A stretch of 64,000 nucleotides of DNA from Lacibacter sp. H407 (GTDB lineage Bacteria; Bacteroidota; Bacteroidia; Chitinophagales; Chitinophagaceae). Position 1 is the stretch's first letter, and each line of letters starts with the position of its first letter. Below are positions 1-64,000 of the stretch, piece by piece. The DNA lies in the NCBI RefSeq assembly GCF_037892605.1, contig NZ_JBBKTU010000002.1:124001-188000 (forward strand), given 5' to 3'. Both the position numbers and the translations under genes were made by a program. The notes under the pieces are model-generated. The model ran no database searches and was not told the DNA's origin. It was given only the letters and a program-made list of their open reading frames with translations.

Positions 1-1757
1 CCGGCTTGGTAAATCTTGTTGGGCGTAACCCTCTTGGTTTACTCAATCAAACAGAGAACAGAAGTAACCCATACAGAAGTATCGGTAACCTGCAACTCGA
101 TTATAAGTTTCATTTCTTACCTGAGTTAAGGGCAAACCTGAATGTGGGTTATGATGTGTCGGAAGGAAGAGGTACAACGTTCGTGTCGGACAGTGCTGCT
201 TCTGCTTATGCACCCGGTGGTGTTGGTGGAGAAAATAATAAGTACAGACAACAACGCACAAATACTGTTTTTGATTTTTATCTCAACTACAATAAACTTT
301 TCAGTAAGATCAAAAGCAGAGTAGATGTAACTGCAGGTTATTCCTACAATAATTTTCTTGCGACCAATTATTTCTACGCCAGCTATAATGCAAGGGGTGT
401 AAAATATCCTAATTCAGATCCGGTTTTTGCATTTGATAAACCGGAGAATACATTGGTTTCTTTCTTTGGCCGATTAAATTATACTTATAACGATAAATAT
501 CTTTTAACTGCAACGTTACGTCGTGATGGTTCAAGCCGTTTTGCAGGCGATAACAAATGGGGCATGTTCCCTTCAGTTGCTTTTGCATGGAAAGTGATGG
601 ATGAGAAATTTCTTGCATCAAGCAAAGTGTTTTCTGATTTAAAGCTTCGAATCGGTTATGGTGTTACAGGTCAACAGGATGGAATCAATAACTACGATTT
701 CCTTTCCTTTTATGGTCTCAGTTCACCCAATGCAACCTACCAGTTTGGTAATGATTATTACCAGATGTATCGCCCCGGTGCATATAACCCGAACATTAAA
801 TGGGAAGAAACAACAACTGCCAACATTGGTTTGGATTATGGTTTCTACAACAACCGTATTACCGGTAGTATTGATGTCTACCATAAAAAAACAACTGATC
901 TGTTGAACAGTATTCCACAACCGGCCGGAACAAACTTCTCTGCGTTCTTTATTGCCAATGTAGGTAGTATGGAAAACAAAGGTGTGGAGTTTAACATTAA
1001 TACAGAACCTGTAAAATCAAATACATGGAATTGGGATGCAGGATTCAACATCACCTATAATAAAAACAACATCACCAATTTAACTGTTGTGCCGAAAGAT
1101 GCTACTTACCGTGGCATACAAGCTGGCGGTATTGCAGGTGGTATTGGTGGTGGGTTTTCACAAATACAACAGGTTGGTTACAGTCGAAACACCTTTAATC
1201 TTTATCAGCAGGTATATGACAAGGATGGTAAACCGCTGGAAAATGTGTTTGTTGATGTAAATGAAGATGGCATCATTAACCAGGATGATCTTAGCAAAAC
1301 AAAAAGTGCAGTACCCGATCTGTTCATGGGCTTTAGCACCAATGTTAGTTACAAACGTTTCTCTGCAGGCTTTGTATTAAGAAGCAGCATTGGTAACTAT
1401 GTTTACAATAACGTGTACAGTAATGCAGGCAACCAGTTGCAGATACTCGGCAACTATGTGTTGTATAATGCATCGGCCAACTATCTCGAAACAAAGTTTA
1501 ATGGTAACAGTAATAACCTGTTGAGCGATTATTATATCCAGAATGCTTCTTTCCTGCGTATGGATAATCTTACGTTTGGTTACGATGTAGGAGCAATTCT
1601 GCGTAAGAAAGCTACACTTCGTTTAAATGCATCGGTACAGAATGTATTTGTATTAACAAAGTACAAAGGTCTTGATCCTGAAGTAAGCTCCGGTGTTGAT
1701 AATAACCTCTATCCACGCCCACGCATTTTTACATTGGGTCTTAATCTTAATTTTTAA
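1..1757 (+). CDS. SusC-family TonB-dependent outer-membrane receptor, 3' part
   Basis: The reading frame is open from the window edge to the TAA at 1755-1757, so the gene starts upstream and only about 584 C-terminal residues are visible. They have the composition of an outer-membrane beta-barrel: many alternating Tyr/Phe/Asn strands, an acidic Asp/Asn-rich loop (VDVNEDGIINQDD) typical of SusC proteins, and a terminal strand ending in Phe (LGLNLNF), the usual signal for barrel insertion. SusC proteins import oligosaccharides across the outer membrane with energy from TonB. A SusD gene follows after 34 bp, and the SusE-like and GH53 genes suggest beta-1,4-galactan or arabinogalactan fragments as substrate (inference from context). 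The plug domain and TonB box are outside the window. Confidence 0.95.
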   Translation, partial: GLVNLVGRNPLGLLNQTENRSNPYRSIGNLQLDYKFHFLPELRANLNVGYDVSEGRGTTFVSDSAASAYAPGGVGGENNKYRQQRTNTVFDFYLNYNKLFSKIKSRVDVTAGYSYNNFLATNYFYASYNARGVKYPNSDPVFAFDKPENTLVSFFGRLNYTYNDKYLLTATLRRDGSSRFAGDNKWGMFPSVAFAWKVMDEKFLASSKVFSDLKLRIGYGVTGQQDGINNYDFLSFYGLSSPNATYQFGNDYYQMYRPGAYNPNIKWEETTTANIGLDYGFYNNRITGSIDVYHKKTTDLLNSIPQPAGTNFSAFFIANVGSMENKGVEFNINTEPVKSNTWNWDAGFNITYNKNNITNLTVVPKDATYRGIQAGGIAGGIGGGFSQIQQVGYSRNTFNLYQQVYDKDGKPLENVFVDVNEDGIINQDDLSKTKSAVPDLFMGFSTNVSYKRFSAGFVLRSSIGNYVYNNVYSNAGNQLQILGNYVLYNASANYLETKFNGNSNNLLSDYYIQNASFLRMDNLTFGYDVGAILRKKATLRLNASVQNVFVLTKYKGLDPEVSSGVDNNLYPRPRIFTLGLNLNF

Positions 1758-1791
1758 TCTCATTGAAAAGTAACAACTGAAAATAAATAGT

Positions 1792-3402
1792 ATGCAACAA
1801 CATCTTCTTAAAACAGCAGTGCTGCTCATTACAACAGTGAGTGTGTTCACGGGCTGTGTTAAAAAACTTGATCTTGTTCCGGTAAATGATATTACTGCTG
1901 ATGCAGTGTATGCCACTGCACTCGGTTACAAACAGGCCTTGGCGAAAGCTTATGGTTCATTTGCGCTCACCGGTAATTCGGGTGGCGGAGGGACACCCGA
2001 TGTATCGCCGCAAATCATTGCCGATGAAGGTAACTCTGATTTTCTTCGTCTTTACTGGAACCTGCAGGAGTTAACAACCGACGAAGCTGCATGGACATGG
2101 CAGAACGATGCCGGTGTACGAGGTTTGAAAGAAATGAGCTGGGCATCGAGTAATCCCATTATTGCAGGATTGTATTACCGTTCGTTTTTTCAAATCACAG
2201 TTTGTAACGATTTTATCCGTCAATCAAACGACAGTAAAATAAGTGAACGTGGGTTTACAGGAAATGATGCAGCTGAAATAAAAAAGTACAGAGCAGAAGC
2301 CCGGTTTCTCCGTGCTTATCAATACTGGGTGTTGATGGATTTGTTTGCAAGTCCTCCGTTTGTTGATGAGAATGCACCGATTGCAACAGGTTTGCCAAAA
2401 CAAATCAGTCGTGCAGAATTATTCACCTACATCGAATCAGAATTAAAAGCAATTGAACCGGAACTGGCCGCTGCAAAAACAAATGAATATGGCCGTGCAG
2501 ACAAAGCTGCGGCATGGGCATTGCTTGCACGCTTGTATTTGAATGCAAAAGTGTATACAGGAACAGAAAAAAATACAGAAGCCATAGCAAATTGCCAGAA
2601 GATTATCCAGGCTGGTTATACATTGCATCCAACTTATCGCAACTTAACTATTGCTGACAATCATCTCAATACCGATGAAAATATTTTCACCATCAACTAC
2701 GATGCCCGCTATACACAAAACTGGGGCGGTACAACTTACTTAGCACATGGTCCTGCTGCAGTACCGGGAAGTATTTCGGGCACAAGCGGCAACTGGGGTG
2801 GCTTACGACATACACAACAGTTTGTTGATCTGTTTATTGATCCATCCGGTAATACCGATACACGTGCACAGTTTTATACAACAGGGCAGAATAAAACCAT
2901 GGCCGATCTCTATGTTGGTACGGATGGTTATTCATCTTTCAAGTATCGCAATAAAACAAGAACAGGAGCACCTGCACCGAATGCAGATCCAAATGGTAAC
3001 TGGACAGATATTGATTTTCCATTATTCCGTTTGGGTGAAATTTATTTGATCTATGCAGAAGCTGTGTTAAGAGGTGGTACAGGGGGCAGCAGTGCACAGG
3101 CATTAACGTATATCAATCAACTGCGTACACGTGCATACGGTGGAAGCAATGCAGGTAACATCACTGCAGGAAATCTTACACTTGATTTTATTTTGAATGA
3201 ACGTGGCCGTGAATTGTATTATGAAGCACACAGAAGAACGGATCTGATCCGCTTTGATAAATTCACAACTGCTTCTTATCTGTGGGCATGGAAAGGTGGA
3301 GTGGCAGCTGGTCGTGCAGCCGATCCTAAATACAATATCTTCCCAATACCTGCAACTGACCTTTCATCAAATCCAAATTTGAAACAGAATACCGGTTATT
3401 AA
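1792..3402 (+). CDS. SusD/RagB-family glycan-binding lipoprotein
   Basis: A 536-residue protein with a lipoprotein signal peptide; the lipobox VFTGC puts the lipidated Cys near residue 22. The family signatures are present: a helical TPR-like body with the segment KYRAEARFLRAYQYWVLMDL, and the C-terminal pattern FILNERGRELYYEAHRRTDLIRF followed by IFPIPATDL shortly before the end. SusD proteins sit on the cell surface, cap the SusC barrel and bind the glycan being imported. It lies 34 bp behind the SusC gene and 26 bp before the SusE-like gene, so one operon is likely. Length is normal for the family. The sugar specificity is inferred only from the neighbouring galactanases. Confidence 0.95.
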   Translation: MQQHLLKTAVLLITTVSVFTGCVKKLDLVPVNDITADAVYATALGYKQALAKAYGSFALTGNSGGGGTPDVSPQIIADEGNSDFLRLYWNLQELTTDEAAWTWQNDAGVRGLKEMSWASSNPIIAGLYYRSFFQITVCNDFIRQSNDSKISERGFTGNDAAEIKKYRAEARFLRAYQYWVLMDLFASPPFVDENAPIATGLPKQISRAELFTYIESELKAIEPELAAAKTNEYGRADKAAAWALLARLYLNAKVYTGTEKNTEAIANCQKIIQAGYTLHPTYRNLTIADNHLNTDENIFTINYDARYTQNWGGTTYLAHGPAAVPGSISGTSGNWGGLRHTQQFVDLFIDPSGNTDTRAQFYTTGQNKTMADLYVGTDGYSSFKYRNKTRTGAPAPNADPNGNWTDIDFPLFRLGEIYLIYAEAVLRGGTGGSSAQALTYINQLRTRAYGGSNAGNITAGNLTLDFILNERGRELYYEAHRRTDLIRFDKFTTASYLWAWKGGVAAGRAADPKYNIFPIPATDLSSNPNLKQNTGY

Positions 3403-3428
3403 GATTACGTCAAACTAAAACGAAAAAG

Positions 3429-4493
3429 ATGAAACAAATTATAAATAGTGTGTCGGCAATGTTCATCCTGAGCATTGTATTGCTTGCATGTAAAAAAGAT
3501 ATCAACCAAACAGTGAAGGGAGACGGAATTGCACCGGTGGTTACGTTGTCAAAATCTGCGCTGGTTCTTTCCGCTGCCACAGCAATAGATACGGTACTGA
3601 GCATTAGCTGGACAAAAGCTGACTTTGATTTTAAAGCTGCAATTAACTATACTGTTGAGTTGGTCAATGCAGAAAATACATTCAGCAGCGCAGTATCAAT
3701 AAGTACAGGAGCAAACAACCGGTTAAGTTTTCTCGGTAGTCAATTGAATGAGCTGGCTATAGGCCTTGGTCTTGCACAAGGAAGCGCAGGTGCAATTAAT
3801 ATCCGTATCAAAACGTTCCTGAGCGATTCGGTGTTTATCTATTCGCTTGTTTCCAAACTTAACGTGACCACTTATCAGGTAGAGTTTCCTGCATTGCTGG
3901 TGCGGGGCGGTAATAGTTGGGTTACACCTTCAACCAGAACAAAAGGATATGTACTTACATCGCCGAACTATGATAGCAAGTACGAAGGCTATGTGTACTT
4001 TCCGAATGCCGATGGTTGGGGAGGAGATGGCTTGAAGCTTCAGGTGCAGAGTACAGGTGTACAATATGGTTGGGGTGGAAGTCAAACTACAATGACAGCA
4101 GGTTCTGCCGGTAATCTTTGGTTTACGCCTTCTCCAAATTATATGAAAGTAAATGCGGATATCAACACCGGAACAGTAAACTTTGAACCTGTACAATTCT
4201 TTCTTTCAGGAAATCATAACGGCTGGAGTACATCCGCAACACCGATGACGTATAATGCCAGCACTCACCAATGGGTAGCAACGAATGTGACTTTTAGTGC
4301 AGGCGATGTTTTTGTTTTTACCAGCAATGGTAATTACAACATCAGTTATAAAGTAAATAACGACGGTAAACTCATTTATGCCGGTCCACCAACATGGGCA
4401 GGAAATAATATACCAGTACCGGGAGCAGGTACGTATACCGTTATACTGGATATGAGTGGCGGTAACGGAAGTTATACCTTTAAAATTCAATAA
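3429..4493 (+). CDS. SusE/SusF-like surface glycan-binding lipoprotein
   Basis: A 354-residue lipoprotein (lipobox LLAC, lipidated Cys about residue 21). The N-terminal half (about 30-140) looks like the SusE-type Ig fold, with the motif LSISWTKADFDFKAAINYTVEL. The C-terminal part (about 155-354) carries two repeated beta-rich modules with aromatic clusters, for example GWGGDGLKLQ and FFLSGNHNGWS, resembling the starch-binding-like modules of SusE/SusF. The usual role is to hold polysaccharide at the cell surface beside SusCD. It follows susD by 26 bp and ends only 5 bp before the GH53 gene, so it is in the same operon. Family membership rests on position and pattern; the exact ligand is not readable from sequence. 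Confidence 0.8.
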   Translation: MKQIINSVSAMFILSIVLLACKKDINQTVKGDGIAPVVTLSKSALVLSAATAIDTVLSISWTKADFDFKAAINYTVELVNAENTFSSAVSISTGANNRLSFLGSQLNELAIGLGLAQGSAGAINIRIKTFLSDSVFIYSLVSKLNVTTYQVEFPALLVRGGNSWVTPSTRTKGYVLTSPNYDSKYEGYVYFPNADGWGGDGLKLQVQSTGVQYGWGGSQTTMTAGSAGNLWFTPSPNYMKVNADINTGTVNFEPVQFFLSGNHNGWSTSATPMTYNASTHQWVATNVTFSAGDVFVFTSNGNYNISYKVNNDGKLIYAGPPTWAGNNIPVPGAGTYTVILDMSGGNGSYTFKIQ

Positions 4494-4498
4494 CACGT

Positions 4499-5554
4499 AT
4501 GCGTAAAATAACTTTCATCAGTGTACTGTACATCTTTGCCATTGTTGCAACAGGTGGTTGTCAGAAAAAGAAAACGGTAGAACCAACTCCAACACCCGAT
4601 CCTCCTCCGGTTGTACAATCAGATTTTGCAAAAGGGGCGGATGTTGGTTGGCTTACTGAAATGGAAGCAGCCGGTAAAAAATTCTATACTGCCGCAGGTG
4701 TGGAAACAGAAGGTATTGCATTGATGAAATCACTTGGTATGAATACGATCCGTTTGCGTGTATGGGTAAATCCAAGTCCGGCATGGAACAATGCAGCGGA
4801 TGTTGTGGCAAAAGCGGTGCGTGCAAAAAATCTTGGCATGCGTGTGATGATCGATTTTCATTACAGCGATTCTTGGGCTGATCCCGGTAAACAAACAAAA
4901 CCGGCTGCATGGACTGCTATGAGTTTTGCAGAGATGAAAAGTGCATTGGCATTGCATACTACGGATGTGTTGACGCAATTAAAAACTGCAGGTGTTACGC
5001 CGGAGTGGGTGCAGGTTGGGAATGAAACCAACAACGGTATGTTATGGCCCGAAGGAAGAGCATCAACCAGCATGAGCAATTATGCCCAATTGGTAAATGC
5101 AGGTTACGATGCAGTGAAAGCAGTTTTTGCTTCTGCAAAAGTGATCGTGCATGTATCAAATGGTTGGGATAATAGTTTGTTTCGCTGGAACATTGGCGGA
5201 CTCATCAGCAACGGTGCAAAGTTTGATGTGATCGGTATGTCGTTATATCCTTCTTACGTTGCGGCAGGCTGGGCAAGTGCCAATCAGCAATGTCTGAATA
5301 ATATGAATGATATGGTTGCACTTTACAATAAAGAAGTGATGGTGGTGGAAGTGGGCATGCCATGGGATAGTGCGCCCGATTGTAAATTATTTATCACGGA
5401 TCTCATTGCTAAAGTAAAATCAGTAACCAATAAGAAAGGTTTGGGTGTGTTGTACTGGGAGCCGCAATCGTATGGCGGATGGAAAGGGTATACACTCGGG
5501 GCTTTTGATAACAGCGGTAAACCAACTGTTGCTATGGATGCATTTAAAAATTAA
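4499..5554 (+). CDS. GH53 arabinogalactan endo-beta-1,4-galactanase, lipoprotein
   Basis: A 351-residue glycoside hydrolase with lipidated Cys21 (VATGGC) followed by a Pro/Thr-rich linker, so it is probably displayed on the cell surface. The rest is one GH53 (beta/alpha)8 barrel: KGADVGWLTEMEAAG at the start, MIDFHYSDSWADPGKQ, and WVQVGNETNNG containing the acid/base Glu176. The nucleophile is Glu284 in MVVEVGMPW. GH53 enzymes cut internal beta-1,4-galactosidic bonds in pectic galactan and type I arabinogalactan. Being last in the SusCDE set, it should produce the oligosaccharides that SusC imports. A related GH53 domain forms the C-terminus of the next gene. A strong hairpin follows the stop codon. 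Confidence 0.95.
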   Translation: MRKITFISVLYIFAIVATGGCQKKKTVEPTPTPDPPPVVQSDFAKGADVGWLTEMEAAGKKFYTAAGVETEGIALMKSLGMNTIRLRVWVNPSPAWNNAADVVAKAVRAKNLGMRVMIDFHYSDSWADPGKQTKPAAWTAMSFAEMKSALALHTTDVLTQLKTAGVTPEWVQVGNETNNGMLWPEGRASTSMSNYAQLVNAGYDAVKAVFASAKVIVHVSNGWDNSLFRWNIGGLISNGAKFDVIGMSLYPSYVAAGWASANQQCLNNMNDMVALYNKEVMVVEVGMPWDSAPDCKLFITDLIAKVKSVTNKKGLGVLYWEPQSYGGWKGYTLGAFDNSGKPTVAMDAFKN

Positions 5555-5632
5555 GATTCCTTAAAAGAAAATAATATGTGCCGTTACCGGTATCAGAAGA
5601 CTGATGGTGTTCAATCATGTCAGTAGTTTTTA

Positions 5633-5666
5633 AAAAATTTCCTTCGTTTCTACGGAGGAAATTTTT
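5633..5666 (+). terminator. Long AT-rich hairpin after the GH53 gene
   Basis: Arms 5633-5646 and 5653-5666 form a 14-bp stem with one G-U wobble and a 6-base TTTCTA loop. The right arm ends in five T and the left arm begins with A, so it could stop transcription in either direction. It lies 79 bp after the GH53 stop. A smaller perfect hairpin (ATCAG/CTGAT, 5592-5605) precedes it. The rest of the 232-bp gap to the GH2 gene holds at most a weak promoter-like element (TACTTTTA, 5689-5696). Confidence 0.7.
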
Positions 5667-5786
5667 AGCTATATCCAATTAACAGCAATACTTTTACAAT
5701 GTTTAGGAAAGATAGTATTATGAAAGCAGCTTATTTACCGAAGATCAATTTCTGATCATTTTTAAATAGGCAGGAAAGAATACAGA

Positions 5787-8700
5787 ATGAGACAACAACA
5801 ACTTACATTTTTAGCAGCAGCGATGCTTTTATGCATTTGCTCTTTTGCACAACGCAAACAGATCAATATCGATCACAACTGGAAATTCGCATTTGGTCAT
5901 GCGGCCAATCCGGAAAAAGATTTCAACTATAGCATTAAAACCATCTTTTCGAAATCGGGCGGTGCTGCAGGCACAGCTATCGATGCACGGTTTAACGACA
6001 GTAGCTGGCGCACACTTAACCTGCCACATGATTGGGCTGTTGAATTACCTTTTGCTTATGTAGATAATTTTGATGTTGAAAGTCATGGTTACAAACCGGT
6101 GGGTGGATTATTTCCTGCCACAAGTATTGGTTGGTATCGAAAACAATTCAAACTGGAGAAAGCAGATTCCGGTAGAAGATTTCAATTACAGTTCGATGGT
6201 ATTTTTCGTGATGCCAATGTGTGGATCAACGGATTTTATCTCGGCAATAACAAGAGCGGTTATGTGGGTGTGAACTATGATGTAACCGATTTCTTAAACT
6301 TCGATCGTAATAATGTAATTACTGTTCGTGTTGATGCAACACACTACGAAGGTTGGTTTTACGAAGGAGCAGGTATCTATCGCCATGTATGGCTGAACAG
6401 TTATCCCAACACACATATTGCAACTGATGGAGTGTTTGCATACGCAAATATCAACGGGAACAAAGCAACATTGAATGTTGAAACAACAGTGGCCAATGAA
6501 TATACTGCTGCCGGAAATTTCTCCGTCAATACGTATTTAACTGATAGAAGTGGCGTAAAGATCGGTGCTGCAAAAGAAACATCACTTGCACTCAGTACAA
6601 ACGAAGAGAAGACAATAAAAGAGATCATCAATGTGGTTAATCCAACATTATGGTCATTAGAGAGTCCATATCTCTATCGGGTAGTTGTGGAGTTGAAACA
6701 AAATGGAAAAGTAGTCGATAGCAAAAAGCTACGCTTCGGTTTTCGTACAATCGAAATAAAACCCAATGGCCTTTTCCTCAATGGAAAATATATCAAAATC
6801 TTAGGAACGAATAATCACCAAGATCATGCAGGTGTGGGTAGTGCGTTGCCTGATTATCTGCAATACTACCGCATTGGGTTGTTGAAAAAATTCGGCAGCA
6901 ATGCATACCGTACCAGCCACAATGCACCAACACCTGAATTGCTGGATGCATGCGATAGTTTGGGTATGCTGGTGATGGATGAGCAGCGTTTGTTGAATAG
7001 TGGTGCTGAATACATGGATCAATTTGAACGTTTGGTAAAACGTGACCGTAGTCGCACATCGGTTTTTATGTGGAGCATCGGAAACGAAGAAGGATGGATC
7101 CATACAACATCACATGGCAAACGGATTGCAGAAACTTTCATCAGTAAATTAAAACAACTCGATCCTACACGTACCAGCACTTATGCTGCTGACTTGGCGA
7201 ATGTATATAAAGGTGTGAACGAAGTAATTCCTGTTCGCAGTTTCAACTATCGTCAATTTGCAGTAGCCGATTATCATAAAGATCATCCGAATCAACCCAT
7301 CATTGGAACGGAAATGGGCAGTACCGTTACTACCCGTGGAGAATGGGTAAAAGATTCAGTACGTGGTTATTTACCTGATCAGGATATTACAGCGCCATGG
7401 TGGGCAAGTCGTGCAGAAGAGTGGTGGAAGTTAGCTGCTAAGAATGATTACTGGCTCGGTGGTTTTATCTGGACAGGTTTTGATTATCGTGGTGAACCAA
7501 CGCCGTTCAAATGGCCGAACATCAACTCACATTTTGGTATCATGGATGTGTGCGGCTTCCCGAAAAATATTTATTACTACTATCAAAGCTGGTGGACAGA
7601 TAATGATGTGTTACACATCTCGCCGCATTGGAACCATCGTAACGAGTGGGGGCAACCCAAAAAGCAAATTGATGTATGGGTGAACAGTAATGCTGATGAT
7701 GTAGAGTTGTTTTTAAATGGAAAAAGTTTAGGAAAGAAAGATATGCCACGCAACGGTCACCTGCAATGGAAAGTAGAATTTGAACCGGGCAAGCTTGAAG
7801 CAGTTGCATATAAGAAGGGAAGAAAACTTACATCGAAAGTGGAAACGACGGGTGTGCCTGTTGAAGTAGTGTTGACGCCTTATAAAACAACGATGCTGGT
7901 TGATGGTAAAGATGCAACGGTGATGAATGTGTCTGTCGTCGACAGAGAAGGGAGAGAAGTGCCCGATGCAAATAACATGATTTATTTTAAAGTGGATGGC
8001 GATGCAAAAATTATTGGTGTTGGCAATGGCGATCCCAGCAGTCATGAAGCAGATAAATGTGCAGATGGTTTGTGGCAACGCAGTTTGTTCAATGGTAAAT
8101 GCCAGGTGATCATTCAATCGGGAACAAAGCCGGGTATTTTTAAAGTTGAAGCAAGTTCGAATAATTTATTTACCGGTTCGACAGATGTAATCATGGTTGC
8201 ACCGGAGAACGTAGATAAAATCACGATCGATGAAAAATATAAATTGAAAGGTGAAGCAGCAAAACCAAGAGTGGTAGATCAAATGTTGGGAGCTGATATT
8301 TCTTTCTTACCCGAGTTGGAAGCACGAGGTATGAAGTTTTCCGATAAAGGTGTGACAAAAGATGCGATTGAAATTTTAAAAGATCATGGATTGAATTATG
8401 TACGTCTGCGAATTTTTCATGATCCCGCACAAGAGAATGGTTACTCGCCAAAGAAAGGTTTTTGTAATCTGGAATACACGAAGCAAATGGCCAAGCGTGT
8501 AAAAGCAGCCGGTTTAAAACTCCTGCTCGATTTTCATTACAGTGATTATTGGGCCGATCCCGGTAAACAGTACAAGCCTGCTGCATGGAAAGATCTTTCA
8601 TTTGAAGAATTAAAGAAAGCATTGTACGATTATACAAAAAAGGTGATGGAAGAATTAAAAGCACAGGGTACAACACCTGATATGGTGCAGGTGGGAAATG

Positions 8701-9188
8701 AGATCAATCATGGTATTGTATGGCCCGATGGGAATGTGGCGAACATCGATCAAACAGCACAACTCATCAACGCCGGCACGGCTGCAGTAAAAGCAGTTGA
8801 TCCAACCGTGCAGATGATGTTGCATGTTGCATTGGGCGGACAGAATGATGAATCTGTTTTCTTTATTGACAACATGGTTGCACGTGGAGTGCAGTTTGAT
8901 GTAATTGGCGAATCGTATTATCCGAAATGGCATGGTACATTGGCTGATCTTGAATATAATCTTAACGACCTGGTACGACGTTATAACAAAGATGTAATTG
9001 TAGTTGAATATTCAGCCTTAAAAGAAGAAGTGAATAAAATTGCCTTCGGTTTGCCGAATGGAAGAGGTAAAGGCACATGTATTTGGGAACCACTCAGTAC
9101 CTGGGAAAAGTTTTTTGACAACGACGGAAAATCAAACAAGTACTTATTGGTGTATGATGAGTTGAGCAGGCAGTTTCTGAAAAAATAA
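5787..9188 (+). CDS. Secreted GH2 beta-galactosidase fused to a GH53 endo-galactanase
   Basis: A 1133-residue protein with a cleavable signal peptide (about 1-21, ending SFAQ). Domain order by motif: GH2 sugar-binding domain (about 25-215; NLPHDWAVE), Ig-like domain (about 225-325), GH2 TIM barrel (about 330-600) with acid/base Glu434 in IGNEEGW and nucleophile Glu509 in IIGTEMGS, a DUF4982-like beta domain (about 628-690), a Big/GH2 C-terminal domain (about 690-810), then a complete GH53 barrel (829-1133) with Glu972 in VGNEINHG and Glu1074 in VIVVEYSA. Both catalytic pairs are intact, so one polypeptide could cut galactan internally and release galactose. The adjacent SusCDE-GH53 operon supports this use. 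The preceding hairpin suggests a separate transcript. GH2 specificity for beta-galactosides is inferred from the fusion partner. Confidence 0.92.
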   Translation: MRQQQLTFLAAAMLLCICSFAQRKQINIDHNWKFAFGHAANPEKDFNYSIKTIFSKSGGAAGTAIDARFNDSSWRTLNLPHDWAVELPFAYVDNFDVESHGYKPVGGLFPATSIGWYRKQFKLEKADSGRRFQLQFDGIFRDANVWINGFYLGNNKSGYVGVNYDVTDFLNFDRNNVITVRVDATHYEGWFYEGAGIYRHVWLNSYPNTHIATDGVFAYANINGNKATLNVETTVANEYTAAGNFSVNTYLTDRSGVKIGAAKETSLALSTNEEKTIKEIINVVNPTLWSLESPYLYRVVVELKQNGKVVDSKKLRFGFRTIEIKPNGLFLNGKYIKILGTNNHQDHAGVGSALPDYLQYYRIGLLKKFGSNAYRTSHNAPTPELLDACDSLGMLVMDEQRLLNSGAEYMDQFERLVKRDRSRTSVFMWSIGNEEGWIHTTSHGKRIAETFISKLKQLDPTRTSTYAADLANVYKGVNEVIPVRSFNYRQFAVADYHKDHPNQPIIGTEMGSTVTTRGEWVKDSVRGYLPDQDITAPWWASRAEEWWKLAAKNDYWLGGFIWTGFDYRGEPTPFKWPNINSHFGIMDVCGFPKNIYYYYQSWWTDNDVLHISPHWNHRNEWGQPKKQIDVWVNSNADDVELFLNGKSLGKKDMPRNGHLQWKVEFEPGKLEAVAYKKGRKLTSKVETTGVPVEVVLTPYKTTMLVDGKDATVMNVSVVDREGREVPDANNMIYFKVDGDAKIIGVGNGDPSSHEADKCADGLWQRSLFNGKCQVIIQSGTKPGIFKVEASSNNLFTGSTDVIMVAPENVDKITIDEKYKLKGEAAKPRVVDQMLGADISFLPELEARGMKFSDKGVTKDAIEILKDHGLNYVRLRIFHDPAQENGYSPKKGFCNLEYTKQMAKRVKAAGLKLLLDFHYSDYWADPGKQYKPAAWKDLSFEELKKALYDYTKKVMEELKAQGTTPDMVQVGNEINHGIVWPDGNVANIDQTAQLINAGTAAVKAVDPTVQMMLHVALGGQNDESVFFIDNMVARGVQFDVIGESYYPKWHGTLADLEYNLNDLVRRYNKDVIVVEYSALKEEVNKIAFGLPNGRGKGTCIWEPLSTWEKFFDNDGKSNKYLLVYDELSRQFLKK

Positions 9189-9221
9189 GAATCGTATTTG
9201 TTGGCTCAAAGGAATATAATA

Positions 9222-9253
9222 CAAGAAGCCTGTCACATGCGACAGGCTTCTTG
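9222..9253. terminator. Bidirectional terminator-like hairpin between convergent genes
   Basis: Perfect 13-bp inverted repeat, CAAGAAGCCTGTC at 9222-9234 and its complement at 9241-9253, with a 6-base loop. It sits between the stop of the GH2-GH53 gene (9188) and the stop of the kinase gene on the other strand (9294). There is no long T-run on either side, so efficiency is uncertain, but position and stem strength fit a shared terminator. Confidence 0.7.
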
Positions 9254-9293
9254 CGTATCTGTTGAAAATTCATTTGCGAATTGCAATGCATCT

Positions 9294-10634
9294 TTAGAAC
9301 GTCAGCAAAAACGAACTGCCTTCTCCTTCTTTACTTTGTACATGTATATTTCCTTTGTGGAGCAGCATAATTTGTTTACAAAGACTGAGGCCAATACCGC
9401 TTCCTGTTTTACGTGTACTGAAGAAGGGTATAAATATTTTATCAATGATCTCTTCACTCATGCCGCTGCCATTGTCAGCAACTTTAATAACCGTTTTGCC
9501 GGCTGGAGTATGGTATGCCGATAAGAGAATTTGTGCTGATGGTTTTTCTTTCACGGCTTCAATCGCATTTACCAGCAAATTAATGAGCACTTGTTCCAGT
9601 AGATTAATATCTGCATCCAACGTAATGGCCGGATCTTTTAGAATAATATCCAGCTCAATATTTTTTTGTTCCAAGGTGGGCAACATTAGTTGGTTGAGAT
9701 TTTCGAACAAATCCCGCACCAATATTTTTTTACTGTTGAGTGTTGTGATCTTGTTGAGGTTACGATACGTTTCTGCAAACTTCAGCAAACCTTCGCTTCT
9801 GCGTTTGATAGTTTCAATTCCGATCGCCAGATCATCCAATGAACTATCGCTTTCTTTGAGTTGACTCATACCTTGATGCAATCGGTTCTTCAATGTATCA
9901 GCCAACGATGAAATAGGAGCAACAGAGTTCATGATCTCATGCGTCATTACACTCAATAGTTTACGCCATGCTTCAGCTTCGGTTTCATCCAAGGCTTCAT
10001 CAACATTTTGAAAAGCGATGAGTTTAAAAACTTCATCACCGGTTTGAAAAGCAGTTGCCGAAAGCAATACTTTAAACTGTGCTTTATCGCTGGACGCTTT
10101 TGTGAGTTTGCTGTCGCCTGTTTTAATGGCAATTACTTCCTGGTAAAGTTGTTCATCCCGTTTTGCTAATGAATGAATGGTTTTGAGGTAAGGAATGCTC
10201 ATCATTTTTTTAAACGATTCATTCATCCATGTAATTTCACCGGTCTTGATGTTATAAGAGAGAATACCTGTTTCAACTAACTCTAGAATTTTTTGCAGGT
10301 ACACATATTGCGTTTCTTTTTCCCGGCTGATCACTTTAAATGTACTGTTGATCTCATTGAATCCTTCCCGCAACACCTGCAATTCGGCCGGCGCTTTTTT
10401 TACATTAAAAAAGCGGGAAAAATCACGGTAGTGAACCGACTCTGCGAAATCTTTTACTTCATCCTGTGCTTTTTTCAGCAGCAGAAACAGATCGTAAAAC
10501 TGATAAGCTAGTAAAGGTGTAAGAAATGCAGCATAGAGATAATATTCTTTCAGTAACAACCATGTAGCTGCAAACATTACTAGAAACAGTAACAGCAGTC
10601 GTATCACTAATCGCCATTCGTATCTTCTAAACAT
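9294..10634 (-). CDS. Membrane-bound sensor histidine kinase, NtrY/AtoS-like
   Basis: A 446-residue kinase. Two N-terminal membrane helices (about 10-27 and 31-53) are separated by almost no periplasmic loop, so the signal is probably sensed in the membrane or cytoplasm. A PAS-like region follows (about 110-215). The HisKA motif VMTHEIMNSVAP contains the phosphorylated His232. The ATPase domain shows the N box NLLVNAIEA (352-360), G1 DNGSG (387-391) and G2 GSGIGLSL (411-418). It lies 46 bp downstream of the NtrC-type regulator on the same strand and is presumably its partner. The pair is divergent from the long export operon. The stimulus cannot be read from the sequence. Confidence 0.93.
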   Translation of the reverse strand: MFRRYEWRLVIRLLLLFLVMFAATWLLLKEYYLYAAFLTPLLAYQFYDLFLLLKKAQDEVKDFAESVHYRDFSRFFNVKKAPAELQVLREGFNEINSTFKVISREKETQYVYLQKILELVETGILSYNIKTGEITWMNESFKKMMSIPYLKTIHSLAKRDEQLYQEVIAIKTGDSKLTKASSDKAQFKVLLSATAFQTGDEVFKLIAFQNVDEALDETEAEAWRKLLSVMTHEIMNSVAPISSLADTLKNRLHQGMSQLKESDSSLDDLAIGIETIKRRSEGLLKFAETYRNLNKITTLNSKKILVRDLFENLNQLMLPTLEQKNIELDIILKDPAITLDADINLLEQVLINLLVNAIEAVKEKPSAQILLSAYHTPAGKTVIKVADNGSGMSEEIIDKIFIPFFSTRKTGSGIGLSLCKQIMLLHKGNIHVQSKEGEGSSFLLTF

Positions 10635-10680
10635 AATTGATCCTTACTCTTTATTTGTCTAAATAGGAGCAGAAGGGGTT

Positions 10681-12072
10681 TTAAATATCATACTTTGTAA
10701 GCCTCCTGTACAATGCCGTTCTTGTTAAACCCAATTCTTTGGCAGCTTTTGTAATATTGCCATGATGTTTTTCAATTACACGAAGAATCGTGCTTTTCTC
10801 AACATTGCTCAGTTTTGTTTCGGTTTCGTCTGCTGCTTCAATACGTGCTGTTTCAATGGGTGAAAAAATTAAATCGTCGGCAGAAAGTGTTTCGCCTTCG
10901 GCCATGATCACCGCACGTTCAATACTGTATTGCAGTTCACGCACATTACCCGGAAACGGATGATCCATCAATTTCTCAATGGCTTTTTTATCGAACTCAA
11001 TATGCGGCTTAATATATTTCTCTGCATAAAGCGTAGCATAATGTTTTGCAAGCAACGGAATATCGTCTTTTCGTTTGCGCAAAGGAGGTAACATGATTTC
11101 AACTGTGTTGATGCGATACACCAGGTCTTTCCGGAAACGGCTTTCATTTGCCAGTTCTGTTAATGGAAGATTGGTAGCACAGATCAATCGTATATCAACA
11201 GCGATCGGTTCATTCGTTCCAAGTCGAATGATCTGTCGGTTTTGTAGCGCAGACAATAACTTGGCCTGTTGTTGTAAACTGATATTCCCGATCTCATCTA
11301 AAAACAGCGTTCCCCCATGTGCTGCTTCAAATCGTCCGATGCGGTCTTCCCGTGCGTCGGTAAATGCTCCTTTTTTATGTCCGAATAATTCGCTTTCAAA
11401 TAAACTTTCGGTCAATGCACCCGCATCTACTTTGATGAATGGTTTGTTGGCCCGTAACGATTGTTGATGAATTGCCTGTGCGATCAGGTCTTTACCCGTA
11501 CCGTTTTCGCCCATGAGCAATACGTTGGCATCGGTGGGTGCAATTTTTTCAACTTTCAGTAAAATATCTTTCATGGCTTCGCTTTCGCCGATCATGAATT
11601 TACTGTTGTTGACGGGTTGCAATTTTCCTGAAGGAGTTTGTTTATTGCTGTCTCTTTTACGGATCGCTTCTTTAATGGTAGTGATCAATTTTTCATTATG
11701 CCAGGGCTTGATTACAAAATCAGAAGCACCTTCTTTTAACGAACGCACTGCAAGATCAATATCGCCATACGCTGTGATCATGATCACGGCAGGTGATTGA
11801 TCAAGTTCTTTAATCTTTTTCAACCAATAGATTCCTTCGTTGCCCGTGTGAATGGTGCTGTTGAAATTCATATCAAGCAATATGGCGTCAAACGATTGCT
11901 TGGCAAGCAGGTGACGAATGTTCTCCGGATTCTTTTCTGTTACTACTTCTTTTGTTTCTGTTTTCAGTAACAGGCGTACAGCAGTGAGAACATCCGTGTC
12001 GTCGTCGATAATTAATATGCTGGCGTTTTTTAAACTCATTTGTTTGGTTTCGATCGTACTGTTTGTATCCAT
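10681..12072 (-). CDS. NtrC-family sigma-54-dependent response regulator
   Basis: A 463-residue protein with three domains. The receiver (about 17-135) has acidic pocket IIDDD and phospho-acceptor Asp67 in ILLDMNF. The AAA+ domain (about 155-390) has Walker A GENGTGKD (188-195) and the sigma-54 contact loop GAFTDA (235-240), a variant of the classical GAFTGA. The C-terminal Fis-type helix-turn-helix (about 425-463) reads GNITKAAKELGLTRTALYRR. Such proteins bind enhancer-like sites and remodel sigma-54 polymerase by ATP hydrolysis. Met12 is an equally plausible start. The gene is first in a two-gene unit with the kinase, and the divergent 301-bp region carries candidate binding sites and a -24-like element. 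Confidence 0.95.
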   Translation of the reverse strand: MDTNSTIETKQMSLKNASILIIDDDTDVLTAVRLLLKTETKEVVTEKNPENIRHLLAKQSFDAILLDMNFNSTIHTGNEGIYWLKKIKELDQSPAVIMITAYGDIDLAVRSLKEGASDFVIKPWHNEKLITTIKEAIRKRDSNKQTPSGKLQPVNNSKFMIGESEAMKDILLKVEKIAPTDANVLLMGENGTGKDLIAQAIHQQSLRANKPFIKVDAGALTESLFESELFGHKKGAFTDAREDRIGRFEAAHGGTLFLDEIGNISLQQQAKLLSALQNRQIIRLGTNEPIAVDIRLICATNLPLTELANESRFRKDLVYRINTVEIMLPPLRKRKDDIPLLAKHYATLYAEKYIKPHIEFDKKAIEKLMDHPFPGNVRELQYSIERAVIMAEGETLSADDLIFSPIETARIEAADETETKLSNVEKSTILRVIEKHHGNITKAAKELGLTRTALYRRLTKYDI

Positions 12073-12156
12073 AGCCGTACGTTCACCACCACAAGTTTAC
12101 CATATTCGCAAAGTATTGACAACTAATTCTCAACAAAAATGCCGATCAATGAAAAC

Positions 12157-12195
12157 TGTATCAAAATCGTACACCTGTTGTATCGAAACCGTACA
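12157..12195. promoter_or_regulatory. Tandem 17-bp sites, candidate enhancer for the NtrC-type activator
   Basis: Two near-identical 17-mers, TGTATCAAAATCGTACA (12157-12173) and TGTATCGAAACCGTACA (12179-12195), differ at three positions. Their starts are 22 bp apart, about two helical turns. Each has TGTA/TACA outer arms, as expected for a dimeric Fis-type regulator. They lie 85-123 bp upstream of the divergent regulator start and about 52-90 bp upstream of the -24-like element at 12248. Assignment to the neighbouring activator is inference. Confidence 0.55.
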
Positions 12196-12247
12196 CTTTT
12201 AATTCATGTGCAGGAGAATTTACATGAAAACCAATGCATTAGCCTAT

Positions 12248-12262
12248 TGGCACGGTGTTGTC
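12248..12262 (+). promoter_or_regulatory. Candidate sigma-54 promoter of the export operon
   Basis: TTGGCACGG around 12247-12255 matches the -24 consensus (YTGGCACGR) fully. The -12 part at the expected five-base spacing is TGTC instead of TTGC, so only half fits. It lies about 110 bp upstream of the adaptor gene and downstream of the tandem 17-bp sites, the usual order for an NtrC-type promoter. A flanking pair TTCATGT/ACATGAA (12202-12228) may be a further site. Confidence 0.45.
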
Positions 12263-12302
12263 AGTTAGTCACTGTTCTCAATTGATTTCTTTGGTATCAA
12301 AC

Positions 12303-12329
12303 GTTACCCTGTTGTAACATCAGGGTAAC
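12303..12329. promoter_or_regulatory. Perfect 9-bp inverted repeat upstream of the adaptor gene
   Basis: GTTACCCTG (12303-12311) and CAGGGTAAC (12321-12329) flank a 9-base spacer. It sits 45 bp before the adaptor start and would lie in the 5' leader of a transcript started from the sigma-54-like element. No T-run follows, so it is more likely an operator or leader hairpin than a terminator. The rest of the 12073-12373 gap shows nothing beyond the sites listed. Confidence 0.5.
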
Positions 12330-12373
12330 TTTGAACGTCAAGAGAACAGTTTACTAAAAAGGAATTTTTTCAC

Positions 12374-13627
12374 ATGGACAGAGTTATTGAAAAGAAAAAA
12401 TGGAATACGAAACGCATACTTACCATTGCGGGCATTACAGCAATTGTGGGGTTGATCGCTGCCAGCGTATATTTTACATCGGGTAAATCGAAGTTGAATG
12501 TAGATACAGAGCGTATAACCATCGGCGTAATTAAAACGGCTGCGTTTCATGAATTTATTACGTTGAACGGGGTTGTGTTACCTGAAAGCACCATTTATCT
12601 TGATGCAATGGAAGGCGGACGGGTAGAAGAAAAATTTGTTGAAGATGGTACTTTGATGACGAAAGGGCAACCGATTCTTCGTTTGTCCAACACCGATCTT
12701 GAATTGCAACTTGCCAACCAGGAAACACAAGTGTTTAATGTATTGACGCAAATGCAGATCAGCAAGAATAATGCAGAGCAAAATTCGATCAACCGGCAAA
12801 ATCAGGATGCAGAAGTTGACAATGCGTTGAAAGAAGCTGAGCGTGTATACAACCTGAACAAGAAATTATACGAACAAAAAGTAATTGGCCTGCAGGAATT
12901 TCAAAGCAGTAAGAATTTGTATGATTACCAGTTGCGCCGAAAAAAGCTTACTGAGCAGATCATGAAAACAGATGTAACAAGCATGAAGCAGCAGGTTGAC
13001 CAGATGGGCGAAAGTTATCAGCAAATGAAACGTACACTGGCGTTGATGCGGAAAAAAGTAGGCGATCTTATTGTTCGTGCACCGGTTGATGGACAGTTAA
13101 CATCGCTGGATGCAGAAATTGGGGAGAATAAAAATAAAGGACAACGATTAGGACAAATTGATGTGATGAGTGGATACAAAGTGCGAATTGATATTGATGA
13201 ACATTATATCAACCGCATTTTTGTTGGTTTAATTGGAAATTGTGATGTAGCCGGTAAAACGTATCAGTTGAAAATTAAAAAAGTGTACACACAGGTTACC
13301 AACGGCCGTTTCCAGGTTGATATGGAATTTATGGAGAAAGTGCCGGAAGGCATCCGTCGTGGACAAACACTTCAGATGCGGTTGGCGCTGAGTGAAGAAA
13401 CACAGGCCATTCTTTTACCCAAGGGCGGTTTCTACCAGCAAACAGGTGGTAACTGGATATTTAAGGTAAATGAAAATGGAACTACAGCATATAAAGTGGA
13501 TATACAACTCGGTCGCCAGAATCCTGATTATTACGAAGTGCTGAGCGGTTTGAAACCCGGTGATAAAGTTGTTACCAGCAGCTATGAAAGCTATGGCAAT
13601 ATGCAGGAATTAATTTTAAAGAAATGA
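12374..13627 (+). CDS. MacA/HlyD-type periplasmic adaptor of an ABC exporter
   Basis: A 417-residue membrane-fusion protein. One N-terminal membrane helix (about 15-33) anchors it in the inner membrane. A lipoyl half-motif (GGRVEEKFVEDGTLMTKGQ) precedes a long Gln/Glu/Lys-rich coiled coil (about 115-230) and the second lipoyl half (IVRAPVDGQLTSLDAEIGE). The beta-barrel and membrane-proximal parts end with RRGQTLQMRLAL and a final KPGDKVVTSSYE. Such adaptors join an inner-membrane ABC permease to a TolC-type channel. It is the first gene of the operon ending with the TolC-like gene at 31114, so a complete MacAB-TolC-like route is encoded here. The substrate is unknown. Confidence 0.92.
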   Translation: MDRVIEKKKWNTKRILTIAGITAIVGLIAASVYFTSGKSKLNVDTERITIGVIKTAAFHEFITLNGVVLPESTIYLDAMEGGRVEEKFVEDGTLMTKGQPILRLSNTDLELQLANQETQVFNVLTQMQISKNNAEQNSINRQNQDAEVDNALKEAERVYNLNKKLYEQKVIGLQEFQSSKNLYDYQLRRKKLTEQIMKTDVTSMKQQVDQMGESYQQMKRTLALMRKKVGDLIVRAPVDGQLTSLDAEIGENKNKGQRLGQIDVMSGYKVRIDIDEHYINRIFVGLIGNCDVAGKTYQLKIKKVYTQVTNGRFQVDMEFMEKVPEGIRRGQTLQMRLALSEETQAILLPKGGFYQQTGGNWIFKVNENGTTAYKVDIQLGRQNPDYYEVLSGLKPGDKVVTSSYESYGNMQELILKK

Positions 13628-13629
13628 TA

Positions 13630-13800
13630 ATGAAGAAGCAATTCATTTTATTAGTGGCATCTGTACTCATTTGTTTGCTTACGGCAACATCGGTAATGCT
13701 GAACAACACCCGTATATGCGATCTTGATAAAAAGGAGATGAAGCAATTGCCTGCCAACGATTTGTTGTTACATGGCCCATTCAACTATTTTCAATTATAA
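13630..13800 (+). CDS. Small single-pass membrane or secreted peptide (56 aa)
   Basis: ATG at 13630, two bases after the adaptor stop, to TAA at 13798-13800. The 56 residues begin MKKQFILLVASVLICLLTAT, a positively charged start followed by one hydrophobic helix, then about 32 polar residues ending FNYFQL. There is no lipobox. Tight packing between adaptor (2 bp) and ABC ATPase (12 bp) supports a real, co-transcribed gene. No known family is recognised. It might be an accessory subunit of the exporter or an exported peptide; neither can be decided from sequence. Confidence 0.7.
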   Translation: MKKQFILLVASVLICLLTATSVMLNNTRICDLDKKEMKQLPANDLLLHGPFNYFQL

Positions 13801-13812
13801 AAATTCACATCA

Positions 13813-14490
13813 ATGATAAAGATCAGCAATCTTGAAAAGTTTTATCGGACAGAAGAAGTAGAAACTGTTGCGTTGAACAAGTTGTCAATAGAAGTAAAAG
13901 AAGGCGAGTTTGTTGCCGTAATGGGCCCGAGTGGTTGCGGCAAATCTACCTTGTTGAATATTTTGGGTTTGTTGGATGATCCGGATGGTGGTAGTTTTTT
14001 ATTCAACGGTATTGAAGTGGCCGGGTTTAACGAACGGAAACGTGCCGATCTCCGCAAACGGAACATCGGTTTTGTGTTCCAGAGCTTTAACCTCATTGAT
14101 GAATTAACAGTTTATGAAAATGTGGAACTGCCGTTGATCTATTGCAATGTAAAAGCCGATGAACGTAAGAAAAAAGTAGAAGAGGTACTTGATAAAATGC
14201 AGATCATGCATCGTCGTAATCACTATCCGCAACAGTTGAGCGGTGGTCAGCAGCAGCGTGTGGCTGTTGCCCGTGCAGTGGTAAATAACCCCAAGTTGAT
14301 TCTGGCTGATGAACCGACCGGTAACCTTGATTCATCAAACGGAAATGAAGTAATGCAATTACTTACTGATCTCAATGAACAGGGAACAACCATCATCATG
14401 GTAACGCACAGTGAGCACGATGCAAGGTATAGTCACCGTATTATCAGAATGCTCGACGGCCATACTGTTACCGAAAATATATTGGTATAA
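13813..14490 (+). CDS. ABC transporter ATP-binding protein, MacB/LolD type (first copy)
   Basis: A 225-residue nucleotide-binding subunit with a complete motif set: Walker A GPSGCGKST (38-46), Q-loop FVFQSFNL (about 87-94), signature LSGGQQQRVAVARA (142-155), Walker B LILADE (162-167), D-loop GNLDS and H-loop His199. The sequence is of the MacB/LolD/FtsE class that drives FtsX-type permeases. It precedes the six permease genes, separated from the first by 73 bp. A second, less canonical ATPase closes the permease array at 29023, so two ATPases may share six permeases. All catalytic residues are intact. Confidence 0.95.
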   Translation: MIKISNLEKFYRTEEVETVALNKLSIEVKEGEFVAVMGPSGCGKSTLLNILGLLDDPDGGSFLFNGIEVAGFNERKRADLRKRNIGFVFQSFNLIDELTVYENVELPLIYCNVKADERKKKVEEVLDKMQIMHRRNHYPQQLSGGQQQRVAVARAVVNNPKLILADEPTGNLDSSNGNEVMQLLTDLNEQGTTIIMVTHSEHDARYSHRIIRMLDGHTVTENILV

Positions 14491-14563
14491 ATGTATTGAT
14501 CTCATTCATTAGCCATTAACCATCATTTATTCAGTTACCTGCCAATCATTAAACCTTATTTCT

Positions 14564-16993
14564 ATGTTCAAAAATTATCTGAAGATTGCGTGGCGAAATC
14601 TGCTGAAGAATAAAACATTTTCACTCATCAATATTGCCGGACTGGCATCAGGGCTTGCCTGTTTTATTCTGATCACATTATATATTATTGACGAGTTAAG
14701 CTACGACCGGTTTCATGAAAAAGCTGACCGCATTTATCGTGTGCATTCCGATATCCGGTTTGGTGGTACGGATATGAGCCTGGCAGTTACTTCCGATCCC
14801 ATGGGCGCCACGTTGAAAAAAGATTATCCGCAAGTAGAACAGTTTACACGCATCTATGCAAGCGAAGGGTCCAAGCTGTTCAAGAAAGAGAATGTATACA
14901 TTACAGAAGACCGGGTAGTATTTGCCGATTCCACTTTGTTTGATGTGTTTACATTGCCTGCTATTGCAGGGAACACAAAAACCGCTTTGCACGAACCTAA
15001 TACTGTTGTTATTAACGAATCAACAGCAAAAAAATATTTTGGATCGGTTGAAGCGGCGATGGGTAAAACAATGGAGTGTAATGATGAGCGGAACAGATTA
15101 TACAAAGTAACGGCGGTTATTAAGGATATTCCAAAGAATTCGCATTTCAATTACGATCTGTTCTTATCAATGGATAATGTAGAATATGGCTTTGGAAATT
15201 TCATGAGTCATAATTTCCATACCTATATTGTTTTGCAGCCGGGAGCCGACTACAAAGCGTTTGACAAAAACTTTGTGCAGTTGATCGAGAAATACCTACT
15301 GCCGCAGGCAAGGCAGTTTATGAAGATCGAAAGCATGAGCGATTTTGAAAAAACCGGCAACAAGCTGGCGTATTCGATCATGCCCATCACGGATATTCAT
15401 CTGCATTCAGACCGTATTGTTGAATTGGGCGTAAACGGCAGCATCCAATACGTTTATATTTTTGGTGCTGTTGCATTATTTATTTTGCTCATCGCCTGTA
15501 TCAACTTCATGAATTTGTCAACGGCCCGTTCAGCATCAAGAGCAAAGGAAGTAGGCATCCGTAAAGTACTGGGCACGGAAAAAAAATATTTGATCCGTCA
15601 GTTTTTGGCCGAATCAACACTTACAAGTTTTATTGCTTTGCTCCTGGCGATACTTGGCGCATGGCTTGCATTGAACTGGTTTAATAACCTGGCCGGTAAA
15701 GAATTTCATATCACCGATCTGTTACAACCCGGTTTCCTGTTATTCTTACTGGCGTTGCCTGTGGCAGTAGGTCTTGTAGCGGGCAGCTATCCGGCGTTTT
15801 TTCTTTCATCATTCAAACCCATCAGTGTATTAAAAGGGAAACTCAATACAGGATTTTCAAAAAGTAATCTGCGCAGTTCATTGGTGGTATTTCAATTCTT
15901 CACAACCATTCTGTTGATAACCGGTACGATTGTTATTTACAAACAACTTCGTTATATCCAAACAACAAAGATCGGTTTCAATAAAGATCAGGTATTGATC
16001 ATCGACAATCCATCGATGGGGCGCTCAACTGCTGAATCATTCAAAGCAGAAGTAGCGAAACTGAGTAGTGTAAAGTCTGCTTCTTTTGCCGGCTTTCTGC
16101 CAGTAAGTAATTCATCACGCAACGACAATACCTGGTCAACGGAAGCAGTGATGACGGAGAAGAATGGTTTTAATATGCAGAACTGGCGAATCGATTACGA
16201 TTATATTCCAACACTTGGAATGGAAGTGATCAAAGGCCGCAACTTTTCGCAGCAATATGGCGGCGATTCAACTGCCTTGATCATTAATGAAACGACCGCT
16301 GCATTAATTGGTCCCGGCGATCCGATCGGTAAAAAGCTGTACACATCTGATGGACAAAATTCAACAGTGTACACGGTAATAGGTGTAGTAAAAAATTTCA
16401 ACTACGAATCGCTGCGAAAAAATGTTGGTCCACTTTGTTTCAGGCTTGGTAATAACAGATGGGCAACAGCTTTTCGTGTGGAAACAAAAGATATGAAAAA
16501 TTTACTGGCGCAGGTTGAAACTACATTTAAAAAAATGGCACCCGGTATGCCGTTTACATACAACTTTCTGGATGAATCGTTCGACAGAATGTATCGTGAT
16601 GAGCAGCGTATCGGCAAAGTGGCATTCTCTTTTTCATTCCTGGCAATTTTGATCGCATGTCTTGGATTGTTTGGTCTCGCAACCTATATGGCTGAACAAC
16701 GTACCAAAGAGATCGGCGTACGAAAAGTATTAGGTGCATCTGTTTCAAGCATCGTGCAAATGCTCAGCAAAGATTTTGTAAAGCTGGTATTGCTTGCATG
16801 TGTATTTGCCATACCGCTGGCATGGTGGGCCATGAGTCAATGGTTGCAAAACTTTGCATATCGGGTAAATATTGGTTGGTGGGTATTTGCTGCCGCCGCT
16901 GGTATTGCCTTGATCATTACCATCCTTACCGTGAGTTCGCAAGCTGTGAAAGCAGCATTGACAAACCCGGTAAAAAGTTTACGCACTGAATAA
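14564..16993 (+). CDS. Double-FtsX ABC permease, copy 1 of 6
   Basis: An 809-residue inner-membrane permease with two MacB_PCD-FtsX halves. The first membrane helix (about 20-43) follows the basic start MFKNYLKIAWRNLLKNK. A periplasmic core runs to about 290, then a three-helix FtsX unit (about 296-420) with the coupling motif AKEVGIRKVLG. A fifth helix begins the second half, followed by another periplasmic core and the final FtsX unit (about 685-805) with TKEIGVRKVLG. The last residues are NPVKSLRTE, shared by copies 1 to 5. FtsX/MacB-type permeases work by mechanotransmission rather than by a transmembrane channel. It is first of six consecutive genes of the same architecture; its own function in the set is unknown. 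Confidence 0.95.
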   Translation: MFKNYLKIAWRNLLKNKTFSLINIAGLASGLACFILITLYIIDELSYDRFHEKADRIYRVHSDIRFGGTDMSLAVTSDPMGATLKKDYPQVEQFTRIYASEGSKLFKKENVYITEDRVVFADSTLFDVFTLPAIAGNTKTALHEPNTVVINESTAKKYFGSVEAAMGKTMECNDERNRLYKVTAVIKDIPKNSHFNYDLFLSMDNVEYGFGNFMSHNFHTYIVLQPGADYKAFDKNFVQLIEKYLLPQARQFMKIESMSDFEKTGNKLAYSIMPITDIHLHSDRIVELGVNGSIQYVYIFGAVALFILLIACINFMNLSTARSASRAKEVGIRKVLGTEKKYLIRQFLAESTLTSFIALLLAILGAWLALNWFNNLAGKEFHITDLLQPGFLLFLLALPVAVGLVAGSYPAFFLSSFKPISVLKGKLNTGFSKSNLRSSLVVFQFFTTILLITGTIVIYKQLRYIQTTKIGFNKDQVLIIDNPSMGRSTAESFKAEVAKLSSVKSASFAGFLPVSNSSRNDNTWSTEAVMTEKNGFNMQNWRIDYDYIPTLGMEVIKGRNFSQQYGGDSTALIINETTAALIGPGDPIGKKLYTSDGQNSTVYTVIGVVKNFNYESLRKNVGPLCFRLGNNRWATAFRVETKDMKNLLAQVETTFKKMAPGMPFTYNFLDESFDRMYRDEQRIGKVAFSFSFLAILIACLGLFGLATYMAEQRTKEIGVRKVLGASVSSIVQMLSKDFVKLVLLACVFAIPLAWWAMSQWLQNFAYRVNIGWWVFAAAAGIALIITILTVSSQAVKAALTNPVKSLRTE

Positions 16994-17002
16994 ACTATCT
17001 GT

Positions 17003-19429
17003 ATGCTCAAAAATTATTTTAAAATTGCTTTCAGAAATTTATGGCGCAACAAGCTGTATAGTTTCATCAATATTTCCGGTTTGGCAATGGGTATTGCAGC
17101 ATTCCTGTTGATATTGCAGTATGTAAGTTTTGAGAAGAGCGTAAATGGTTTTCATAAAGATCTGCCATCGATCTATCGGTTGTTGAATGAAGATCAAAAA
17201 GGGCAAACATGGCCACAGGTAGAACCGGGTTGGGCACAACGGGCAAAAGAAAATTTTCCCGAAATAAAAGACTATTGCAGATTTGAAGAAGGTGCGGGGC
17301 AAGGAATTGTTCGACGTGATGTGGAAAAGGCAGAGCCATTCCGAGAAACCGAGATTGGTTATGCAGAAGGTAATTTCTTTGAGTTCTTCAGTTTTAAAGT
17401 AATCGAAGGCCAGGCCGCAGCATTTAAAAAATCAAATGTTGTGTTTCTTTCGCAAGCAGCTGTAAAAAAATATTTTGCGAAAGATGATCCAATAGGTCAA
17501 TCGTTGACTTTGTACAATCAGTTTGGTAAGGCAACCTATGTTGTGGAAGGCATTTATGAAATTCCAGAGAATTCAGACATCCGGTTTGATATGGTTTTTT
17601 CGTTGGCAACTTTGAAAAACCCTGCTAACCTCAACGGAAATGATTGGGCTGAGCTGGATAATCTTAATTCACAATACATCAATACCTATTTCCGGTTAAG
17701 TGATGGGGCTGATCATAAACGACTGGAGCAAAAATTAACCACACTTAGGACTCAGCTTAAAAAGGATAAAGATGGATTGCAGTTTCGGTTGCAGCCATTT
17801 GCCAATGTGCATTTGCCCGCATCGTTCAGCGATTATTATCAAACAAGCGGCAACTTGAAATATGTGTACATCCTCGGCATCATTGCATTGTTGATTCTTG
17901 CAATTGCATGGTTTAATTATATCAATCTCTCAACCGCCAATTCATTGAAACGTGCAGGTGAAGTTGGAGTACGAAAAGTAGTAGGTGCATCCCGTCAATC
18001 GCTGGTGATGCAGTTTCTGGGCGAATCGCTATTGGTAAACCTGATTGGATTTGGATTGGGTTTATTGATCGTGCAACTTATTCAACCATTTTTTAATGAT
18101 ATTGTTGGAAAAGAACTTTCGTTGTCGTCGTTGTTATATACAAAAACTTGGATGATCGGATTGCTGCTGCTGATAACAGGCTCATTGCTTTCCGGTGCTT
18201 ATACTGCTTTCAGCCTGTCCGGTTTCAATCCTATTGAAACATTGAAAGGGAAACTGATCAAAACAACAAAAGGAGTCATGTTACGAAAGTCGCTGGTAGT
18301 TTTTCAGTTTACTATTTCAATTGGCTTATTGCTCGTTACTGCATTTATTTACCAGCAGTTGAATTATATGCAGAATGAGAACCTTGATGTTAATACAGAG
18401 CAGTTGTTGGTTATCCGTGGCCCGCAGGTGGGCCGTGACAGTACGTATAAGGACAGACGAAATGCTTTTGTTAATATGATTGCTCAACAGAGTTTTGTAA
18501 AAGACTATGCGTTGAGTGGAAGTGTGCCGGGTAATGGATTCAATTTTGCAACATCCGGTTTCACTCAGCCGGGCTCACGAAAAGGAGATGAGTTTAAATC
18601 GTTTTCATTTACATTGATCGATGATCGTTATCTCAATACCTATCAAATTGGATTGGCCGGCGGGCGCTCGTTTACACAGGCAGAAACTATGGTTGAATGG
18701 AATGATAACGATAAAGTGTTGATGAATGAGAAAGCGATCGAAGAGCTTGGCTTTAAATCGGTGGAAAATGCATTGAATACAAAAGTACTGTGGGATGAAC
18801 GTAAGCTGCAGATAGTTGGTGTGGTTAAGAATTATCATCACACCGGTTTGCAAAGGGCAATTGAACCGATCATTTTCTATCCGCAGAGTAACAGTGCTTA
18901 TTTTACTGTGCGATTAAGTTCAGATAACATACAGCAAAATGTAGCCAGGCTGGAAAAGCTGTTTAAGTCTTACTTCATCAACAATCCATTTGAGTACTTC
19001 TTTGCCGATGATAACTTTAATAAACAGTATATCACTGAGCAACAGTACAGCCGCTTGTTTACCACAGCATCGGTGTGGGCCATCATTATTGCGTGTCTTG
19101 GATTATTTGGATTAGCTACTTACACGGTTGAATCAAGAACAAAAGAGATTGGAGTACGCAAAGTTTTAGGAGCAAGCGTACTCACCATTACACAATTATT
19201 GTCCAAAGATTTTTTGCGGTTGGTACTTCTTGCATTTGTAATTGCCACACCTGTTGCATGGTTTACAATGCACAAGTGGTTAGAGGATTTTGCTTATCGC
19301 ATTAATTTATCATGGTGGGTATTTGCATTAGCCGGTATTGCTGCAATTGGTATAGCCGTCATTACCATCAGCTTCCAGGCTATCAAAGCGGCCGTTGCTA
19401 ATCCGGTAAAAAGTTTACGAACTGAATAA
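17003..19429 (+). CDS. Double-FtsX ABC permease, copy 2 of 6
   Basis: An 808-residue paralogue starting 9 bp after copy 1. The N-terminal pattern FKIAFRNLWRNKLYSFINIS, the central coupling motif AGEVGVRKVVGAS and the C-terminal TKEIGVRKVLGAS are conserved, and the end is again NPVKSLRTE. The periplasmic segments diverge strongly from copy 1 (for example FEKSVNGFHKDLPSIYRLL near residue 48), so the copies are old duplications rather than recent ones. The intact reading frame and conserved coupling loops suggest a functional protein. Whether it pairs with itself or with another copy is not visible. Confidence 0.94.
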   Translation: MLKNYFKIAFRNLWRNKLYSFINISGLAMGIAAFLLILQYVSFEKSVNGFHKDLPSIYRLLNEDQKGQTWPQVEPGWAQRAKENFPEIKDYCRFEEGAGQGIVRRDVEKAEPFRETEIGYAEGNFFEFFSFKVIEGQAAAFKKSNVVFLSQAAVKKYFAKDDPIGQSLTLYNQFGKATYVVEGIYEIPENSDIRFDMVFSLATLKNPANLNGNDWAELDNLNSQYINTYFRLSDGADHKRLEQKLTTLRTQLKKDKDGLQFRLQPFANVHLPASFSDYYQTSGNLKYVYILGIIALLILAIAWFNYINLSTANSLKRAGEVGVRKVVGASRQSLVMQFLGESLLVNLIGFGLGLLIVQLIQPFFNDIVGKELSLSSLLYTKTWMIGLLLLITGSLLSGAYTAFSLSGFNPIETLKGKLIKTTKGVMLRKSLVVFQFTISIGLLLVTAFIYQQLNYMQNENLDVNTEQLLVIRGPQVGRDSTYKDRRNAFVNMIAQQSFVKDYALSGSVPGNGFNFATSGFTQPGSRKGDEFKSFSFTLIDDRYLNTYQIGLAGGRSFTQAETMVEWNDNDKVLMNEKAIEELGFKSVENALNTKVLWDERKLQIVGVVKNYHHTGLQRAIEPIIFYPQSNSAYFTVRLSSDNIQQNVARLEKLFKSYFINNPFEYFFADDNFNKQYITEQQYSRLFTTASVWAIIIACLGLFGLATYTVESRTKEIGVRKVLGASVLTITQLLSKDFLRLVLLAFVIATPVAWFTMHKWLEDFAYRINLSWWVFALAGIAAIGIAVITISFQAIKAAVANPVKSLRTE

Positions 19430-19440
19430 AATATTTCATC

Positions 19441-21816
19441 ATGGTTACCTATTTAAAAATTGCGTATCGTAATCTTTTTAAAAACAGGCTTTACAGTTTG
19501 ATCAACCTGGTTGGGTTAACCATTGGTATTATTTCGTGTTTGCTGATCAGTATTTACGTGAAGGATGAACTTACCTATGACAGGTTTAATCAAAAAGCGG
19601 ATCGTATTGTACTGTTACAGCAATTTGAAAATAATTGGGCCAGTGGTGGAAAATTAGCTACTGATATGAAAGCTAATTTTTCACAGGTAGAAAAGGCTGT
19701 AAGGTTGAAGAATGTGAATCCGTTAATTAAGTTTGCTGATAACGCCTATTATGAACCCGATTTTTATTTTTCTGATAGTACGGTATTCGATGTATTCACC
19801 TTTCCGCTGTTAAAGGGAAATGCTGCTACAGCATTGAAAGAGAAATACGGTGTTGTGATTTCAGAAACCATCGCTCAAAAATATTTTCCCGGAATTGATC
19901 CAATAGGCAAAGAGTTAAGGTACGATAACAAATATTCACTGCATGTAACAGGTGTAATGAAAGACTTGCCCAACAATGCACATCTTAAAATTGATTTTCT
20001 TGCGGGTTATTCCATTGCCAACGAATTGGTGGGGTGGGATGTTACTAATAATTATTGGGGCGGTGGGGTATGGACTTATTTGTTATTGACCCCCGGCAGC
20101 AATACAAAAGCAATAGAATCTCAATTCCCCGGCTATGTTAAAAAGCTAAACGATCCGAATGCTTCTTTTGTGTGGAAAATGAAGTTGATACCGCTTGCAG
20201 ACATTTATCTGAAAACTTCATTGATCGCTTCAAGCCCCATAACCTATGTGTATGTGTTTTCGGTAATTGGTTTATTTATCCTTGCGCTGGCTTGTTTTAA
20301 TTTTATCAACCTTGCCACAGCCAGGGCTGGGTTGAGATCAAGAGAAGTAGGCGTGCGGAAAGTGTTGGGTTCATCTTTAACACAACTGCGGCTTCAATTT
20401 ATTCTGGAAGCAGCTATGTTTGTCTTTTTGGCATTGCTTGTGGCGTTAACTGTTCTTCAGTTTTGTATGCCTGCTTTTAATTCTTTGCTTGATAAAAAGT
20501 ATTCACTGTTATCAATACTCAACACGGAAAATGTTTTATACCTGTGTGCAGGATTTATTTTAGTGAGCCTTATTGCAGGTGCTTATCCGGCATTTATACT
20601 TTCTTCTTACAAGCCTGTAACCGTTTTAAAAGGCGAACTTGTAACCGGCAAAGGAAAATACTGGTTAAGGAAATCGTTGGTGGTCATTCAGTTTTCAGTA
20701 TCAATGATCATGATTGCTGCTACACTTATTACATATCAGCAACTGAATTATGTAAAAAATAAAAATCTTGGTTATCAACGTTCGCAGATTCTTACGCTCG
20801 ATTTAAGAGATGCACCGGCAAACACAAAAGAGATATTCAAACAGGAAGTTAAAAAAATCGCTTCTGTTGAAATGGCCACAAGAGCTTACGGATTGCCTGG
20901 CAGCGGTCTTGCACAAGGTCAGAAACTGGTAAGTGATTATGTACCTGCAGATGCAAAGGATGCAAGTATTATGCGGCTGACGATTGATGAAGATTATCTC
21001 AGCACCTTCAATATAAAACTTACGGAGGGGAGAATGCTGAATTCTGCGTTACCTGCCGATAAGCAATCCTTCCTGATCAATGAATCAGCAAAGAAATATT
21101 TCAAGTGGAAAAATATTAATGGAAAAGCTACCGGTTACTATACATTCCAATACAAAACGGACGGATCGTATAAAGAAATTCCCGTTACCGGTGAAGTGGT
21201 AGGTGTTATTGCCGATTATAATCATGCCGATCTAAAAACTGAAGTAGCTCCCATGATCTTTTCTTTAAATGATGGATGGGAAGGACAAATGGCGATAAAG
21301 CTAAAGGCAGGAAATATTTCATTGGGAATTGAAAAGATAAAAGCATTGTGGCAGAAATTTTTTCCTGATAAACCTTTTGAATATAATTTCCTTGATACTG
21401 TGTTTGATCAAACCTATAAATCTGAAAATAAAACAGCCCGTTTGTTTAGCCTTTTTGCAGGTCTTGCTATTTTAATTTCCTGCATGGGTTTATTGGGATT
21501 GGTGGCACATGTATCCAATGTTCGAAAAAAGGAAATTGGAGTGCGTAAGGTACTGGGTGCATCTGTTTCGGGTATTATTCAATTGTTAGGGAAGGAGTTT
21601 ATTGTGTTGATCATTATAGCATGGGTTATTGCTTTTCCTTTGGCCTGGTGGGCAATGAGTAAGTGGCTGCAAAATTTTGCTTACCGTATTACAATGGATG
21701 GTTGGGTTTTTATGGCTGCAGGTTTAGCTGCGTTTGCTATTGCGTTACTAAGTATAAGTTTCCAGGCAATTAAAGCCGCCGTTGCTAACCCTGTAAAAAG
21801 TTTACGGACAGAATAA
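19441..21816 (+). CDS. Double-FtsX ABC permease, copy 3 of 6
   Basis: A 791-residue paralogue, 11 bp after copy 2. It has the same plan: N-terminal helix after LKIAYRNLFKNRLYSLIN, FtsX unit with SREVGVRKVLGSS, a second periplasmic domain, and a final FtsX unit with KKEIGVRKVLGAS before NPVKSLRTE. The first periplasmic domain is slightly shorter than in copies 1 and 2. It keeps the YDRF motif after the first helix (DELTYDRFNQKADRI), as copy 1 does, whereas copy 2 lacks it. This supports copies 1 and 3 being closer to each other, though an alignment would be needed. Confidence 0.94.
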   Translation: MVTYLKIAYRNLFKNRLYSLINLVGLTIGIISCLLISIYVKDELTYDRFNQKADRIVLLQQFENNWASGGKLATDMKANFSQVEKAVRLKNVNPLIKFADNAYYEPDFYFSDSTVFDVFTFPLLKGNAATALKEKYGVVISETIAQKYFPGIDPIGKELRYDNKYSLHVTGVMKDLPNNAHLKIDFLAGYSIANELVGWDVTNNYWGGGVWTYLLLTPGSNTKAIESQFPGYVKKLNDPNASFVWKMKLIPLADIYLKTSLIASSPITYVYVFSVIGLFILALACFNFINLATARAGLRSREVGVRKVLGSSLTQLRLQFILEAAMFVFLALLVALTVLQFCMPAFNSLLDKKYSLLSILNTENVLYLCAGFILVSLIAGAYPAFILSSYKPVTVLKGELVTGKGKYWLRKSLVVIQFSVSMIMIAATLITYQQLNYVKNKNLGYQRSQILTLDLRDAPANTKEIFKQEVKKIASVEMATRAYGLPGSGLAQGQKLVSDYVPADAKDASIMRLTIDEDYLSTFNIKLTEGRMLNSALPADKQSFLINESAKKYFKWKNINGKATGYYTFQYKTDGSYKEIPVTGEVVGVIADYNHADLKTEVAPMIFSLNDGWEGQMAIKLKAGNISLGIEKIKALWQKFFPDKPFEYNFLDTVFDQTYKSENKTARLFSLFAGLAILISCMGLLGLVAHVSNVRKKEIGVRKVLGASVSGIIQLLGKEFIVLIIIAWVIAFPLAWWAMSKWLQNFAYRITMDGWVFMAAGLAAFAIALLSISFQAIKAAVANPVKSLRTE

Positions 21817-21827
21817 AACCTTACATC

Positions 21828-24254
21828 ATGTTCAAAAATTATTTGAGTTTATCATTTCGTCGCCTGTTCAGGAATAAGTTCCACACATCCATTAATCTGA
21901 TTGGTTTGGTGATTGGGTTTACAATTGGTCTTGTTGTATTACTGGCGGTCTATGGTCAATTTACATTTGATAAAAATCATGTGAACCGTGATAAGATCTA
22001 CCAGGTCTATCAGGTATTTCATAAAGCAAAGGGGGATGAAATAGGTAACACATTTGGTTTTCCTGCTGCAGAACGATTTAAGGCGGAGGTGCCTGCCGTT
22101 GATAGATCTACCCGTTTTTTGCATGGAAGTAATGCTGTCTTATATAAAGAAAAAGAAGTAGACATCACCACAATGCTTGTGGATGAAGATTTTTTGCACA
22201 TGTTTACATTTCCTGTTGTAAAAGGGAATGCGGCGAATCCTCTTTCTAATCTTTCCAATATCATCATTACAGAAAAAACGGCCGAGATCATTTTTGGCAG
22301 TGAAGATCCGATTGGAAAAACGATCAAATCTCCTTTCGGTGATGAGTTAAAAGAAATGGTTGTGTCGGCAGTGGTAAAAGATATTCCAAAAAACTCATCG
22401 TTTCGATTTGGTGCGTTGGCTCGCACTGAAGTTCGGCCCGACTATACCGTAGACAAAGCAAACTGGAATAACCAGCATCATCCTGTATTTGTTCAGCTGA
22501 AGGAAACAGGCACCGTGCAGCAAGCTGAGCAGCAATTGCGGACAATCAATCAAAAATATTTGACAGAGTGGTCGGCAAGTTTAAAACGTGAAGGAGCGGT
22601 TCCTGATAAAAAGGGAGATGTATTCACCACACATTTGCTGTCGTTGAAAGATGTGCATTTTTCACCACGGATCAATAACATTGGAAACTCAGTGAACAAG
22701 GCTGAACTCGTTGCTATGCTGGCAATCAGTTTATTGATCATTTTGATAGCGTGTTTTAATTTTGTAAATATCAATCTGGCGAATGCATTTACAAGAAGTA
22801 AAGAAATTGGTGTACGTAAATGCCTGGGTGCCGCAAAAGATAGCTTGTTTTTACAGCTGTGGAGCGAAAGTTTTATTGTGTGCAGTATTGCATTTGTATT
22901 TTCATTGGTTCTCACAAATATTATTATCGGCATCATTCAACGTCAATCGCCATCGAATATGCCGTTGGATGAATTGCTATGGAATCCTGGCTATCTGTTA
23001 ATGACGTTTGGTCTTTTATTACTGGTGTCCTTCATTGCCGGTGGATATCCTTCTTGGTTAATGGCGAAGTTGAAAGTGGTGGAAACACTCAAAGGAAAAA
23101 TATCACTGAAGCGGAAAAGTATTGCACGCAGTTCGTTGATAGTAATGCAGTTTGTGATAGCCTGTATTATGATCAGCAGTACACTTATTATTTACAGTCA
23201 ATTTAAGTTTTTGCAAAACGCCGATCTGGGTGTTAACAAGGAATATGTGATCGTAATTCCATTTCATAAACCGGAAAAAGGGATAAGTAATATTGAGAAA
23301 CTACGTTCACGCCTGTCATCAAATCCGGCTATTGTTTCTTTAACAGGCAGCAGTGTGAATATTGGATTAGGTAAAGACGGCATCACCACAAAAATAACCA
23401 ACCGTTTTGGGTATAAAGACAGAGAGATCAATACTAATCTGGCCTACATTGATTATGATTACCTGAAAACGTTTGACATTAAAGCAATTGAAGGAAAGGA
23501 TATTGATCTTTCTTATGCGGCGGATAGTTTGCCGCATGTATTGCTTACTGAAAGTGTAGCGAAACAATTCAACGAAAAGCAAATTGCAGGACAAAAAATA
23601 GTTGTTGACAGTAGTTCCCCCGCCTGGAATATTGTGGGAGTGATTCCGGATTTCCATATGTACTCGATGCGTGAAACAAAAGAGCCGATTGCTCTCGTAA
23701 TGAATAAGAATGAACGAGTACGTTACTGTTTCATTAAAACCAATGCGCAAAACAAAGTAGCGATGATGGAAGCGGTGAAAAAAGAAATGGCCATTCTGGA
23801 ACCCGGGCGTGATTTCAAGGGGTCGTTCATGGACGATAATATCAACAACTGGTACAAGCAGGAAAAAATGATGTCGATCATGTTGAGTATTGCTGCGTGT
23901 ATTGCAATTGTATTATCCTGTATGGGTTTGCTGGCAATGGTATTACTCATCATTCAACAGCGGGTTAAAGAAATCGGTGTGAGGAAGGTGTTGGGTGCTG
24001 GCGTGTCGAACATCTCTTATCTCATTTCAAAAGAGTTTTTAGTATTGGTGCTGATAGCAGTATTGATCGCTACACCTATTTCATGGCTGGCCATGAATAA
24101 GTGGTTGCAATCATTTGCTTACCGCATCGAAATAAATATCTGGATGTTTATACTCGTGGCAGTAATAGCGCTATTGTTTGCGTTCATCACTATTTGTTAT
24201 AACACCGTGAAAGCTGCTGTGGCTAACCCTGTAAAAAGTTTGCGAACAGAATAA
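21828..24254 (+). CDS. Double-FtsX ABC permease, copy 4 of 6
   Basis: An 808-residue paralogue, 11 bp after copy 3. The N-terminus (LSLSFRRLFRNKFHTSIN) departs from the KIAWRN-type start of the others. The first coupling loop is SKEIGVRKCLGAA and the last VKEIGVRKVLGAG, and it ends NPVKSLRTE. The final FtsX unit has SCMGLLAMVLLIIQQRVKEIG in place of the usual GLFGLATY pattern. The divergence suggests a different periplasmic partner or substrate-contact surface (inference). The frame is complete and the hydrophobic segments are all present. Confidence 0.93.
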   Translation: MFKNYLSLSFRRLFRNKFHTSINLIGLVIGFTIGLVVLLAVYGQFTFDKNHVNRDKIYQVYQVFHKAKGDEIGNTFGFPAAERFKAEVPAVDRSTRFLHGSNAVLYKEKEVDITTMLVDEDFLHMFTFPVVKGNAANPLSNLSNIIITEKTAEIIFGSEDPIGKTIKSPFGDELKEMVVSAVVKDIPKNSSFRFGALARTEVRPDYTVDKANWNNQHHPVFVQLKETGTVQQAEQQLRTINQKYLTEWSASLKREGAVPDKKGDVFTTHLLSLKDVHFSPRINNIGNSVNKAELVAMLAISLLIILIACFNFVNINLANAFTRSKEIGVRKCLGAAKDSLFLQLWSESFIVCSIAFVFSLVLTNIIIGIIQRQSPSNMPLDELLWNPGYLLMTFGLLLLVSFIAGGYPSWLMAKLKVVETLKGKISLKRKSIARSSLIVMQFVIACIMISSTLIIYSQFKFLQNADLGVNKEYVIVIPFHKPEKGISNIEKLRSRLSSNPAIVSLTGSSVNIGLGKDGITTKITNRFGYKDREINTNLAYIDYDYLKTFDIKAIEGKDIDLSYAADSLPHVLLTESVAKQFNEKQIAGQKIVVDSSSPAWNIVGVIPDFHMYSMRETKEPIALVMNKNERVRYCFIKTNAQNKVAMMEAVKKEMAILEPGRDFKGSFMDDNINNWYKQEKMMSIMLSIAACIAIVLSCMGLLAMVLLIIQQRVKEIGVRKVLGAGVSNISYLISKEFLVLVLIAVLIATPISWLAMNKWLQSFAYRIEINIWMFILVAVIALLFAFITICYNTVKAAVANPVKSLRTE

Positions 24255-24265
24255 ACCGGAACAAT

Positions 24266-26644
24266 ATGCTGAAATTTAACTTCAAGATCGCATGGCGCAA
24301 TATTTATAAGAATAAAGTTTTCTCTTCCATCAACATTATTGGGTTGGCATTGAGTATAGCCTGCTGTCTCGCCATCAGTATGTATATCTGGGAACAAACA
24401 CACTATGATCTATTTCACAGCAATGAAAAAAATACATATCGCATAACTAACAAACAAAACCAGGCAGGAAAATTATATCTAACAGCTACCACACCCGGAC
24501 CATTGGCACCGGCACTGCAAAAGGATTTGCCTGAGTTAGAAAATACTGTTCGATTTGGAAACTGGAGCGGCTTGTTAAAAAATGGTAACAAAGTATATGA
24601 GGAGAAAAATGTACAGCTCACAGAGAATTCAATTTTTAGTGTATTCAATTTTCCGTTGCTGAAAGGAAATATCAAAACAGCTTTGCTTGCTACAGATGAA
24701 ATTGTGATTACGGAAAAAATAGCCGTAAAATACTTCGGTAAAGACTGGCGAAACAATCCTTCGCTACTGGGACAGATATTTACATTAAATGGCGATCTGA
24801 ATTTTAAGCTGGCAGGTGTTGCGGCAAATCCGCCTGAAAATTCAAGTATTCAGTTTGATGTTTTATTGCCAATTGCTTTTTTATTTAAGATAGATAAATG
24901 GTCGAACAAATGGGGGAGTAATAATTATCATACCTATGTTCAGTTAAAGCCGGGTACAAACGTAACAGCTTTTGAAAATAAGCTTGCAAAACAATTAAAG
25001 GTTTATAAACCTGATACCGATGATATTTTACAATTGCAGCCTTTAAGTAAACAATACCTCTATTCAAAATTTGATTTCTTCACTGATTGGGGAAAGCGTG
25101 GTGACATAAAGTATGTAAACATTTTTCTGGGTGTGGGATTATTGCTGTTGCTGATTGCCTGTGTAAACTTTGTAAACCTTTCTACGGCACGTTCATTAAA
25201 ACGATCTATGGAAGTAGGTGTGCGTAAAGTTACAGGGGCATCCCGTAAGCAGTTAATTTTTCAATTCTTAAGTGAATCTGTTTTGATCGCCACCATTGCA
25301 GGACTTATTGCAGTGGCTATTTTAAAATTGGCTCAACCTTTTCTACTGGAGTTAACGGGAAGAAGTATAGAGATGAATCTCGCCAGCGGTTTACTCTTCA
25401 GCTTTTTTTTATTATTCATCATTCTTATTGGATTAATTGCAGGTATTTATCCTGCATTCGTTTTATCATCATTCAAACCAATTAAGGTATTGAAAGGAAA
25501 GCCCGAAGTAACATCAGGTGTTGGATTTCGTCAGGTTTTGGTGATTGCACAATTTGGTATTTCTGTTACGATGATGATTTGTACTTTCTTTATGTATCAT
25601 CAGTTGAAGTTTGTACAGAGCAAAGACCTTGGCTTTAATTCAGAACAAATTATCCGTGTAAGGTTGGGTAATGAGTTAAAAGGAAAAGTTGCGTTGCTGA
25701 AACGTGATTTAGATAACGAAAGTACCATTGCTGCAACAGCGCCTGCAACTATGAGTTTGGCTAATGTTGACAACTCAACAAATTTTGAATGGGAAGGAAT
25801 GCAACAGGGACAAGAGTTTTTAATTACACAAGCGAATGTAGACCCGGATTTCATCCTTGCATTAGGTATGGAGCTATTAAAAGGTGAAAATTTTAAACCT
25901 CAAAATGAAAACGATACCATAAACAATTTTATCATAAATGAAACGGCTGTTAAGCTTATGGGTTTAACAGTTGGCAATGTAATTGGCAAGCGTATCACAT
26001 TTTTTGGTGCCAAGGGTACTATTATTGGTGTAGTAAAAGATTTTCATTTCAAGCCTTTGAGTGCAGGTATTGAACCATTTGTTTTCCGTTATCAACCTTA
26101 TGCGCCCTATTTTAATTTGTTTGTAAAAACAGTTCCCGGCAAAACTGCAGAAGCTATTAATCAAATTCAAAAACTTTATAAAAAATATGAACCGGAAGCC
26201 CCGCTTGAGTTTGCATTCCTCAATGAATCAATAAATCAGTTATATAGCAATGATAAACGAACTGCATCTGTTATTTTACTCTTTGCCTGTTTAACAATTT
26301 TTGTTGGTTGTTTGGGTTTATTTGGCCTCACAGTATTTGCAGCAGAGCAACGCATAAAAGAAATTGGTATCCGTAAAGTTTTGGGTGCCGGCGTGCTTTC
26401 TGTAGCCCGACTCTTATCAAAAGATTTTTTAAATCTGGTATTAGCTGCAGTTGTAATTGCAATACCCGTTGCATGGTATGCAAGTAGCCAATGGTTACAA
26501 AATTTTGCTTACCGTATTAAATTGGATTGGTGGGTGTTTGCAGTTGCAGGTAGTTTGATCGTGATGTTTGCAATGTTAACCATAAGCATACAGGTAGTAA
26601 AAGCAGCAGTAAGTAATCCCGTTAAAAGTTTGCGAACAGAATAA
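24266..26644 (+). CDS. Double-FtsX ABC permease, copy 5 of 6
   Basis: A 792-residue paralogue, 11 bp after copy 4. It shows FKIAWRNIYKNKVFSSINII at the start, SMEVGVRKVTGAS in the first FtsX unit, IKEIGIRKVLGAG in the second, and NPVKSLRTE at the end. Base composition is visibly more AT-rich here than in copies 1 and 2, seen in long A- and T-rich runs between 24400 and 26600, so the copies have not been kept uniform by recent gene conversion. Topology as for the other copies. Confidence 0.93.
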   Translation: MLKFNFKIAWRNIYKNKVFSSINIIGLALSIACCLAISMYIWEQTHYDLFHSNEKNTYRITNKQNQAGKLYLTATTPGPLAPALQKDLPELENTVRFGNWSGLLKNGNKVYEEKNVQLTENSIFSVFNFPLLKGNIKTALLATDEIVITEKIAVKYFGKDWRNNPSLLGQIFTLNGDLNFKLAGVAANPPENSSIQFDVLLPIAFLFKIDKWSNKWGSNNYHTYVQLKPGTNVTAFENKLAKQLKVYKPDTDDILQLQPLSKQYLYSKFDFFTDWGKRGDIKYVNIFLGVGLLLLLIACVNFVNLSTARSLKRSMEVGVRKVTGASRKQLIFQFLSESVLIATIAGLIAVAILKLAQPFLLELTGRSIEMNLASGLLFSFFLLFIILIGLIAGIYPAFVLSSFKPIKVLKGKPEVTSGVGFRQVLVIAQFGISVTMMICTFFMYHQLKFVQSKDLGFNSEQIIRVRLGNELKGKVALLKRDLDNESTIAATAPATMSLANVDNSTNFEWEGMQQGQEFLITQANVDPDFILALGMELLKGENFKPQNENDTINNFIINETAVKLMGLTVGNVIGKRITFFGAKGTIIGVVKDFHFKPLSAGIEPFVFRYQPYAPYFNLFVKTVPGKTAEAINQIQKLYKKYEPEAPLEFAFLNESINQLYSNDKRTASVILLFACLTIFVGCLGLFGLTVFAAEQRIKEIGIRKVLGAGVLSVARLLSKDFLNLVLAAVVIAIPVAWYASSQWLQNFAYRIKLDWWVFAVAGSLIVMFAMLTISIQVVKAAVSNPVKSLRTE

Positions 26645-26653
26645 ATTAAACAG

Positions 26654-29008
26654 ATGATCAGGAATTTTCTAAAAGTAGCATGGCGCAATTTGTGGAAGAA
26701 CAAATTATTCTCATTCATCAATATCGTAGGGCTTGGGCTTGCCATTCCGTTTGCATTACTCAGTTTAATGCAGGTACAGAGTGCATATGAGTTTGATAAT
26801 TTTCATCCCTATCCCGATCGTACATTCAGGATCATTACCGATGTAACAGACAATGTTGGTACAAAAACAAAATATGCATTATCGCCCGTTGCTGCAGCAG
26901 AGCAATTAAAACAAGGCTATCCTTATATTGAGCAATCAACATTTGTGGTACGTGATTTTGGCTGGCAGTTAAGTAACCGTTTAAATACAATCGATGTGAA
27001 CAGCATTTATGTGGAACCTGCTTTCTTCGACATATTTGGATTTCAGTTGGAGAAAGGCACAAGGCCAGTTGAGCCAAACACATTGGTGCTAACCAAAGAA
27101 AAAGCGGAAGCGATTTTTGGAACTGTTGATCCTGTTGGTAAAGCACTCAGTCATCCCCACTATGGCGAGTTTACAGTAACAGGAGTATTGAAGCCTTATA
27201 AACGTAATACGCATTTACGTAGTGATGTGATGGTTTCAATGGCTACGTATAAACGAGTATCAAAAGACACCGCACTTACATCATTGAGCGGCTTTACTTA
27301 CGTGTTACTGAAACCTGGTGTAAAGGAGAAAAATCTTGATGCTGCATTAACATCCATTGGTTCTAAATTAAATAAGCAGGCTGCATCTCTTCCAAAGAAA
27401 GAAAAGTTTCAATTCCGAAAGCAATACATCACCAAACTTGCTCCCGACTTTGATGATCTTCGTGGTAATTCTTATGTAGAATCGTTGCTTGACTTGTCTG
27501 TGAACTTTGGTTTTGCATTAGCATTGCTCTTGTTGGCAGGGTTTAATTATGTGAATCTTACATTGGCCCGTTCGCTTAGTCGCTCAAAAGAAGTAGGTGT
27601 GCGAAAAGTAGCAGGTGCATTGCGTTATCAATTGGTGTGGCAGTTCATTTGTGAAGCAATTCTGGTTGCATTGCTTGCATTAGTGGTTGGTTTTGTTATG
27701 CTCAAACTTATGGAACAGTTCAGTTATGTAAACTGGTTTACGTGGGAGGTAGATAATAAAATAGTTATCTGGGGAGTGTTTATTGTATTTGCCGTTTTTA
27801 TCGGCATGCTTGCAGGGTTTATTCCGGCACGAATACTTTCCAGCTTTCAACCGGCAAAAGTATTGAAGGGAACAATCAGCCCATCTTCGTTTGGTAAGAT
27901 GGGGTTACGAAATAGCCTCGTTGTTATTCAATTTGTAGCAACTTCTCTTTTTATTTTTCTTACGGCTACGTTGTACAGCCAGTTTAAATACATGGCGACA
28001 GATAACGAAAACTTTAATCGAGAGAATATTTATAATATTTCGTTTAGTGGAGATCACCGCTTGTTGCAAAATGATATTGCCGCAAACAGATCAGTTGAGC
28101 GGGTAGGGATGGTTTCAACACCATTTGGGGGAAGCTCGGCACAATGTGCGATCAAAAAAAATAACCAGGAACAAAATATTGAAGCAAGCTATTATGCGGC
28201 AGATGCTGATTTTGTAGCAAACATGAATCTGCAGATCATTGCCGGTGAAAATCTTCCCTCATCAGTCGGCGATTCCATTTCCGATTTTATATTGGTAAAT
28301 GAGCAGGCATTGGCGTGGCTTGGTTTGGGCAAGCCGCAGGAAGCAATCGGCAAAGTGATTCACTTGAATAACAGCCGCCAGGTTACAATACATGGTGTAG
28401 TAAAAGATTTCTGTTATTATGTGTACCAGTTTCAAACAAAGCCCTTGGTATTGCAATACAACCCATCGCAGTTTCATGTGTTGAGTATTAAAACAAAAAC
28501 TGCTGTTGAAGATGGAATGTTTAAAAGTGAGATCAACAACATCTGGAAAAAATATCATCCGCATGAAGAGTTGGCGTTCTCGAACTATCAAAAAGATCTG
28601 TATGATCGTTATTTCCCCGGAAGAGATATGCGGTTCATGGGGATGTTTTGCGTGGTAGTGTTAGTGATCGCTGTCATGGGTTTGTTAGGTATTGTCACCT
28701 ATCATACAGAACGGCGTGTGAAGGAGATCGGCATACGTAAGGTAATGGGTGCATCCGTACCTGCGATCATCAGAGAATTATCAAGGAGTTTTGTAAAGCT
28801 CATCGTTATTTCTGCCAGTATTGCATTACCCGTTAGTTATATGGCAGGTTATGTGTTCATCACTTTATTTGCATACAATGACGGAATCAATCTGTTGTTG
28901 TTGTGCCTACTGTTTTGCACCATTTTCACCATCGCCTTATTTACGATCATGTATAAATCAATGCAGGCAGCAGCAGCTAACCCGGTTAAAAATTTAAGAA
29001 CAGAATAA
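26654..29008 (+). CDS. Double-FtsX ABC permease, copy 6 of 6
   Basis: A 784-residue paralogue, 9 bp after copy 5 and the most divergent. It begins LKVAWRNLWKNKLFSFINIV and has SKEVGVRKVAGAL in the first FtsX unit. In the last unit it reads VKEIGIRKVMGAS, preceded by TYHTERR rather than the TYxxExR pattern of copies 1 and 2. It ends NPVKNLRTE, with Asn where all other copies have Ser. The second ATPase gene follows after 14 bp, so this copy may be the preferred partner of that ATPase (inference from adjacency and shared divergence). Confidence 0.93.
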   Translation: MIRNFLKVAWRNLWKNKLFSFINIVGLGLAIPFALLSLMQVQSAYEFDNFHPYPDRTFRIITDVTDNVGTKTKYALSPVAAAEQLKQGYPYIEQSTFVVRDFGWQLSNRLNTIDVNSIYVEPAFFDIFGFQLEKGTRPVEPNTLVLTKEKAEAIFGTVDPVGKALSHPHYGEFTVTGVLKPYKRNTHLRSDVMVSMATYKRVSKDTALTSLSGFTYVLLKPGVKEKNLDAALTSIGSKLNKQAASLPKKEKFQFRKQYITKLAPDFDDLRGNSYVESLLDLSVNFGFALALLLLAGFNYVNLTLARSLSRSKEVGVRKVAGALRYQLVWQFICEAILVALLALVVGFVMLKLMEQFSYVNWFTWEVDNKIVIWGVFIVFAVFIGMLAGFIPARILSSFQPAKVLKGTISPSSFGKMGLRNSLVVIQFVATSLFIFLTATLYSQFKYMATDNENFNRENIYNISFSGDHRLLQNDIAANRSVERVGMVSTPFGGSSAQCAIKKNNQEQNIEASYYAADADFVANMNLQIIAGENLPSSVGDSISDFILVNEQALAWLGLGKPQEAIGKVIHLNNSRQVTIHGVVKDFCYYVYQFQTKPLVLQYNPSQFHVLSIKTKTAVEDGMFKSEINNIWKKYHPHEELAFSNYQKDLYDRYFPGRDMRFMGMFCVVVLVIAVMGLLGIVTYHTERRVKEIGIRKVMGASVPAIIRELSRSFVKLIVISASIALPVSYMAGYVFITLFAYNDGINLLLLCLLFCTIFTIALFTIMYKSMQAAAANPVKNLRTE

Positions 29009-29022
29009 ACCAAGAAGAAGGT

Positions 29023-29700
29023 ATGTTAGTACAACTCAAAAATTTGTTTAAATGGGTTACGGTTGGCGGTAACCGTACGTTTCTGCTAAAGGATATTAAC
29101 CTTGAAGTGGAGGAAGGAGAATTTATTTCAATTATGGGGCCATCGGGTTCAGGGAAATCAACCTTGCTGAATGTAATTGGTATGCTCGATGGTTTTGATG
29201 AAGGCGAGTATAACTTCCTGCACGAAAGTGTACATAAGTTAAAAGAGAAACAAAGGTCACAATTATACAAACAATACATTGGTTTTGTTTTTCAGCAATA
29301 TCATTTAATTGATGAACTGACGGTGTATGAAAACATTGAAACACCCTTGTTGTACCAGGATGTAAAAGGCAGTGAGCGGAAAGCAATGGTAGCAGATATG
29401 CTCGATCGGTTCAATATTGTTGGTAAGAAGGATCTTTATCCAACACAATTATCAGGGGGCCAGCAACAACTCGTGGGTGTTGCACGTGCATTAATTGCAA
29501 AGCCCAAATTGATTCTTGCCGATGAACCAACCGGTAACCTCAACTCCAAACAAGGGGAGGAGATCATGGATTTATTTAAGCAGTTGAACCAGGAAGGGGT
29601 AACAATCATACAGGTAACTCACAGCGAAAAAAATGCAGCTTATGCCGGCCGTACCATTCATTTACTTGATGGACGTATTGAACAACAGGTTAAAAATTAA
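29023..29700 (+). CDS. ABC transporter ATP-binding protein, MacB type (second copy, variant motifs)
   Basis: A 225-residue ATPase related to the one at 13813. Walker [10 protein letters not shown] (39-47), Walker B LILADE (163-168) and H-loop His200 are intact. Two normally conserved positions differ: in [14 protein letters not shown] the Arg after the signature is Leu150, and the D-loop reads GNLNS with Asn174 in place of Asp. Both positions lie at the dimer interface in known ABC ATPases, so heterodimerisation with the canonical copy or slower hydrolysis is possible. The start at 29023 has a good Shine-Dalgarno-like AAGAAGAAGG. It sits between the sixth permease and the TolC-like gene. Confidence 0.92.
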
Positions 29701-29710
29701 TACAACAGTT

Positions 29711-31114
29711 ATGCGGATACTTAGTTTTGTTCTGTGCTTTTTTATTTATGGAATTAGTGTAACAGCACAGCAATATAGTTTAAAGCAATGTATTGATACA
29801 GCGTTGAACAGGAATATTCTTGTGCAGCAAACAGGATTGCTGATGCAATCGGCTGAAGTTGATAAGAACCAGGCGAAGATGAACCTGTTGCCGAATGTAA
29901 ACAGTCGTTGGAACTACGGTAACAACTTTGGACGCAATGTTGATCCTATTACCAATACTTATACCAATAATCAATTATCGTCTTCCAATGCAGGTTTAGA
30001 TGCTGGTGTGATCTTATTCAACGGTATGCGTTTACAGAATTTAATTCAGCAAACCAATTTTTCCCACAAGGCAGCAGAGCTTGATTATAAACAGGTCAAG
30101 GATAATCTTATACTGAATGTGATACTTTCTTACATGCAGGTGCTGGTGAGTGAAGATGTGTTGAGCGTATCACGTGCACAATTACTGGTTACTCAAAAAC
30201 AGATCGAACGAATGGAGATCATGGTGAAAGAAGGTTCTGCAGGAAATTTTCAGTTGACGGATATGAAAGGGCAAATGGCAAATGAACAAATAAGTATTGT
30301 GAACCTGGAAAACAGTTTGCAGCAGGCGAAGCTTACGCTGTGCCAGTTAATGAACATTCCTTATTCGGCTTCACTGCAATTAGAAAGAGACATTCAGTTG
30401 AATGAAACGTTCTATGCACAAAGTTCACCTGAAGTAATTGCTGCGGCAATGGAATATATGTCGCTGGTAAAAGCAAATGAGTTTAGAGTAAAGAGTGCCG
30501 AGAAAAATATACAGATCGCTAAGAGTGGTTATTATCCCACCATCAGCCTCGGTGCAAGTGCCGGTAGCAGCTATTCCAATTTATTTACCCGGTTGGTGCC
30601 AACAACAATTTCGGAGATCACAACAGGCGATTACATTAAAAGCGGTTCAACCCGAACACCGGTTTATAAAGAGATACAGAATTTCTCAACAAATAGCGTA
30701 GGCTATTTCAAACAGATGGAAAACAACCTTGGATTTTTTGCGGGTGTTAATATGCAGATCCCCATTTTTAATAATCTGCAAACGAAGAACAGAGTGAAAC
30801 AGGCAAAGCTACAACTCAAGAATACACAACTCAATGCAGAGAATACGAACTACCAGCTAAAACAAAACATTGAGCAGGCTTGGCTCAATATGCAGGCTTC
30901 TTATAATCGTTATTCAATGTTAAAAGAACAGTTGACAAATTTTGAAGAGTCGTTCCGTGCAGCAGAAGTGCGTTTTGAAAGTGGTGTGATCAATGCTGCT
31001 GAATTTCTCATCGCCAAAAATAATCTCGACCGCACAAAGATAAACCTTGTGCAAACGCAATACGAGTATAGCTTCAGAACAAGATTATTAGATTTTTACC
31101 AAGGGAAGCAGTAG
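29711..31114 (+). CDS. TolC-family outer-membrane efflux channel
   Basis: A 467-residue protein from the ATG at 29711, which gives a clear signal peptide (MRILSFVLCFFIYGISVTAQ); the frame is open further upstream but would overlap the ATPase gene and spoil the signal. Two repeated OEP halves are visible: YSLKQCIDTALNRN near the mature start, coiled-coil segments rich in Gln, Asn and Ala, and NNLQTKNRVKQAKLQLKNTQ opening the second half. It ends with FEESFRAAEVRFESGVINAA and TQYEYSFRTRLLDFYQGKQ. TolC-type trimers form the exit duct for adaptor/ABC pumps. It is the last gene of the export operon. Confidence 0.93.
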   Translation: MRILSFVLCFFIYGISVTAQQYSLKQCIDTALNRNILVQQTGLLMQSAEVDKNQAKMNLLPNVNSRWNYGNNFGRNVDPITNTYTNNQLSSSNAGLDAGVILFNGMRLQNLIQQTNFSHKAAELDYKQVKDNLILNVILSYMQVLVSEDVLSVSRAQLLVTQKQIERMEIMVKEGSAGNFQLTDMKGQMANEQISIVNLENSLQQAKLTLCQLMNIPYSASLQLERDIQLNETFYAQSSPEVIAAAMEYMSLVKANEFRVKSAEKNIQIAKSGYYPTISLGASAGSSYSNLFTRLVPTTISEITTGDYIKSGSTRTPVYKEIQNFSTNSVGYFKQMENNLGFFAGVNMQIPIFNNLQTKNRVKQAKLQLKNTQLNAENTNYQLKQNIEQAWLNMQASYNRYSMLKEQLTNFEESFRAAEVRFESGVINAAEFLIAKNNLDRTKINLVQTQYEYSFRTRLLDFYQGKQ

Positions 31115-31128
31115 CGAAGTTGAAAGGA

Positions 31129-31299
31129 TTACTTTAACACGTTGTCGGCATCAACATCACCTTCCTCGTCTTTGGGTTTGTGGTAATCATTCTTTAGTTG
31201 CTGTTCAAACTCTTCTTCGTCTTTCATATTTCTGCGGATGAGAAATACAACTAAGGCTACGAGAGCAATTCCGGTTACAATGAGAACGGGCCAGTTCAT
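31129..31299 (-). CDS. Small single-pass membrane protein (56 aa)
   Basis: I chose the ATG at 31299 (MNWPVLIVTGIALVALVVFL), because AGGA lies just upstream and the hydrophobic helix then starts at once; the frame is open back to 31344. The protein has one membrane helix (about 4-20), a basic stop-transfer RRN, and a charged tail rich in Glu, Asp and Lys (about 23-56). It converges with the TolC-like gene (14-bp gap) and follows the AraR-like gene on the same strand. I recognise no family. A promoter-like sequence precedes it. Confidence 0.65.
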   Translation of the reverse strand: MNWPVLIVTGIALVALVVFLIRRNMKDEEEFEQQLKNDYHKPKDEEGDVDADNVLK

Positions 31300-31314
31300 A
31301 TCCTGAATTTTTAC

Positions 31315-31345
31315 AGAAGATACCACAAATTTGAAATTTTTCAAA
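31315..31345 (-). promoter_or_regulatory. Promoter-like element with palindrome, before the small membrane protein
   Basis: Read on the minus strand, TTTG (complement of 31342-31345), 19 bp, then TATCTTCT (complement of 31315-31322), close to the Bacteroidota TTTG / TAnnTTTG pattern. The -33 part overlaps a 16-bp inverted repeat, TTTGAAA-N2-TTTCAAA (31330-31345), which could be an operator. Confidence 0.4.
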
Positions 31346-31386
31346 CGGGCTGTATGAACAAATCGTTAATTGTATGTTGGGAATTG

Positions 31387-32103
31387 TTACAGCAAATCGT
31401 TCAGGTTGGGAATAATGTTCAGCACCTTGTGAAAGTTTTTCTTATAATGTTTTTTATCCAGCTTGTAATAAAAGGCACCTTTTTTTGAATTTAGTTTGTC
31501 TTTGTCTTTTTGTTTTACCAACAAACCGGTCGACATTACCTTGCGGCTAAAATTCCCCTTATCAAATTTGTGCTCATACACTTCTTCAAACATATTCTGT
31601 AATAACGGAAGTGTAAATTTTTCAGGCAATAATTCAAATAAAATCGGGTGGGCGGCAGCTTTGTATTTCAAACGTTCTTTGGCCATTGCAACCATTGCGG
31701 GGTGATCAAAGATCAGTTCCGGAATTTCATTCAGAAAAAACCACTCAGCATGATATTCTTCGCTGATCTGCCGTTCGTATTTGTGAATATCTATCAAGGC
31801 AAAATAGGCAGTTGAGATCGTCCGTTCAAGCGGATCCCGGTCGGGTGCAGAAAATACATGAAGCTGTTCCAGGTAAACGCCATCCAGCCCTGTCAATTGT
31901 TTCAATACACGGGTAGCCGCCTCATCGGTGCTTTCGGCAGGTTGTACAAATCCCCCCATCAAACTCCAGTGGTCTTTTTTAGGCTCTAACCATCTTTTTA
32001 CTAATAGGATCTTCAGGTGTTGACCATCAAAACCGAAAATGATGCAGTCAACTGCATTGATGAATCGTGTTTGTCGTTGATACTTTGTCATATATACAGG
32101 CAA
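31387..32103 (-). CDS. araR: NUDIX-type transcriptional regulator, AraR-like
   Basis: A 238-residue protein with a NUDIX domain (about 12-150) and a C-terminal winged-helix region (about 155-238). The NUDIX box has degenerated: G51-x5-E57-x7-R65 are present, but the three catalytic glutamates expected at 66, 69 and 70 are Val, Gln and Leu (RVLKQLTG), so hydrolase activity is unlikely and the domain should be a ligand sensor. This architecture matches BtAraR of Bacteroides, a NUDIX repressor of L-arabinose genes released by arabinose. It is divergent from a complete arabinose operon, whose promoter carries a palindrome over its -33 element. Met5 is an alternative start. Identification rests on architecture and context. 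Confidence 0.85.
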   Translation of the reverse strand: MPVYMTKYQRQTRFINAVDCIIFGFDGQHLKILLVKRWLEPKKDHWSLMGGFVQPAESTDEAATRVLKQLTGLDGVYLEQLHVFSAPDRDPLERTISTAYFALIDIHKYERQISEEYHAEWFFLNEIPELIFDHPAMVAMAKERLKYKAAAHPILFELLPEKFTLPLLQNMFEEVYEHKFDKGNFSRKVMSTGLLVKQKDKDKLNSKKGAFYYKLDKKHYKKNFHKVLNIIPNLNDLL

Positions 32104-32110
32104 GAAGAAT

Positions 32111-32143
32111 TAAAGATATAGAAACAGTTGACGGGCGGCCAAA
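32111..32143 (-). promoter_or_regulatory. Promoter-like element of the araR-like gene
   Basis: On the minus strand, TTTG (complement of 32140-32143), 21 bp, then TATCTTTA (complement of 32111-32118). It matches the TTTG / TAnnTTTG pattern in all but the last base and ends 7 bp before the gene start, so the transcript would be nearly leaderless. Confidence 0.4.
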
Positions 32144-32183
32144 AAAAAGCTGAAATACTTTCTTTTTGTAAAATTAAATGTAA

Positions 32184-32217
32184 AATTGACAATTATTTAA
32201 AAAAACCTTTATATTCG
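32184..32217 (+). promoter_or_regulatory. Promoter and candidate AraR operator of the arabinose operon
   Basis: TTG at 32186-32188, 21 bp, then TATATTCG at 32210-32217, one base from TAnnTTTG. The perfect palindrome AATTGACAATT (32184-32194) covers the -33 element, the place where a repressor would block polymerase. A partial direct repeat TGTAAAATT occurs just upstream (32167-32175 and 32180-32188). Binding by the divergent AraR-like protein is inference. Confidence 0.55.
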
Positions 32218-32250
32218 GTACTGAATTGCTTCATCTAAAAATTTATTATT

Positions 32251-33807
32251 ATGCGAATCGCTGCCATCAAGCCTGTCTTTTTTCTCCTTTCATTTCTCTT
32301 TTTCCAACTTGCCATCGTTGCTCAAAACAGTGTTGTGGTGAATGCAGATCAAGGTAAAGTAAAGATCGACAAACATATTTACGGCCATTTTGCCGAGCAC
32401 CTGGGAGCCTGTATCTATGGCGGCTTTTATGTGGGCGATACAAATAAGATCATTCCCAATACAAATGGTGTGCGAAACGACATTATTAATGCGTTGAAGA
32501 AATTGAAAGTGCCCAATCTTCGTTGGCCCGGTGGTTGTTTTGCCGACACCTATCATTGGAAAGATGGTGTAGGCCCCAAAGCAAATCGTCCGGCAATTGT
32601 AAACCGTTGGTGGGGTGGTGTTACAGAAGATAACAGTTTTGGCACACACGACTTTTTGAATATGTGCGAGTTGATCGGTGCAGAGCCTTATCTCGCAGGC
32701 AATGTGGGAAGCGGAACCGTGCAGGAACTTTCAGATTGGGTACAATATGTAAATGGTAAAGCAAATACAAGCCCCATGACCACATGGCGTGTAAAGAATG
32801 GCCGTGAGAAAGCATGGAATGTAAATATCTGGGGCGTTGGAAATGAGGCCTGGGGTTGTGGTGGAAATATGAAGGCGGAGTACTATGCAAATATCTACCG
32901 TCAGTACGCTACTTACATGGCTGATTTTGAAAACGACGCTAAAAAATTCAGGGTAGCTTCTGGTGCAAACGGAAATGATTATAACTGGACAGAAGTATTG
33001 ATGCGTGACATTCCACACAATATGATGGAAGGTGTTGCACTGCATCATTATGCAGTGATCAATTGGAACAAAAAAGGTCCGTCAACCGAATATAACGAAG
33101 AACTGTATTTTGCTTCTATGAAATCGGCTTTGCGCATGGAGGAATATGTTACCCGCCACAGTACGATCATGGATAAATACGATCCGAATAAACGTGTGGC
33201 GTTGGTTGTTGATGAGTGGGGCGGATGGTATGATGTGGAGCCGGGTACAAATCCGGGATTTTTATTCCAGCAGAATACAATACGGGATGCAATGATAGCT
33301 GGTGTTACATTGAACATCTTTAACAATCATGCTGACAGGGTGCGTATGGCAAACCTTGCACAAACGGTAAATGTGTTGCAGGCGGTAATTCTTACTAACC
33401 AGGAGAAAATGTTGCTTACACCCACTTACCATGTAATGGAAATGTATAATGTGCATCAAGATGCCACCATGCTTCCTGTGCAATTAAAAACAAATGATTA
33501 TGTTTTCGGAAATGAGAAGCTGCCTGCAGTTTCTGTATCCGCTTCAAAAAACAGTAGTGGAACAACGCATGTATCACTTGTTAATATTGATGCATCAAAA
33601 TCGCAAACCATATCGATCGATGTGCGTGGATTAGCTGTTAAAACAGTTGCAGGCAGAATTCTTACTTCAAAAAAATTACAGGATTATAATTCATTTGACC
33701 AGCCGACAAAAATTCAACCTGTTGTATTTAATGGGGCAAAACTTTCCAACAATACGCTCACTGTTGAATTACCACCTTATTCAGTAGTGGTGCTAACATT
33801 AAAATAA
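32251..33807 (+). CDS. GH51 alpha-L-arabinofuranosidase, short secreted form
   Basis: A 518-residue enzyme with a signal peptide (about 1-24, ending AIVAQ). The GH51 barrel begins IDKHIYGHFAEHLG and contains NLRWPGGCFADTYHWKDG, the acid/base Glu199 in VGNEAWGCGG and the nucleophile Glu322 in VVDEWGGWYD. A C-terminal beta-sandwich follows, ending LPPYSVVVLTLK. It removes alpha-L-arabinofuranosyl side groups from arabinan and arabinogalactan. It opens the arabinose operon, nine bases upstream of a second, longer GH51 enzyme. A periplasmic location is suggested by the cleavable signal and lack of lipobox. Confidence 0.94.
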   Translation: MRIAAIKPVFFLLSFLFFQLAIVAQNSVVVNADQGKVKIDKHIYGHFAEHLGACIYGGFYVGDTNKIIPNTNGVRNDIINALKKLKVPNLRWPGGCFADTYHWKDGVGPKANRPAIVNRWWGGVTEDNSFGTHDFLNMCELIGAEPYLAGNVGSGTVQELSDWVQYVNGKANTSPMTTWRVKNGREKAWNVNIWGVGNEAWGCGGNMKAEYYANIYRQYATYMADFENDAKKFRVASGANGNDYNWTEVLMRDIPHNMMEGVALHHYAVINWNKKGPSTEYNEELYFASMKSALRMEEYVTRHSTIMDKYDPNKRVALVVDEWGGWYDVEPGTNPGFLFQQNTIRDAMIAGVTLNIFNNHADRVRMANLAQTVNVLQAVILTNQEKMLLTPTYHVMEMYNVHQDATMLPVQLKTNDYVFGNEKLPAVSVSASKNSSGTTHVSLVNIDASKSQTISIDVRGLAVKTVAGRILTSKKLQDYNSFDQPTKIQPVVFNGAKLSNNTLTVELPPYSVVVLTLK

Positions 33808-33815
33808 AGCTGTTC

Positions 33816-35795
33816 ATGAATTATCAGAAAAGTTTTTTGCTTAGCCTTGTGCTGTTGTTTTCTTTAAGTGTGCATGCTCAGCAAAAAAAGACATTCGTCA
33901 TTAAAGCAAATCAAGCAACAGCAGAGATACAGCCTACCATGTGGGGTGTGTTTTTTGAAGATATCAACTTCGGTGCAGATGGTGGTATTTATGCTGAACT
34001 CATCAAGAACCGTTCCTTCGAGTTCTTCAAACCACTCATGGGTTGGAAAGTAGATCAGAAGCCTTTTGTTGAAGGTGCTCTTACTGTGCAGAACAGGCAG
34101 GGAGCGAATCTTCCCAATCCACGTTTTCTGCGTGTGCAGCTAAACAATGCAGCAAAAGGAAATCTCAGCATGACGAATGAAGGTTTCCGTGGCATGGGTA
34201 TTAAAAAAGATCTGCGTTACGATTTCTCTGTTATATATCGTACATCAGGGAACATTAAACTCCATGTTGAATTACTGAATGCAAAGAACCAGGTGATCGG
34301 CAACAGCGTTGTTGATGCAACAGCAACAGGAGATGCATGGAAGAAATTAGCAAAGAGTTTTCAATCGACTGATACAGCACAAAAAGGGCAGTTCAGAATC
34401 TGGTTTGAAGGAACAGGCACCATTGATCTTGATATGATCTCGTTGTTTCCTGAAGACACGTGGAAGAAACGTCCCGGTGGTATGCGTGCAGATATGATAC
34501 AGTTGCTGGCTGATATGAAGCCCGGCTTTATCCGTTTTCCCGGCGGTTGTATTGTGGAAGGCTTTGATTTGTCGAATCGTTATCAATGGAAAAAAACGAT
34601 CGGGCCAATTGAAGAACGTCAGCTTATTATGAACCGTTGGAATATTGAATTCCCGCATCGTTCTGCTCCCGATTATTTCCAAACATTTGGTTTAGGTTTC
34701 TTCGAATATTTTCAATTGTCAGAAGATGTTGGTGCAGAAGCATTACCTATTCTCAACTGTGGCATGGCTTGTCAGTTTAATTCTGCTGAGCTTGTTCCTT
34801 TAGATCAACTCGATCCTTATGTACAGGATGCATTGGATCTTATTGAATTTGCCAATGGCGATGTAACTACAACTTGGGGTAAGAAACGTGCAGAGATGGG
34901 ACATGCAGCTCCATTTAATTTAAAGTTTCTTGGCGTTGGTAATGAGAACTGGGGTCCGCAATACATTGAGCGGTTAAAGATTTTCCAAAAAGCGATCAAA
35001 GAAAAATATCCAAACATCAAAATAGTAGCAAGCTCCGGTACAGGACCTGATGGTGATCGTTTTGAATTATTGAATACTGAATTGCGTAAGATGAATACCG
35101 ATCTCATCGATGAGCATTATTACCGCAGTCCTGAATGGTTCTTCAGCAGTGTAAGACGTTATGATAATTATCCAAGAACAGGTTCAAAAGTATTTGCAGG
35201 TGAATATGCATCGCATGTTGATAAAACAAACGGTGCACAACGCAACACCTGGTTGGCAGCTATCAGTGAAGCGGCATTCATGACCGGTTTGGAACGAAAT
35301 GCCGATGTAGTAACAATGGCATCGTATGCGCCACTCTTTTCACACATTGATGGATGGCAGTGGGCACCTGATATGATCTGGGTTGATAATCTCCGTTCAT
35401 ACGGATCACCTACTTACTATGTACAAAAACTGTTCTCCTTAAATAAAGGTTCAAAAGTTGTTCCGCTTACGTTGAACAATGATGTTGTTGCCGGACAGGA
35501 TAGTTTGTATGCATCATCAGTGATTGATGCCGCAACAAATGAACTCGTGATCAAGATCGTGAATGCATCAAATAAAGAACAGGTAACTGTATTATCTGTT
35601 GAAGGTGTGAAGAAGTTGGCAGCTCAGGGGAACTTAACAGTGTTGCAGGGCAGTAATTTAACAGCGGTGAATTCATTCGATCAACCCATGCAGGTAGCAC
35701 CTAAAGAGTCGATCATTACAATTAAAGCTAAAAAGTTCGATTATACAGCAGCTCCTTATTCCTTCACGGTATTCCGGATAAAAATGTTGAAATAA
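33816..35795 (+). CDS. GH51 alpha-L-arabinofuranosidase with N-terminal carbohydrate-binding-like domain
   Basis: A 659-residue secreted enzyme (signal peptide about 1-21, ending VHAQ). After GVFFEDINFGADGGIYAEL a CBM4/9-like beta-sandwich is inserted (about 75-215, with RVQLNNAAKGNLS and FEGTGTIDLDMISLF). The barrel shows FIRFPGGCIVEGF, acid/base Glu377 in VGNENWGPQY and nucleophile Glu463 in VFAGEYASH. It is only distantly related to the preceding GH51 enzyme, so the two may prefer different linkages or chain lengths (inference). It is followed by an aldose epimerase gene after 43 bp. Confidence 0.94.
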   Translation: MNYQKSFLLSLVLLFSLSVHAQQKKTFVIKANQATAEIQPTMWGVFFEDINFGADGGIYAELIKNRSFEFFKPLMGWKVDQKPFVEGALTVQNRQGANLPNPRFLRVQLNNAAKGNLSMTNEGFRGMGIKKDLRYDFSVIYRTSGNIKLHVELLNAKNQVIGNSVVDATATGDAWKKLAKSFQSTDTAQKGQFRIWFEGTGTIDLDMISLFPEDTWKKRPGGMRADMIQLLADMKPGFIRFPGGCIVEGFDLSNRYQWKKTIGPIEERQLIMNRWNIEFPHRSAPDYFQTFGLGFFEYFQLSEDVGAEALPILNCGMACQFNSAELVPLDQLDPYVQDALDLIEFANGDVTTTWGKKRAEMGHAAPFNLKFLGVGNENWGPQYIERLKIFQKAIKEKYPNIKIVASSGTGPDGDRFELLNTELRKMNTDLIDEHYYRSPEWFFSSVRRYDNYPRTGSKVFAGEYASHVDKTNGAQRNTWLAAISEAAFMTGLERNADVVTMASYAPLFSHIDGWQWAPDMIWVDNLRSYGSPTYYVQKLFSLNKGSKVVPLTLNNDVVAGQDSLYASSVIDAATNELVIKIVNASNKEQVTVLSVEGVKKLAAQGNLTVLQGSNLTAVNSFDQPMQVAPKESIITIKAKKFDYTAAPYSFTVFRIKMLK

Positions 35796-35838
35796 TGAAC
35801 GGTTTGTCTATTATAAAAAAACTAAAATCAACAACATC

Positions 35839-36966
35839 ATGCGTTTTAAACATGTAGTTTTAATGTGTACAACAGCCGTAGCAGTGCTTGCTGCCTGCGA
35901 AACCGGCAGTAAACAAAACGACCAACCAATGAACCAAAAAATTACAAAGGAAAGCTGGGGTGAAGCCGATGGCAAGCCCGTTGATTTGTACACATTGACC
36001 AATGCAAATGGTGTGCAGGTAAAAATTACAAACTATGGTGGCACTGTTACATCATGGATAACACCTGATAAGGCTGGTAACAAAAGTAATGTTGTGTTGG
36101 GTTTTGACAGTTTAAGCGGCTACTTAGCGAAACCTCCTTACTTCGGTGCAATCATTGGCCGTTATGGTAACCGTATTGGTAAAGGAACATTTAAGATCGA
36201 TACAGCAACGTATCAACTTGCAACCAACAATGGTGCAAATCATTTGCATGGTGGTAATAAAGGATACGATAAAGTAGTGTGGGATGCAAAACCTGCTGAC
36301 AGCACTGCTTCTTTAACGCTTACTTATTTAAGTAAAGATGGTGAAGAAGGCTATCCCGGTAATCTCAACATCACCGTTGTATATACACTCACAGATGATA
36401 ATGAATTGTTGATCGACTATACAGCAGAAACAGACAAAGCAACTGTTGTGAATTTGACCAACCATAGTTATTTCAACTTAACAGGCGATGTAGACAATAC
36501 CATTCTTGATCATCAATTACAAGTGAATGCAGGCAAGTATACACCCGTTGATGCAGGGTTAATTCCAACAGGCGAATTGAAAGATGTAAAAGGAACGCCG
36601 TTCGACTTTTTACAACCGCATAAAATTGGTGAACGTATTGCTGCTGTGGAAGGTGGTTACGATCACAACTTTGTTTTAACCCGTACAGGAAGCGATCTTG
36701 AATTAGTAGCTACGCTGTCTGATTCAGTAAGCGGCAGAAAACTAGAAGTGTTTACAACAGAACCCGGCTTGCAATTTTATTCAGGTAATTTTTTAGATGG
36801 TACAATTACAACAAGCGATGGAAAGTCGATCAAACTGCACACCGGTCTTTGTTTGGAAACACAGCACTTTCCTGATTCACCAAACAAACCTGAATTTCCA
36901 TCTACCTTATTAAAACCAGGTGAAAAGTATCATACCGTAACCAAGTACAAAATTTCCGTTAATTGA
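35839..36966 (+). CDS. galM: Aldose 1-epimerase (mutarotase), lipoprotein
   Basis: A 375-residue GalM-family protein with lipidated Cys20 (LAAC), so it is probably attached to the inner face of the outer membrane or the periplasmic side. Family motifs: ITNYGGTVTSW, IGRYGNRIGKG, ANNGANHLHGGNKGYDKVVW (the catalytic His pair region), LTNHSYFNLTGD and the C-terminal GLCLETQHFPDSPNKP with the Glu base. It interconverts alpha and beta anomers of sugars. In this operon it should speed anomer equilibration of arabinose or galactose released outside the cytoplasm, before uptake. Confidence 0.93.
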   Translation: MRFKHVVLMCTTAVAVLAACETGSKQNDQPMNQKITKESWGEADGKPVDLYTLTNANGVQVKITNYGGTVTSWITPDKAGNKSNVVLGFDSLSGYLAKPPYFGAIIGRYGNRIGKGTFKIDTATYQLATNNGANHLHGGNKGYDKVVWDAKPADSTASLTLTYLSKDGEEGYPGNLNITVVYTLTDDNELLIDYTAETDKATVVNLTNHSYFNLTGDVDNTILDHQLQVNAGKYTPVDAGLIPTGELKDVKGTPFDFLQPHKIGERIAAVEGGYDHNFVLTRTGSDLELVATLSDSVSGRKLEVFTTEPGLQFYSGNFLDGTITTSDGKSIKLHTGLCLETQHFPDSPNKPEFPSTLLKPGEKYHTVTKYKISVN

Positions 36967-36984
36967 TTTTTATAAAGTGATCTT

Positions 36985-38685
36985 ATGAGTAGTGAAGCGT
37001 CTTATGTAATCGGTGTCGACTACGGATCAGATTCCGTACGAACCATTATTGTGAACACAGCAAACGGTGAAGAACTTGCTTCATCGGTGTTTTATTATCC
37101 CCGTTGGAAAAAGCAGTTGTACTGCAACATGAACGAAAACCAGTTCCGTCAGCATCCGTTGGATTATGTGGAAGGACTGGAAGCAACCATTAAAGAATGT
37201 GTGGCAAAGGTTGGTGCTGAAGTTGCTTCAAAAGTAAAGGCACTTTCTGTTGACACAACAGGCTCAACACCTGTTGCAGTTGATAAAACAGGAACACCGC
37301 TTGCATTAACACCCGGCTTTGAAGAAAATCCCAACGCCATGTTTGTGTTGTGGAAAGATCATACAGGTGTTGGTGAAGCAGCAGAGATCAATGCACATGC
37401 CGAGAAATTTGATACCAACTATTTACAATTTGTTGGTGGCATTTATTCAAGCGAATGGTTCTGGGCTAAACTCCTGCGTGTATTACGTGCCGATGAAAAA
37501 GTAAGAAACAGCATTTATTCATTTGTGGAACATTGCGATTGGATCCCGTTCTTATTAGTTGGCGGAACAGATGTACATGCAATGAAACGTGGTGTATGTT
37601 CTGCAGGTCATAAAATATTATGGGCAAAAGAGTGGGGCGGACTTCCTCCCAATGAATTCTTTGCGACATTAGATCCATTGCTTGACGGATTTACAGATCG
37701 TTTGTTCAAAGACACATATCCTGCTGATCAGTCAGTAGGCACTATTACCAAAGAATGGGCTGCACGTTTAGGTTTACCTGAAACAACAGCGATTGGTGTT
37801 GGTGCTTATGATGCACACATGGGTGCTGTTGGCGGACAGATCGAACCCTATTACTTAAGTAAAGTAATGGGCACATCTACCTGCGATATGATGGTAGCGC
37901 CGGTAAAAGATGTTGAAGGAAAACTCATCAAAGGAATTTGCGGACAAGTCCCCGGTTCTATCATTCCCGGTATGATCGGGTTGGAAGCTGGTCAATCTGC
38001 ATTTGGTGATGCATATGCATGGTACAAACGTTTACTCACATGGCCATTGCAACAGATACTTTCAAAATCTTCTTTAGTTGATAATGCAACAAAAGCAAAA
38101 CTCATCAGCGAAACAGAAGATGCAATTATTCCTCAACTGAGCAAACTGGCGGAGCAATTAGAAATAGATGAACACAGTGAATTGGCGGTAGATTGGTTTA
38201 ACGGAAGAAGAACGCCGGATGCCAATCAATTACTAACTGCTTCTATAACCGGACTTGACCTGGGAAGCGATGCAGTGAGAATATTCAGAGCAGTTGTTGA
38301 GTCAACCTGTTTTGGTGCAAAAGCTATTGTTGAGCGTTTTGTTGAGCAAGGTATTCCGGTGAAAGGTTTGATCGGTCTTGGTGGTGTGGCAAAAAAATCT
38401 CCATTCATTATGCAGATGATGGCCGATGTGATGAACATGCCCATTAAAATTCATAAGAGTGAACAAACCTGTGCATTGGGTGCAGCCATGTTTGCTGCAA
38501 CTGTTGGCGGCGTGTACAGTAAAGTGGAAGATGCCATGCAGGCAATGGGACAGGGCTTTGATGCAGAGTATCATCCCAATCCAGATCGTGTAGCAATGTA
38601 CCAGTTCCGTTATGAAAAGTATAAAGAGGTTGGAGCATTCATGGAAGCACAAACAAAAGAACAGGCAATTGAAGTGCTCGACTGA
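36985..38685 (+). CDS. araB: L-ribulokinase
   Basis: A 566-residue FGGY-family kinase. It begins with the phosphate-1 motif VIGVDYGSDSVRTIIV and has VDTTGSTPVAVD. The centre contains YDAHMGAVGG and KVMGTSTCDMM, and the C-terminal lobe GLIGLGGVAKKSPFIMQMMAD and SEQTCALGAAMFAA. The length and the long linker fit AraB rather than xylulokinase. It phosphorylates L-ribulose at O5 with ATP, the second step of arabinose catabolism. araD follows after a 116-bp gap that holds an extragenic repeat. Confidence 0.96.
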   Translation: MSSEASYVIGVDYGSDSVRTIIVNTANGEELASSVFYYPRWKKQLYCNMNENQFRQHPLDYVEGLEATIKECVAKVGAEVASKVKALSVDTTGSTPVAVDKTGTPLALTPGFEENPNAMFVLWKDHTGVGEAAEINAHAEKFDTNYLQFVGGIYSSEWFWAKLLRVLRADEKVRNSIYSFVEHCDWIPFLLVGGTDVHAMKRGVCSAGHKILWAKEWGGLPPNEFFATLDPLLDGFTDRLFKDTYPADQSVGTITKEWAARLGLPETTAIGVGAYDAHMGAVGGQIEPYYLSKVMGTSTCDMMVAPVKDVEGKLIKGICGQVPGSIIPGMIGLEAGQSAFGDAYAWYKRLLTWPLQQILSKSSLVDNATKAKLISETEDAIIPQLSKLAEQLEIDEHSELAVDWFNGRRTPDANQLLTASITGLDLGSDAVRIFRAVVESTCFGAKAIVERFVEQGIPVKGLIGLGGVAKKSPFIMQMMADVMNMPIKIHKSEQTCALGAAMFAATVGGVYSKVEDAMQAMGQGFDAEYHPNPDRVAMYQFRYEKYKEVGAFMEAQTKEQAIEVLD

Positions 38686-38703
38686 TCAATAAGTAAAATG
38701 AAC

Positions 38704-38788
38704 GCCACAAAGACACGAAAGCGCAAAAGAAAGAACTGAATTGAAGATATCTTCTTTGCGTTTCTAACAACCTTTGCCGCTTTGTGGC
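38704..38788. repeat. Extragenic imperfect inverted repeat between araB and araD
   Basis: GCCACAAAG (38704-38712) pairs with CTTTGTGGC (38780-38788); inside, a GCGCAAAAGAAAG stretch faces CTTCTTTGCG, giving a long imperfect hairpin. The left arm, with AAAGACACGAAAGCGCAAA, is closely related to the sequence at 62793-62820 in the 3' end of ilvE. It is probably a dispersed repeat and could act as an intra-operon RNA-processing or attenuation hairpin. Confidence 0.65.
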
Positions 38789-38801
38789 CAAACAATAAGT
38801 T

Positions 38802-39503
38802 ATGAGTAAGTATAGTCACATACAGGAAGAAGCATACGAAGCAAACATGCAGTTACCCAAATTAGGGTTGGTGCTGTTTACATTCGGTAACGTAAGTGCG
38901 GTTGACAGAAGTTTGGGTGTATTCGCCATTAAACCAAGTGGCGTTCCATACGAAGATCTGAGTCCCGATAAAATGGTGATCGTTGATTTTGATGCCAACA
39001 CAGTTGAAGGTTCATTCCGCCCTTCGTCCGATACAAAAACACATGCAGTGTTATACAAGCATTGGGAAAAGATCGGCGGCATTGTTCACACGCATTCAAC
39101 CTATGCAACAGCATGGGCACAATCGCAACGTGATATTCCCATCTTCGGCACAACACATGCAGATTATAATACTGTTGATATTCCATGTGCTGCTCCCATG
39201 AGCGATGACATGATCAAAGGCAATTATGAATACGAAACAGGTTTTCAAATCCTTAATTGCTTTAAAGATCGTGGATTGAGTTATGAAGAAGTGGAAATGA
39301 TCTTGGTGGGTAATCATGCACCATTCACATGGGGTAAGAATGCAGCGAAAGCAGTACACAACAGCGCAGTGTTGGAGTTTATTGCACAAACTTCGTTGCT
39401 TACAGAACAGATCAATCCAAATGCACCAAGATTAAAAGATTCTATCCGTCAAAAACATTACGAACGTAAACACGGGCCCGATAGTTATTACGGACAAGCA
39501 TAA
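38802..39503 (+). CDS. araD: L-ribulose-5-phosphate 4-epimerase
   Basis: A 233-residue class II aldolase-family protein of normal AraD length. Motifs: [14 protein letters not shown] at the phosphate site, [16 protein letters not shown] (zinc-binding His pair), FGTTHADY, and [21 protein letters not shown]-type sequence near 168-186 with the third zinc His. It converts L-ribulose-5-phosphate to D-xylulose-5-phosphate, feeding the pentose-phosphate pathway. It lies between araB and araA, in the same direction. Confidence 0.96.
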
Positions 39504-39541
39504 AAGCAAATATTCAATCGATCACAGATTCAATTACAACA

Positions 39542-41032
39542 ATGAAAGCGTTTAAAAATTCAGAAGTATGGTTTGTTACAGGCAGCCAGGACCTGTACGG
39601 TGAAGAAACATTGAAACAAGTAGCAGCACACTCACAGGAAATCGCAGGATCACTTAACGATGCTTCTGTAATACCGGTAAACGTAGTGTTTAAACCAACG
39701 GTAAAATCAACAGAAGAAATATATGCTATCTGTGCAGAAGCAAATGCAGCAAAGAATTGTATCGGCATCATTACGTGGATGCATACATTTTCACCTGCAA
39801 AAATGTGGATCAGAGGTTTAAATATTTTACATAAGCCATTATTGCACCTGCACACACAATTCAACCGTGACATTCCATGGAGTGAAATTGATATGGATTT
39901 CATGAACCTCAACCAGAGTGCACATGGCGATAGGGAGTTTGGTTTCATCATGAGCCGCATGAAGTTGAAGCGTAAAGTAGTTGTTGGTCATTGGCAGGAC
40001 CCGAATATGTTGGATCGTATCAATACATGGGCAAGAGCCGCAGCCGGCTGGAACGATTCTCAAGGTGCACGCATTGTTCGCTTTGGTGATAACATGCGTT
40101 ATGTAGCTGTTACCGATGGGGACAAAGTGGAAGCAGAAATGAAATTCGGTTACAGTGTGAACACACATGGTATTGGAGATTTAGTAAAAGTGATCAATGA
40201 GGTTAGTGATGCTGATGTTGATAAACTCACACAGGAATATTTTGATACCTACAATGTTGTTGCATCGTTGAAGAAAGATGGTAAACAATACCAGTCATTG
40301 CGTGATGCTGCAAGAATTGAGCTGGGCATGCAATACTTCCTTGAACATGGAAACTACAAAGCATACAGTGATACGTTTGAAGATCTGCATGGCATGAAAC
40401 AATTACCGGGCATTGCTTCACAACGTTTAATGGGTAAAGGTTATGGCTTTGCAGGTGAAGGCGATTGGAAAACGGCAGCACTTGTACGCACCATGAAAGT
40501 AATGGGCACCGGTTTGAAAGGCGGTAACAGTTTCATGGAAGATTATACCTATCACTTCGATCCAAAGAATCCATTGGTTCTTGGATCACACATGTTGGAG
40601 ATCTGCGAGAGCATTGCTGATGGAAAAGCAAATTGTGAAATTCATCCGTTAGGAATCGGAGGTAAAGAAGATCCTGTTCGTTTGGTGTTTAATGTTGCAG
40701 CAGGACCTGCATTGAATGCATCAATTGTTGATATGGGCAACCGCTTCCGAATGTTAGTTAATGAAGTGGAAGCAGTAGCACCTGTTGCTGATCTTCCAAA
40801 ACTACCTGTAGCAAGAGTGTTGTGGAAACCATATCCAAACATGAATGATGGTTGTGCAGCGTGGATATTGGCAGGTGGAGCGCATCATACAGGCTACAGT
40901 CAGAATCTTACTTCAGAACATATGGAAGATTTTGCTGAGATGGCAGGTATCGAATACGTCCGCATTGGTAAGCAGACCGACCTCTATCAATTCAAAAATG
41001 AGCTACGATGGAATCAAGTTTTCTATAAGTAG
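39542..41032 (+). CDS. araA: L-arabinose isomerase
   Basis: A 496-residue protein with the AraA start [20 protein letters not shown] and typical segments: [46 protein letters not shown] with the active-site Glu, and [20 protein letters not shown] with the second catalytic Glu and a metal-ligand His. It isomerises L-arabinose to L-ribulose in the cytoplasm and needs Mn2+. The gene is followed after 60 bp by the sugar symporter. Length is normal for the family. Confidence 0.97.
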
Positions 41033-41092
41033 TTGTTGAATTGTTTTTATTCATAGATTTAAATTTTATAATCAGCCAACAAAAAATTCTGC

Positions 41093-42787
41093 ATGAATCA
41101 AAACCTTGCTTTTGCCGATTACCTGGTTTTTATTATTTATTTTGTTATAGTTGCCGGCTACGGTTACAGTATCTACCGAAAACGTAAAAAGAATGAGCAT
41201 GATGCCAAAGCCTATTTCCTTGCAGAGGGTACACTTACATGGTGGGCCATCGGTGCATCCCTGATCGCTTCAAATATCTCAGCCGAGCAATTTATTGGCA
41301 TGAGTGGTGAGGGATTCTTTTTAGGTATTGCTGTTGCAGCGTATGAGTGGATCGCTGCTGTTGCATTGATCATTATCGCTGTTTGGTTTATTCCTGTTTA
41401 TTTAAAGAACAAGATCTACACCATGCCTCAGTTTTTGAAAACGAGGTATAATGAATCAACAGCGTTGATCATGGCGGTGTTTTGGTTATTTCTGTATGTG
41501 TTTGTAAATCTCACCTCTATTCTTTATCTCGGTGCAGTAGCTATTAATGGTATTGCAGGCGGTGGTTATCTCCACATAATCATGACAGGGTTAGCAGTAT
41601 TTGCCTTGTTGATTTCTTTGGGTGGTATGAAGGTTGTAGCGTATACCGATGTAATTCAGGTGGCCGTATTGATCATTGGAGGATTGGTAACAACTTATAT
41701 CGCTCTTACAACGGTGGGAGAATATTTTGGTGTTGGTCAGGATGCAATTGCGGGCTTTAAAGTATTGATGAATGAAGCGCCTGAACATTTTAAAATGATT
41801 ATTCCAAAACCAACTGCTGAGTCTACTCAAAATGATATTGATAAGTACATTACGTTCCCGGGGGTGCTTTCATACCTTGCCGGTATCTGGATCATTAACC
41901 TGAACTATTGGGGTTGTAACCAATACATCACACAACGTGCATTGGGCGCCGATTTGGAAACTGCCCGTACAGGTATTTTGTTTGCCGGATTTTTAAAATT
42001 GCTGATGCCGATCATTGTGATGCTGCCGGGGATCGCTGCATTTGTATTGTATAAAGATGGTCATTTGCCACAACTTGTTGGTGGTAAGGATGGTGCTTAC
42101 TCTGCTGTGCTTACGTTCCTGCCAACAGGTTTGAAAGGCTTATCAGTTGCTGCATTAACAGCAGCTATTGTTGCTTCGTTAGCTGGTAAAGTAAACAGTA
42201 TTTCAACCATCTATACATTGGACATTCATAAAAAGTATATTCAGAAAGAATCAACTGAAAAATCACAGGTTTATACCGGTAGAATAGCCGTGGTTATAGC
42301 GATGGTATTGGCAGTATTGTTTACCTGGAACGATTTATTGGGTATCGGTGGCAAAGGTGGATTTACATTTATTCAGCAATACACCGGTTATATCAGTCCG
42401 GGTGTTTTTGCCATGTTTATTCTCGGTATGTTTTGGAAGCGAACTACGGGTACAGCTGCAATTGTAGGATTGATAACCGGCTTCGTTTTGTCTGTGTTGT
42501 TTAATGAATTTGCACCTCAGTTATTTGGTAATGAAACATTTTTATATACAGCTTATCATACCATACGGGATGGTAAAGATGTATTTGTGATTCCGTTCCA
42601 TATCTGTATGGGATTAGCATTTATGTTTACGATGATCGTGATGGTGCTGATCAGTCTTGCCGGTCCGAAGGTGAATCCAAAAGCATTTGAACTCGATAAG
42701 TCAATGTTTAAATTGAAACCGCAAACTACAGTCTTGATCGTACTTACGCTGGTAATCATTGCAGCTCTGTATGTGAAGTTCTGGTAA
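41093..42787 (+). CDS. SSS-family sodium/sugar symporter, probably for L-arabinose
   Basis: A 564-residue membrane protein with about 14 hydrophobic helices. Solute:sodium symporter signatures include FLAEGTLTWWAIGASLIASN, ISAEQFIGMSGEGF and the Na+-site region SVAALTAAIVASLAGKVNSI. The NYWGCNQYITQRALGA segment matches sugar-transporting members. As the last transport gene behind araBDA it most likely imports L-arabinose from the periplasm with sodium (inference from context). A perfect terminator hairpin follows the stop. Confidence 0.93.
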   Translation: MNQNLAFADYLVFIIYFVIVAGYGYSIYRKRKKNEHDAKAYFLAEGTLTWWAIGASLIASNISAEQFIGMSGEGFFLGIAVAAYEWIAAVALIIIAVWFIPVYLKNKIYTMPQFLKTRYNESTALIMAVFWLFLYVFVNLTSILYLGAVAINGIAGGGYLHIIMTGLAVFALLISLGGMKVVAYTDVIQVAVLIIGGLVTTYIALTTVGEYFGVGQDAIAGFKVLMNEAPEHFKMIIPKPTAESTQNDIDKYITFPGVLSYLAGIWIINLNYWGCNQYITQRALGADLETARTGILFAGFLKLLMPIIVMLPGIAAFVLYKDGHLPQLVGGKDGAYSAVLTFLPTGLKGLSVAALTAAIVASLAGKVNSISTIYTLDIHKKYIQKESTEKSQVYTGRIAVVIAMVLAVLFTWNDLLGIGGKGGFTFIQQYTGYISPGVFAMFILGMFWKRTTGTAAIVGLITGFVLSVLFNEFAPQLFGNETFLYTAYHTIRDGKDVFVIPFHICMGLAFMFTMIVMVLISLAGPKVNPKAFELDKSMFKLKPQTTVLIVLTLVIIAALYVKFW

Positions 42788-42814
42788 AATAATAGTTGAA
42801 CTGTTGGTAGAATT

Positions 42815-42865
42815 GATCGCCCATGTAAAAAACGTTTGTTTATTTGCATGGGCGATCTTGTTTTT
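42815..42865 (+). terminator. Strong Rho-independent terminator after the symporter
   Basis: GATCGCCCATG (42815-42825) and CATGGGCGATC (42847-42857) form a perfect 11-bp stem with a 21-base loop, followed by TTGTTTTT (42858-42865). It should end most arabinose-operon transcripts. The HAD gene starts 27 bp further on, so that gene is either read through to or has its own promoter, which I did not find. Confidence 0.85.
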
Positions 42866-42891
42866 AATATGTAAGCAATAAAGCAAACTGA

Positions 42892-43548
42892 ATGATTGAA
42901 AAGAAAGCATTTTTATTTGACCTCAACGGAACCATGATCGACGACATGCAGTATCATATCAAAGCATGGCATGGAATATTAAATAGTTTGGGAGCAAATA
43001 TTTCGTTGGAGCGGATGAAGGAGGAATGTTATGGTAAAAATGATGAGCTGCTGGAACGAATGTTTCCGGGCCGTTTCAGTGACGATGAAAAACGGGAAAT
43101 GAGTTATGAGAAGGAACGGCATTATCAACTGGCATTCAAACCGCATTTGAAATTACTTCCTGGGTTGGGTGCATTTTTAGAAGAAGCACATCAACAAGAA
43201 ATCAAAATGGCCATTGGTTCAGCAGCCATCATGTTCAATATTGATTTTGTGTTGGACAATCTTGATCTGCGTCATTATATCAGTGCAATCGTAAGCGCCG
43301 ATGATGTGGCCGTAAGTAAACCTGATCCTGAAACATTTCTTAAATGTGCGGAGCAGCTTGCTGTTGTACCGGAACATTGTATTGTGTTTGAAGATTCACC
43401 AAAAGGGGTAGAAAGTGCAAAACGAGCCGGTATGAAAGCAGTTGTGCTTACCACCTTACATGAAGCTCATGAGTTCGATGGGATGGATCATGTATTGATG
43501 TGTGTACAGGATTTCACCGATGTTAAACTGAAGGAACTGTTGCAATAA
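42892..43548 (+). CDS. HAD-family hydrolase, beta-phosphoglucomutase-like, altered motif I
   Basis: A 218-residue HAD subfamily IA protein: motif I FDLNGTMID (Asp10), a helical cap (about 17-85), motif II MAIGSAA, motif III Lys in VSKPDPETF and motif IV VFEDSPKGVESA. The second Asp of motif I, normally the general acid/base (DxDGT), is Asn12, while the remaining catalytic positions are kept. This would weaken ordinary phosphatase or mutase activity unless another residue substitutes. It lies behind the arabinose symporter and its terminator. Likely substrate is a sugar phosphate, but the reaction is not assignable. Confidence 0.85.
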   Translation: MIEKKAFLFDLNGTMIDDMQYHIKAWHGILNSLGANISLERMKEECYGKNDELLERMFPGRFSDDEKREMSYEKERHYQLAFKPHLKLLPGLGAFLEEAHQQEIKMAIGSAAIMFNIDFVLDNLDLRHYISAIVSADDVAVSKPDPETFLKCAEQLAVVPEHCIVFEDSPKGVESAKRAGMKAVVLTTLHEAHEFDGMDHVLMCVQDFTDVKLKELLQ

Positions 43549-43646
43549 GATGCTGCTAAATATTACAAAGGTTTCTTACTTTTAAAGTTCTTGTCAGTTG
43601 TGCCACAATTTTGAATCTCAATCGTTGATCATAAAAAATTAGCAAC

Positions 43647-44528
43647 ATGTCAAACATCAATTTGATCATTGAAGAAAGAGCTGTCAACATCGGTAAGTTT
43701 ATGGTGGGCCGGTTATTACCGTTCCGTCAAAAGCGAATGGTGGGTCCATTTATTTATATTGATCACATGGGACCGGTGAAATTGAATGAACGGGAAAATT
43801 TTGATGTGATGCCGCATCCGCATATCGGTCTTTCTACGCTCACTTTTTTATTTGAAGGCAACATCATGCATCGTGATACATTGGGAACAGAAATGGAGAT
43901 CAGTCCCGGTGCAGTCAATTGGATGACGGCGGGAAAAGGAATTGTTCATTCGGAACGCACACCTGAATATTTGCGACATTCTGATAAAGCGATGCATGGG
44001 TTACAAATATGGGTTGCCTTACCCAAAGAACTGGAGCAAATGGAACCTGCTTTTTTTCATGTTGAAAAAGAACAGATCCCTGCATGGAGCGATGATGGAT
44101 TGGAATACAAATTAGTAGCAGGTGAGGCTTGCGGACGAAAATCACCGGTACCAGTGTATAGTAAACTTTATTTATTGGAAATAAAAAGTACAACGAAGCA
44201 AACAGTTAAGATCGGCAGTGAGTTGTATGGTGAATCCGGCTTGTATATTCTGGAAGGAAGTATTGAAAGCGACGGGAATGTGTATGAACCAAAGCAGTTA
44301 TTGGTTGCAAACGATGCCAGCCTGTGTGAGTTCACGATAGCAGCAAACAGCACTATTTATATTTTTGGTGGTGAACCATTTCCGGAGGAACGCTTTATTG
44401 ATTGGAATTTTGTTTCGTCCAGCAAAGAGTTGATCGCAGAAGCAAAGCAGAAATGGATCGAACAAAAGTTTGAAAAAATAAAAGGAGATGAAGTCGATTT
44501 TGTTCCGTACCCTTCACCCAAACGATAA
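43647..44528 (+). CDS. Pirin-family bicupin protein
   Basis: A 293-residue protein with the conserved pirin start VGRLLPFRQKRMVGPFIYID and metal ligands in the N-terminal cupin: His57 and His59 in MPHPHIGLSTLTF, then His101 and Glu103 in GKGIVHSERTPE. The C-terminal cupin (about 165-275) lacks such ligands, as is usual. Pirins bind iron; some act as quercetinases, others as redox-dependent regulators, so function here is open. It lies 31 bp upstream of the GH29 gene and may share a transcript with it. Confidence 0.93.
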   Translation: MSNINLIIEERAVNIGKFMVGRLLPFRQKRMVGPFIYIDHMGPVKLNERENFDVMPHPHIGLSTLTFLFEGNIMHRDTLGTEMEISPGAVNWMTAGKGIVHSERTPEYLRHSDKAMHGLQIWVALPKELEQMEPAFFHVEKEQIPAWSDDGLEYKLVAGEACGRKSPVPVYSKLYLLEIKSTTKQTVKIGSELYGESGLYILEGSIESDGNVYEPKQLLVANDASLCEFTIAANSTIYIFGGEPFPEERFIDWNFVSSSKELIAEAKQKWIEQKFEKIKGDEVDFVPYPSPKR

Positions 44529-44559
44529 ATCAATTTCATTGAACGATAAAATAATTGCC

Positions 44560-45888
44560 ATGCAGAAAAAAAATGTATTCCTGTTTGCCCTTTTATGTGT
44601 TGTAGTTTCTTTACAGGCGCAAACCTATCAACCGACGCCGCAAAACATTGCAGCACGTAAACAATTTCAGGACGATAAGTTCGGCATGTTTATTCATTGG
44701 GGCGCATCAAGCGTACTTGGTGCAGGCGAGTGGGTAATGAACAACCGGAATATCAAGATCAAAGATTACCGGCAATTGTTGCACATCTTTAATCCGCAAC
44801 AGTTCAACGCAGCCGAGTGGGTGAAGACCGCAAAAGATGCAGGTATGCATTATATCGTTTTTATCACAAGACATCATGATGGATTTTCAAACTGGGATAC
44901 GAAATATTCTGATTGGAAGATCACCAATACGCCTTATGGTAAAGATGCGTTACGTCAATTGGCAGATGAATGTAAAAAGCAAGGCATGAAACTCGGGTTG
45001 TATTATTCAACATTGGATTGGTACCGCAACGATTATCCTTATGAAACAGGAAGAACAGGAAAAGGTACAGGTCGCACTGAAAAAAGTAATTATGCTTCTT
45101 ATCTGCAGTTCATGAAAAATCAACTCACTGAGTTACTGACGAATTACGGTGAAGTGATGTCGATATGGTTTGACGGACATTGGGATCAAACCAATGTGGA
45201 GGGCAGCAAAGACAGGAGTTCAAGAATCGATTGGAAGTACGATGAAATTTATTCGCTCATTCACAAACTGCAGCCGCAATGTATGATCGGTAACAATCAT
45301 CACCTTGATCCGCTTAGCGGAGAAGATTTTCAGATGTTTGAAAAAGATTTGCCGGGGCAGAATAAGTCAGGCTTCAGCTACCATGCACCATCAGACCAGT
45401 TGCCATTAGAAACCTGTGAAACCATTAATAACTCCTGGGGTTACAATATTACCGACGACCGTTATAAAACAACCAAAGAGATCATCCACTATTTGGTAAA
45501 TGCTGCTTCATTGAACGCAAACCTGTTATTGAATGTTGGCCCCATGCCAAACGGAAAAATTCAAACTGAATTTGTTGATACATTAAAATCGGTGGGTGAC
45601 TGGTTGCAGAAAAACGGCCAAACTATTTACGGTACAAGAGGAAATACGATTGCCACACAAAAATGGGGTGTAGTTACAGCAAAAGAAAAACGATTGTATT
45701 TGCATATCTTCAAAACAGAAAATCCAAATTATATTTTTATTCCTGATTTTTCGACAAAGCTGAAAGCAGTTACGTTGTTTGGTTCTAACAAAAGCATACG
45801 GTTTAAGCAACAGCAGGAAGGAACCTTTATTTATCTCGATGGAATTAAGTTAGATGAGATCGATACAATACTGGAAGCACAGTTATAA
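44560..45888 (+). CDS. GH29 alpha-L-fucosidase
   Basis: A 442-residue enzyme starting at the ATG at 44560, which gives a clean signal peptide (KNVFLFALLCVVVSLQAQ) and avoids the 41-bp overlap with the pirin gene that the longer frame would require. GH29 motifs: FGMFIHWGASSVLGAGEW, YIVFITRHHDGFSNWDT, KKQGMKLGLYYSTLDW and MSIWFDGHWD, whose Asp205 is the expected nucleophile. NLLLNVGPMPNGKI near 320 is the usual conserved segment. It removes terminal alpha-L-fucose, found on pectic, arabinogalactan and other plant or algal glycans. No fucose catabolic genes are nearby. Confidence 0.93.
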   Translation: MQKKNVFLFALLCVVVSLQAQTYQPTPQNIAARKQFQDDKFGMFIHWGASSVLGAGEWVMNNRNIKIKDYRQLLHIFNPQQFNAAEWVKTAKDAGMHYIVFITRHHDGFSNWDTKYSDWKITNTPYGKDALRQLADECKKQGMKLGLYYSTLDWYRNDYPYETGRTGKGTGRTEKSNYASYLQFMKNQLTELLTNYGEVMSIWFDGHWDQTNVEGSKDRSSRIDWKYDEIYSLIHKLQPQCMIGNNHHLDPLSGEDFQMFEKDLPGQNKSGFSYHAPSDQLPLETCETINNSWGYNITDDRYKTTKEIIHYLVNAASLNANLLLNVGPMPNGKIQTEFVDTLKSVGDWLQKNGQTIYGTRGNTIATQKWGVVTAKEKRLYLHIFKTENPNYIFIPDFSTKLKAVTLFGSNKSIRFKQQQEGTFIYLDGIKLDEIDTILEAQL

Positions 45889-45897
45889 CAAACGTAA

Positions 45898-48822
45898 TTA
45901 GTTCAACGCATCAAACAATACTTCCACCGGGTGTAATGCTTTTTTACCGGTACCGTCTTTCACCTGGTGGCGACAACTCGTACCCGGTGCTGCAATGATG
46001 GTATCATCAGCTGCATTACGCACAGCAGGGAAGAGTACCAGTTCACCGATCTTCATCGAGAGTTCATAATGTTCTTCTTCGTAACCAAATGAACCCGCCA
46101 TGCCGCAACAACCGGAAGGAATGGTTTCTACTTTATAATTTTCGGGGAACGATAATATTTTCACGGTTGCTGCTGTGCCCGCCAATGCTTTTTGCTGACA
46201 ATGACCATGTAGTTTAATTTTCTTTTCAGCAGAAGTGAATTGCTCTTTGCTGATGTTGCCTTTATCAATTTCGCTTGCAATAAATTCATCGATCATCAAA
46301 ACATTCGCTGCAAGCTGTTTGGCTTTCTCAAAATTCTCATCTGTTGCTAAGTCAATGTATTCATCTCTGAATGTAAGAATGGCAGATGGTTCAATACCGA
46401 TCAATGGCGTATCTGCTGAAATGATCGGATGTAGCAATTCAATATTCTTATTCGCAATTTCTTTTCCTTTACGAATTAATCCCTTCGATAACCAGGAACG
46501 GCCGCTTTCAATATGTTCAGGTATCACTACTTCGTAACCAAGCTTATTTAATAACTCAACAGCTTTAATACCGATCTGTGTATCGTTGTAATTCGTAAAC
46601 TCATCGCAAAATAAATACACTCGCTTCTTGCCACTTGTGCCTTGTGCCTTGTTCCTTGTGCCTTGTTTCTTCCACCACTTTTCCAGTGTCGTGCTATACA
46701 TCGTCGGCATTGAACGCTTTGTTGCAAAGCCCGATACTTTTTTAACCAATGAACTGATCGCACTGTTGGTCATGACAAAATTGTACAGCGATGGTGCAAT
46801 GGCGCCAAGCTTTGATGAATTGCTAAAGTTGGCAATCAACTTTGAACGGAACGGCACACCATTCGCATCATAGTAATGCTGCATGAACTCTGCTTTCAGT
46901 TTTGCAACATCAACATTACTTGGACATTCAGACTTACAGCCCTTGCAACTCAAACAGAGATCCATCACTTCATAAATTTCTTTATGATCGAAACGGTTTG
47001 CTTTGGTTGAGTTGGTTAAAAACTCACGGAGTATATTGGCTCTTGCTCTTGTGGTTTCTTTTTCGTTACGTGTTGCCATGAACGAAGGGCACATCGTTCC
47101 GCCTGATAAATGTGTCTTACGGCAATCACCACTGCCATTACATTGTTCTGCGTGTTGCAGAATATCCTGGTTATGAAAACGGAACACTGTTTTAAATGCA
47201 GGTGTTTGCTGACCGGGTACATACCGCAGCATAGTATCCATCGGCGGTGTATCAACAATTTTATTGGGGTTGAAAATGTTTTCAGGGTCCCATGTTTTCT
47301 TCACGTCTTTCAACAACTGGTAATTTTTTTCACCCACCATTTGCTTGATGAACTCACCACGTAAACGTCCATCGCCATGTTCACCACTCAAAGAACCTTT
47401 GTATTTTTTCACCAGTGTAGCGATCTCTTCTGCAATTACACGGAAGAGACGGTTGCCTTCTTCTGTTTTTAAATTAATGATGGGTCGTAAATGAATTTCA
47501 CCTGAACCTGCATGTGCATAATGCACCGAATACAGATTATGTTGTTTCAGGATCACATTAAAGTCACGAATAAAATCAGGCAGATCATTTACATCAACAG
47601 CAGTGTCTTCAATAACCGGCACTGCTTTTTCATCGCCGGGTAAATTACTCAGCAAACCAAGACCTGCTTTACGCAGTGTCCAAATCTTTTTACTGTCTTC
47701 GCCAAACAATAACGGAAAATGATAACCAAGATCTGCGGCACGCATTTCTGCTTCTACCTGTATTGCTGTTGTAATAATTTCTTCTCTTGTTTCACGTGCA
47801 AATTCAATCACTAATATTGCACCGGGATCGCCCTGTACAAAGAAGCGGTTCTTCATTTGCTCCTTGTTCTCTTTCGTGCATTCGAGAATATAATGATCAA
47901 TTAATTCACTTGCGCCGGGATTATATTTTAAACCGATCAGGTTTGCACGTAATGCTTCATCAACAGAATTAAAATGTACACATAACAAACCGATCTCTTT
48001 CGGCGGCATCGGTACAACATTTAATTTTATCTCGGTTATCAATGCCAATGTGCCTTCTGAACCTGCAATCAGTTTACAGAAATTAAAATCTTCTTCACCT
48101 GCAGTAAATGGAGCTGTTTCTAACAACAGATCAATGGCATAACCGGTGTTTCTGCGTTCCACCGTTTTCTTCGGAAATTCTTTTCGTATCTCTACCTGGT
48201 TGTCGTAGTTGCTCAACATGCTGCGCAAAGAACGATAGATGTTTGCTTCCAATCCTTCGCCTTCACACTTGGCATGAAACTCGTCGATGTTTAATGCTTT
48301 AAATGTTGTTTCGCTTCCATCGCTCAGCAAACAATCAACTTCCAGCAAATGCTCTCTCGTGCTTCGATATAACACAGAATTACTACCACAGGAATTATTA
48401 CCTACCATACCACCGATCATTGCACGGTTGGCAGTTGATGTTTCAGGGCCAAAGAATAAACCATGCGGTTTCAGAAACATGTTCAATTCATCACGGATAA
48501 CACCGGGTTGCACTCGCACCCAATGCTCCTCTTTGTTCAGTTCAAGAATCTTGGTGAAGTATTTCGATACATCCACGATAATACCGTTGCCCACAACTTG
48601 TCCGGCAAGTGATGTACCTGCTGTACGTGGAATAAGCGATGTCTTGTTGGTATGCGCAAAAGTGATGAGCTTTTTAAGATCGTCTTTTGTTTTGGGAATG
48701 GCAACAGCCAATGGTAGTTCACGGTATGCCGACGCATCGGTGGCATAGAGGGTACGCATGGTGGTATCGAAATAAAATTCTCCTTCGAGTTGCTGGGCCA
48801 GTTGTTGTAATCGTTCGTTCAT
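45898..48822 (-). CDS. FAD-linked dehydrogenase with Fe-S and CCG domains (YdiJ / D-2-hydroxyacid type)
   Basis: A 974-residue protein from Met at 48822 (MNERLQQLAQQLEG); the longer frame adds an unlikely nine residues. The N-terminal FAD-binding domain has IPRTAGTSLAGQVVGNGIIV and MIGGMVGNNSCGSNSV; the FAD-oxidase C-terminal domain follows, with SGEIHLRP and LSGEHGDGRLRGEF. Two ferredoxin-like clusters are seen: CNGSGDCRK to MCPSF (about 557-577) and CLSCKGCKSECPS (about 622). The C-terminal CCG domain has SGCCGMAGSFG (about 905). This is the GlcD-GlpC fusion layout of YdiJ, which oxidises D-2-hydroxyglutarate or D-lactate-like acids and passes electrons to the quinone pool. The inter-domain linker near residue 724 contains a heptanucleotide repeat. 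Confidence 0.9.
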   Translation of the reverse strand: MNERLQQLAQQLEGEFYFDTTMRTLYATDASAYRELPLAVAIPKTKDDLKKLITFAHTNKTSLIPRTAGTSLAGQVVGNGIIVDVSKYFTKILELNKEEHWVRVQPGVIRDELNMFLKPHGLFFGPETSTANRAMIGGMVGNNSCGSNSVLYRSTREHLLEVDCLLSDGSETTFKALNIDEFHAKCEGEGLEANIYRSLRSMLSNYDNQVEIRKEFPKKTVERRNTGYAIDLLLETAPFTAGEEDFNFCKLIAGSEGTLALITEIKLNVVPMPPKEIGLLCVHFNSVDEALRANLIGLKYNPGASELIDHYILECTKENKEQMKNRFFVQGDPGAILVIEFARETREEIITTAIQVEAEMRAADLGYHFPLLFGEDSKKIWTLRKAGLGLLSNLPGDEKAVPVIEDTAVDVNDLPDFIRDFNVILKQHNLYSVHYAHAGSGEIHLRPIINLKTEEGNRLFRVIAEEIATLVKKYKGSLSGEHGDGRLRGEFIKQMVGEKNYQLLKDVKKTWDPENIFNPNKIVDTPPMDTMLRYVPGQQTPAFKTVFRFHNQDILQHAEQCNGSGDCRKTHLSGGTMCPSFMATRNEKETTRARANILREFLTNSTKANRFDHKEIYEVMDLCLSCKGCKSECPSNVDVAKLKAEFMQHYYDANGVPFRSKLIANFSNSSKLGAIAPSLYNFVMTNSAISSLVKKVSGFATKRSMPTMYSTTLEKWWKKQGTRNKAQGTSGKKRVYLFCDEFTNYNDTQIGIKAVELLNKLGYEVVIPEHIESGRSWLSKGLIRKGKEIANKNIELLHPIISADTPLIGIEPSAILTFRDEYIDLATDENFEKAKQLAANVLMIDEFIASEIDKGNISKEQFTSAEKKIKLHGHCQQKALAGTAATVKILSFPENYKVETIPSGCCGMAGSFGYEEEHYELSMKIGELVLFPAVRNAADDTIIAAPGTSCRHQVKDGTGKKALHPVEVLFDALN
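46634..46668 (-). repeat. Five tandem heptanucleotides inside the FAD/Fe-S dehydrogenase gene
   Basis: On the plus strand the units read CTTGTGC, CTTGTGC, CTTGTTC, CTTGTGC, CTTGTTT (35 bp). They encode part of a Gln/Gly/Thr/Lys/Ala linker (KQGTRNKAQGTSGKK) between the ferredoxin and CCG domains. Since seven is not a multiple of three, loss or gain of one unit would shift the frame. Confidence 0.85.
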
Positions 48823-48846
48823 GTTTGCTGCTGCAGTTGGGCGGCC

Positions 48847-48854
48847 CAAATTTA
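48847..48854 (-). promoter_or_regulatory. -7 element before the FAD/Fe-S dehydrogenase
   Basis: TAAATTTG on the minus strand is an exact match to TAnnTTTG, 24 bp before the chosen start codon, supporting the start at 48822. No convincing TTTG occurs at the usual 19-21 bp upstream, so the call stays tentative. Confidence 0.35.
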
Positions 48855-48922
48855 CGTGGTTTGAAACTTGCGGGTGTTAGTTGTGGAAGGGGAGTGTGGG
48901 AATGATTGCGGAATTAACGGAC

Positions 48923-48938
48923 TGAATATTAATATTCA
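48923..48938. promoter_or_regulatory. Perfect 16-bp palindrome upstream of the dehydrogenase
   Basis: TGAATATTAATATTCA is a perfect inverted repeat centred about 108 bp before the dehydrogenase start. It may be an operator, though AT-rich palindromes also occur by chance. Confidence 0.35.
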
Positions 48939-48984
48939 CCGTGATTTTAAATCAGAACAAATTTCGTTCTTTAATAACGGCATA

Positions 48985-49021
48985 CCCCTTGCCGGAGATT
49001 CGCCTTAGAATAAGGGGCATT
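48985..49021 (-). terminator. Possible terminator of the small lipoprotein gene
   Basis: ATACCCCTT near 48985 and AAGGGGCAT near 49013-49021 form an 8-9 bp stem with one mismatch and a loop of about 20 bases, 18 bp after the stop of the gene at 49039. There is no long T-run. Confidence 0.4.
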
Positions 49022-49038
49022 TCAACAAGTGTGTTTTA

Positions 49039-49560
49039 TCAACTTACGAAACTGAAGAGAACCTTTATTAGTATCCATTTACCATTTTCATATTTGTAAA
49101 GTCTGAGTGATTGCTCTGCACAAAGGCTTCCGCAGTACTTGTCATAATAAAGAATACAATGTTTCTTGTCTTTTGTAAAGTAAGGGAATGAAAATTTATA
49201 GTGGATAGGTACCCAGGCAGTTCTTTTGTTGAATGAAGTAATGTAAGAATTACTTACAATTCTGGCACTGTCAAACATTGAATTTGCCCAAATAGTAGCG
49301 GGAGTTTGTTCAATCTGGTTAGCTATAAAATCAATGTCGCTACTTGATAATGCCTTTTGATAGGATGCTGTTTGAACAAATAAATTTCTCCATTTTACTT
49401 GTACAGTGTCCACAAGCAAGAAACTTTCTTTTGTCAAAATGCTGTCGTCGATTTGCGAAAAAAAGGACTTGATTTGGGTCGTGTCAGGTTGATATGTATT
49501 TACCCATTGGTTGCAGGAAACAAGAATTGTTAATGCAAAACCAGAAATAAGTCGTGTCAT
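49039..49560 (-). CDS. Hypothetical lipoprotein (173 aa)
   Basis: A 173-residue protein with a lipoprotein signal (FALTILVSC, lipidated Cys16). The remainder is a mixed alpha/beta domain with aromatic residues and a C-terminal hairpin-like segment KHCILYYDKYCGSLCAEQ containing two Cys, then LYKYENGKWILIKVLFSFVS. I recognise no family. It stands alone between the dehydrogenase and the ECF region, transcribed toward the dehydrogenase. A TATTTTTG sequence (minus strand, complement of 49577-49584) exactly matches TAnnTTTG 17 bp before the start and is a probable -7 element. Confidence 0.7.
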   Translation of the reverse strand: MTRLISGFALTILVSCNQWVNTYQPDTTQIKSFFSQIDDSILTKESFLLVDTVQVKWRNLFVQTASYQKALSSSDIDFIANQIEQTPATIWANSMFDSARIVSNSYITSFNKRTAWVPIHYKFSFPYFTKDKKHCILYYDKYCGSLCAEQSLRLYKYENGKWILIKVLFSFVS

Positions 49561-49757
49561 ACTGAAATGTAATCTTCAAAAATAGTGATTCAGATAGGAT
49601 TGGAATATATAAAGTGTGCTGCCTCATTTCCCTCAAACCAACTATTTGTTAAAATTCCGTTAACGCCCCGTTTTCTACCCAACCCTTTTGTGCCCGTGTG
49701 GGGTATCTCTATCAAACGCCACAAAAACGGCATTTATAAACCTTATAATCAAAGAAT

Positions 49758-51308
49758 ATGAAACAGACATTTCGCAGCGTGTTCACGCTTTTTTTCGCAA
49801 GCCTTTTTATCCTCGTTTCCTGTAAGAAACCTGTAGAACCCAATCAACCCGGTGGTGGTGATCCCGGTCCAATACCCGGTCTTTCGCACAAGTATCGTAT
49901 CACGGCCGATGCATTGCCCGGTTTGCCGAATCAGCCAATGGCCAACCTGTTTGCAAAGTTCGATGTAGTGAACGCACAGGATGAGCTGGTGGTAAACAAT
50001 AAACTGGCAGCCATCAGCTTCAACGGAAAATTTACAACCGAAGAAATGGAACTGCCCGCAGGTACGTACCGCATCAGCAAACTCATGATCGTATCGGGCA
50101 CCGGTAATGTATTATATGCAGTGCCTATAACCAATTCGCCCAAAGCAACACAGGTTAATAGACCATTGGCTTATCCGATGGTATTGCCGGCTGCTACTTC
50201 GTTGGTTGTTGCCGCTGATTTTCTGAAAATTGAAGCAACCGACAAAGCCATCGATTTTGGTTATGCTGCAAGTGAATTTGGTAACAGCAACACACCCGAA
50301 GAAACAGAACTCAGCATCAAAATGCGTACACGCATAAAGGTGGGCGATATCCTGTACGACAGTATACAGTCTTCGTTGGTGTACCGCACATTTGATGCTG
50401 CCAATGGATTGAAGAGTGTAAAATTTATCAGTCTTGCTCCCGGTACCAACACAGTGACTTTGGATAAGCAGGCGGCACATCATGAATTTATTGTGCAGAA
50501 ATGGGGCGGTACTTACACCAAACGTTATGCAAAAGAAGAATTGAAAAAAGATATTGTGTACGAATTTGGTGAAGAAAAAGAAGCGAAAAAACTGAAGTCG
50601 GAGATCACGGCACGTTGGGATGGCAACATGTATAAAGCTGAATCGAAGAACAACTATATCTACGATGGAAAAGGTCGTCTTACTAAAGTTGAGTTTATGC
50701 AGAAGCGTGCAACAGATGGTACCCCCTTTGTTGCCAGAACAGAAAATCTGGAATACACAGATGGACGAGTAGAAAAAATCAGCATCTATAACGAAGGCAA
50801 TGTGTTTGCAGGTACAAGAAGCATCCGTTACAATGCAGCCGGCAAGATTAACCACATTACAGAAGATATGCTCAACGTAAGCAAAACAGAAGTAGACATT
50901 GCACATCATGGTGCAAACGGTGATGGATTTGATGAAGTAACTTTCGATTTCAGTTATTCACACACTTCACTTACCATGAACTATTATCAGCGCTGGAGAC
51001 ATGGCAACCTGTTTTCTGATAACAGCAGAACCAGCAACCAGGATACGGAGACCGGCAGTTACCAACATGATAACGGCATCAATCCTTATGTACACATGAA
51101 CTGGCCCGATCTGTTTTTAAGCAACAGCTCAAAAAACAATCTCAACTGGCAGGCACGTACTTACTATGGTAGCTATCCAGTAAATGTTGCCTACAGTTTC
51201 GAATATAAGTATGATAGCGAAGGTTATCCTGTGGAGTTGATCCGCCGTTACAAATCGTATATCACCGGACAACATTTGTTTACAACAAAGACCATTTACA
51301 ACTATTGA
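49758..51308 (+). CDS. Hypothetical lipoprotein with YD-repeat-like C-terminal half
   Basis: A 516-residue lipoprotein (lipobox LVSC, lipidated Cys22) followed by a Pro/Gly-rich linker (KPVEPNQPGGGDPGP). Residues about 45-270 look like two Ig-like beta domains, one with MELPAGTYRISKLMIV. From about 300 there are YD/RHS-like strand repeats such as YDGKGRLTKVEF, YTDGRVEKISIY and YNAAGKINHI, and the end KYDSEGYPVELIRRYKS fits the same pattern. These resemble the short RHS-like repeats of DUF4595-type surface proteins. No function is assigned. It is followed by another lipoprotein gene after 41 bp. Confidence 0.75.
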   Translation: MKQTFRSVFTLFFASLFILVSCKKPVEPNQPGGGDPGPIPGLSHKYRITADALPGLPNQPMANLFAKFDVVNAQDELVVNNKLAAISFNGKFTTEEMELPAGTYRISKLMIVSGTGNVLYAVPITNSPKATQVNRPLAYPMVLPAATSLVVAADFLKIEATDKAIDFGYAASEFGNSNTPEETELSIKMRTRIKVGDILYDSIQSSLVYRTFDAANGLKSVKFISLAPGTNTVTLDKQAAHHEFIVQKWGGTYTKRYAKEELKKDIVYEFGEEKEAKKLKSEITARWDGNMYKAESKNNYIYDGKGRLTKVEFMQKRATDGTPFVARTENLEYTDGRVEKISIYNEGNVFAGTRSIRYNAAGKINHITEDMLNVSKTEVDIAHHGANGDGFDEVTFDFSYSHTSLTMNYYQRWRHGNLFSDNSRTSNQDTETGSYQHDNGINPYVHMNWPDLFLSNSSKNNLNWQARTYYGSYPVNVAYSFEYKYDSEGYPVELIRRYKSYITGQHLFTTKTIYNY

Positions 51309-51349
51309 TAAAATATCATTTCTTATTACTTTCATAAACGAATAAAACC

Positions 51350-52201
51350 ATGTTACAGAAATTATCACTCATAGCCCTGCTGTTTTTAGTGTCCTGCACA
51401 GCAGCCAAGGTATCGGTTCCTGCGAGCTTCAGCTCGCAGGCAACCAAAATGCAGGTGAAAGGATTGAATGGATGGATGATCAATCAGAAATTAAGTTTCG
51501 GCGAATTTTCTACTTCAGCAGTTAAGCGTGGTTGGGATTTCAGCAGTTCATTTCAGTATACAAAGTTCAGTCTCGATCCGCAAACCATGTTGTTGCGTGT
51601 GCTCAACATTGATACTGATGTACGCAACCTGAAGCAACGCAACAAATTTCAATACACGATCCAGGATGGCAATTTAGTAGCCGAAGTATTTGCAACTGAA
51701 AAGTTCAGTGAAAATCAATTGGTTTATAAAAGTAACAATCCTTTTCTCGGACAGGTGAATGCAACACAGCGTTATGAATATGCATTTACTGCCGCTGTTC
51801 TCCCACTCATGGCAAAAGAAAACGACCCATGGTCGGTTGTGTTGATGAATAAGTATGATGCAAAGAGAGATACTGCACGCCGCATCTTTGATCGTCCGTA
51901 TGTGGAAGAAGAAGGCTATGCTACCAATGGAAAAGAAAATATTGCTATCCGTCCGTTGCGTCTGGAGCAAGTAACAACGAAGAGTGGGAAAGAAACCAAA
52001 GTAGTTGGCGGACCAATGCTCACCGGTTATGAATTACGTTGGGATGATGGGGTAGTAGCTATTATTGATATACTCGACAACAGTATTTGGTTCGCAAATA
52101 ATTTAGATGCAAGAGACAAACTTATTTTATCATCCGTTTCATCGGCCATCCTGTTAAAACGTATGCAGGATGTTGAAAAAGATAAAGACAATAATTTCTA
52201 A
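51350..52201 (+). CDS. Hypothetical lipoprotein (283 aa) with a repeat in its linker
   Basis: A 283-residue lipoprotein (LVSC, lipidated Cys16). The mature part has beta-rich segments such as FSTSAVKRGWDFSSSF and a region YVEEEGYATNGKENIAIRPL; I recognise no family. Directly after the lipobox the DNA contains a perfect hairpin (51419-51440) read in frame as part of PASFSSQAT, so the linker seems to have been made by a mobile extragenic repeat. The stop at 52201 lies 8 bp before the GTG start of the sigma-factor gene, suggesting co-transcription and possibly a role in the same response. Confidence 0.75.
   Translation: MLQKLSLIALLFLVSCTAAKVSVPASFSSQATKMQVKGLNGWMINQKLSFGEFSTSAVKRGWDFSSSFQYTKFSLDPQTMLLRVLNIDTDVRNLKQRNKFQYTIQDGNLVAEVFATEKFSENQLVYKSNNPFLGQVNATQRYEYAFTAAVLPLMAKENDPWSVVLMNKYDAKRDTARRIFDRPYVEEEGYATNGKENIAIRPLRLEQVTTKSGKETKVVGGPMLTGYELRWDDGVVAIIDILDNSIWFANNLDARDKLILSSVSSAILLKRMQDVEKDKDNNF
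51419..51440. repeat. Hairpin repeat inside a lipoprotein gene
   Basis: CCTGCGAGC (51419-51427) and GCTCGCAGG (51432-51440) flank a TTCA loop, a 9-bp perfect stem extendable by GTT/AAC with a one-base bulge. It is far more GC-rich than its surroundings and resembles intergenic hairpin repeats of Bacteroidota (from memory). Confidence 0.7.
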
Positions 52202-52209
52202 GAACGGAA

Positions 52210-52752
52210 GTGATTGCAGAAGCACTCGATATTGATCAGTTGGTGGAAGATTGCAAAGGCAATAGCCGCAGGGCACAGGAACAGTTGTACCGGCAGTTCT
52301 ATAACTATGCTATGACCATTGCCCTGCGTTACTCCCGTGATGAAGCCGATGCTGCTGATATCATGAGTCATGCATTTGTGAAGATCTTTAAAAGCATGCA
52401 CACGTTCGATAAAACAAAAGGCGCATTGCAAACATGGATCAAACGGATTGTGATGAACGAGGGGCTCGATCACCTGAAAACAAGAGAACGTTTCAGTAAA
52501 GACATGGAACTGGAAACGGTGGAAGAACCCCAGATCAGTAACAATGTGTTGGAACGGATGGGTGCTGATGAAATTATGAAACTCATTCATCAATTACCAC
52601 CTGCCACTCATGCCGTGTTTGTGTTGTATGCAGTGGAAGGCTATAATCACCGGGAAGTAGCCGAGAAACTAAACATCAGTGAGGGTACATCGAAATGGCA
52701 CCTGAGCGAAGCCCGGAAAACATTACAACAACAACTCAGTCGCATAACATAG
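52210..52752 (+). CDS. ECF-type RNA polymerase sigma factor
   Basis: A 180-residue sigma-70-family protein. Region 2 (about 18-85) has AQEQLYRQFYNYAMTIALRY and AADIMSHAFVKIFKSMHTF, followed by LQTWIKRIVMNEGLDHL; region 4 (about 120-178) has LPPATHAVFVLYAVEGYNHR and VAEKLNISEGTSKWHLSEAR. There is no region 3. I use the GTG at 52210, because the next ATG (about codon 35) would remove part of region 2. It is preceded by a lipoprotein gene (8-bp gap) and followed after 3 bp by a membrane protein that is its likely anti-sigma factor. Confidence 0.93.
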   Translation: MIAEALDIDQLVEDCKGNSRRAQEQLYRQFYNYAMTIALRYSRDEADAADIMSHAFVKIFKSMHTFDKTKGALQTWIKRIVMNEGLDHLKTRERFSKDMELETVEEPQISNNVLERMGADEIMKLIHQLPPATHAVFVLYAVEGYNHREVAEKLNISEGTSKWHLSEARKTLQQQLSRIT

Positions 52753-52755
52753 CGG

Positions 52756-53364
52756 ATGAATCAAAAAGCAACATACGAATTAACCATTACCGAAAAGTTG
52801 GAACAGCTAACGGCACCGGATATGGTGGATGCTATCTGGGCACGTATCGAAGCACAACTCGATATTGATTTGCCGACAGATGATGGTCCAACCAATCCAC
52901 CTGCGCCAACGAGTGGTCCACGTACATGGCTCAACCGTGGATTCATCATTGCTGCTGTTGCTATTGTACTCATTTATTTATTCAACAACCGTAAACAAAC
53001 AACAACTTCTAACGATCAACCAAACATTACTGCACCTGTAACAACACCCAACAATAACGATAACCCCGTGCGTAACAATTCGCCGGGTACAAACAATACA
53101 ATTGCGCCGCAGAATAATTCATCTGCACCAATCAACTCATCGGCTGTACTGCCTGCTGATAGCTCTGCTCCTGTAACGGGGCCTGTGCTACTACAACCCG
53201 ACAGTAATGCTGTGCAGACAAATGCACCTCCCGTTATAACTCCGCCGTTGGTTACGCCGCAAAAAAATATAAGTCCTGATTCAACCAAGAAGAGCAGAGG
53301 TGTAAAAGGTATTACAGATAGTGATTATAAAATTGTACCGAAGAAGGATAGTAGTAAGAGTTGA
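52756..53364 (+). CDS. Probable anti-sigma factor, single-pass membrane protein
   Basis: A 202-residue protein three bases behind the sigma gene. The N-terminal 55 residues (LTITEKLEQLTAPDMVDAIWARIEA) are helical and would lie in the cytoplasm; one membrane helix (about 61-77, GFIIAAVAIVLIYLF) follows, then a low-complexity Asn/Thr/Pro/Ser-rich periplasmic tail (about 85-180) and a basic C-terminus. Topology and position fit an anti-sigma factor whose cytoplasmic domain holds the sigma factor, but no zinc anti-sigma motif (HxxxCxxC) is present, so the role is inferred. The low-complexity tail may span peptidoglycan. Confidence 0.7.
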   Translation: MNQKATYELTITEKLEQLTAPDMVDAIWARIEAQLDIDLPTDDGPTNPPAPTSGPRTWLNRGFIIAAVAIVLIYLFNNRKQTTTSNDQPNITAPVTTPNNNDNPVRNNSPGTNNTIAPQNNSSAPINSSAVLPADSSAPVTGPVLLQPDSNAVQTNAPPVITPPLVTPQKNISPDSTKKSRGVKGITDSDYKIVPKKDSSKS

Positions 53365-53382
53365 TGAATCAAATGATTTTTT

Positions 53383-53512
53383 GTTGAACAGATCCTTCGT
53401 TCCTCAGGATGACAGGAAGATTTGGCTTAGTACTGAAGATGAGCTGTTGTACGCTGCTCAACAAAGCTGTCTTTCCGACGAAGGAGGAATCTGTTGGGCA
53501 AGATCACCCGTA
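53383..53512. repeat. Extragenic inverted-repeat element
   Basis: The left end AACAGATCCTTCGTTCCTC (53387-53405) and the right end GACGAAGGAGGAATCTGTT (53477-53495) are imperfect inverted copies, enclosing GGATGACAGG and a CTGTCTTTCC. It fills the gap between the anti-sigma gene and the convergent acylase gene, and might also act as terminator. From memory this is a common dispersed repeat in Bacteroidota. Confidence 0.7.
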
Positions 53513-53515
53513 ACA

Positions 53516-55573
53516 TTATTCCCCGGGATGATAAACCCTCTCCGCCATCTTATACACTTCTTCCTTATTCAACGTCATGCGTTTTGTTTTCTGTTGTAAA
53601 TACATTTCCACTTGGTCATCAAAATGTTTGTTCCCTTTTTTGGCAGAAGCACCATACATGTTTACGGTTTCAATTTGCGGTAATGCATTTTTTGTAAAGC
53701 GGATAAACATAATTAGTCCATCACCACCGGTTGATTTCAACTTACCCTCTTTGTAAGTCGATGTCCATTGCGGAGAGAGCAGATCAGGAAAACCCCACAG
53801 TGGCCATTCTTTATCACCCCGTACTAATTTTTGAATATCGCCAAGTGTAAGGTCGGTGCTGTTAAAATGCTTCATCATGTAATCATACACATAGGCATAC
53901 GTTTCAACTACTTCTGCTTTGGTAATGGTGCGTGCTGCACCAGCCCCCAGTTTCTTTGCAAGATGCAGATAGCTTAACAGGAATACTGCTGCACCTTTGC
54001 TGTCGGCTGTACCTTTTTTATCCCATGCTTTTAAATTTTTAATAAGTGTTGTATACAACGGATACTCTGTTTCATTCAGCAAAAACAACGTATCAATATT
54101 ATGCGGATAGCGAAGCGTTGCAGGCAGTTGCTTATCGAATTTGATTTGTTTAAACGTTGTGTAATCTAATGGTGCAGCAGGCATTTGTTCTACCACACGC
54201 ATGCTGCGGTTGTTATGCCAGGTTTCCCAACCATCAGCAGCAGGAAATTTATCGGCGATTAAATTATCAGCAGGTGCTGTTGCAAAAAACGAAGAGTGAT
54301 TGGTGTTGAACAGGTAACCGCTTTTCGGATTTACATATTGCGGCAGTTCACTGAACTTTCGAAAGGCCGTCCACAATGTTTGCGAAGTATTGCCGGGTAA
54401 CGTTGATTTCCAATTGTACTTCGGTGCCGGATTACGCACCGGTATCAATCCGTTGTTTACATAAAAGATGGTATCGTGTTTATCGGCATAGGTAATATTG
54501 AACATCGATAGACGTTGATCTTTAATAGCCGCATAAAACTCCGTAAAGTTTTTTGCCTTATCCATTTCATACCATTGCTCAAGCACACGGATATCCATGT
54601 TGGCACCAAGTCGAATAGAAAAATAGCCTTGTTTGTTCTTCATCGTTGCTCCATACTTACTCCAATATACTTTTCGTTTTACGCCAACCGGAATTCCTTT
54701 AATGCGGAGTGTAATGGTTTTCTCTTCAAGGTTGATCCATTCATTGTCAAACTTGTATTGCTTTTCATTTGCCGGATTCATTTCTAATTGAAACACATCA
54801 ACACGATCAACATAGTTTACTGTGTGTGCCCAACCAAGGTTTTCATTCACGCCATGCAGAATACATGGTCCACCTGCAAGCAATCCCCCGTGTACATTCA
54901 ATCCCTCTTCGCTGTTAATATGCGCTTCGTAAAATGCTTGTGATCCGGTGTTAGGCTGGTGTGCATTGATCAACAGGAACGCTTCACCCGTGTTTGTTTT
55001 GCTGGGGTGCACAGCCATCGCATTACTTCCTTTCTTATTCAACTCCGGATCGGTTTCTATTACATTATTGAAAATGCCCATCAACGCTTTATCGGCGCCG
55101 TTAAAAACAGTGAGTGCAAGAACCGATGAAGCAACATATTCCTTCATCGTAATCGGAAATATTTTCTTGTGCAGCACTTCATTGGGGTGTGCTTTTGCGT
55201 ATGCATTGATGCCTTGCACATAGCCATCGATCAATTTCAGAAAAGCAGGCGTAAGCGTATTCCATTTAGCTTCGGTTATTTCCATACACCGAAACAATGC
55301 AAATGCATAATCACCGGCAGCACCGGCTTTGCCTTGCACACGTCCCATTAAACCTTTGGCGGGTAACACCACATCCTGCAGGCTTTTAAAATCATCTTCC
55401 GCATGTGCCCATGCCAAACCATACGCAACTTCTGCATCGGTTTTTGCAAAAATGTGTGGCACGCCAAAACTGTCACGAACAATTTCAATTTTAGTTGGAT
55501 CAATTTTTATTTGCGCAGTGAGAGAAGTAGCGAAAAAAAGGAGTAGTGTGGTGAAAGCTGCGTATCGTTTCAT
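53516..55573 (-). CDS. Penicillin-acylase-family N-terminal nucleophile hydrolase
   Basis: A 685-residue secreted protein (signal peptide about 1-20, ending LTAQ). The alpha-chain part (VRDSFGVPHIFAKTDAEVAY, GLAWAHAEDD) is followed by the autoprocessing site KKGSNAMAV, where Ser183 would become the N-terminal nucleophile of the beta chain. Downstream, NAHQPNTGSQAFYEAHINS and VNENLGWAHTVNYVDRVDVF match the family. Members cleave amide bonds, including beta-lactam side chains and acyl-homoserine lactones; the residues that set specificity cannot be judged here, so the substrate is open. It is single, convergent with the anti-sigma gene, and separated from it by an extragenic repeat. Confidence 0.92.
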   Translation of the reverse strand: MKRYAAFTTLLLFFATSLTAQIKIDPTKIEIVRDSFGVPHIFAKTDAEVAYGLAWAHAEDDFKSLQDVVLPAKGLMGRVQGKAGAAGDYAFALFRCMEITEAKWNTLTPAFLKLIDGYVQGINAYAKAHPNEVLHKKIFPITMKEYVASSVLALTVFNGADKALMGIFNNVIETDPELNKKGSNAMAVHPSKTNTGEAFLLINAHQPNTGSQAFYEAHINSEEGLNVHGGLLAGGPCILHGVNENLGWAHTVNYVDRVDVFQLEMNPANEKQYKFDNEWINLEEKTITLRIKGIPVGVKRKVYWSKYGATMKNKQGYFSIRLGANMDIRVLEQWYEMDKAKNFTEFYAAIKDQRLSMFNITYADKHDTIFYVNNGLIPVRNPAPKYNWKSTLPGNTSQTLWTAFRKFSELPQYVNPKSGYLFNTNHSSFFATAPADNLIADKFPAADGWETWHNNRSMRVVEQMPAAPLDYTTFKQIKFDKQLPATLRYPHNIDTLFLLNETEYPLYTTLIKNLKAWDKKGTADSKGAAVFLLSYLHLAKKLGAGAARTITKAEVVETYAYVYDYMMKHFNSTDLTLGDIQKLVRGDKEWPLWGFPDLLSPQWTSTYKEGKLKSTGGDGLIMFIRFTKNALPQIETVNMYGASAKKGNKHFDDQVEMYLQQKTKRMTLNKEEVYKMAERVYHPGE

Positions 55574-55603
55574 ATTGCTATAACAACGTAAGTTGGTTTC
55601 TGT

Positions 55604-57145
55604 TTATTTCTGTCGTTTGTATTTATTATGAATTACATTCTGCACCGGTATTTCTTCGATCTTACTTTCCAGCCAGCTGATCACATCCAGATATACAAAG
55701 GCTCTTGTTTCAAAGCGGTTGCCTTCGTATTTGCGGATGCTTTCGAGTAATTTGATAAAAGCAGGTTTCAGTTTGCCGGGTGTAAGTTTAAAAGCATGGC
55801 GCAGGAATTTGAACATCTCTTCTTCCACCGAACTCAGGTTTTCCATTTTACCCATAAAGCGGTACACCGATTTGATCAAATATTCCAGCAAATCAAAATT
55901 GCCCAATTCATAATGAGCGATCAAATGCAGCAACCGTGCATAACATTGCAGATCGGTTCGCAGATCTACTTTCCAGTTGATGATCTTGTTCAAATATTCA
56001 ATGGCCTTTTCATTATTACCACTGCCGAAATACAAACAGGCAATTTTATAATAGAAGGTGAGTACACGGTGTCGGTCAAGATACAATTCGTATTCATCCA
56101 GTTTCTCCTCAATATGCGGCACAAGTCGAAGGCCTTCGGTAAATGTTCCTTCCAGGAAATGTTTATTGATCTTGGCAATGGAGATGTACACAAAACAAAG
56201 AATGCGGTAGTTCTCATTTTGCTGCACCACTTTGCGTCGGGTAAAATTTTCTAACTGATCAATGGTTTCGATCAGTTTCGCTTCATTACTCAAATCGAAG
56301 TGTGCACTCATTAAATTGTGCATCCCTTTAATGTAGTGAGCTGTTTCAGCTTCGATCATCGCCGGGAATTTCTCAAACAGACCCACCCACTTTTGGGTGT
56401 AGCGGTAGTACAACAAATAATCCTGACGAATAAACGCTACCCAGCAATGCGATTGATATAAATACAACTGCTCATAAAAACCGGTGAGCTTCTCGGCATT
56501 TCTCTGCAAATGACTTTCAAAATAAGCTTTTACATCGTCGCCTTCCCGTTCGTTGCGGGCCACGCCATTTTTAATATACCAACTGTAGAGTTGCAGCGAT
56601 AAGTTGGAAAGCTGGGAAACACTCGTAAGCTGTTCTTCAACCGCAACTGATTCTTTCGATAATTTCTCGGCCCGGTCCTGCATGCTTCGGGTAATGTACA
56701 GTGCTTCGATCTTTTTTTCAAAGAACAAGATCTGCTGCATATACGTGATCTGCTCGTACTGCCTGGCCAGTTCCTTCATCTTGTCCAGGATCTTCAGGGT
56801 TTGCAGGTACAGTCCTTTATTATATAGGATGCGGGCAAAGTCCATCTGCTCGTTTAGCTGAATGGTAATATTGTCATCCTGCTTGATCAGTCGCAGACTG
56901 CTGAGGATGGAGCGGTATAAATAAGCCTTTAAATTCGATAACTGTTGTTTGGTAATGCTCTGGTTTTTGCGCAGGAGAGTAGCCTCATCATACTCCTCCA
57001 TTTTGTCCATCGCATCAAAAAGCTGGGTGATCTTTAAGGTTGAATCGGCGGAGTTTCGTTTCACATAGAGCTTGAAATTGCGTTTTTCGCTCTTTTCAAG
57101 CGACTTTACCAGTTGGAAGGTTGTATCGGTCGATCGGTTGGGCAT
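55604..57145 (-). CDS. Conserved hypothetical helical protein, TPR-like
   Basis: About 513 residues from the Met at 57145 (MPNRSTDTTFQLVKSLEKSE); the frame is open to 57193, and the choice is by sequence character because no Shine-Dalgarno is visible. The sequence is almost all alpha-helical, with repeated amphipathic segments such as FARILYNKGLYLQTLKILDKM and CLYFGSGNNEKAIEYLNKII that resemble tetratricopeptide repeats. There is no signal peptide or membrane helix, so it is probably cytoplasmic. No catalytic motif is seen. It is divergent from leuA and shares a promoter region with it. I cannot assign a function. Confidence 0.7.
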   Translation of the reverse strand: MPNRSTDTTFQLVKSLEKSEKRNFKLYVKRNSADSTLKITQLFDAMDKMEEYDEATLLRKNQSITKQQLSNLKAYLYRSILSSLRLIKQDDNITIQLNEQMDFARILYNKGLYLQTLKILDKMKELARQYEQITYMQQILFFEKKIEALYITRSMQDRAEKLSKESVAVEEQLTSVSQLSNLSLQLYSWYIKNGVARNEREGDDVKAYFESHLQRNAEKLTGFYEQLYLYQSHCWVAFIRQDYLLYYRYTQKWVGLFEKFPAMIEAETAHYIKGMHNLMSAHFDLSNEAKLIETIDQLENFTRRKVVQQNENYRILCFVYISIAKINKHFLEGTFTEGLRLVPHIEEKLDEYELYLDRHRVLTFYYKIACLYFGSGNNEKAIEYLNKIINWKVDLRTDLQCYARLLHLIAHYELGNFDLLEYLIKSVYRFMGKMENLSSVEEEMFKFLRHAFKLTPGKLKPAFIKLLESIRKYEGNRFETRAFVYLDVISWLESKIEEIPVQNVIHNKYKRQK

Positions 57146-57233
57146 CGTAATTCGTTTCTGCTGTAATCCTTTGCTGTCAAGGGTTTTCGTCAAAAGGGCA
57201 TCTCTTATCTGTCGTAAAATACATGAAATAAGG

Positions 57234-57265
57234 TTTGCAGGCCGCTTCTAACTGAAATAATTTTA
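57234..57265 (+). promoter_or_regulatory. Promoter of the leu operon
   Basis: TTTG (57234-57237), 20 bp, then TAATTTTA (57258-57265), close to TTTG / TAnnTTTG. Transcription would start about 57270, exactly at the left arm of the hairpin described next. Confidence 0.5.
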
Positions 57266-57269
57266 TGGC

Positions 57270-57328
57270 GCAGGTTGTTTACTTCTGACCTTGACAATCA
57301 ATTGAAGTGAGCGAACCTGCATTTTTTT
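57270..57328 (+). terminator. Hairpin with T-run in the leuA leader, possible attenuator
   Basis: GCAGGTT (57270-57276) pairs with AACCTGC (57314-57320); inside, ACTTC (57281-57285) pairs with GAAGT (57304-57308); seven T follow (57322-57328). This intrinsic-terminator shape ends 18 bp before the leuA ATG. No leader ORF rich in Leu codons was found, so the signal, if any, differs from that of the ilv leader. Confidence 0.6.
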
Positions 57329-57346
57329 ACACCATTAAAGATTGAT

Positions 57347-58507
57347 ATGGCCAACAAACAAGTGTTCATTTTTGATACCACTCTCAGAGACGGAGAGCAG
57401 GTGCCGGGATGCAAGTTAAACACTACAGAGAAAGTAGAACTGGCATTAAAACTGGAAGCATTAGGCGTTGATATTATTGAAGCGGGATTTCCGATTTCAA
57501 GTCCGGGCGACTTTGAAAGTGTGAACCAGATCTCCAGAGTAATAAAAAATGCAACCGTGTGCGGGTTAACCCGTGCGGTGCAAAAAGATATTGAAGTGGC
57601 AGCCGAGGCGTTGAAGCCGGCTGTTCGTCCACGTATCCACACCGGAATCGGATCGTCTGACAATCACATTAAATACAAATTCAATTCCACCAGGGAAGAA
57701 ATACTTCAACGTGCCGTTAATGCTGTAAGACTTGCCCGTAATTATGTACCCGACGTTGAGTTTTATGCCGAAGATGCAGGTCGTGCAGACCTGCAATTTT
57801 TGGCGCAATTGACAGAAGCGGTGATTGCTGCCGGTGCAACGGTAGTAAACATCCCCGACACAACCGGTTTTTGTTTGCCGCATCAGTATGCAGAAAAGAT
57901 GGCTTACTTAATGAACAATGTAAGCAATATCGATAAAGCAATTCTTTCCTGCCATTGTCATAACGATCTTGGTTTAGCAACTGCGAATTCTATTGCAGGT
58001 GCTATTGCCGGTGCAAGACAAATCGAATGCACCATCAATGGTATTGGTGAGCGTGCCGGTAATACTTCGCTGGAAGAAGTGGTGATGACGATTCGCAAAC
58101 ATCCGGAACTCGAGTTGTTTACAAACGTTGATCCCAAGCAATTGTTACCGATGAGTCGTCTGGTAAGCGAAACCATGCGTATGGTGGTACAGCCAAACAA
58201 AGCAGTAGTGGGTGATAACGCATTCTCTCATTCATCTGGTATTCATCAGGATGGATTTTTGAAAGAAGCTACTACCTACGAAATTATTGCGCCGGAGGAA
58301 GTGGGTGCCGATACTTCGAAGATCGTACTAACGGCAAGGAGTGGCCGCAGTGCATTGGCGTACCGTTTTAAGAATCTTGGTTACAGTTTCGATCGTAACC
58401 AGGTAGATGAATTGTATGAGCGTTTTCTTACACTGGCTGATTCAAAGAAAGAAGTGGAAGATGCCGATTTAAAAACCTTAGCAGAACAAATTGCAATAAC
58501 AGTTTAA
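57347..58507 (+). CDS. leuA: 2-isopropylmalate synthase, short form without regulatory domain
   Basis: A 386-residue enzyme with the HMGL-like barrel: [16 protein letters not shown] with metal-binding Asp, [20 protein letters not shown], and [20 protein letters not shown] (His pair for divalent metal) followed by [16 protein letters not shown]. It ends about residue 386 after a short linker; the C-terminal LeuA allosteric domain of about 120 residues, which mediates leucine feedback in 500-residue forms, is missing. It condenses acetyl-CoA and 2-oxoisovalerate, the first committed step of leucine synthesis. leuC follows after 3 bp. Citramalate or homocitrate synthase are alternatives, but leuCDB next to it favours LeuA. 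Confidence 0.92.
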
Positions 58508-58510
58508 AGC

Positions 58511-59911
58511 ATGGCGAAATCATTATTTGAAAAAATCTGGGAACGTCACGTGGTGAAAACCATTGAAGGCGGTCCTTCTGTTTTATACATCGACACACAT
58601 TTTATTCACGAAGTAACCAGCCCCCAGGCGTTTAACGGTTTGAATAAAAGAGGCATCAAAGTTTTTCGTCCGAAGCAAACCGTTGCAACAGCCGATCATA
58701 ATGTACCAACACTCAACCAACATTTACCTATTAAAGAAGAGTTGAGCCGTAAGCAAGTGGAAGCATTGATCAAAAATTGTGGTGAACATGGCGTGGAGTT
58801 ATATGGTTTGGGACATCCGTATCAAGGCATCGTGCATGTTATTGGTCCGGAGTTGGGAATTACTCAACCCGGTTCAACGATTGTTTGTGGTGATAGTCAT
58901 ACATCCACGCATGGTGCGTTTGGTGCTATTGCATTTGGTATTGGAACCAGCGAAGTGGAAATGGTGTTGAGTACGCAATGTTTGCTGCAAAGCAAACCAA
59001 AACTGATGCGCATCAACGTGGAAGGTGAATTAAACAAAGGTGTTGTATCGAAAGATATCGTGTTGTACATCCTTGCGCAGATATCAGCAAGCGGTGCCAC
59101 CGGTTATGCAGTGGAGTTTGCAGGAAGTGCTATTCGCTCATTGAGTATGGAAGCACGCATGACCATTTGTAATATGAGTATTGAAATGGGCGGACGTTGT
59201 GGTTTGATTGCGCCCGATGAAACAACCTTCAACTATATAAAAGGAAGAACATTTGCTCCGGCGGGTGAAGCTTGGGACAAAGCGTTGGCGCATTGGAAAA
59301 CATTGTTCAGCGATGCAGATGCAATATTCGATAAAGAAATCAATATCAATGCAGCCGATATTGAACCAATGATCACGTACGGAACAAATCCGGGCATGGG
59401 CATCAGTGTAAATGAAACAATACCTACTGCTGCTACCATCAATGAGAATGATAAATCGGGTTTAAGCAAATCACTTGCCTACATGGGCTTGCAGGAAGGC
59501 ACACCGATTAAAGGACAGAAAGTGGATTATGTTTTCATTGGCAGTTGCACCAACAGTCGCATTGAAGATCTGCGTATGGTTGCATCATTTGTAAAAGGAA
59601 AGAAGAAAGCCGATGATGTGGAAGTATGGATCGTTCCGGGAAGTAAACAAGTAGAAGCGCAGGCAAAAGCAGAAGGCATTGACAAAGTATTTGAAGAAGC
59701 AGGATTTGTGTTACGTCAGCCGGGTTGCAGTGCATGTCTCGGTATGAATGAAGATAAAATTCCTGCAGGTAAATATTGCATCTCTACTTCCAACAGAAAT
59801 TTTGAAGGAAGGCAAGGTGCAGGTGCAAGAACATTGCTGGCAAGTCCGTTAACAGCAGCTGTTGCAGCCATCACCGGCAAAGTAGGGGATGTAAGAGAAT
59901 TTTTGAATTGA
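58511..59911 (+). CDS. leuC: 3-isopropylmalate dehydratase, large subunit
   Basis: A 466-residue aconitase-family protein. It shows [18 protein letters not shown] at the start, [20 protein letters not shown], and the three [4Fe-4S] cysteine positions: [13 protein letters not shown] (one Cys) and [11 protein letters not shown] (two). Length is normal. With LeuD it isomerises 2- to 3-isopropylmalate. It starts 3 bp after leuA and precedes leuD by 23 bp, so operon membership is clear. Confidence 0.97.
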
Positions 59912-59934
59912 TAACAGATAATGAATAATTGATA

Positions 59935-60522
59935 ATGGCAAAAGCATTTACAACGATATCGGGCCGGTTTGTTCCACTTAACATTGAGAATGTTGATACG
60001 GATCAGATCATCCCTGCACGATTTTTAAAAGCAACTACAAGAGACGGGTTTGGTAAAAATCTGTTTCGTGACTGGCGTTATGAAAACGATGATGAAACAA
60101 AACCCAAACCAGATTTTGTATTGAATCAACCGCAATACAAAGGCGAAATTTTAGTAGCCGCCAAAAACTTTGGTTGCGGTTCATCACGGGAACATGCTGC
60201 ATGGTCGATCCAGGACTATGGTTTCAACGTAGTAGTGAGCAGTTTCTTTGCAGATATATTTAAGAATAATGCACTCAATAATGGCGTATTGCCTGTAACC
60301 GTTTCGGAACCTTTTCTTCAAACCATTTTTGCATTGGGGAATGAAGCAACGCTCACCATCGATCTCGAAGCACAAACCATTACGATTGATGCTACGGGTG
60401 AAAGTGAATCGTTCGAGATCAATGCATACAAAAAGACATGCATGATCAACGGGTATGATGATATTGATTATTTGCTGAGTATAAAAGAAGATATTATAAA
60501 CTACGAAAACACAATTGCCTGA
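59935..60522 (+). CDS. leuD: 3-isopropylmalate dehydratase, small subunit
   Basis: About 195 residues, starting at the ATG at 59935 ([16 protein letters not shown]) rather than the in-frame TTG two codons earlier. Swivel-domain motifs: [20 protein letters not shown] and [19 protein letters not shown], with the substrate-binding Ser/Arg, then [20 protein letters not shown]. It partners LeuC. It ends 2 bp before leuB, so translation is probably coupled. Confidence 0.97.
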
Positions 60523-60524
60523 TC

Positions 60525-61640
60525 ATGGAAAAAAAGATCGCTATATTAAACGGAGATGGGATTGGTCCTGAAGTAACGGCCCAGTCCATTAAAGTATTAA
60601 ACGCCATTGCACATCAATACGGACATATATTTCATTATAAAGAAGCATTGATCGGTGCCGATGCGATTGACAAAACAGGCGAAGCATTACCGTCGGAAAC
60701 AGTTGACATTTGTTTAGACAGTGATGCTGTTTTGTTTGGTGCGGTTGGTCACCCCAAGTATGATAATGATCCTTCTGCAAAGGTTCGTCCGGAGCAAGGT
60801 ATTCTCGGTATCCGCAAAGCATTACAGTTGTTTGCCAATATTCGTCCGGTTACTACTTATCCAACGCTACAACATTTATCACCTTTAAAACCTTCACAAT
60901 TGGAAGGTGTTGATTGCGTCATCTTCCGTGAGTTGACCGGTGGTATTTATTTTGGTAAGAAGTCAACCAGTGAAGATGGAAACAGTGCAAGCGATGAATG
61001 TTATTACACACGTCCGGAGATCGAACGCATTACACATCTTGCATTCAAGTATGCACAGAACAGGAAGAAGAAAGTAACGCTGATCGATAAAGCCAATGTA
61101 TTGGAAACATCAAGACTGTGGCGCAAAGTGGTGCAGGAAATTGCACCGCAGTACAGCGATATTACCATTGACTATATGTTTGTTGATAATGCTGCCATGC
61201 AGATGATCTTAAACCCCAAACAGTTTGATGTTGTATTAACGGAAAACATGTTTGGTGATATCATCAGCGATGAAGCAAGTGTATTAAGCGGATCATTAGG
61301 TATGTTGCCTTCTGCATCTGTTGGTAACGGAACGGCATTGTTTGAACCCATTCATGGTTCGTATCCGCAAGCTGCCGGAAAAGATATTGCCAACCCAACA
61401 GGCTCAATTTTATCAGCTGCGATGTTGCTCGATCATTTTGGTTTACATGCGGAAGCGCAGGTGATCCGTGAAGCAGTTGACTGGACACTCCAAAACAATT
61501 TTGTTACAAAAGATATTGATCCGGTGAATTTTTATTTTACCAGTACCATTGGTGATCTCATCAGCGATTATGTATCGGGCAAAATTCCCGGTTCTGTGAA
61601 GAAAGAGAATATTGAGTTGCGTAAGTCGACGATTATTTAG
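60525..61640 (+). CDS. leuB: 3-isopropylmalate dehydrogenase
   Basis: A 371-residue isocitrate/isopropylmalate dehydrogenase-family protein. Motifs: AILNGDGIGPEVTAQS, GAVGHPKYDNDPSAKVRPEQ with LGIRKALQLFANIRP (substrate arginines), the metal/substrate segment TENMFGDIISDEASVLSGSL, and the NAD-binding IHGSYPQAAGKDIANPTGSI; the latter has no Arg/Tyr pattern of NADP enzymes. It oxidises and decarboxylates 3-isopropylmalate to 2-oxoisocaproate. It is the last leu gene; after its stop comes the promoter of the ilv transcript. Confidence 0.97.
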   Translation: MEKKIAILNGDGIGPEVTAQSIKVLNAIAHQYGHIFHYKEALIGADAIDKTGEALPSETVDICLDSDAVLFGAVGHPKYDNDPSAKVRPEQGILGIRKALQLFANIRPVTTYPTLQHLSPLKPSQLEGVDCVIFRELTGGIYFGKKSTSEDGNSASDECYYTRPEIERITHLAFKYAQNRKKKVTLIDKANVLETSRLWRKVVQEIAPQYSDITIDYMFVDNAAMQMILNPKQFDVVLTENMFGDIISDEASVLSGSLGMLPSASVGNGTALFEPIHGSYPQAAGKDIANPTGSILSAAMLLDHFGLHAEAQVIREAVDWTLQNNFVTKDIDPVNFYFTSTIGDLISDYVSGKIPGSVKKENIELRKSTII

Positions 61641-61685
61641 CGAACGATAGTGAGCCAAAAACCTGTGCAAAAAATCAATTAGTTC

Positions 61686-61716
61686 TTTGTTTATTAAATT
61701 TCAGGCGGTATATTCG
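61686..61716 (+). promoter_or_regulatory. Promoter of the ilv leader
   Basis: TTTG (61686-61689), 19 bp, then TATATTCG (61709-61716). The same -7 octamer occurs before the arabinose operon. Initiation would be about 61723, giving a short 5' end before the leader ORF at 61734. A small palindrome GTTGTACAAC (61716-61725) overlaps the probable start site. Confidence 0.6.
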
Positions 61717-61733
61717 TTGTACAACAAACAACG

Positions 61734-61835
61734 ATGTTGAAAAGCAGCATATATAATGTACTCAGTTTAACCACACTAATTATTGTGGTAGTCATTATTA
61801 TTCCTGCGATCAACGGAGGTGCAAGTTGTATGTAA
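61734..61835 (+). CDS. Branched-chain leader peptide (33 aa) of the ilv operon
   Basis: ATG at 61734 to TAA at 61833-61835. The peptide begins MLKSSIYNVLSLTTL and continues IIVVVIIIPAINGGASCM; residues 15-23 are nine consecutive Leu/Ile/Val residues (codons 61776-61802). The order resembles enterobacterial IlvL/IvbL leader peptides (runs of Val/Ile before IIIPP). It is followed by a terminator just ahead of ilvE. The role is to sense charged tRNA-Ile, tRNA-Val and tRNA-Leu by ribosome stalling. The ORF has no clear Shine-Dalgarno, as is common in Bacteroidota. Confidence 0.85.
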   Translation: MLKSSIYNVLSLTTLIIVVVIIIPAINGGASCM

Positions 61836-61888
61836 CAAACAAAACGAATTAACATAACGACCCGCCTCCAAAAGAGGCGGGTTTTTTT
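61815..61888 (+). terminator. Attenuator: terminator and competing antiterminator before ilvE
   Basis: Terminator: ACCCGCCTC (61860-61868), loop CAAAA, GAGGCGGGT (61874-61882), with seven T at 61882-61888. Antiterminator: GGAGGTG (61815-61821, inside the leader ORF) can pair with CGCCTCC (61863-61869) over 7 bp including one G-U, which excludes the terminator. An upstream hairpin ACCACA/TGTGGT (61770-61789) overlaps the Ile/Val codons. A ribosome stalled on 61776-61802 leaves GGAGGTG free; one at the stop codon covers it. Confidence 0.8.
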
Positions 61889-61914
61889 ATTACCGCTACA
61901 AAAGGAAAAAGTGT

Positions 61915-62838
61915 ATGGCAACTTATTACAACAGTGAAACGATTTTGTATCTCAACGGTGAGTATGTAAAAGCAGCAGAAGCAAAAATGGACCTCTACAG
62001 TCAGAGTTTTCATTATGGCTACAGTGTGTTTGAAGGTATCCGTTCGTACAAAACAGTGAATGGTGAAACGAAAATTTTCAAAGCCAAAGAGCATTACGAT
62101 CGTTTAAAACGTTCGGCTGAGTTAGTGAACCTTCCCTATCACTGGACAACAGAAGAGTTAACTGCTGTTACATACGAAGTGTTGAAGCGAAATGATCTGC
62201 AGGATGCATATATACGTCCCGTAGTTTATGCTCCGGCAAATATGAGTTTTGTGCAGAATGAACAATCGTTTCTTGTAATTGAAGTGTGGGCCATGCAACC
62301 GTTTCTTGGCGATAAGTTGTTACGGATCATGACCAGTTCATTTGAACGCCCCAATCCGAAGGCGTTCAAGATCGAAGCGAAAGCAGCAGGTCATTATGTA
62401 AACTCATTGCTCGCCAGTCATGAAGCAAAAGCAAAAGGTTTTGATGAAGCATTGCTGCTCGATATGAACGGCAATGTTGCAGAAGCGCCAGGTGCTAATT
62501 TGTTTTATGAAAAAGATGGCAAGCTCTTTACACCGGCAAAAGGGAATATCCTTCCCGGTATTACAAGAGCAACCGTGTTTGAATTGTGTGCTGAATTAGG
62601 AATAGAAGTAGAAGAAAAGATCTTTACAATAGATGAGTTGAAAAGTGCAGATGCTGTTTTTTATTGCGGCACTGCAGCAGAGGTAATTGGGTTTGATAGT
62701 TTGGATGATTACAAGTTTCCATTGAAGTGGAATGATTCAGCGAGTCGGAAAATTCAATTAGCTTATAAGAATCTTGTAATAGAAAGTGTATTGCCGCAAA
62801 GACACGAAGGCGCAAAGAAAGAAGAGGCATTAGCTTAA
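61915..62838 (+). CDS. ilvE: Branched-chain amino-acid aminotransferase
   Basis: A 307-residue fold-IV PLP enzyme. Key segments: ILYLNGEYVKAAEAKMDLYS, HYGYSVFEGIRSYKT, EAKAAGHYVNSLLASHEAKA with the PLP-lysine region, DEALLLDMNGNVAEAPGANL and FTPAKGNILPGITRATVFEL. It transfers amino groups to the 2-oxo acids of Val, Ile and Leu. The last dozen residues (LPQRHEGAKKEEALA) do not look like the family end; they are encoded by a copy of the repeat found between araB and araD. It is the first structural gene behind the attenuator. Confidence 0.96.
   Translation: MATYYNSETILYLNGEYVKAAEAKMDLYSQSFHYGYSVFEGIRSYKTVNGETKIFKAKEHYDRLKRSAELVNLPYHWTTEELTAVTYEVLKRNDLQDAYIRPVVYAPANMSFVQNEQSFLVIEVWAMQPFLGDKLLRIMTSSFERPNPKAFKIEAKAAGHYVNSLLASHEAKAKGFDEALLLDMNGNVAEAPGANLFYEKDGKLFTPAKGNILPGITRATVFELCAELGIEVEEKIFTIDELKSADAVFYCGTAAEVIGFDSLDDYKFPLKWNDSASRKIQLAYKNLVIESVLPQRHEGAKKEEALA
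62793..62824 (+). repeat. Dispersed repeat forming the 3' end of ilvE
   Basis: GCCGCAAAGACACGAAGGCG and the following CAAAGAAAG match the element at 38704-38732 at nearly every position. Here it is translated as the C-terminal tail of IlvE. Confidence 0.65.
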
Positions 62839-62846
62839 TAATATTA

Positions 62847-62913
62847 TGTCCCGTAGGGACAATTGGTCGGTAGCAAAAATAGGGGCGATGGTATTTGCGT
62901 TCCGTAGGAACGC
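62847..62913. repeat. Two GTA-loop hairpins in the ilvE-ilvD gap
   Basis: TGTCCCGTAGGGACA (62847-62861) and GCGTTCCGTAGGAACGC (62897-62913) are perfect stems of 6 and 7 bp around a GTA loop, with ATTGGTCGGTAGCAAAAA between them. Both follow the plan of short Bacteroidota extragenic repeats (from memory). The remaining bases to ilvD (63001) show no gene. Confidence 0.7.
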
Positions 62914-63001
62914 TTGATAAGAAAAATAGAATTACAGAACGTACAAGAGTGCGACGCAACAGAAGCTAAATAGAATAACAACAGACGATAACAAAAATAA
63001 A

Positions 63002-64000
63002 ATGGCTGAATTAAACAAGTATTCAAAAGTATTAACGCAGGATGAAACACAACCGGCTGCACAAGCCATGTTGTATGGCATTGGCTTAACAGAAGATGAT
63101 CTGAAAAAAGCACAGGTGGGTATTGCAAGTATGGGTTACGATGGGAACACTTGTAACATGCACCTGAATGATCTTGCAAAGGTCGTGAAAGAAGGTGTGT
63201 GGAAGAATGATCTCGTTGGTTTAATATTTAATACAATCGGTATTAGTGATGGTATCAGCAATGGTACGGACGGTATGCGTTATTCGTTGGTAAGCCGTGA
63301 TCTCATTGCAGACAGTATTGAAAGTGTTTGCGGCGGATTTTATTATGATGGTTTAATTGCATTACCGGGTTGTGATAAAAATATGCCGGGTGCTATTATG
63401 GCGATGGGTCGTTTGAATCGTCCTTCTATTATGGTGTATGGCGGAACAATTGCGCCGGGTCATCATAAAGGAGAAGAACTCAACATTATTTCTGCATTTG
63501 AAGCATTGGGTAAAAAATTGGCAGGCACGATTACGCCCGAAGATTTTAAAGAAGTGGTAAAACATAGCTGCCCGGGTGCAGGTGCATGCGGTGGTATGTA
63601 CACAGCAAATACCATGGCTTCTGCAATTGAAGCGCTGGGTATGAGCTTACCTTACTCCTCATCAAATCCTGCAATCAGTGATGAAAAAAAGAATGAGTGT
63701 TTAGATGCAGGAAGAGCAATAAAGGTTTTGTTAGAAAAAGATATTAAGCCAAAAGATATCATGACGAAGAAGGCTTTTGAAAATGCCATTGTTACCATCA
63801 TGATCTTTGGCGGAAGCACCAATGCTGTTTTGCATTTGATCGCTATGGCGAAAAGTGTAGACGTAGAATTAACGCAGGATGATTTCCAACGCATCAGTGA
63901 TAAAACGCCGGTGCTGGCAGATTTTAAACCAAGCGGAAAATATCTGATGCAGGAATTACATGCACATGGCGGTGTGCCTGCTGTAATGAAATACTTATTA
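63002..64000 (+). CDS. ilvD: Dihydroxy-acid dehydratase, N-terminal part
   Basis: ATG at 63002; the frame is open for 333 codons to the window edge, so the gene is cut. Motifs of IlvD/Edd proteins are clear: [20 protein letters not shown] with a cluster Cys, [36 protein letters not shown] with the second Cys, and [20 protein letters not shown] with the third Cys region, then [16 protein letters not shown]. It dehydrates 2,3-dihydroxy acids to the oxo acids of valine and isoleucine and carries an Fe-S cluster. It follows ilvE after a 163-bp gap filled with extragenic repeats; ilvB/N/C probably lie beyond (inference). Confidence 0.96.

Follow-up and report, generated by a model that had tools for sequence, protein, structure and literature searches.

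A likely ribosome-mediated transcription attenuator before the ilv operon, conserved across the Chitinophagaceae

Introduction

Between leuA-leuC-leuD-leuB and ilvE-ilvD-ilvB-ilvN-ilvC-ilvA in the genome of Lacibacter sp. H407 (Bacteroidota; Chitinophagaceae) lies an element that we hold, with high confidence, to be a ribosome-mediated transcription attenuator of the ilv operon. Its parts, their order and spacing, their conservation, covariation within the terminator and a constant position ahead of ilv genes are directly observed, both in the window (the whole stretch of DNA analysed, 64,000 nucleotides) and among relatives. This is very probably the classic mechanism of Escherichia coli, conserved here across a family in which it is hardly documented and in a phylum for which leader-peptide attenuation has already been proposed.

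A 2021 study of Flavobacterium psychrophilum, from the same phylum, reported "strong clues" for leader-peptide attenuation before amino-acid operons; its main text, with 0 occurrences of 'ilv', names no ilv element (PMC9723704). A study of B. thetaiotaomicron mentions, in an excerpt of its text, short ORFs reminiscent of leader peptides (PMC7366714). Leader-peptide attenuation of branched-chain synthesis is described, in excerpts of the respective papers, for actinobacterial leader peptides of ilvBNC and others, which belong to another phylum and other genes and to which the present element is likened by description (PMC10272879, PMC11857589, PMC1262725). Within the titles and abstract beginnings of the open-licence literature searched, this ilv element is not described in Bacteroidota. 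The work of Lopatovskaya et al. from 2010 may include Bacteroidetes already. At the locus itself no family of Rfam release 15 reaches its gathering score, the best being Thr_leader at 24.3 bits against 55, and annotation therefore misses the element.

Architecture of the ilv leader

All features of the window described here lie on the + strand. The genes leuA-leuC-leuD-leuB (57347-61640, named by NCBIfam) end directly upstream of the element, and the first regulated gene is ilvE, for a branched-chain aminotransferase (61915-62838; NCBIfam TIGR01122 above cut-off), whose product is 89-90% identical to IlvE of Lacibacter luteus and L. cauensis, both Chitinophagaceae. It is followed by ilvD (63002-64000), which runs past the window end, and then by ilvB, ilvN, ilvC and ilvA, these names being from NCBIfam as well. 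Between the two gene groups, the order is promoter, leader ORF with the antiterminator strand inside it, terminator and ilv genes. The initial annotation had proposed a promoter, a 33-codon leader with nine Leu/Ile/Val codons, the strand GGAGGTG and a terminator with seven T in this order, and every part and coordinate agreed base by base.

The promoter (61686-61716) comprises TTTG at 61686-61689, a 19-nt spacer and TATATTCG at 61709-61716, which by the general consensus is of the Bacteroidota type. Of 66 family regions, 28 match at all ten scored promoter positions; among 1320 copies of these regions with shuffled bases, 1 does. Directly 5' of the -7 element stands GGCGG (61704-61708), and a G-rich GGCGGGTG is frequent there in relatives, single positions being G in 34 to 49 of 59; this site may bind a factor or belong to the promoter. 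The idea that the -7 element lies in an operator-like inverted repeat was rejected, the counts being, with the exception of a few loci, about those of shuffled and cross-locus controls.

The leader ORF extends from the ATG at 61734 to the TAA that ends at 61835 and encodes an IlvL-like peptide of 33 amino acids, MLKSSIYNVLSLTTLIIVVVIIIPAINGGASCM. Codons 15-23 (61776-61802) are nine consecutive Leu/Ile/Val codons, CTA ATT ATT GTG GTA GTC ATT ATT ATT, and a run of at least seven contiguous such codons is found in 59 of 66 family leaders, commonly in the form III-VVV-III-P-A-x-x-G-G-G, in which the glycine codons are the antiterminator strand. Codon choice in the run departs from that of ilvE at the same 30 loci (GTC 29% vs 5%, ATT 88% vs 39%), and the window run contains both GTC and CTA, which make up 2.6% of Val codons and 2.7% of Leu codons, respectively, in 19 ORFs of the window. 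Further downstream, the antiterminator strand GGAGGTG (61815-61821) is complementary to CGCCTCC (61863-61869), within the intrinsic terminator ACCCGCCTC-CAAAA-GAGGCGGGT (61860-61888), a GC-rich hairpin with seven T. The 166-nt leader folds at z = -4.40, with 0 of 200 shuffles equally good.

The likeness to the ilvL attenuator before E. coli ilvGMEDA (ilvXGMEDA) includes a leader ORF with VVVIIIP, ilv genes downstream, a terminator with a T tract and, just 3' of the run, a G-rich strand whose partner is the terminator's 5' arm. It reaches the nucleotide level in the VVVIIIP stretch, where 20 bases of E. coli ilvL, GTGGTGGTGATTATTATCCC, are identical at 17 positions in the window and at 19 in relatives such as L008 (L and G numbers are our handles for loci and genomes). 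The two systems differ in that the Lacibacter element has other antiterminator and terminator sequences, a promoter of Bacteroidota type and the order leu genes, leader, ilvEDBNCA.

Conservation across the family and phylum

A search for IlvE at E<=1e-80 gave a match in 71 of the 195 family genomes, and exclusion of the match in G047, which starts at a contig edge, left 70 upstream regions. A leader ORF with a Leu/Ile/Val run, a terminator and a complementary antiterminator strand precede ilvE in 66 of the 70, which bears out the conservation that the initial annotation had proposed to check. The element is absent from the ilvE upstream regions L051, L055, L066 and L071. One genome whose ilvE region is without it, G004, carries it elsewhere: L085 (G004:C1:2567730-2567842) has a complete leader and terminator of the ilv type, with no leu or ilv gene within 1.5 kb on either side.

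A detector defined by at least eight Leu/Ile/Val in ten codons plus a terminator was run on 80 named loci, where it called 67 of 80 ilvE upstream regions. Of the reverse complements of these 80 regions it called 2, and of 80 stretches taken from within ilvE 1. An earlier script scan had called 72 of these 80 loci positive; read by eye, L142 and L166 were in the wrong frame (with a proper leader in another), L187 was doubtful, L191 had been missed and L182 had a partial leader. The 80 named loci overlap in part with the sampled family genomes, so that the two sets are not independent.

A covariance model built from the 66 family sequences matches 120 of the 195 family genomes at E<=0.01; for 107 of these the match reaches E<=4.4e-6. 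Among these 107 are 41 genomes that contributed no training sequence, and in 20 of the 41 the match was inspected. All 20 precede an ilv gene (ilvD in 19, ilvE in one), which lies about 90 to about 700 nt downstream of the leader, and 19 show at least seven Leu/Ile/Val in ten codons, the exception being L284, scanned from ATG. The family locus L107 precedes pheA, and reading by eye shows a Phe/Tyr-rich frame there; prephenate dehydratase is the best NCBIfam match for this pheA, at 209.3 bits against a cut-off of 219.

Across 395 genomes of the phylum the model matched 52, and of the 30 matched loci that were examined 20 lie outside the family. Six of the 20 precede ilvE, five an ilvN-like gene (one with only 22% identity) and two ilvA; two stand before an aspartokinase gene with Thr/Ile leaders and one before hisG with a His leader, while four are without such context. 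For hisG and for one aspartokinase of the two, the assignment was confirmed by NCBIfam.

Pairing and covariation in the terminator and antiterminator stems

The initial annotation had called for compensatory changes in both stems. For the terminator these are plentiful: over the family sequences 92.7% of cells pair, compared with at most 56.9% in slid versions, and changes on both sides occur in seven of ten pairs, with 36 such cells against 8.2 in shuffles. For the antiterminator stem the expectation held in part. It is paired in 91.9% of cells (51-66% in slid versions), and six cells are changed on both sides against 1.1 in shuffles; only two pairs show such a change, a count that 114 of 500 shuffles also attain, so that within the family this stem leans on conservation more than on compensation.

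A complement of at least six pairs is present in 63 of 66 family regions. It beats dinucleotide shuffles at p<=0.05 in 58 of 66 and is not better in the other eight. Variants of the antiterminator and terminator strands within the family include GGAGGCG/CGCCTCC, GGAGGTG/CACCTCC, CAGAGGAGC/GCTTCTCTG and GGCGGG/CCCGCC. When the complement test was applied to a further 24 loci, most of them outside Chitinophagaceae and two of them from Chitinophaga (L152 and L155), p was at most 0.05 in 10 and above 0.1 in 14. Good complementary pairs outside the family include TGAGAAGG/CCTTCTCG (p 0.003) and GCTGTGAGA/TCTCACAGC and TTGATACAG/CTGTGTCAA (0.007 each), followed at 0.01 each by GTTGATACA/TGTATCAAC, TGCGAGG/CCTCGCA and GGTGAGAG/CTTTCACC. 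Some other families use different, yet complementary, antiterminator and terminator sequences.

Proposed mechanism

From this arrangement we infer that the leader is translated, that ribosomes can stall in it, that transcription can end at the terminator and that the operon responds to amino-acid starvation. RNA polymerase would start a few bases 3' of 61716, and a ribosome would begin the leader at once. Under a shortage of charged Ile, Val or Leu tRNA, the ribosome would stall within 61776-61802 and leave GGAGGTG at 61815-61821 free to pair with the emerging 5' arm of the terminator; the terminator would then come too late, and the polymerase would continue into ilvE-ilvD-ilvB-ilvN-ilvC-ilvA. 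When the amino acids are plentiful, a ribosome reaching the stop codon (61833-61835) would cover GGAGGTG, the terminator at 61860-61888 would form and transcription would end.

The initial annotation had stated both halves of this switch, a stall that frees the antiterminator and a stop that hides it, and both fit the window, where 15 nt separate the start of the antiterminator from the first base of the last Ile codon. This distance, taken from the last regulatory codon, is at least 13 nt in 51 of 66 family regions and shorter in 15, and in 58 of 66 the antiterminator would be covered by a ribosome at the stop codon. The ribosome footprint used in this geometry is a generally known value. Applied to E. 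coli ilvL, the same rule would have a ribosome stalled at the last Ile codon hide the antiterminator, and the rule is therefore crude. Ribosomes are described, in an excerpt of one paper, as covering up to 12 nt beyond the stop codon (PMC4833913).

To test the switch, equilibrium folding was run with the ribosome masked in, and it gave a mean terminator probability of 0.96 without a ribosome, 0.94 with a stalled one and 1.00 with one at the stop codon. It was dropped, since the terminator is near 1 in all states and E. coli ilvL likewise gives 1.0 in all of them. If the 3' arm of the terminator has yet to be made, the predicted mean probability of the antiterminator is 0.80 with a stalled ribosome, 0.93 without a ribosome and 0.00 with one at the stop codon; if the switch is real, it is kinetic. 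A 5' hairpin is present in the minimum-energy fold of the leader. For it to be a protector hairpin, enforcing termination when the leader is not translated, is not supported by the folding model, because the antiterminator is predicted also in the ribosome-free state.

Among other readings, the leader might encode a small functional hydrophobic protein, with a terminator that lowers ilv expression by a fixed amount. The peptide is indeed hydrophobic, and Pro-Ala is often conserved after the run, but the leaders differ from one run to another and yet keep their complement to the terminator, the codons of the run are biased, and other operons of this genome have leaders with Phe/Tyr, His, Thr or Trp runs suited to them, all of which leaves this reading very improbable. 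About equally slight is the chance that stalling is set by the nascent peptide, through an IIIPA-like motif, rather than by uncharged tRNA. In 37 of 66 leaders the run leads into [ILV]PA, and E. coli IlvL has IIIP too; yet Pro-Ala is missing in many relatives with intact structures (L007, L009, L061 and L068, for example), and the residues of the run fit the pathway in each operon.

Still fainter are the prospects of two readings that dispense with attenuation by a ribosome. Control of ilvE translation by a site-sequestering hairpin, rather than of transcription, could draw on the single predicted transcript that spans leader and ilvE; against it, the terminator is followed by a T tract and, across the 66 regions, ends 9 to 159 nt upstream of ilvE. 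A riboswitch or T-box, with direct and ribosome-independent sensing of a ligand or tRNA, would share the build of a terminator with an alternative pairing, but no Rfam match reaches its gathering score, and the ORF and its codon run would stay unexplained; we give it as little weight as the sequestering hairpin.

Leaders of other amino-acid operons

The enterobacterial Thr, His, Phe and Trp leaders have their likeness in the genome of the window too, where leaders with Thr/Ile, His, Phe/Tyr and Trp runs precede thrA, hisG, pheA and trpE; the comparison is with thrL and thrA of E. coli for the first and with HisL, PheL and TrpL of E. coli for the others. Before pheA (L245, C1 near 106695) the leader is MTINKGYRFFYFSFFYFRMKPGILLLKVN; it has a terminator, and a strand at the leader end is complementary to it. 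The hisG leader (L216, C1 near 3809953), MILNAHTHHHHTCPNR, also has a terminator, whose GGCTTAC is exactly complementary to GTAAGCC at the stop codon of the leader. The trpE leader (L262, C1 near 3381754) is MNKAIVNNQWWWHTTLRGL, again with a terminator; TrpE is the best NCBIfam match of the protein that follows, below cut-off at 400.8 bits against 517.7. Unlike the enterobacterial Thr leader, that of thrA (L205, C1 near 4003394), MNKIVAHITFNTLASSANGTTIITTTIR, has a hairpin around the stop codon (atccgc-TAA-gcggat) and no T tract, and may work differently from the other leaders. Such a stop-codon hairpin without a T tract is also seen before thrA in L196, L200-L203, L206 and L207.

Surveys of these leaders in 29 relatives, counted by rows and without a shuffled control, gave His leaders (at least four His in ten codons) in 18 of 20, with L232 doubtful, Phe/Tyr leaders (at least seven in ten) in 16 of 19 and Thr/Ile leaders (at least seven in ten) in 15 of 21. 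Trp leaders with at least three Trp in ten and a terminator precede trpE in 18 of 18 (L262-L279), 17 of them with WWW. Three loci of the thr, his and phe surveys (L221, L226, L240) lie near contig ends, are probably misanchored and were counted as misses.

A view that is somewhat more likely than not is that Chitinophagaceae, and Bacteroidota more widely, run an attenuator set like that of enterobacteria, with terminators in the ilv, his, phe and trp leaders and a thr variant with a stop-codon hairpin and no T tract. Such a phylum-wide set would be a more interesting point than the single ilv element. Ribosome-mediated attenuation requires a ribosome close to the polymerase, and if this view is true RNA polymerase and the leading ribosome would work in coupled fashion in this phylum; five leaders in one Bacteroidota genome, four with terminators, would make transcription-translation coupling directly testable. 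Bacteroidota start translation largely without Shine-Dalgarno pairing, and an internal GGAGG could then serve as an antiterminator, the ribosome not reading it as a Shine-Dalgarno site.

Two further features of the window lie outside the ilv leader. Upstream of leuA, a strong hairpin followed by seven T occupies 57270-57328 (+); a search for a leu leader there found no Leu-rich ORF by eye and no Rfam match, and in L255 and L256, the two relatives compared at leuA, nothing clearly resembles the hairpin. Between ilvE and ilvD, the gap (62839-63001) contains the small palindromes TGTCCCGTAGGGACA and GTTCCGTAGGAAC, which have the appearance of dispersed repeats.
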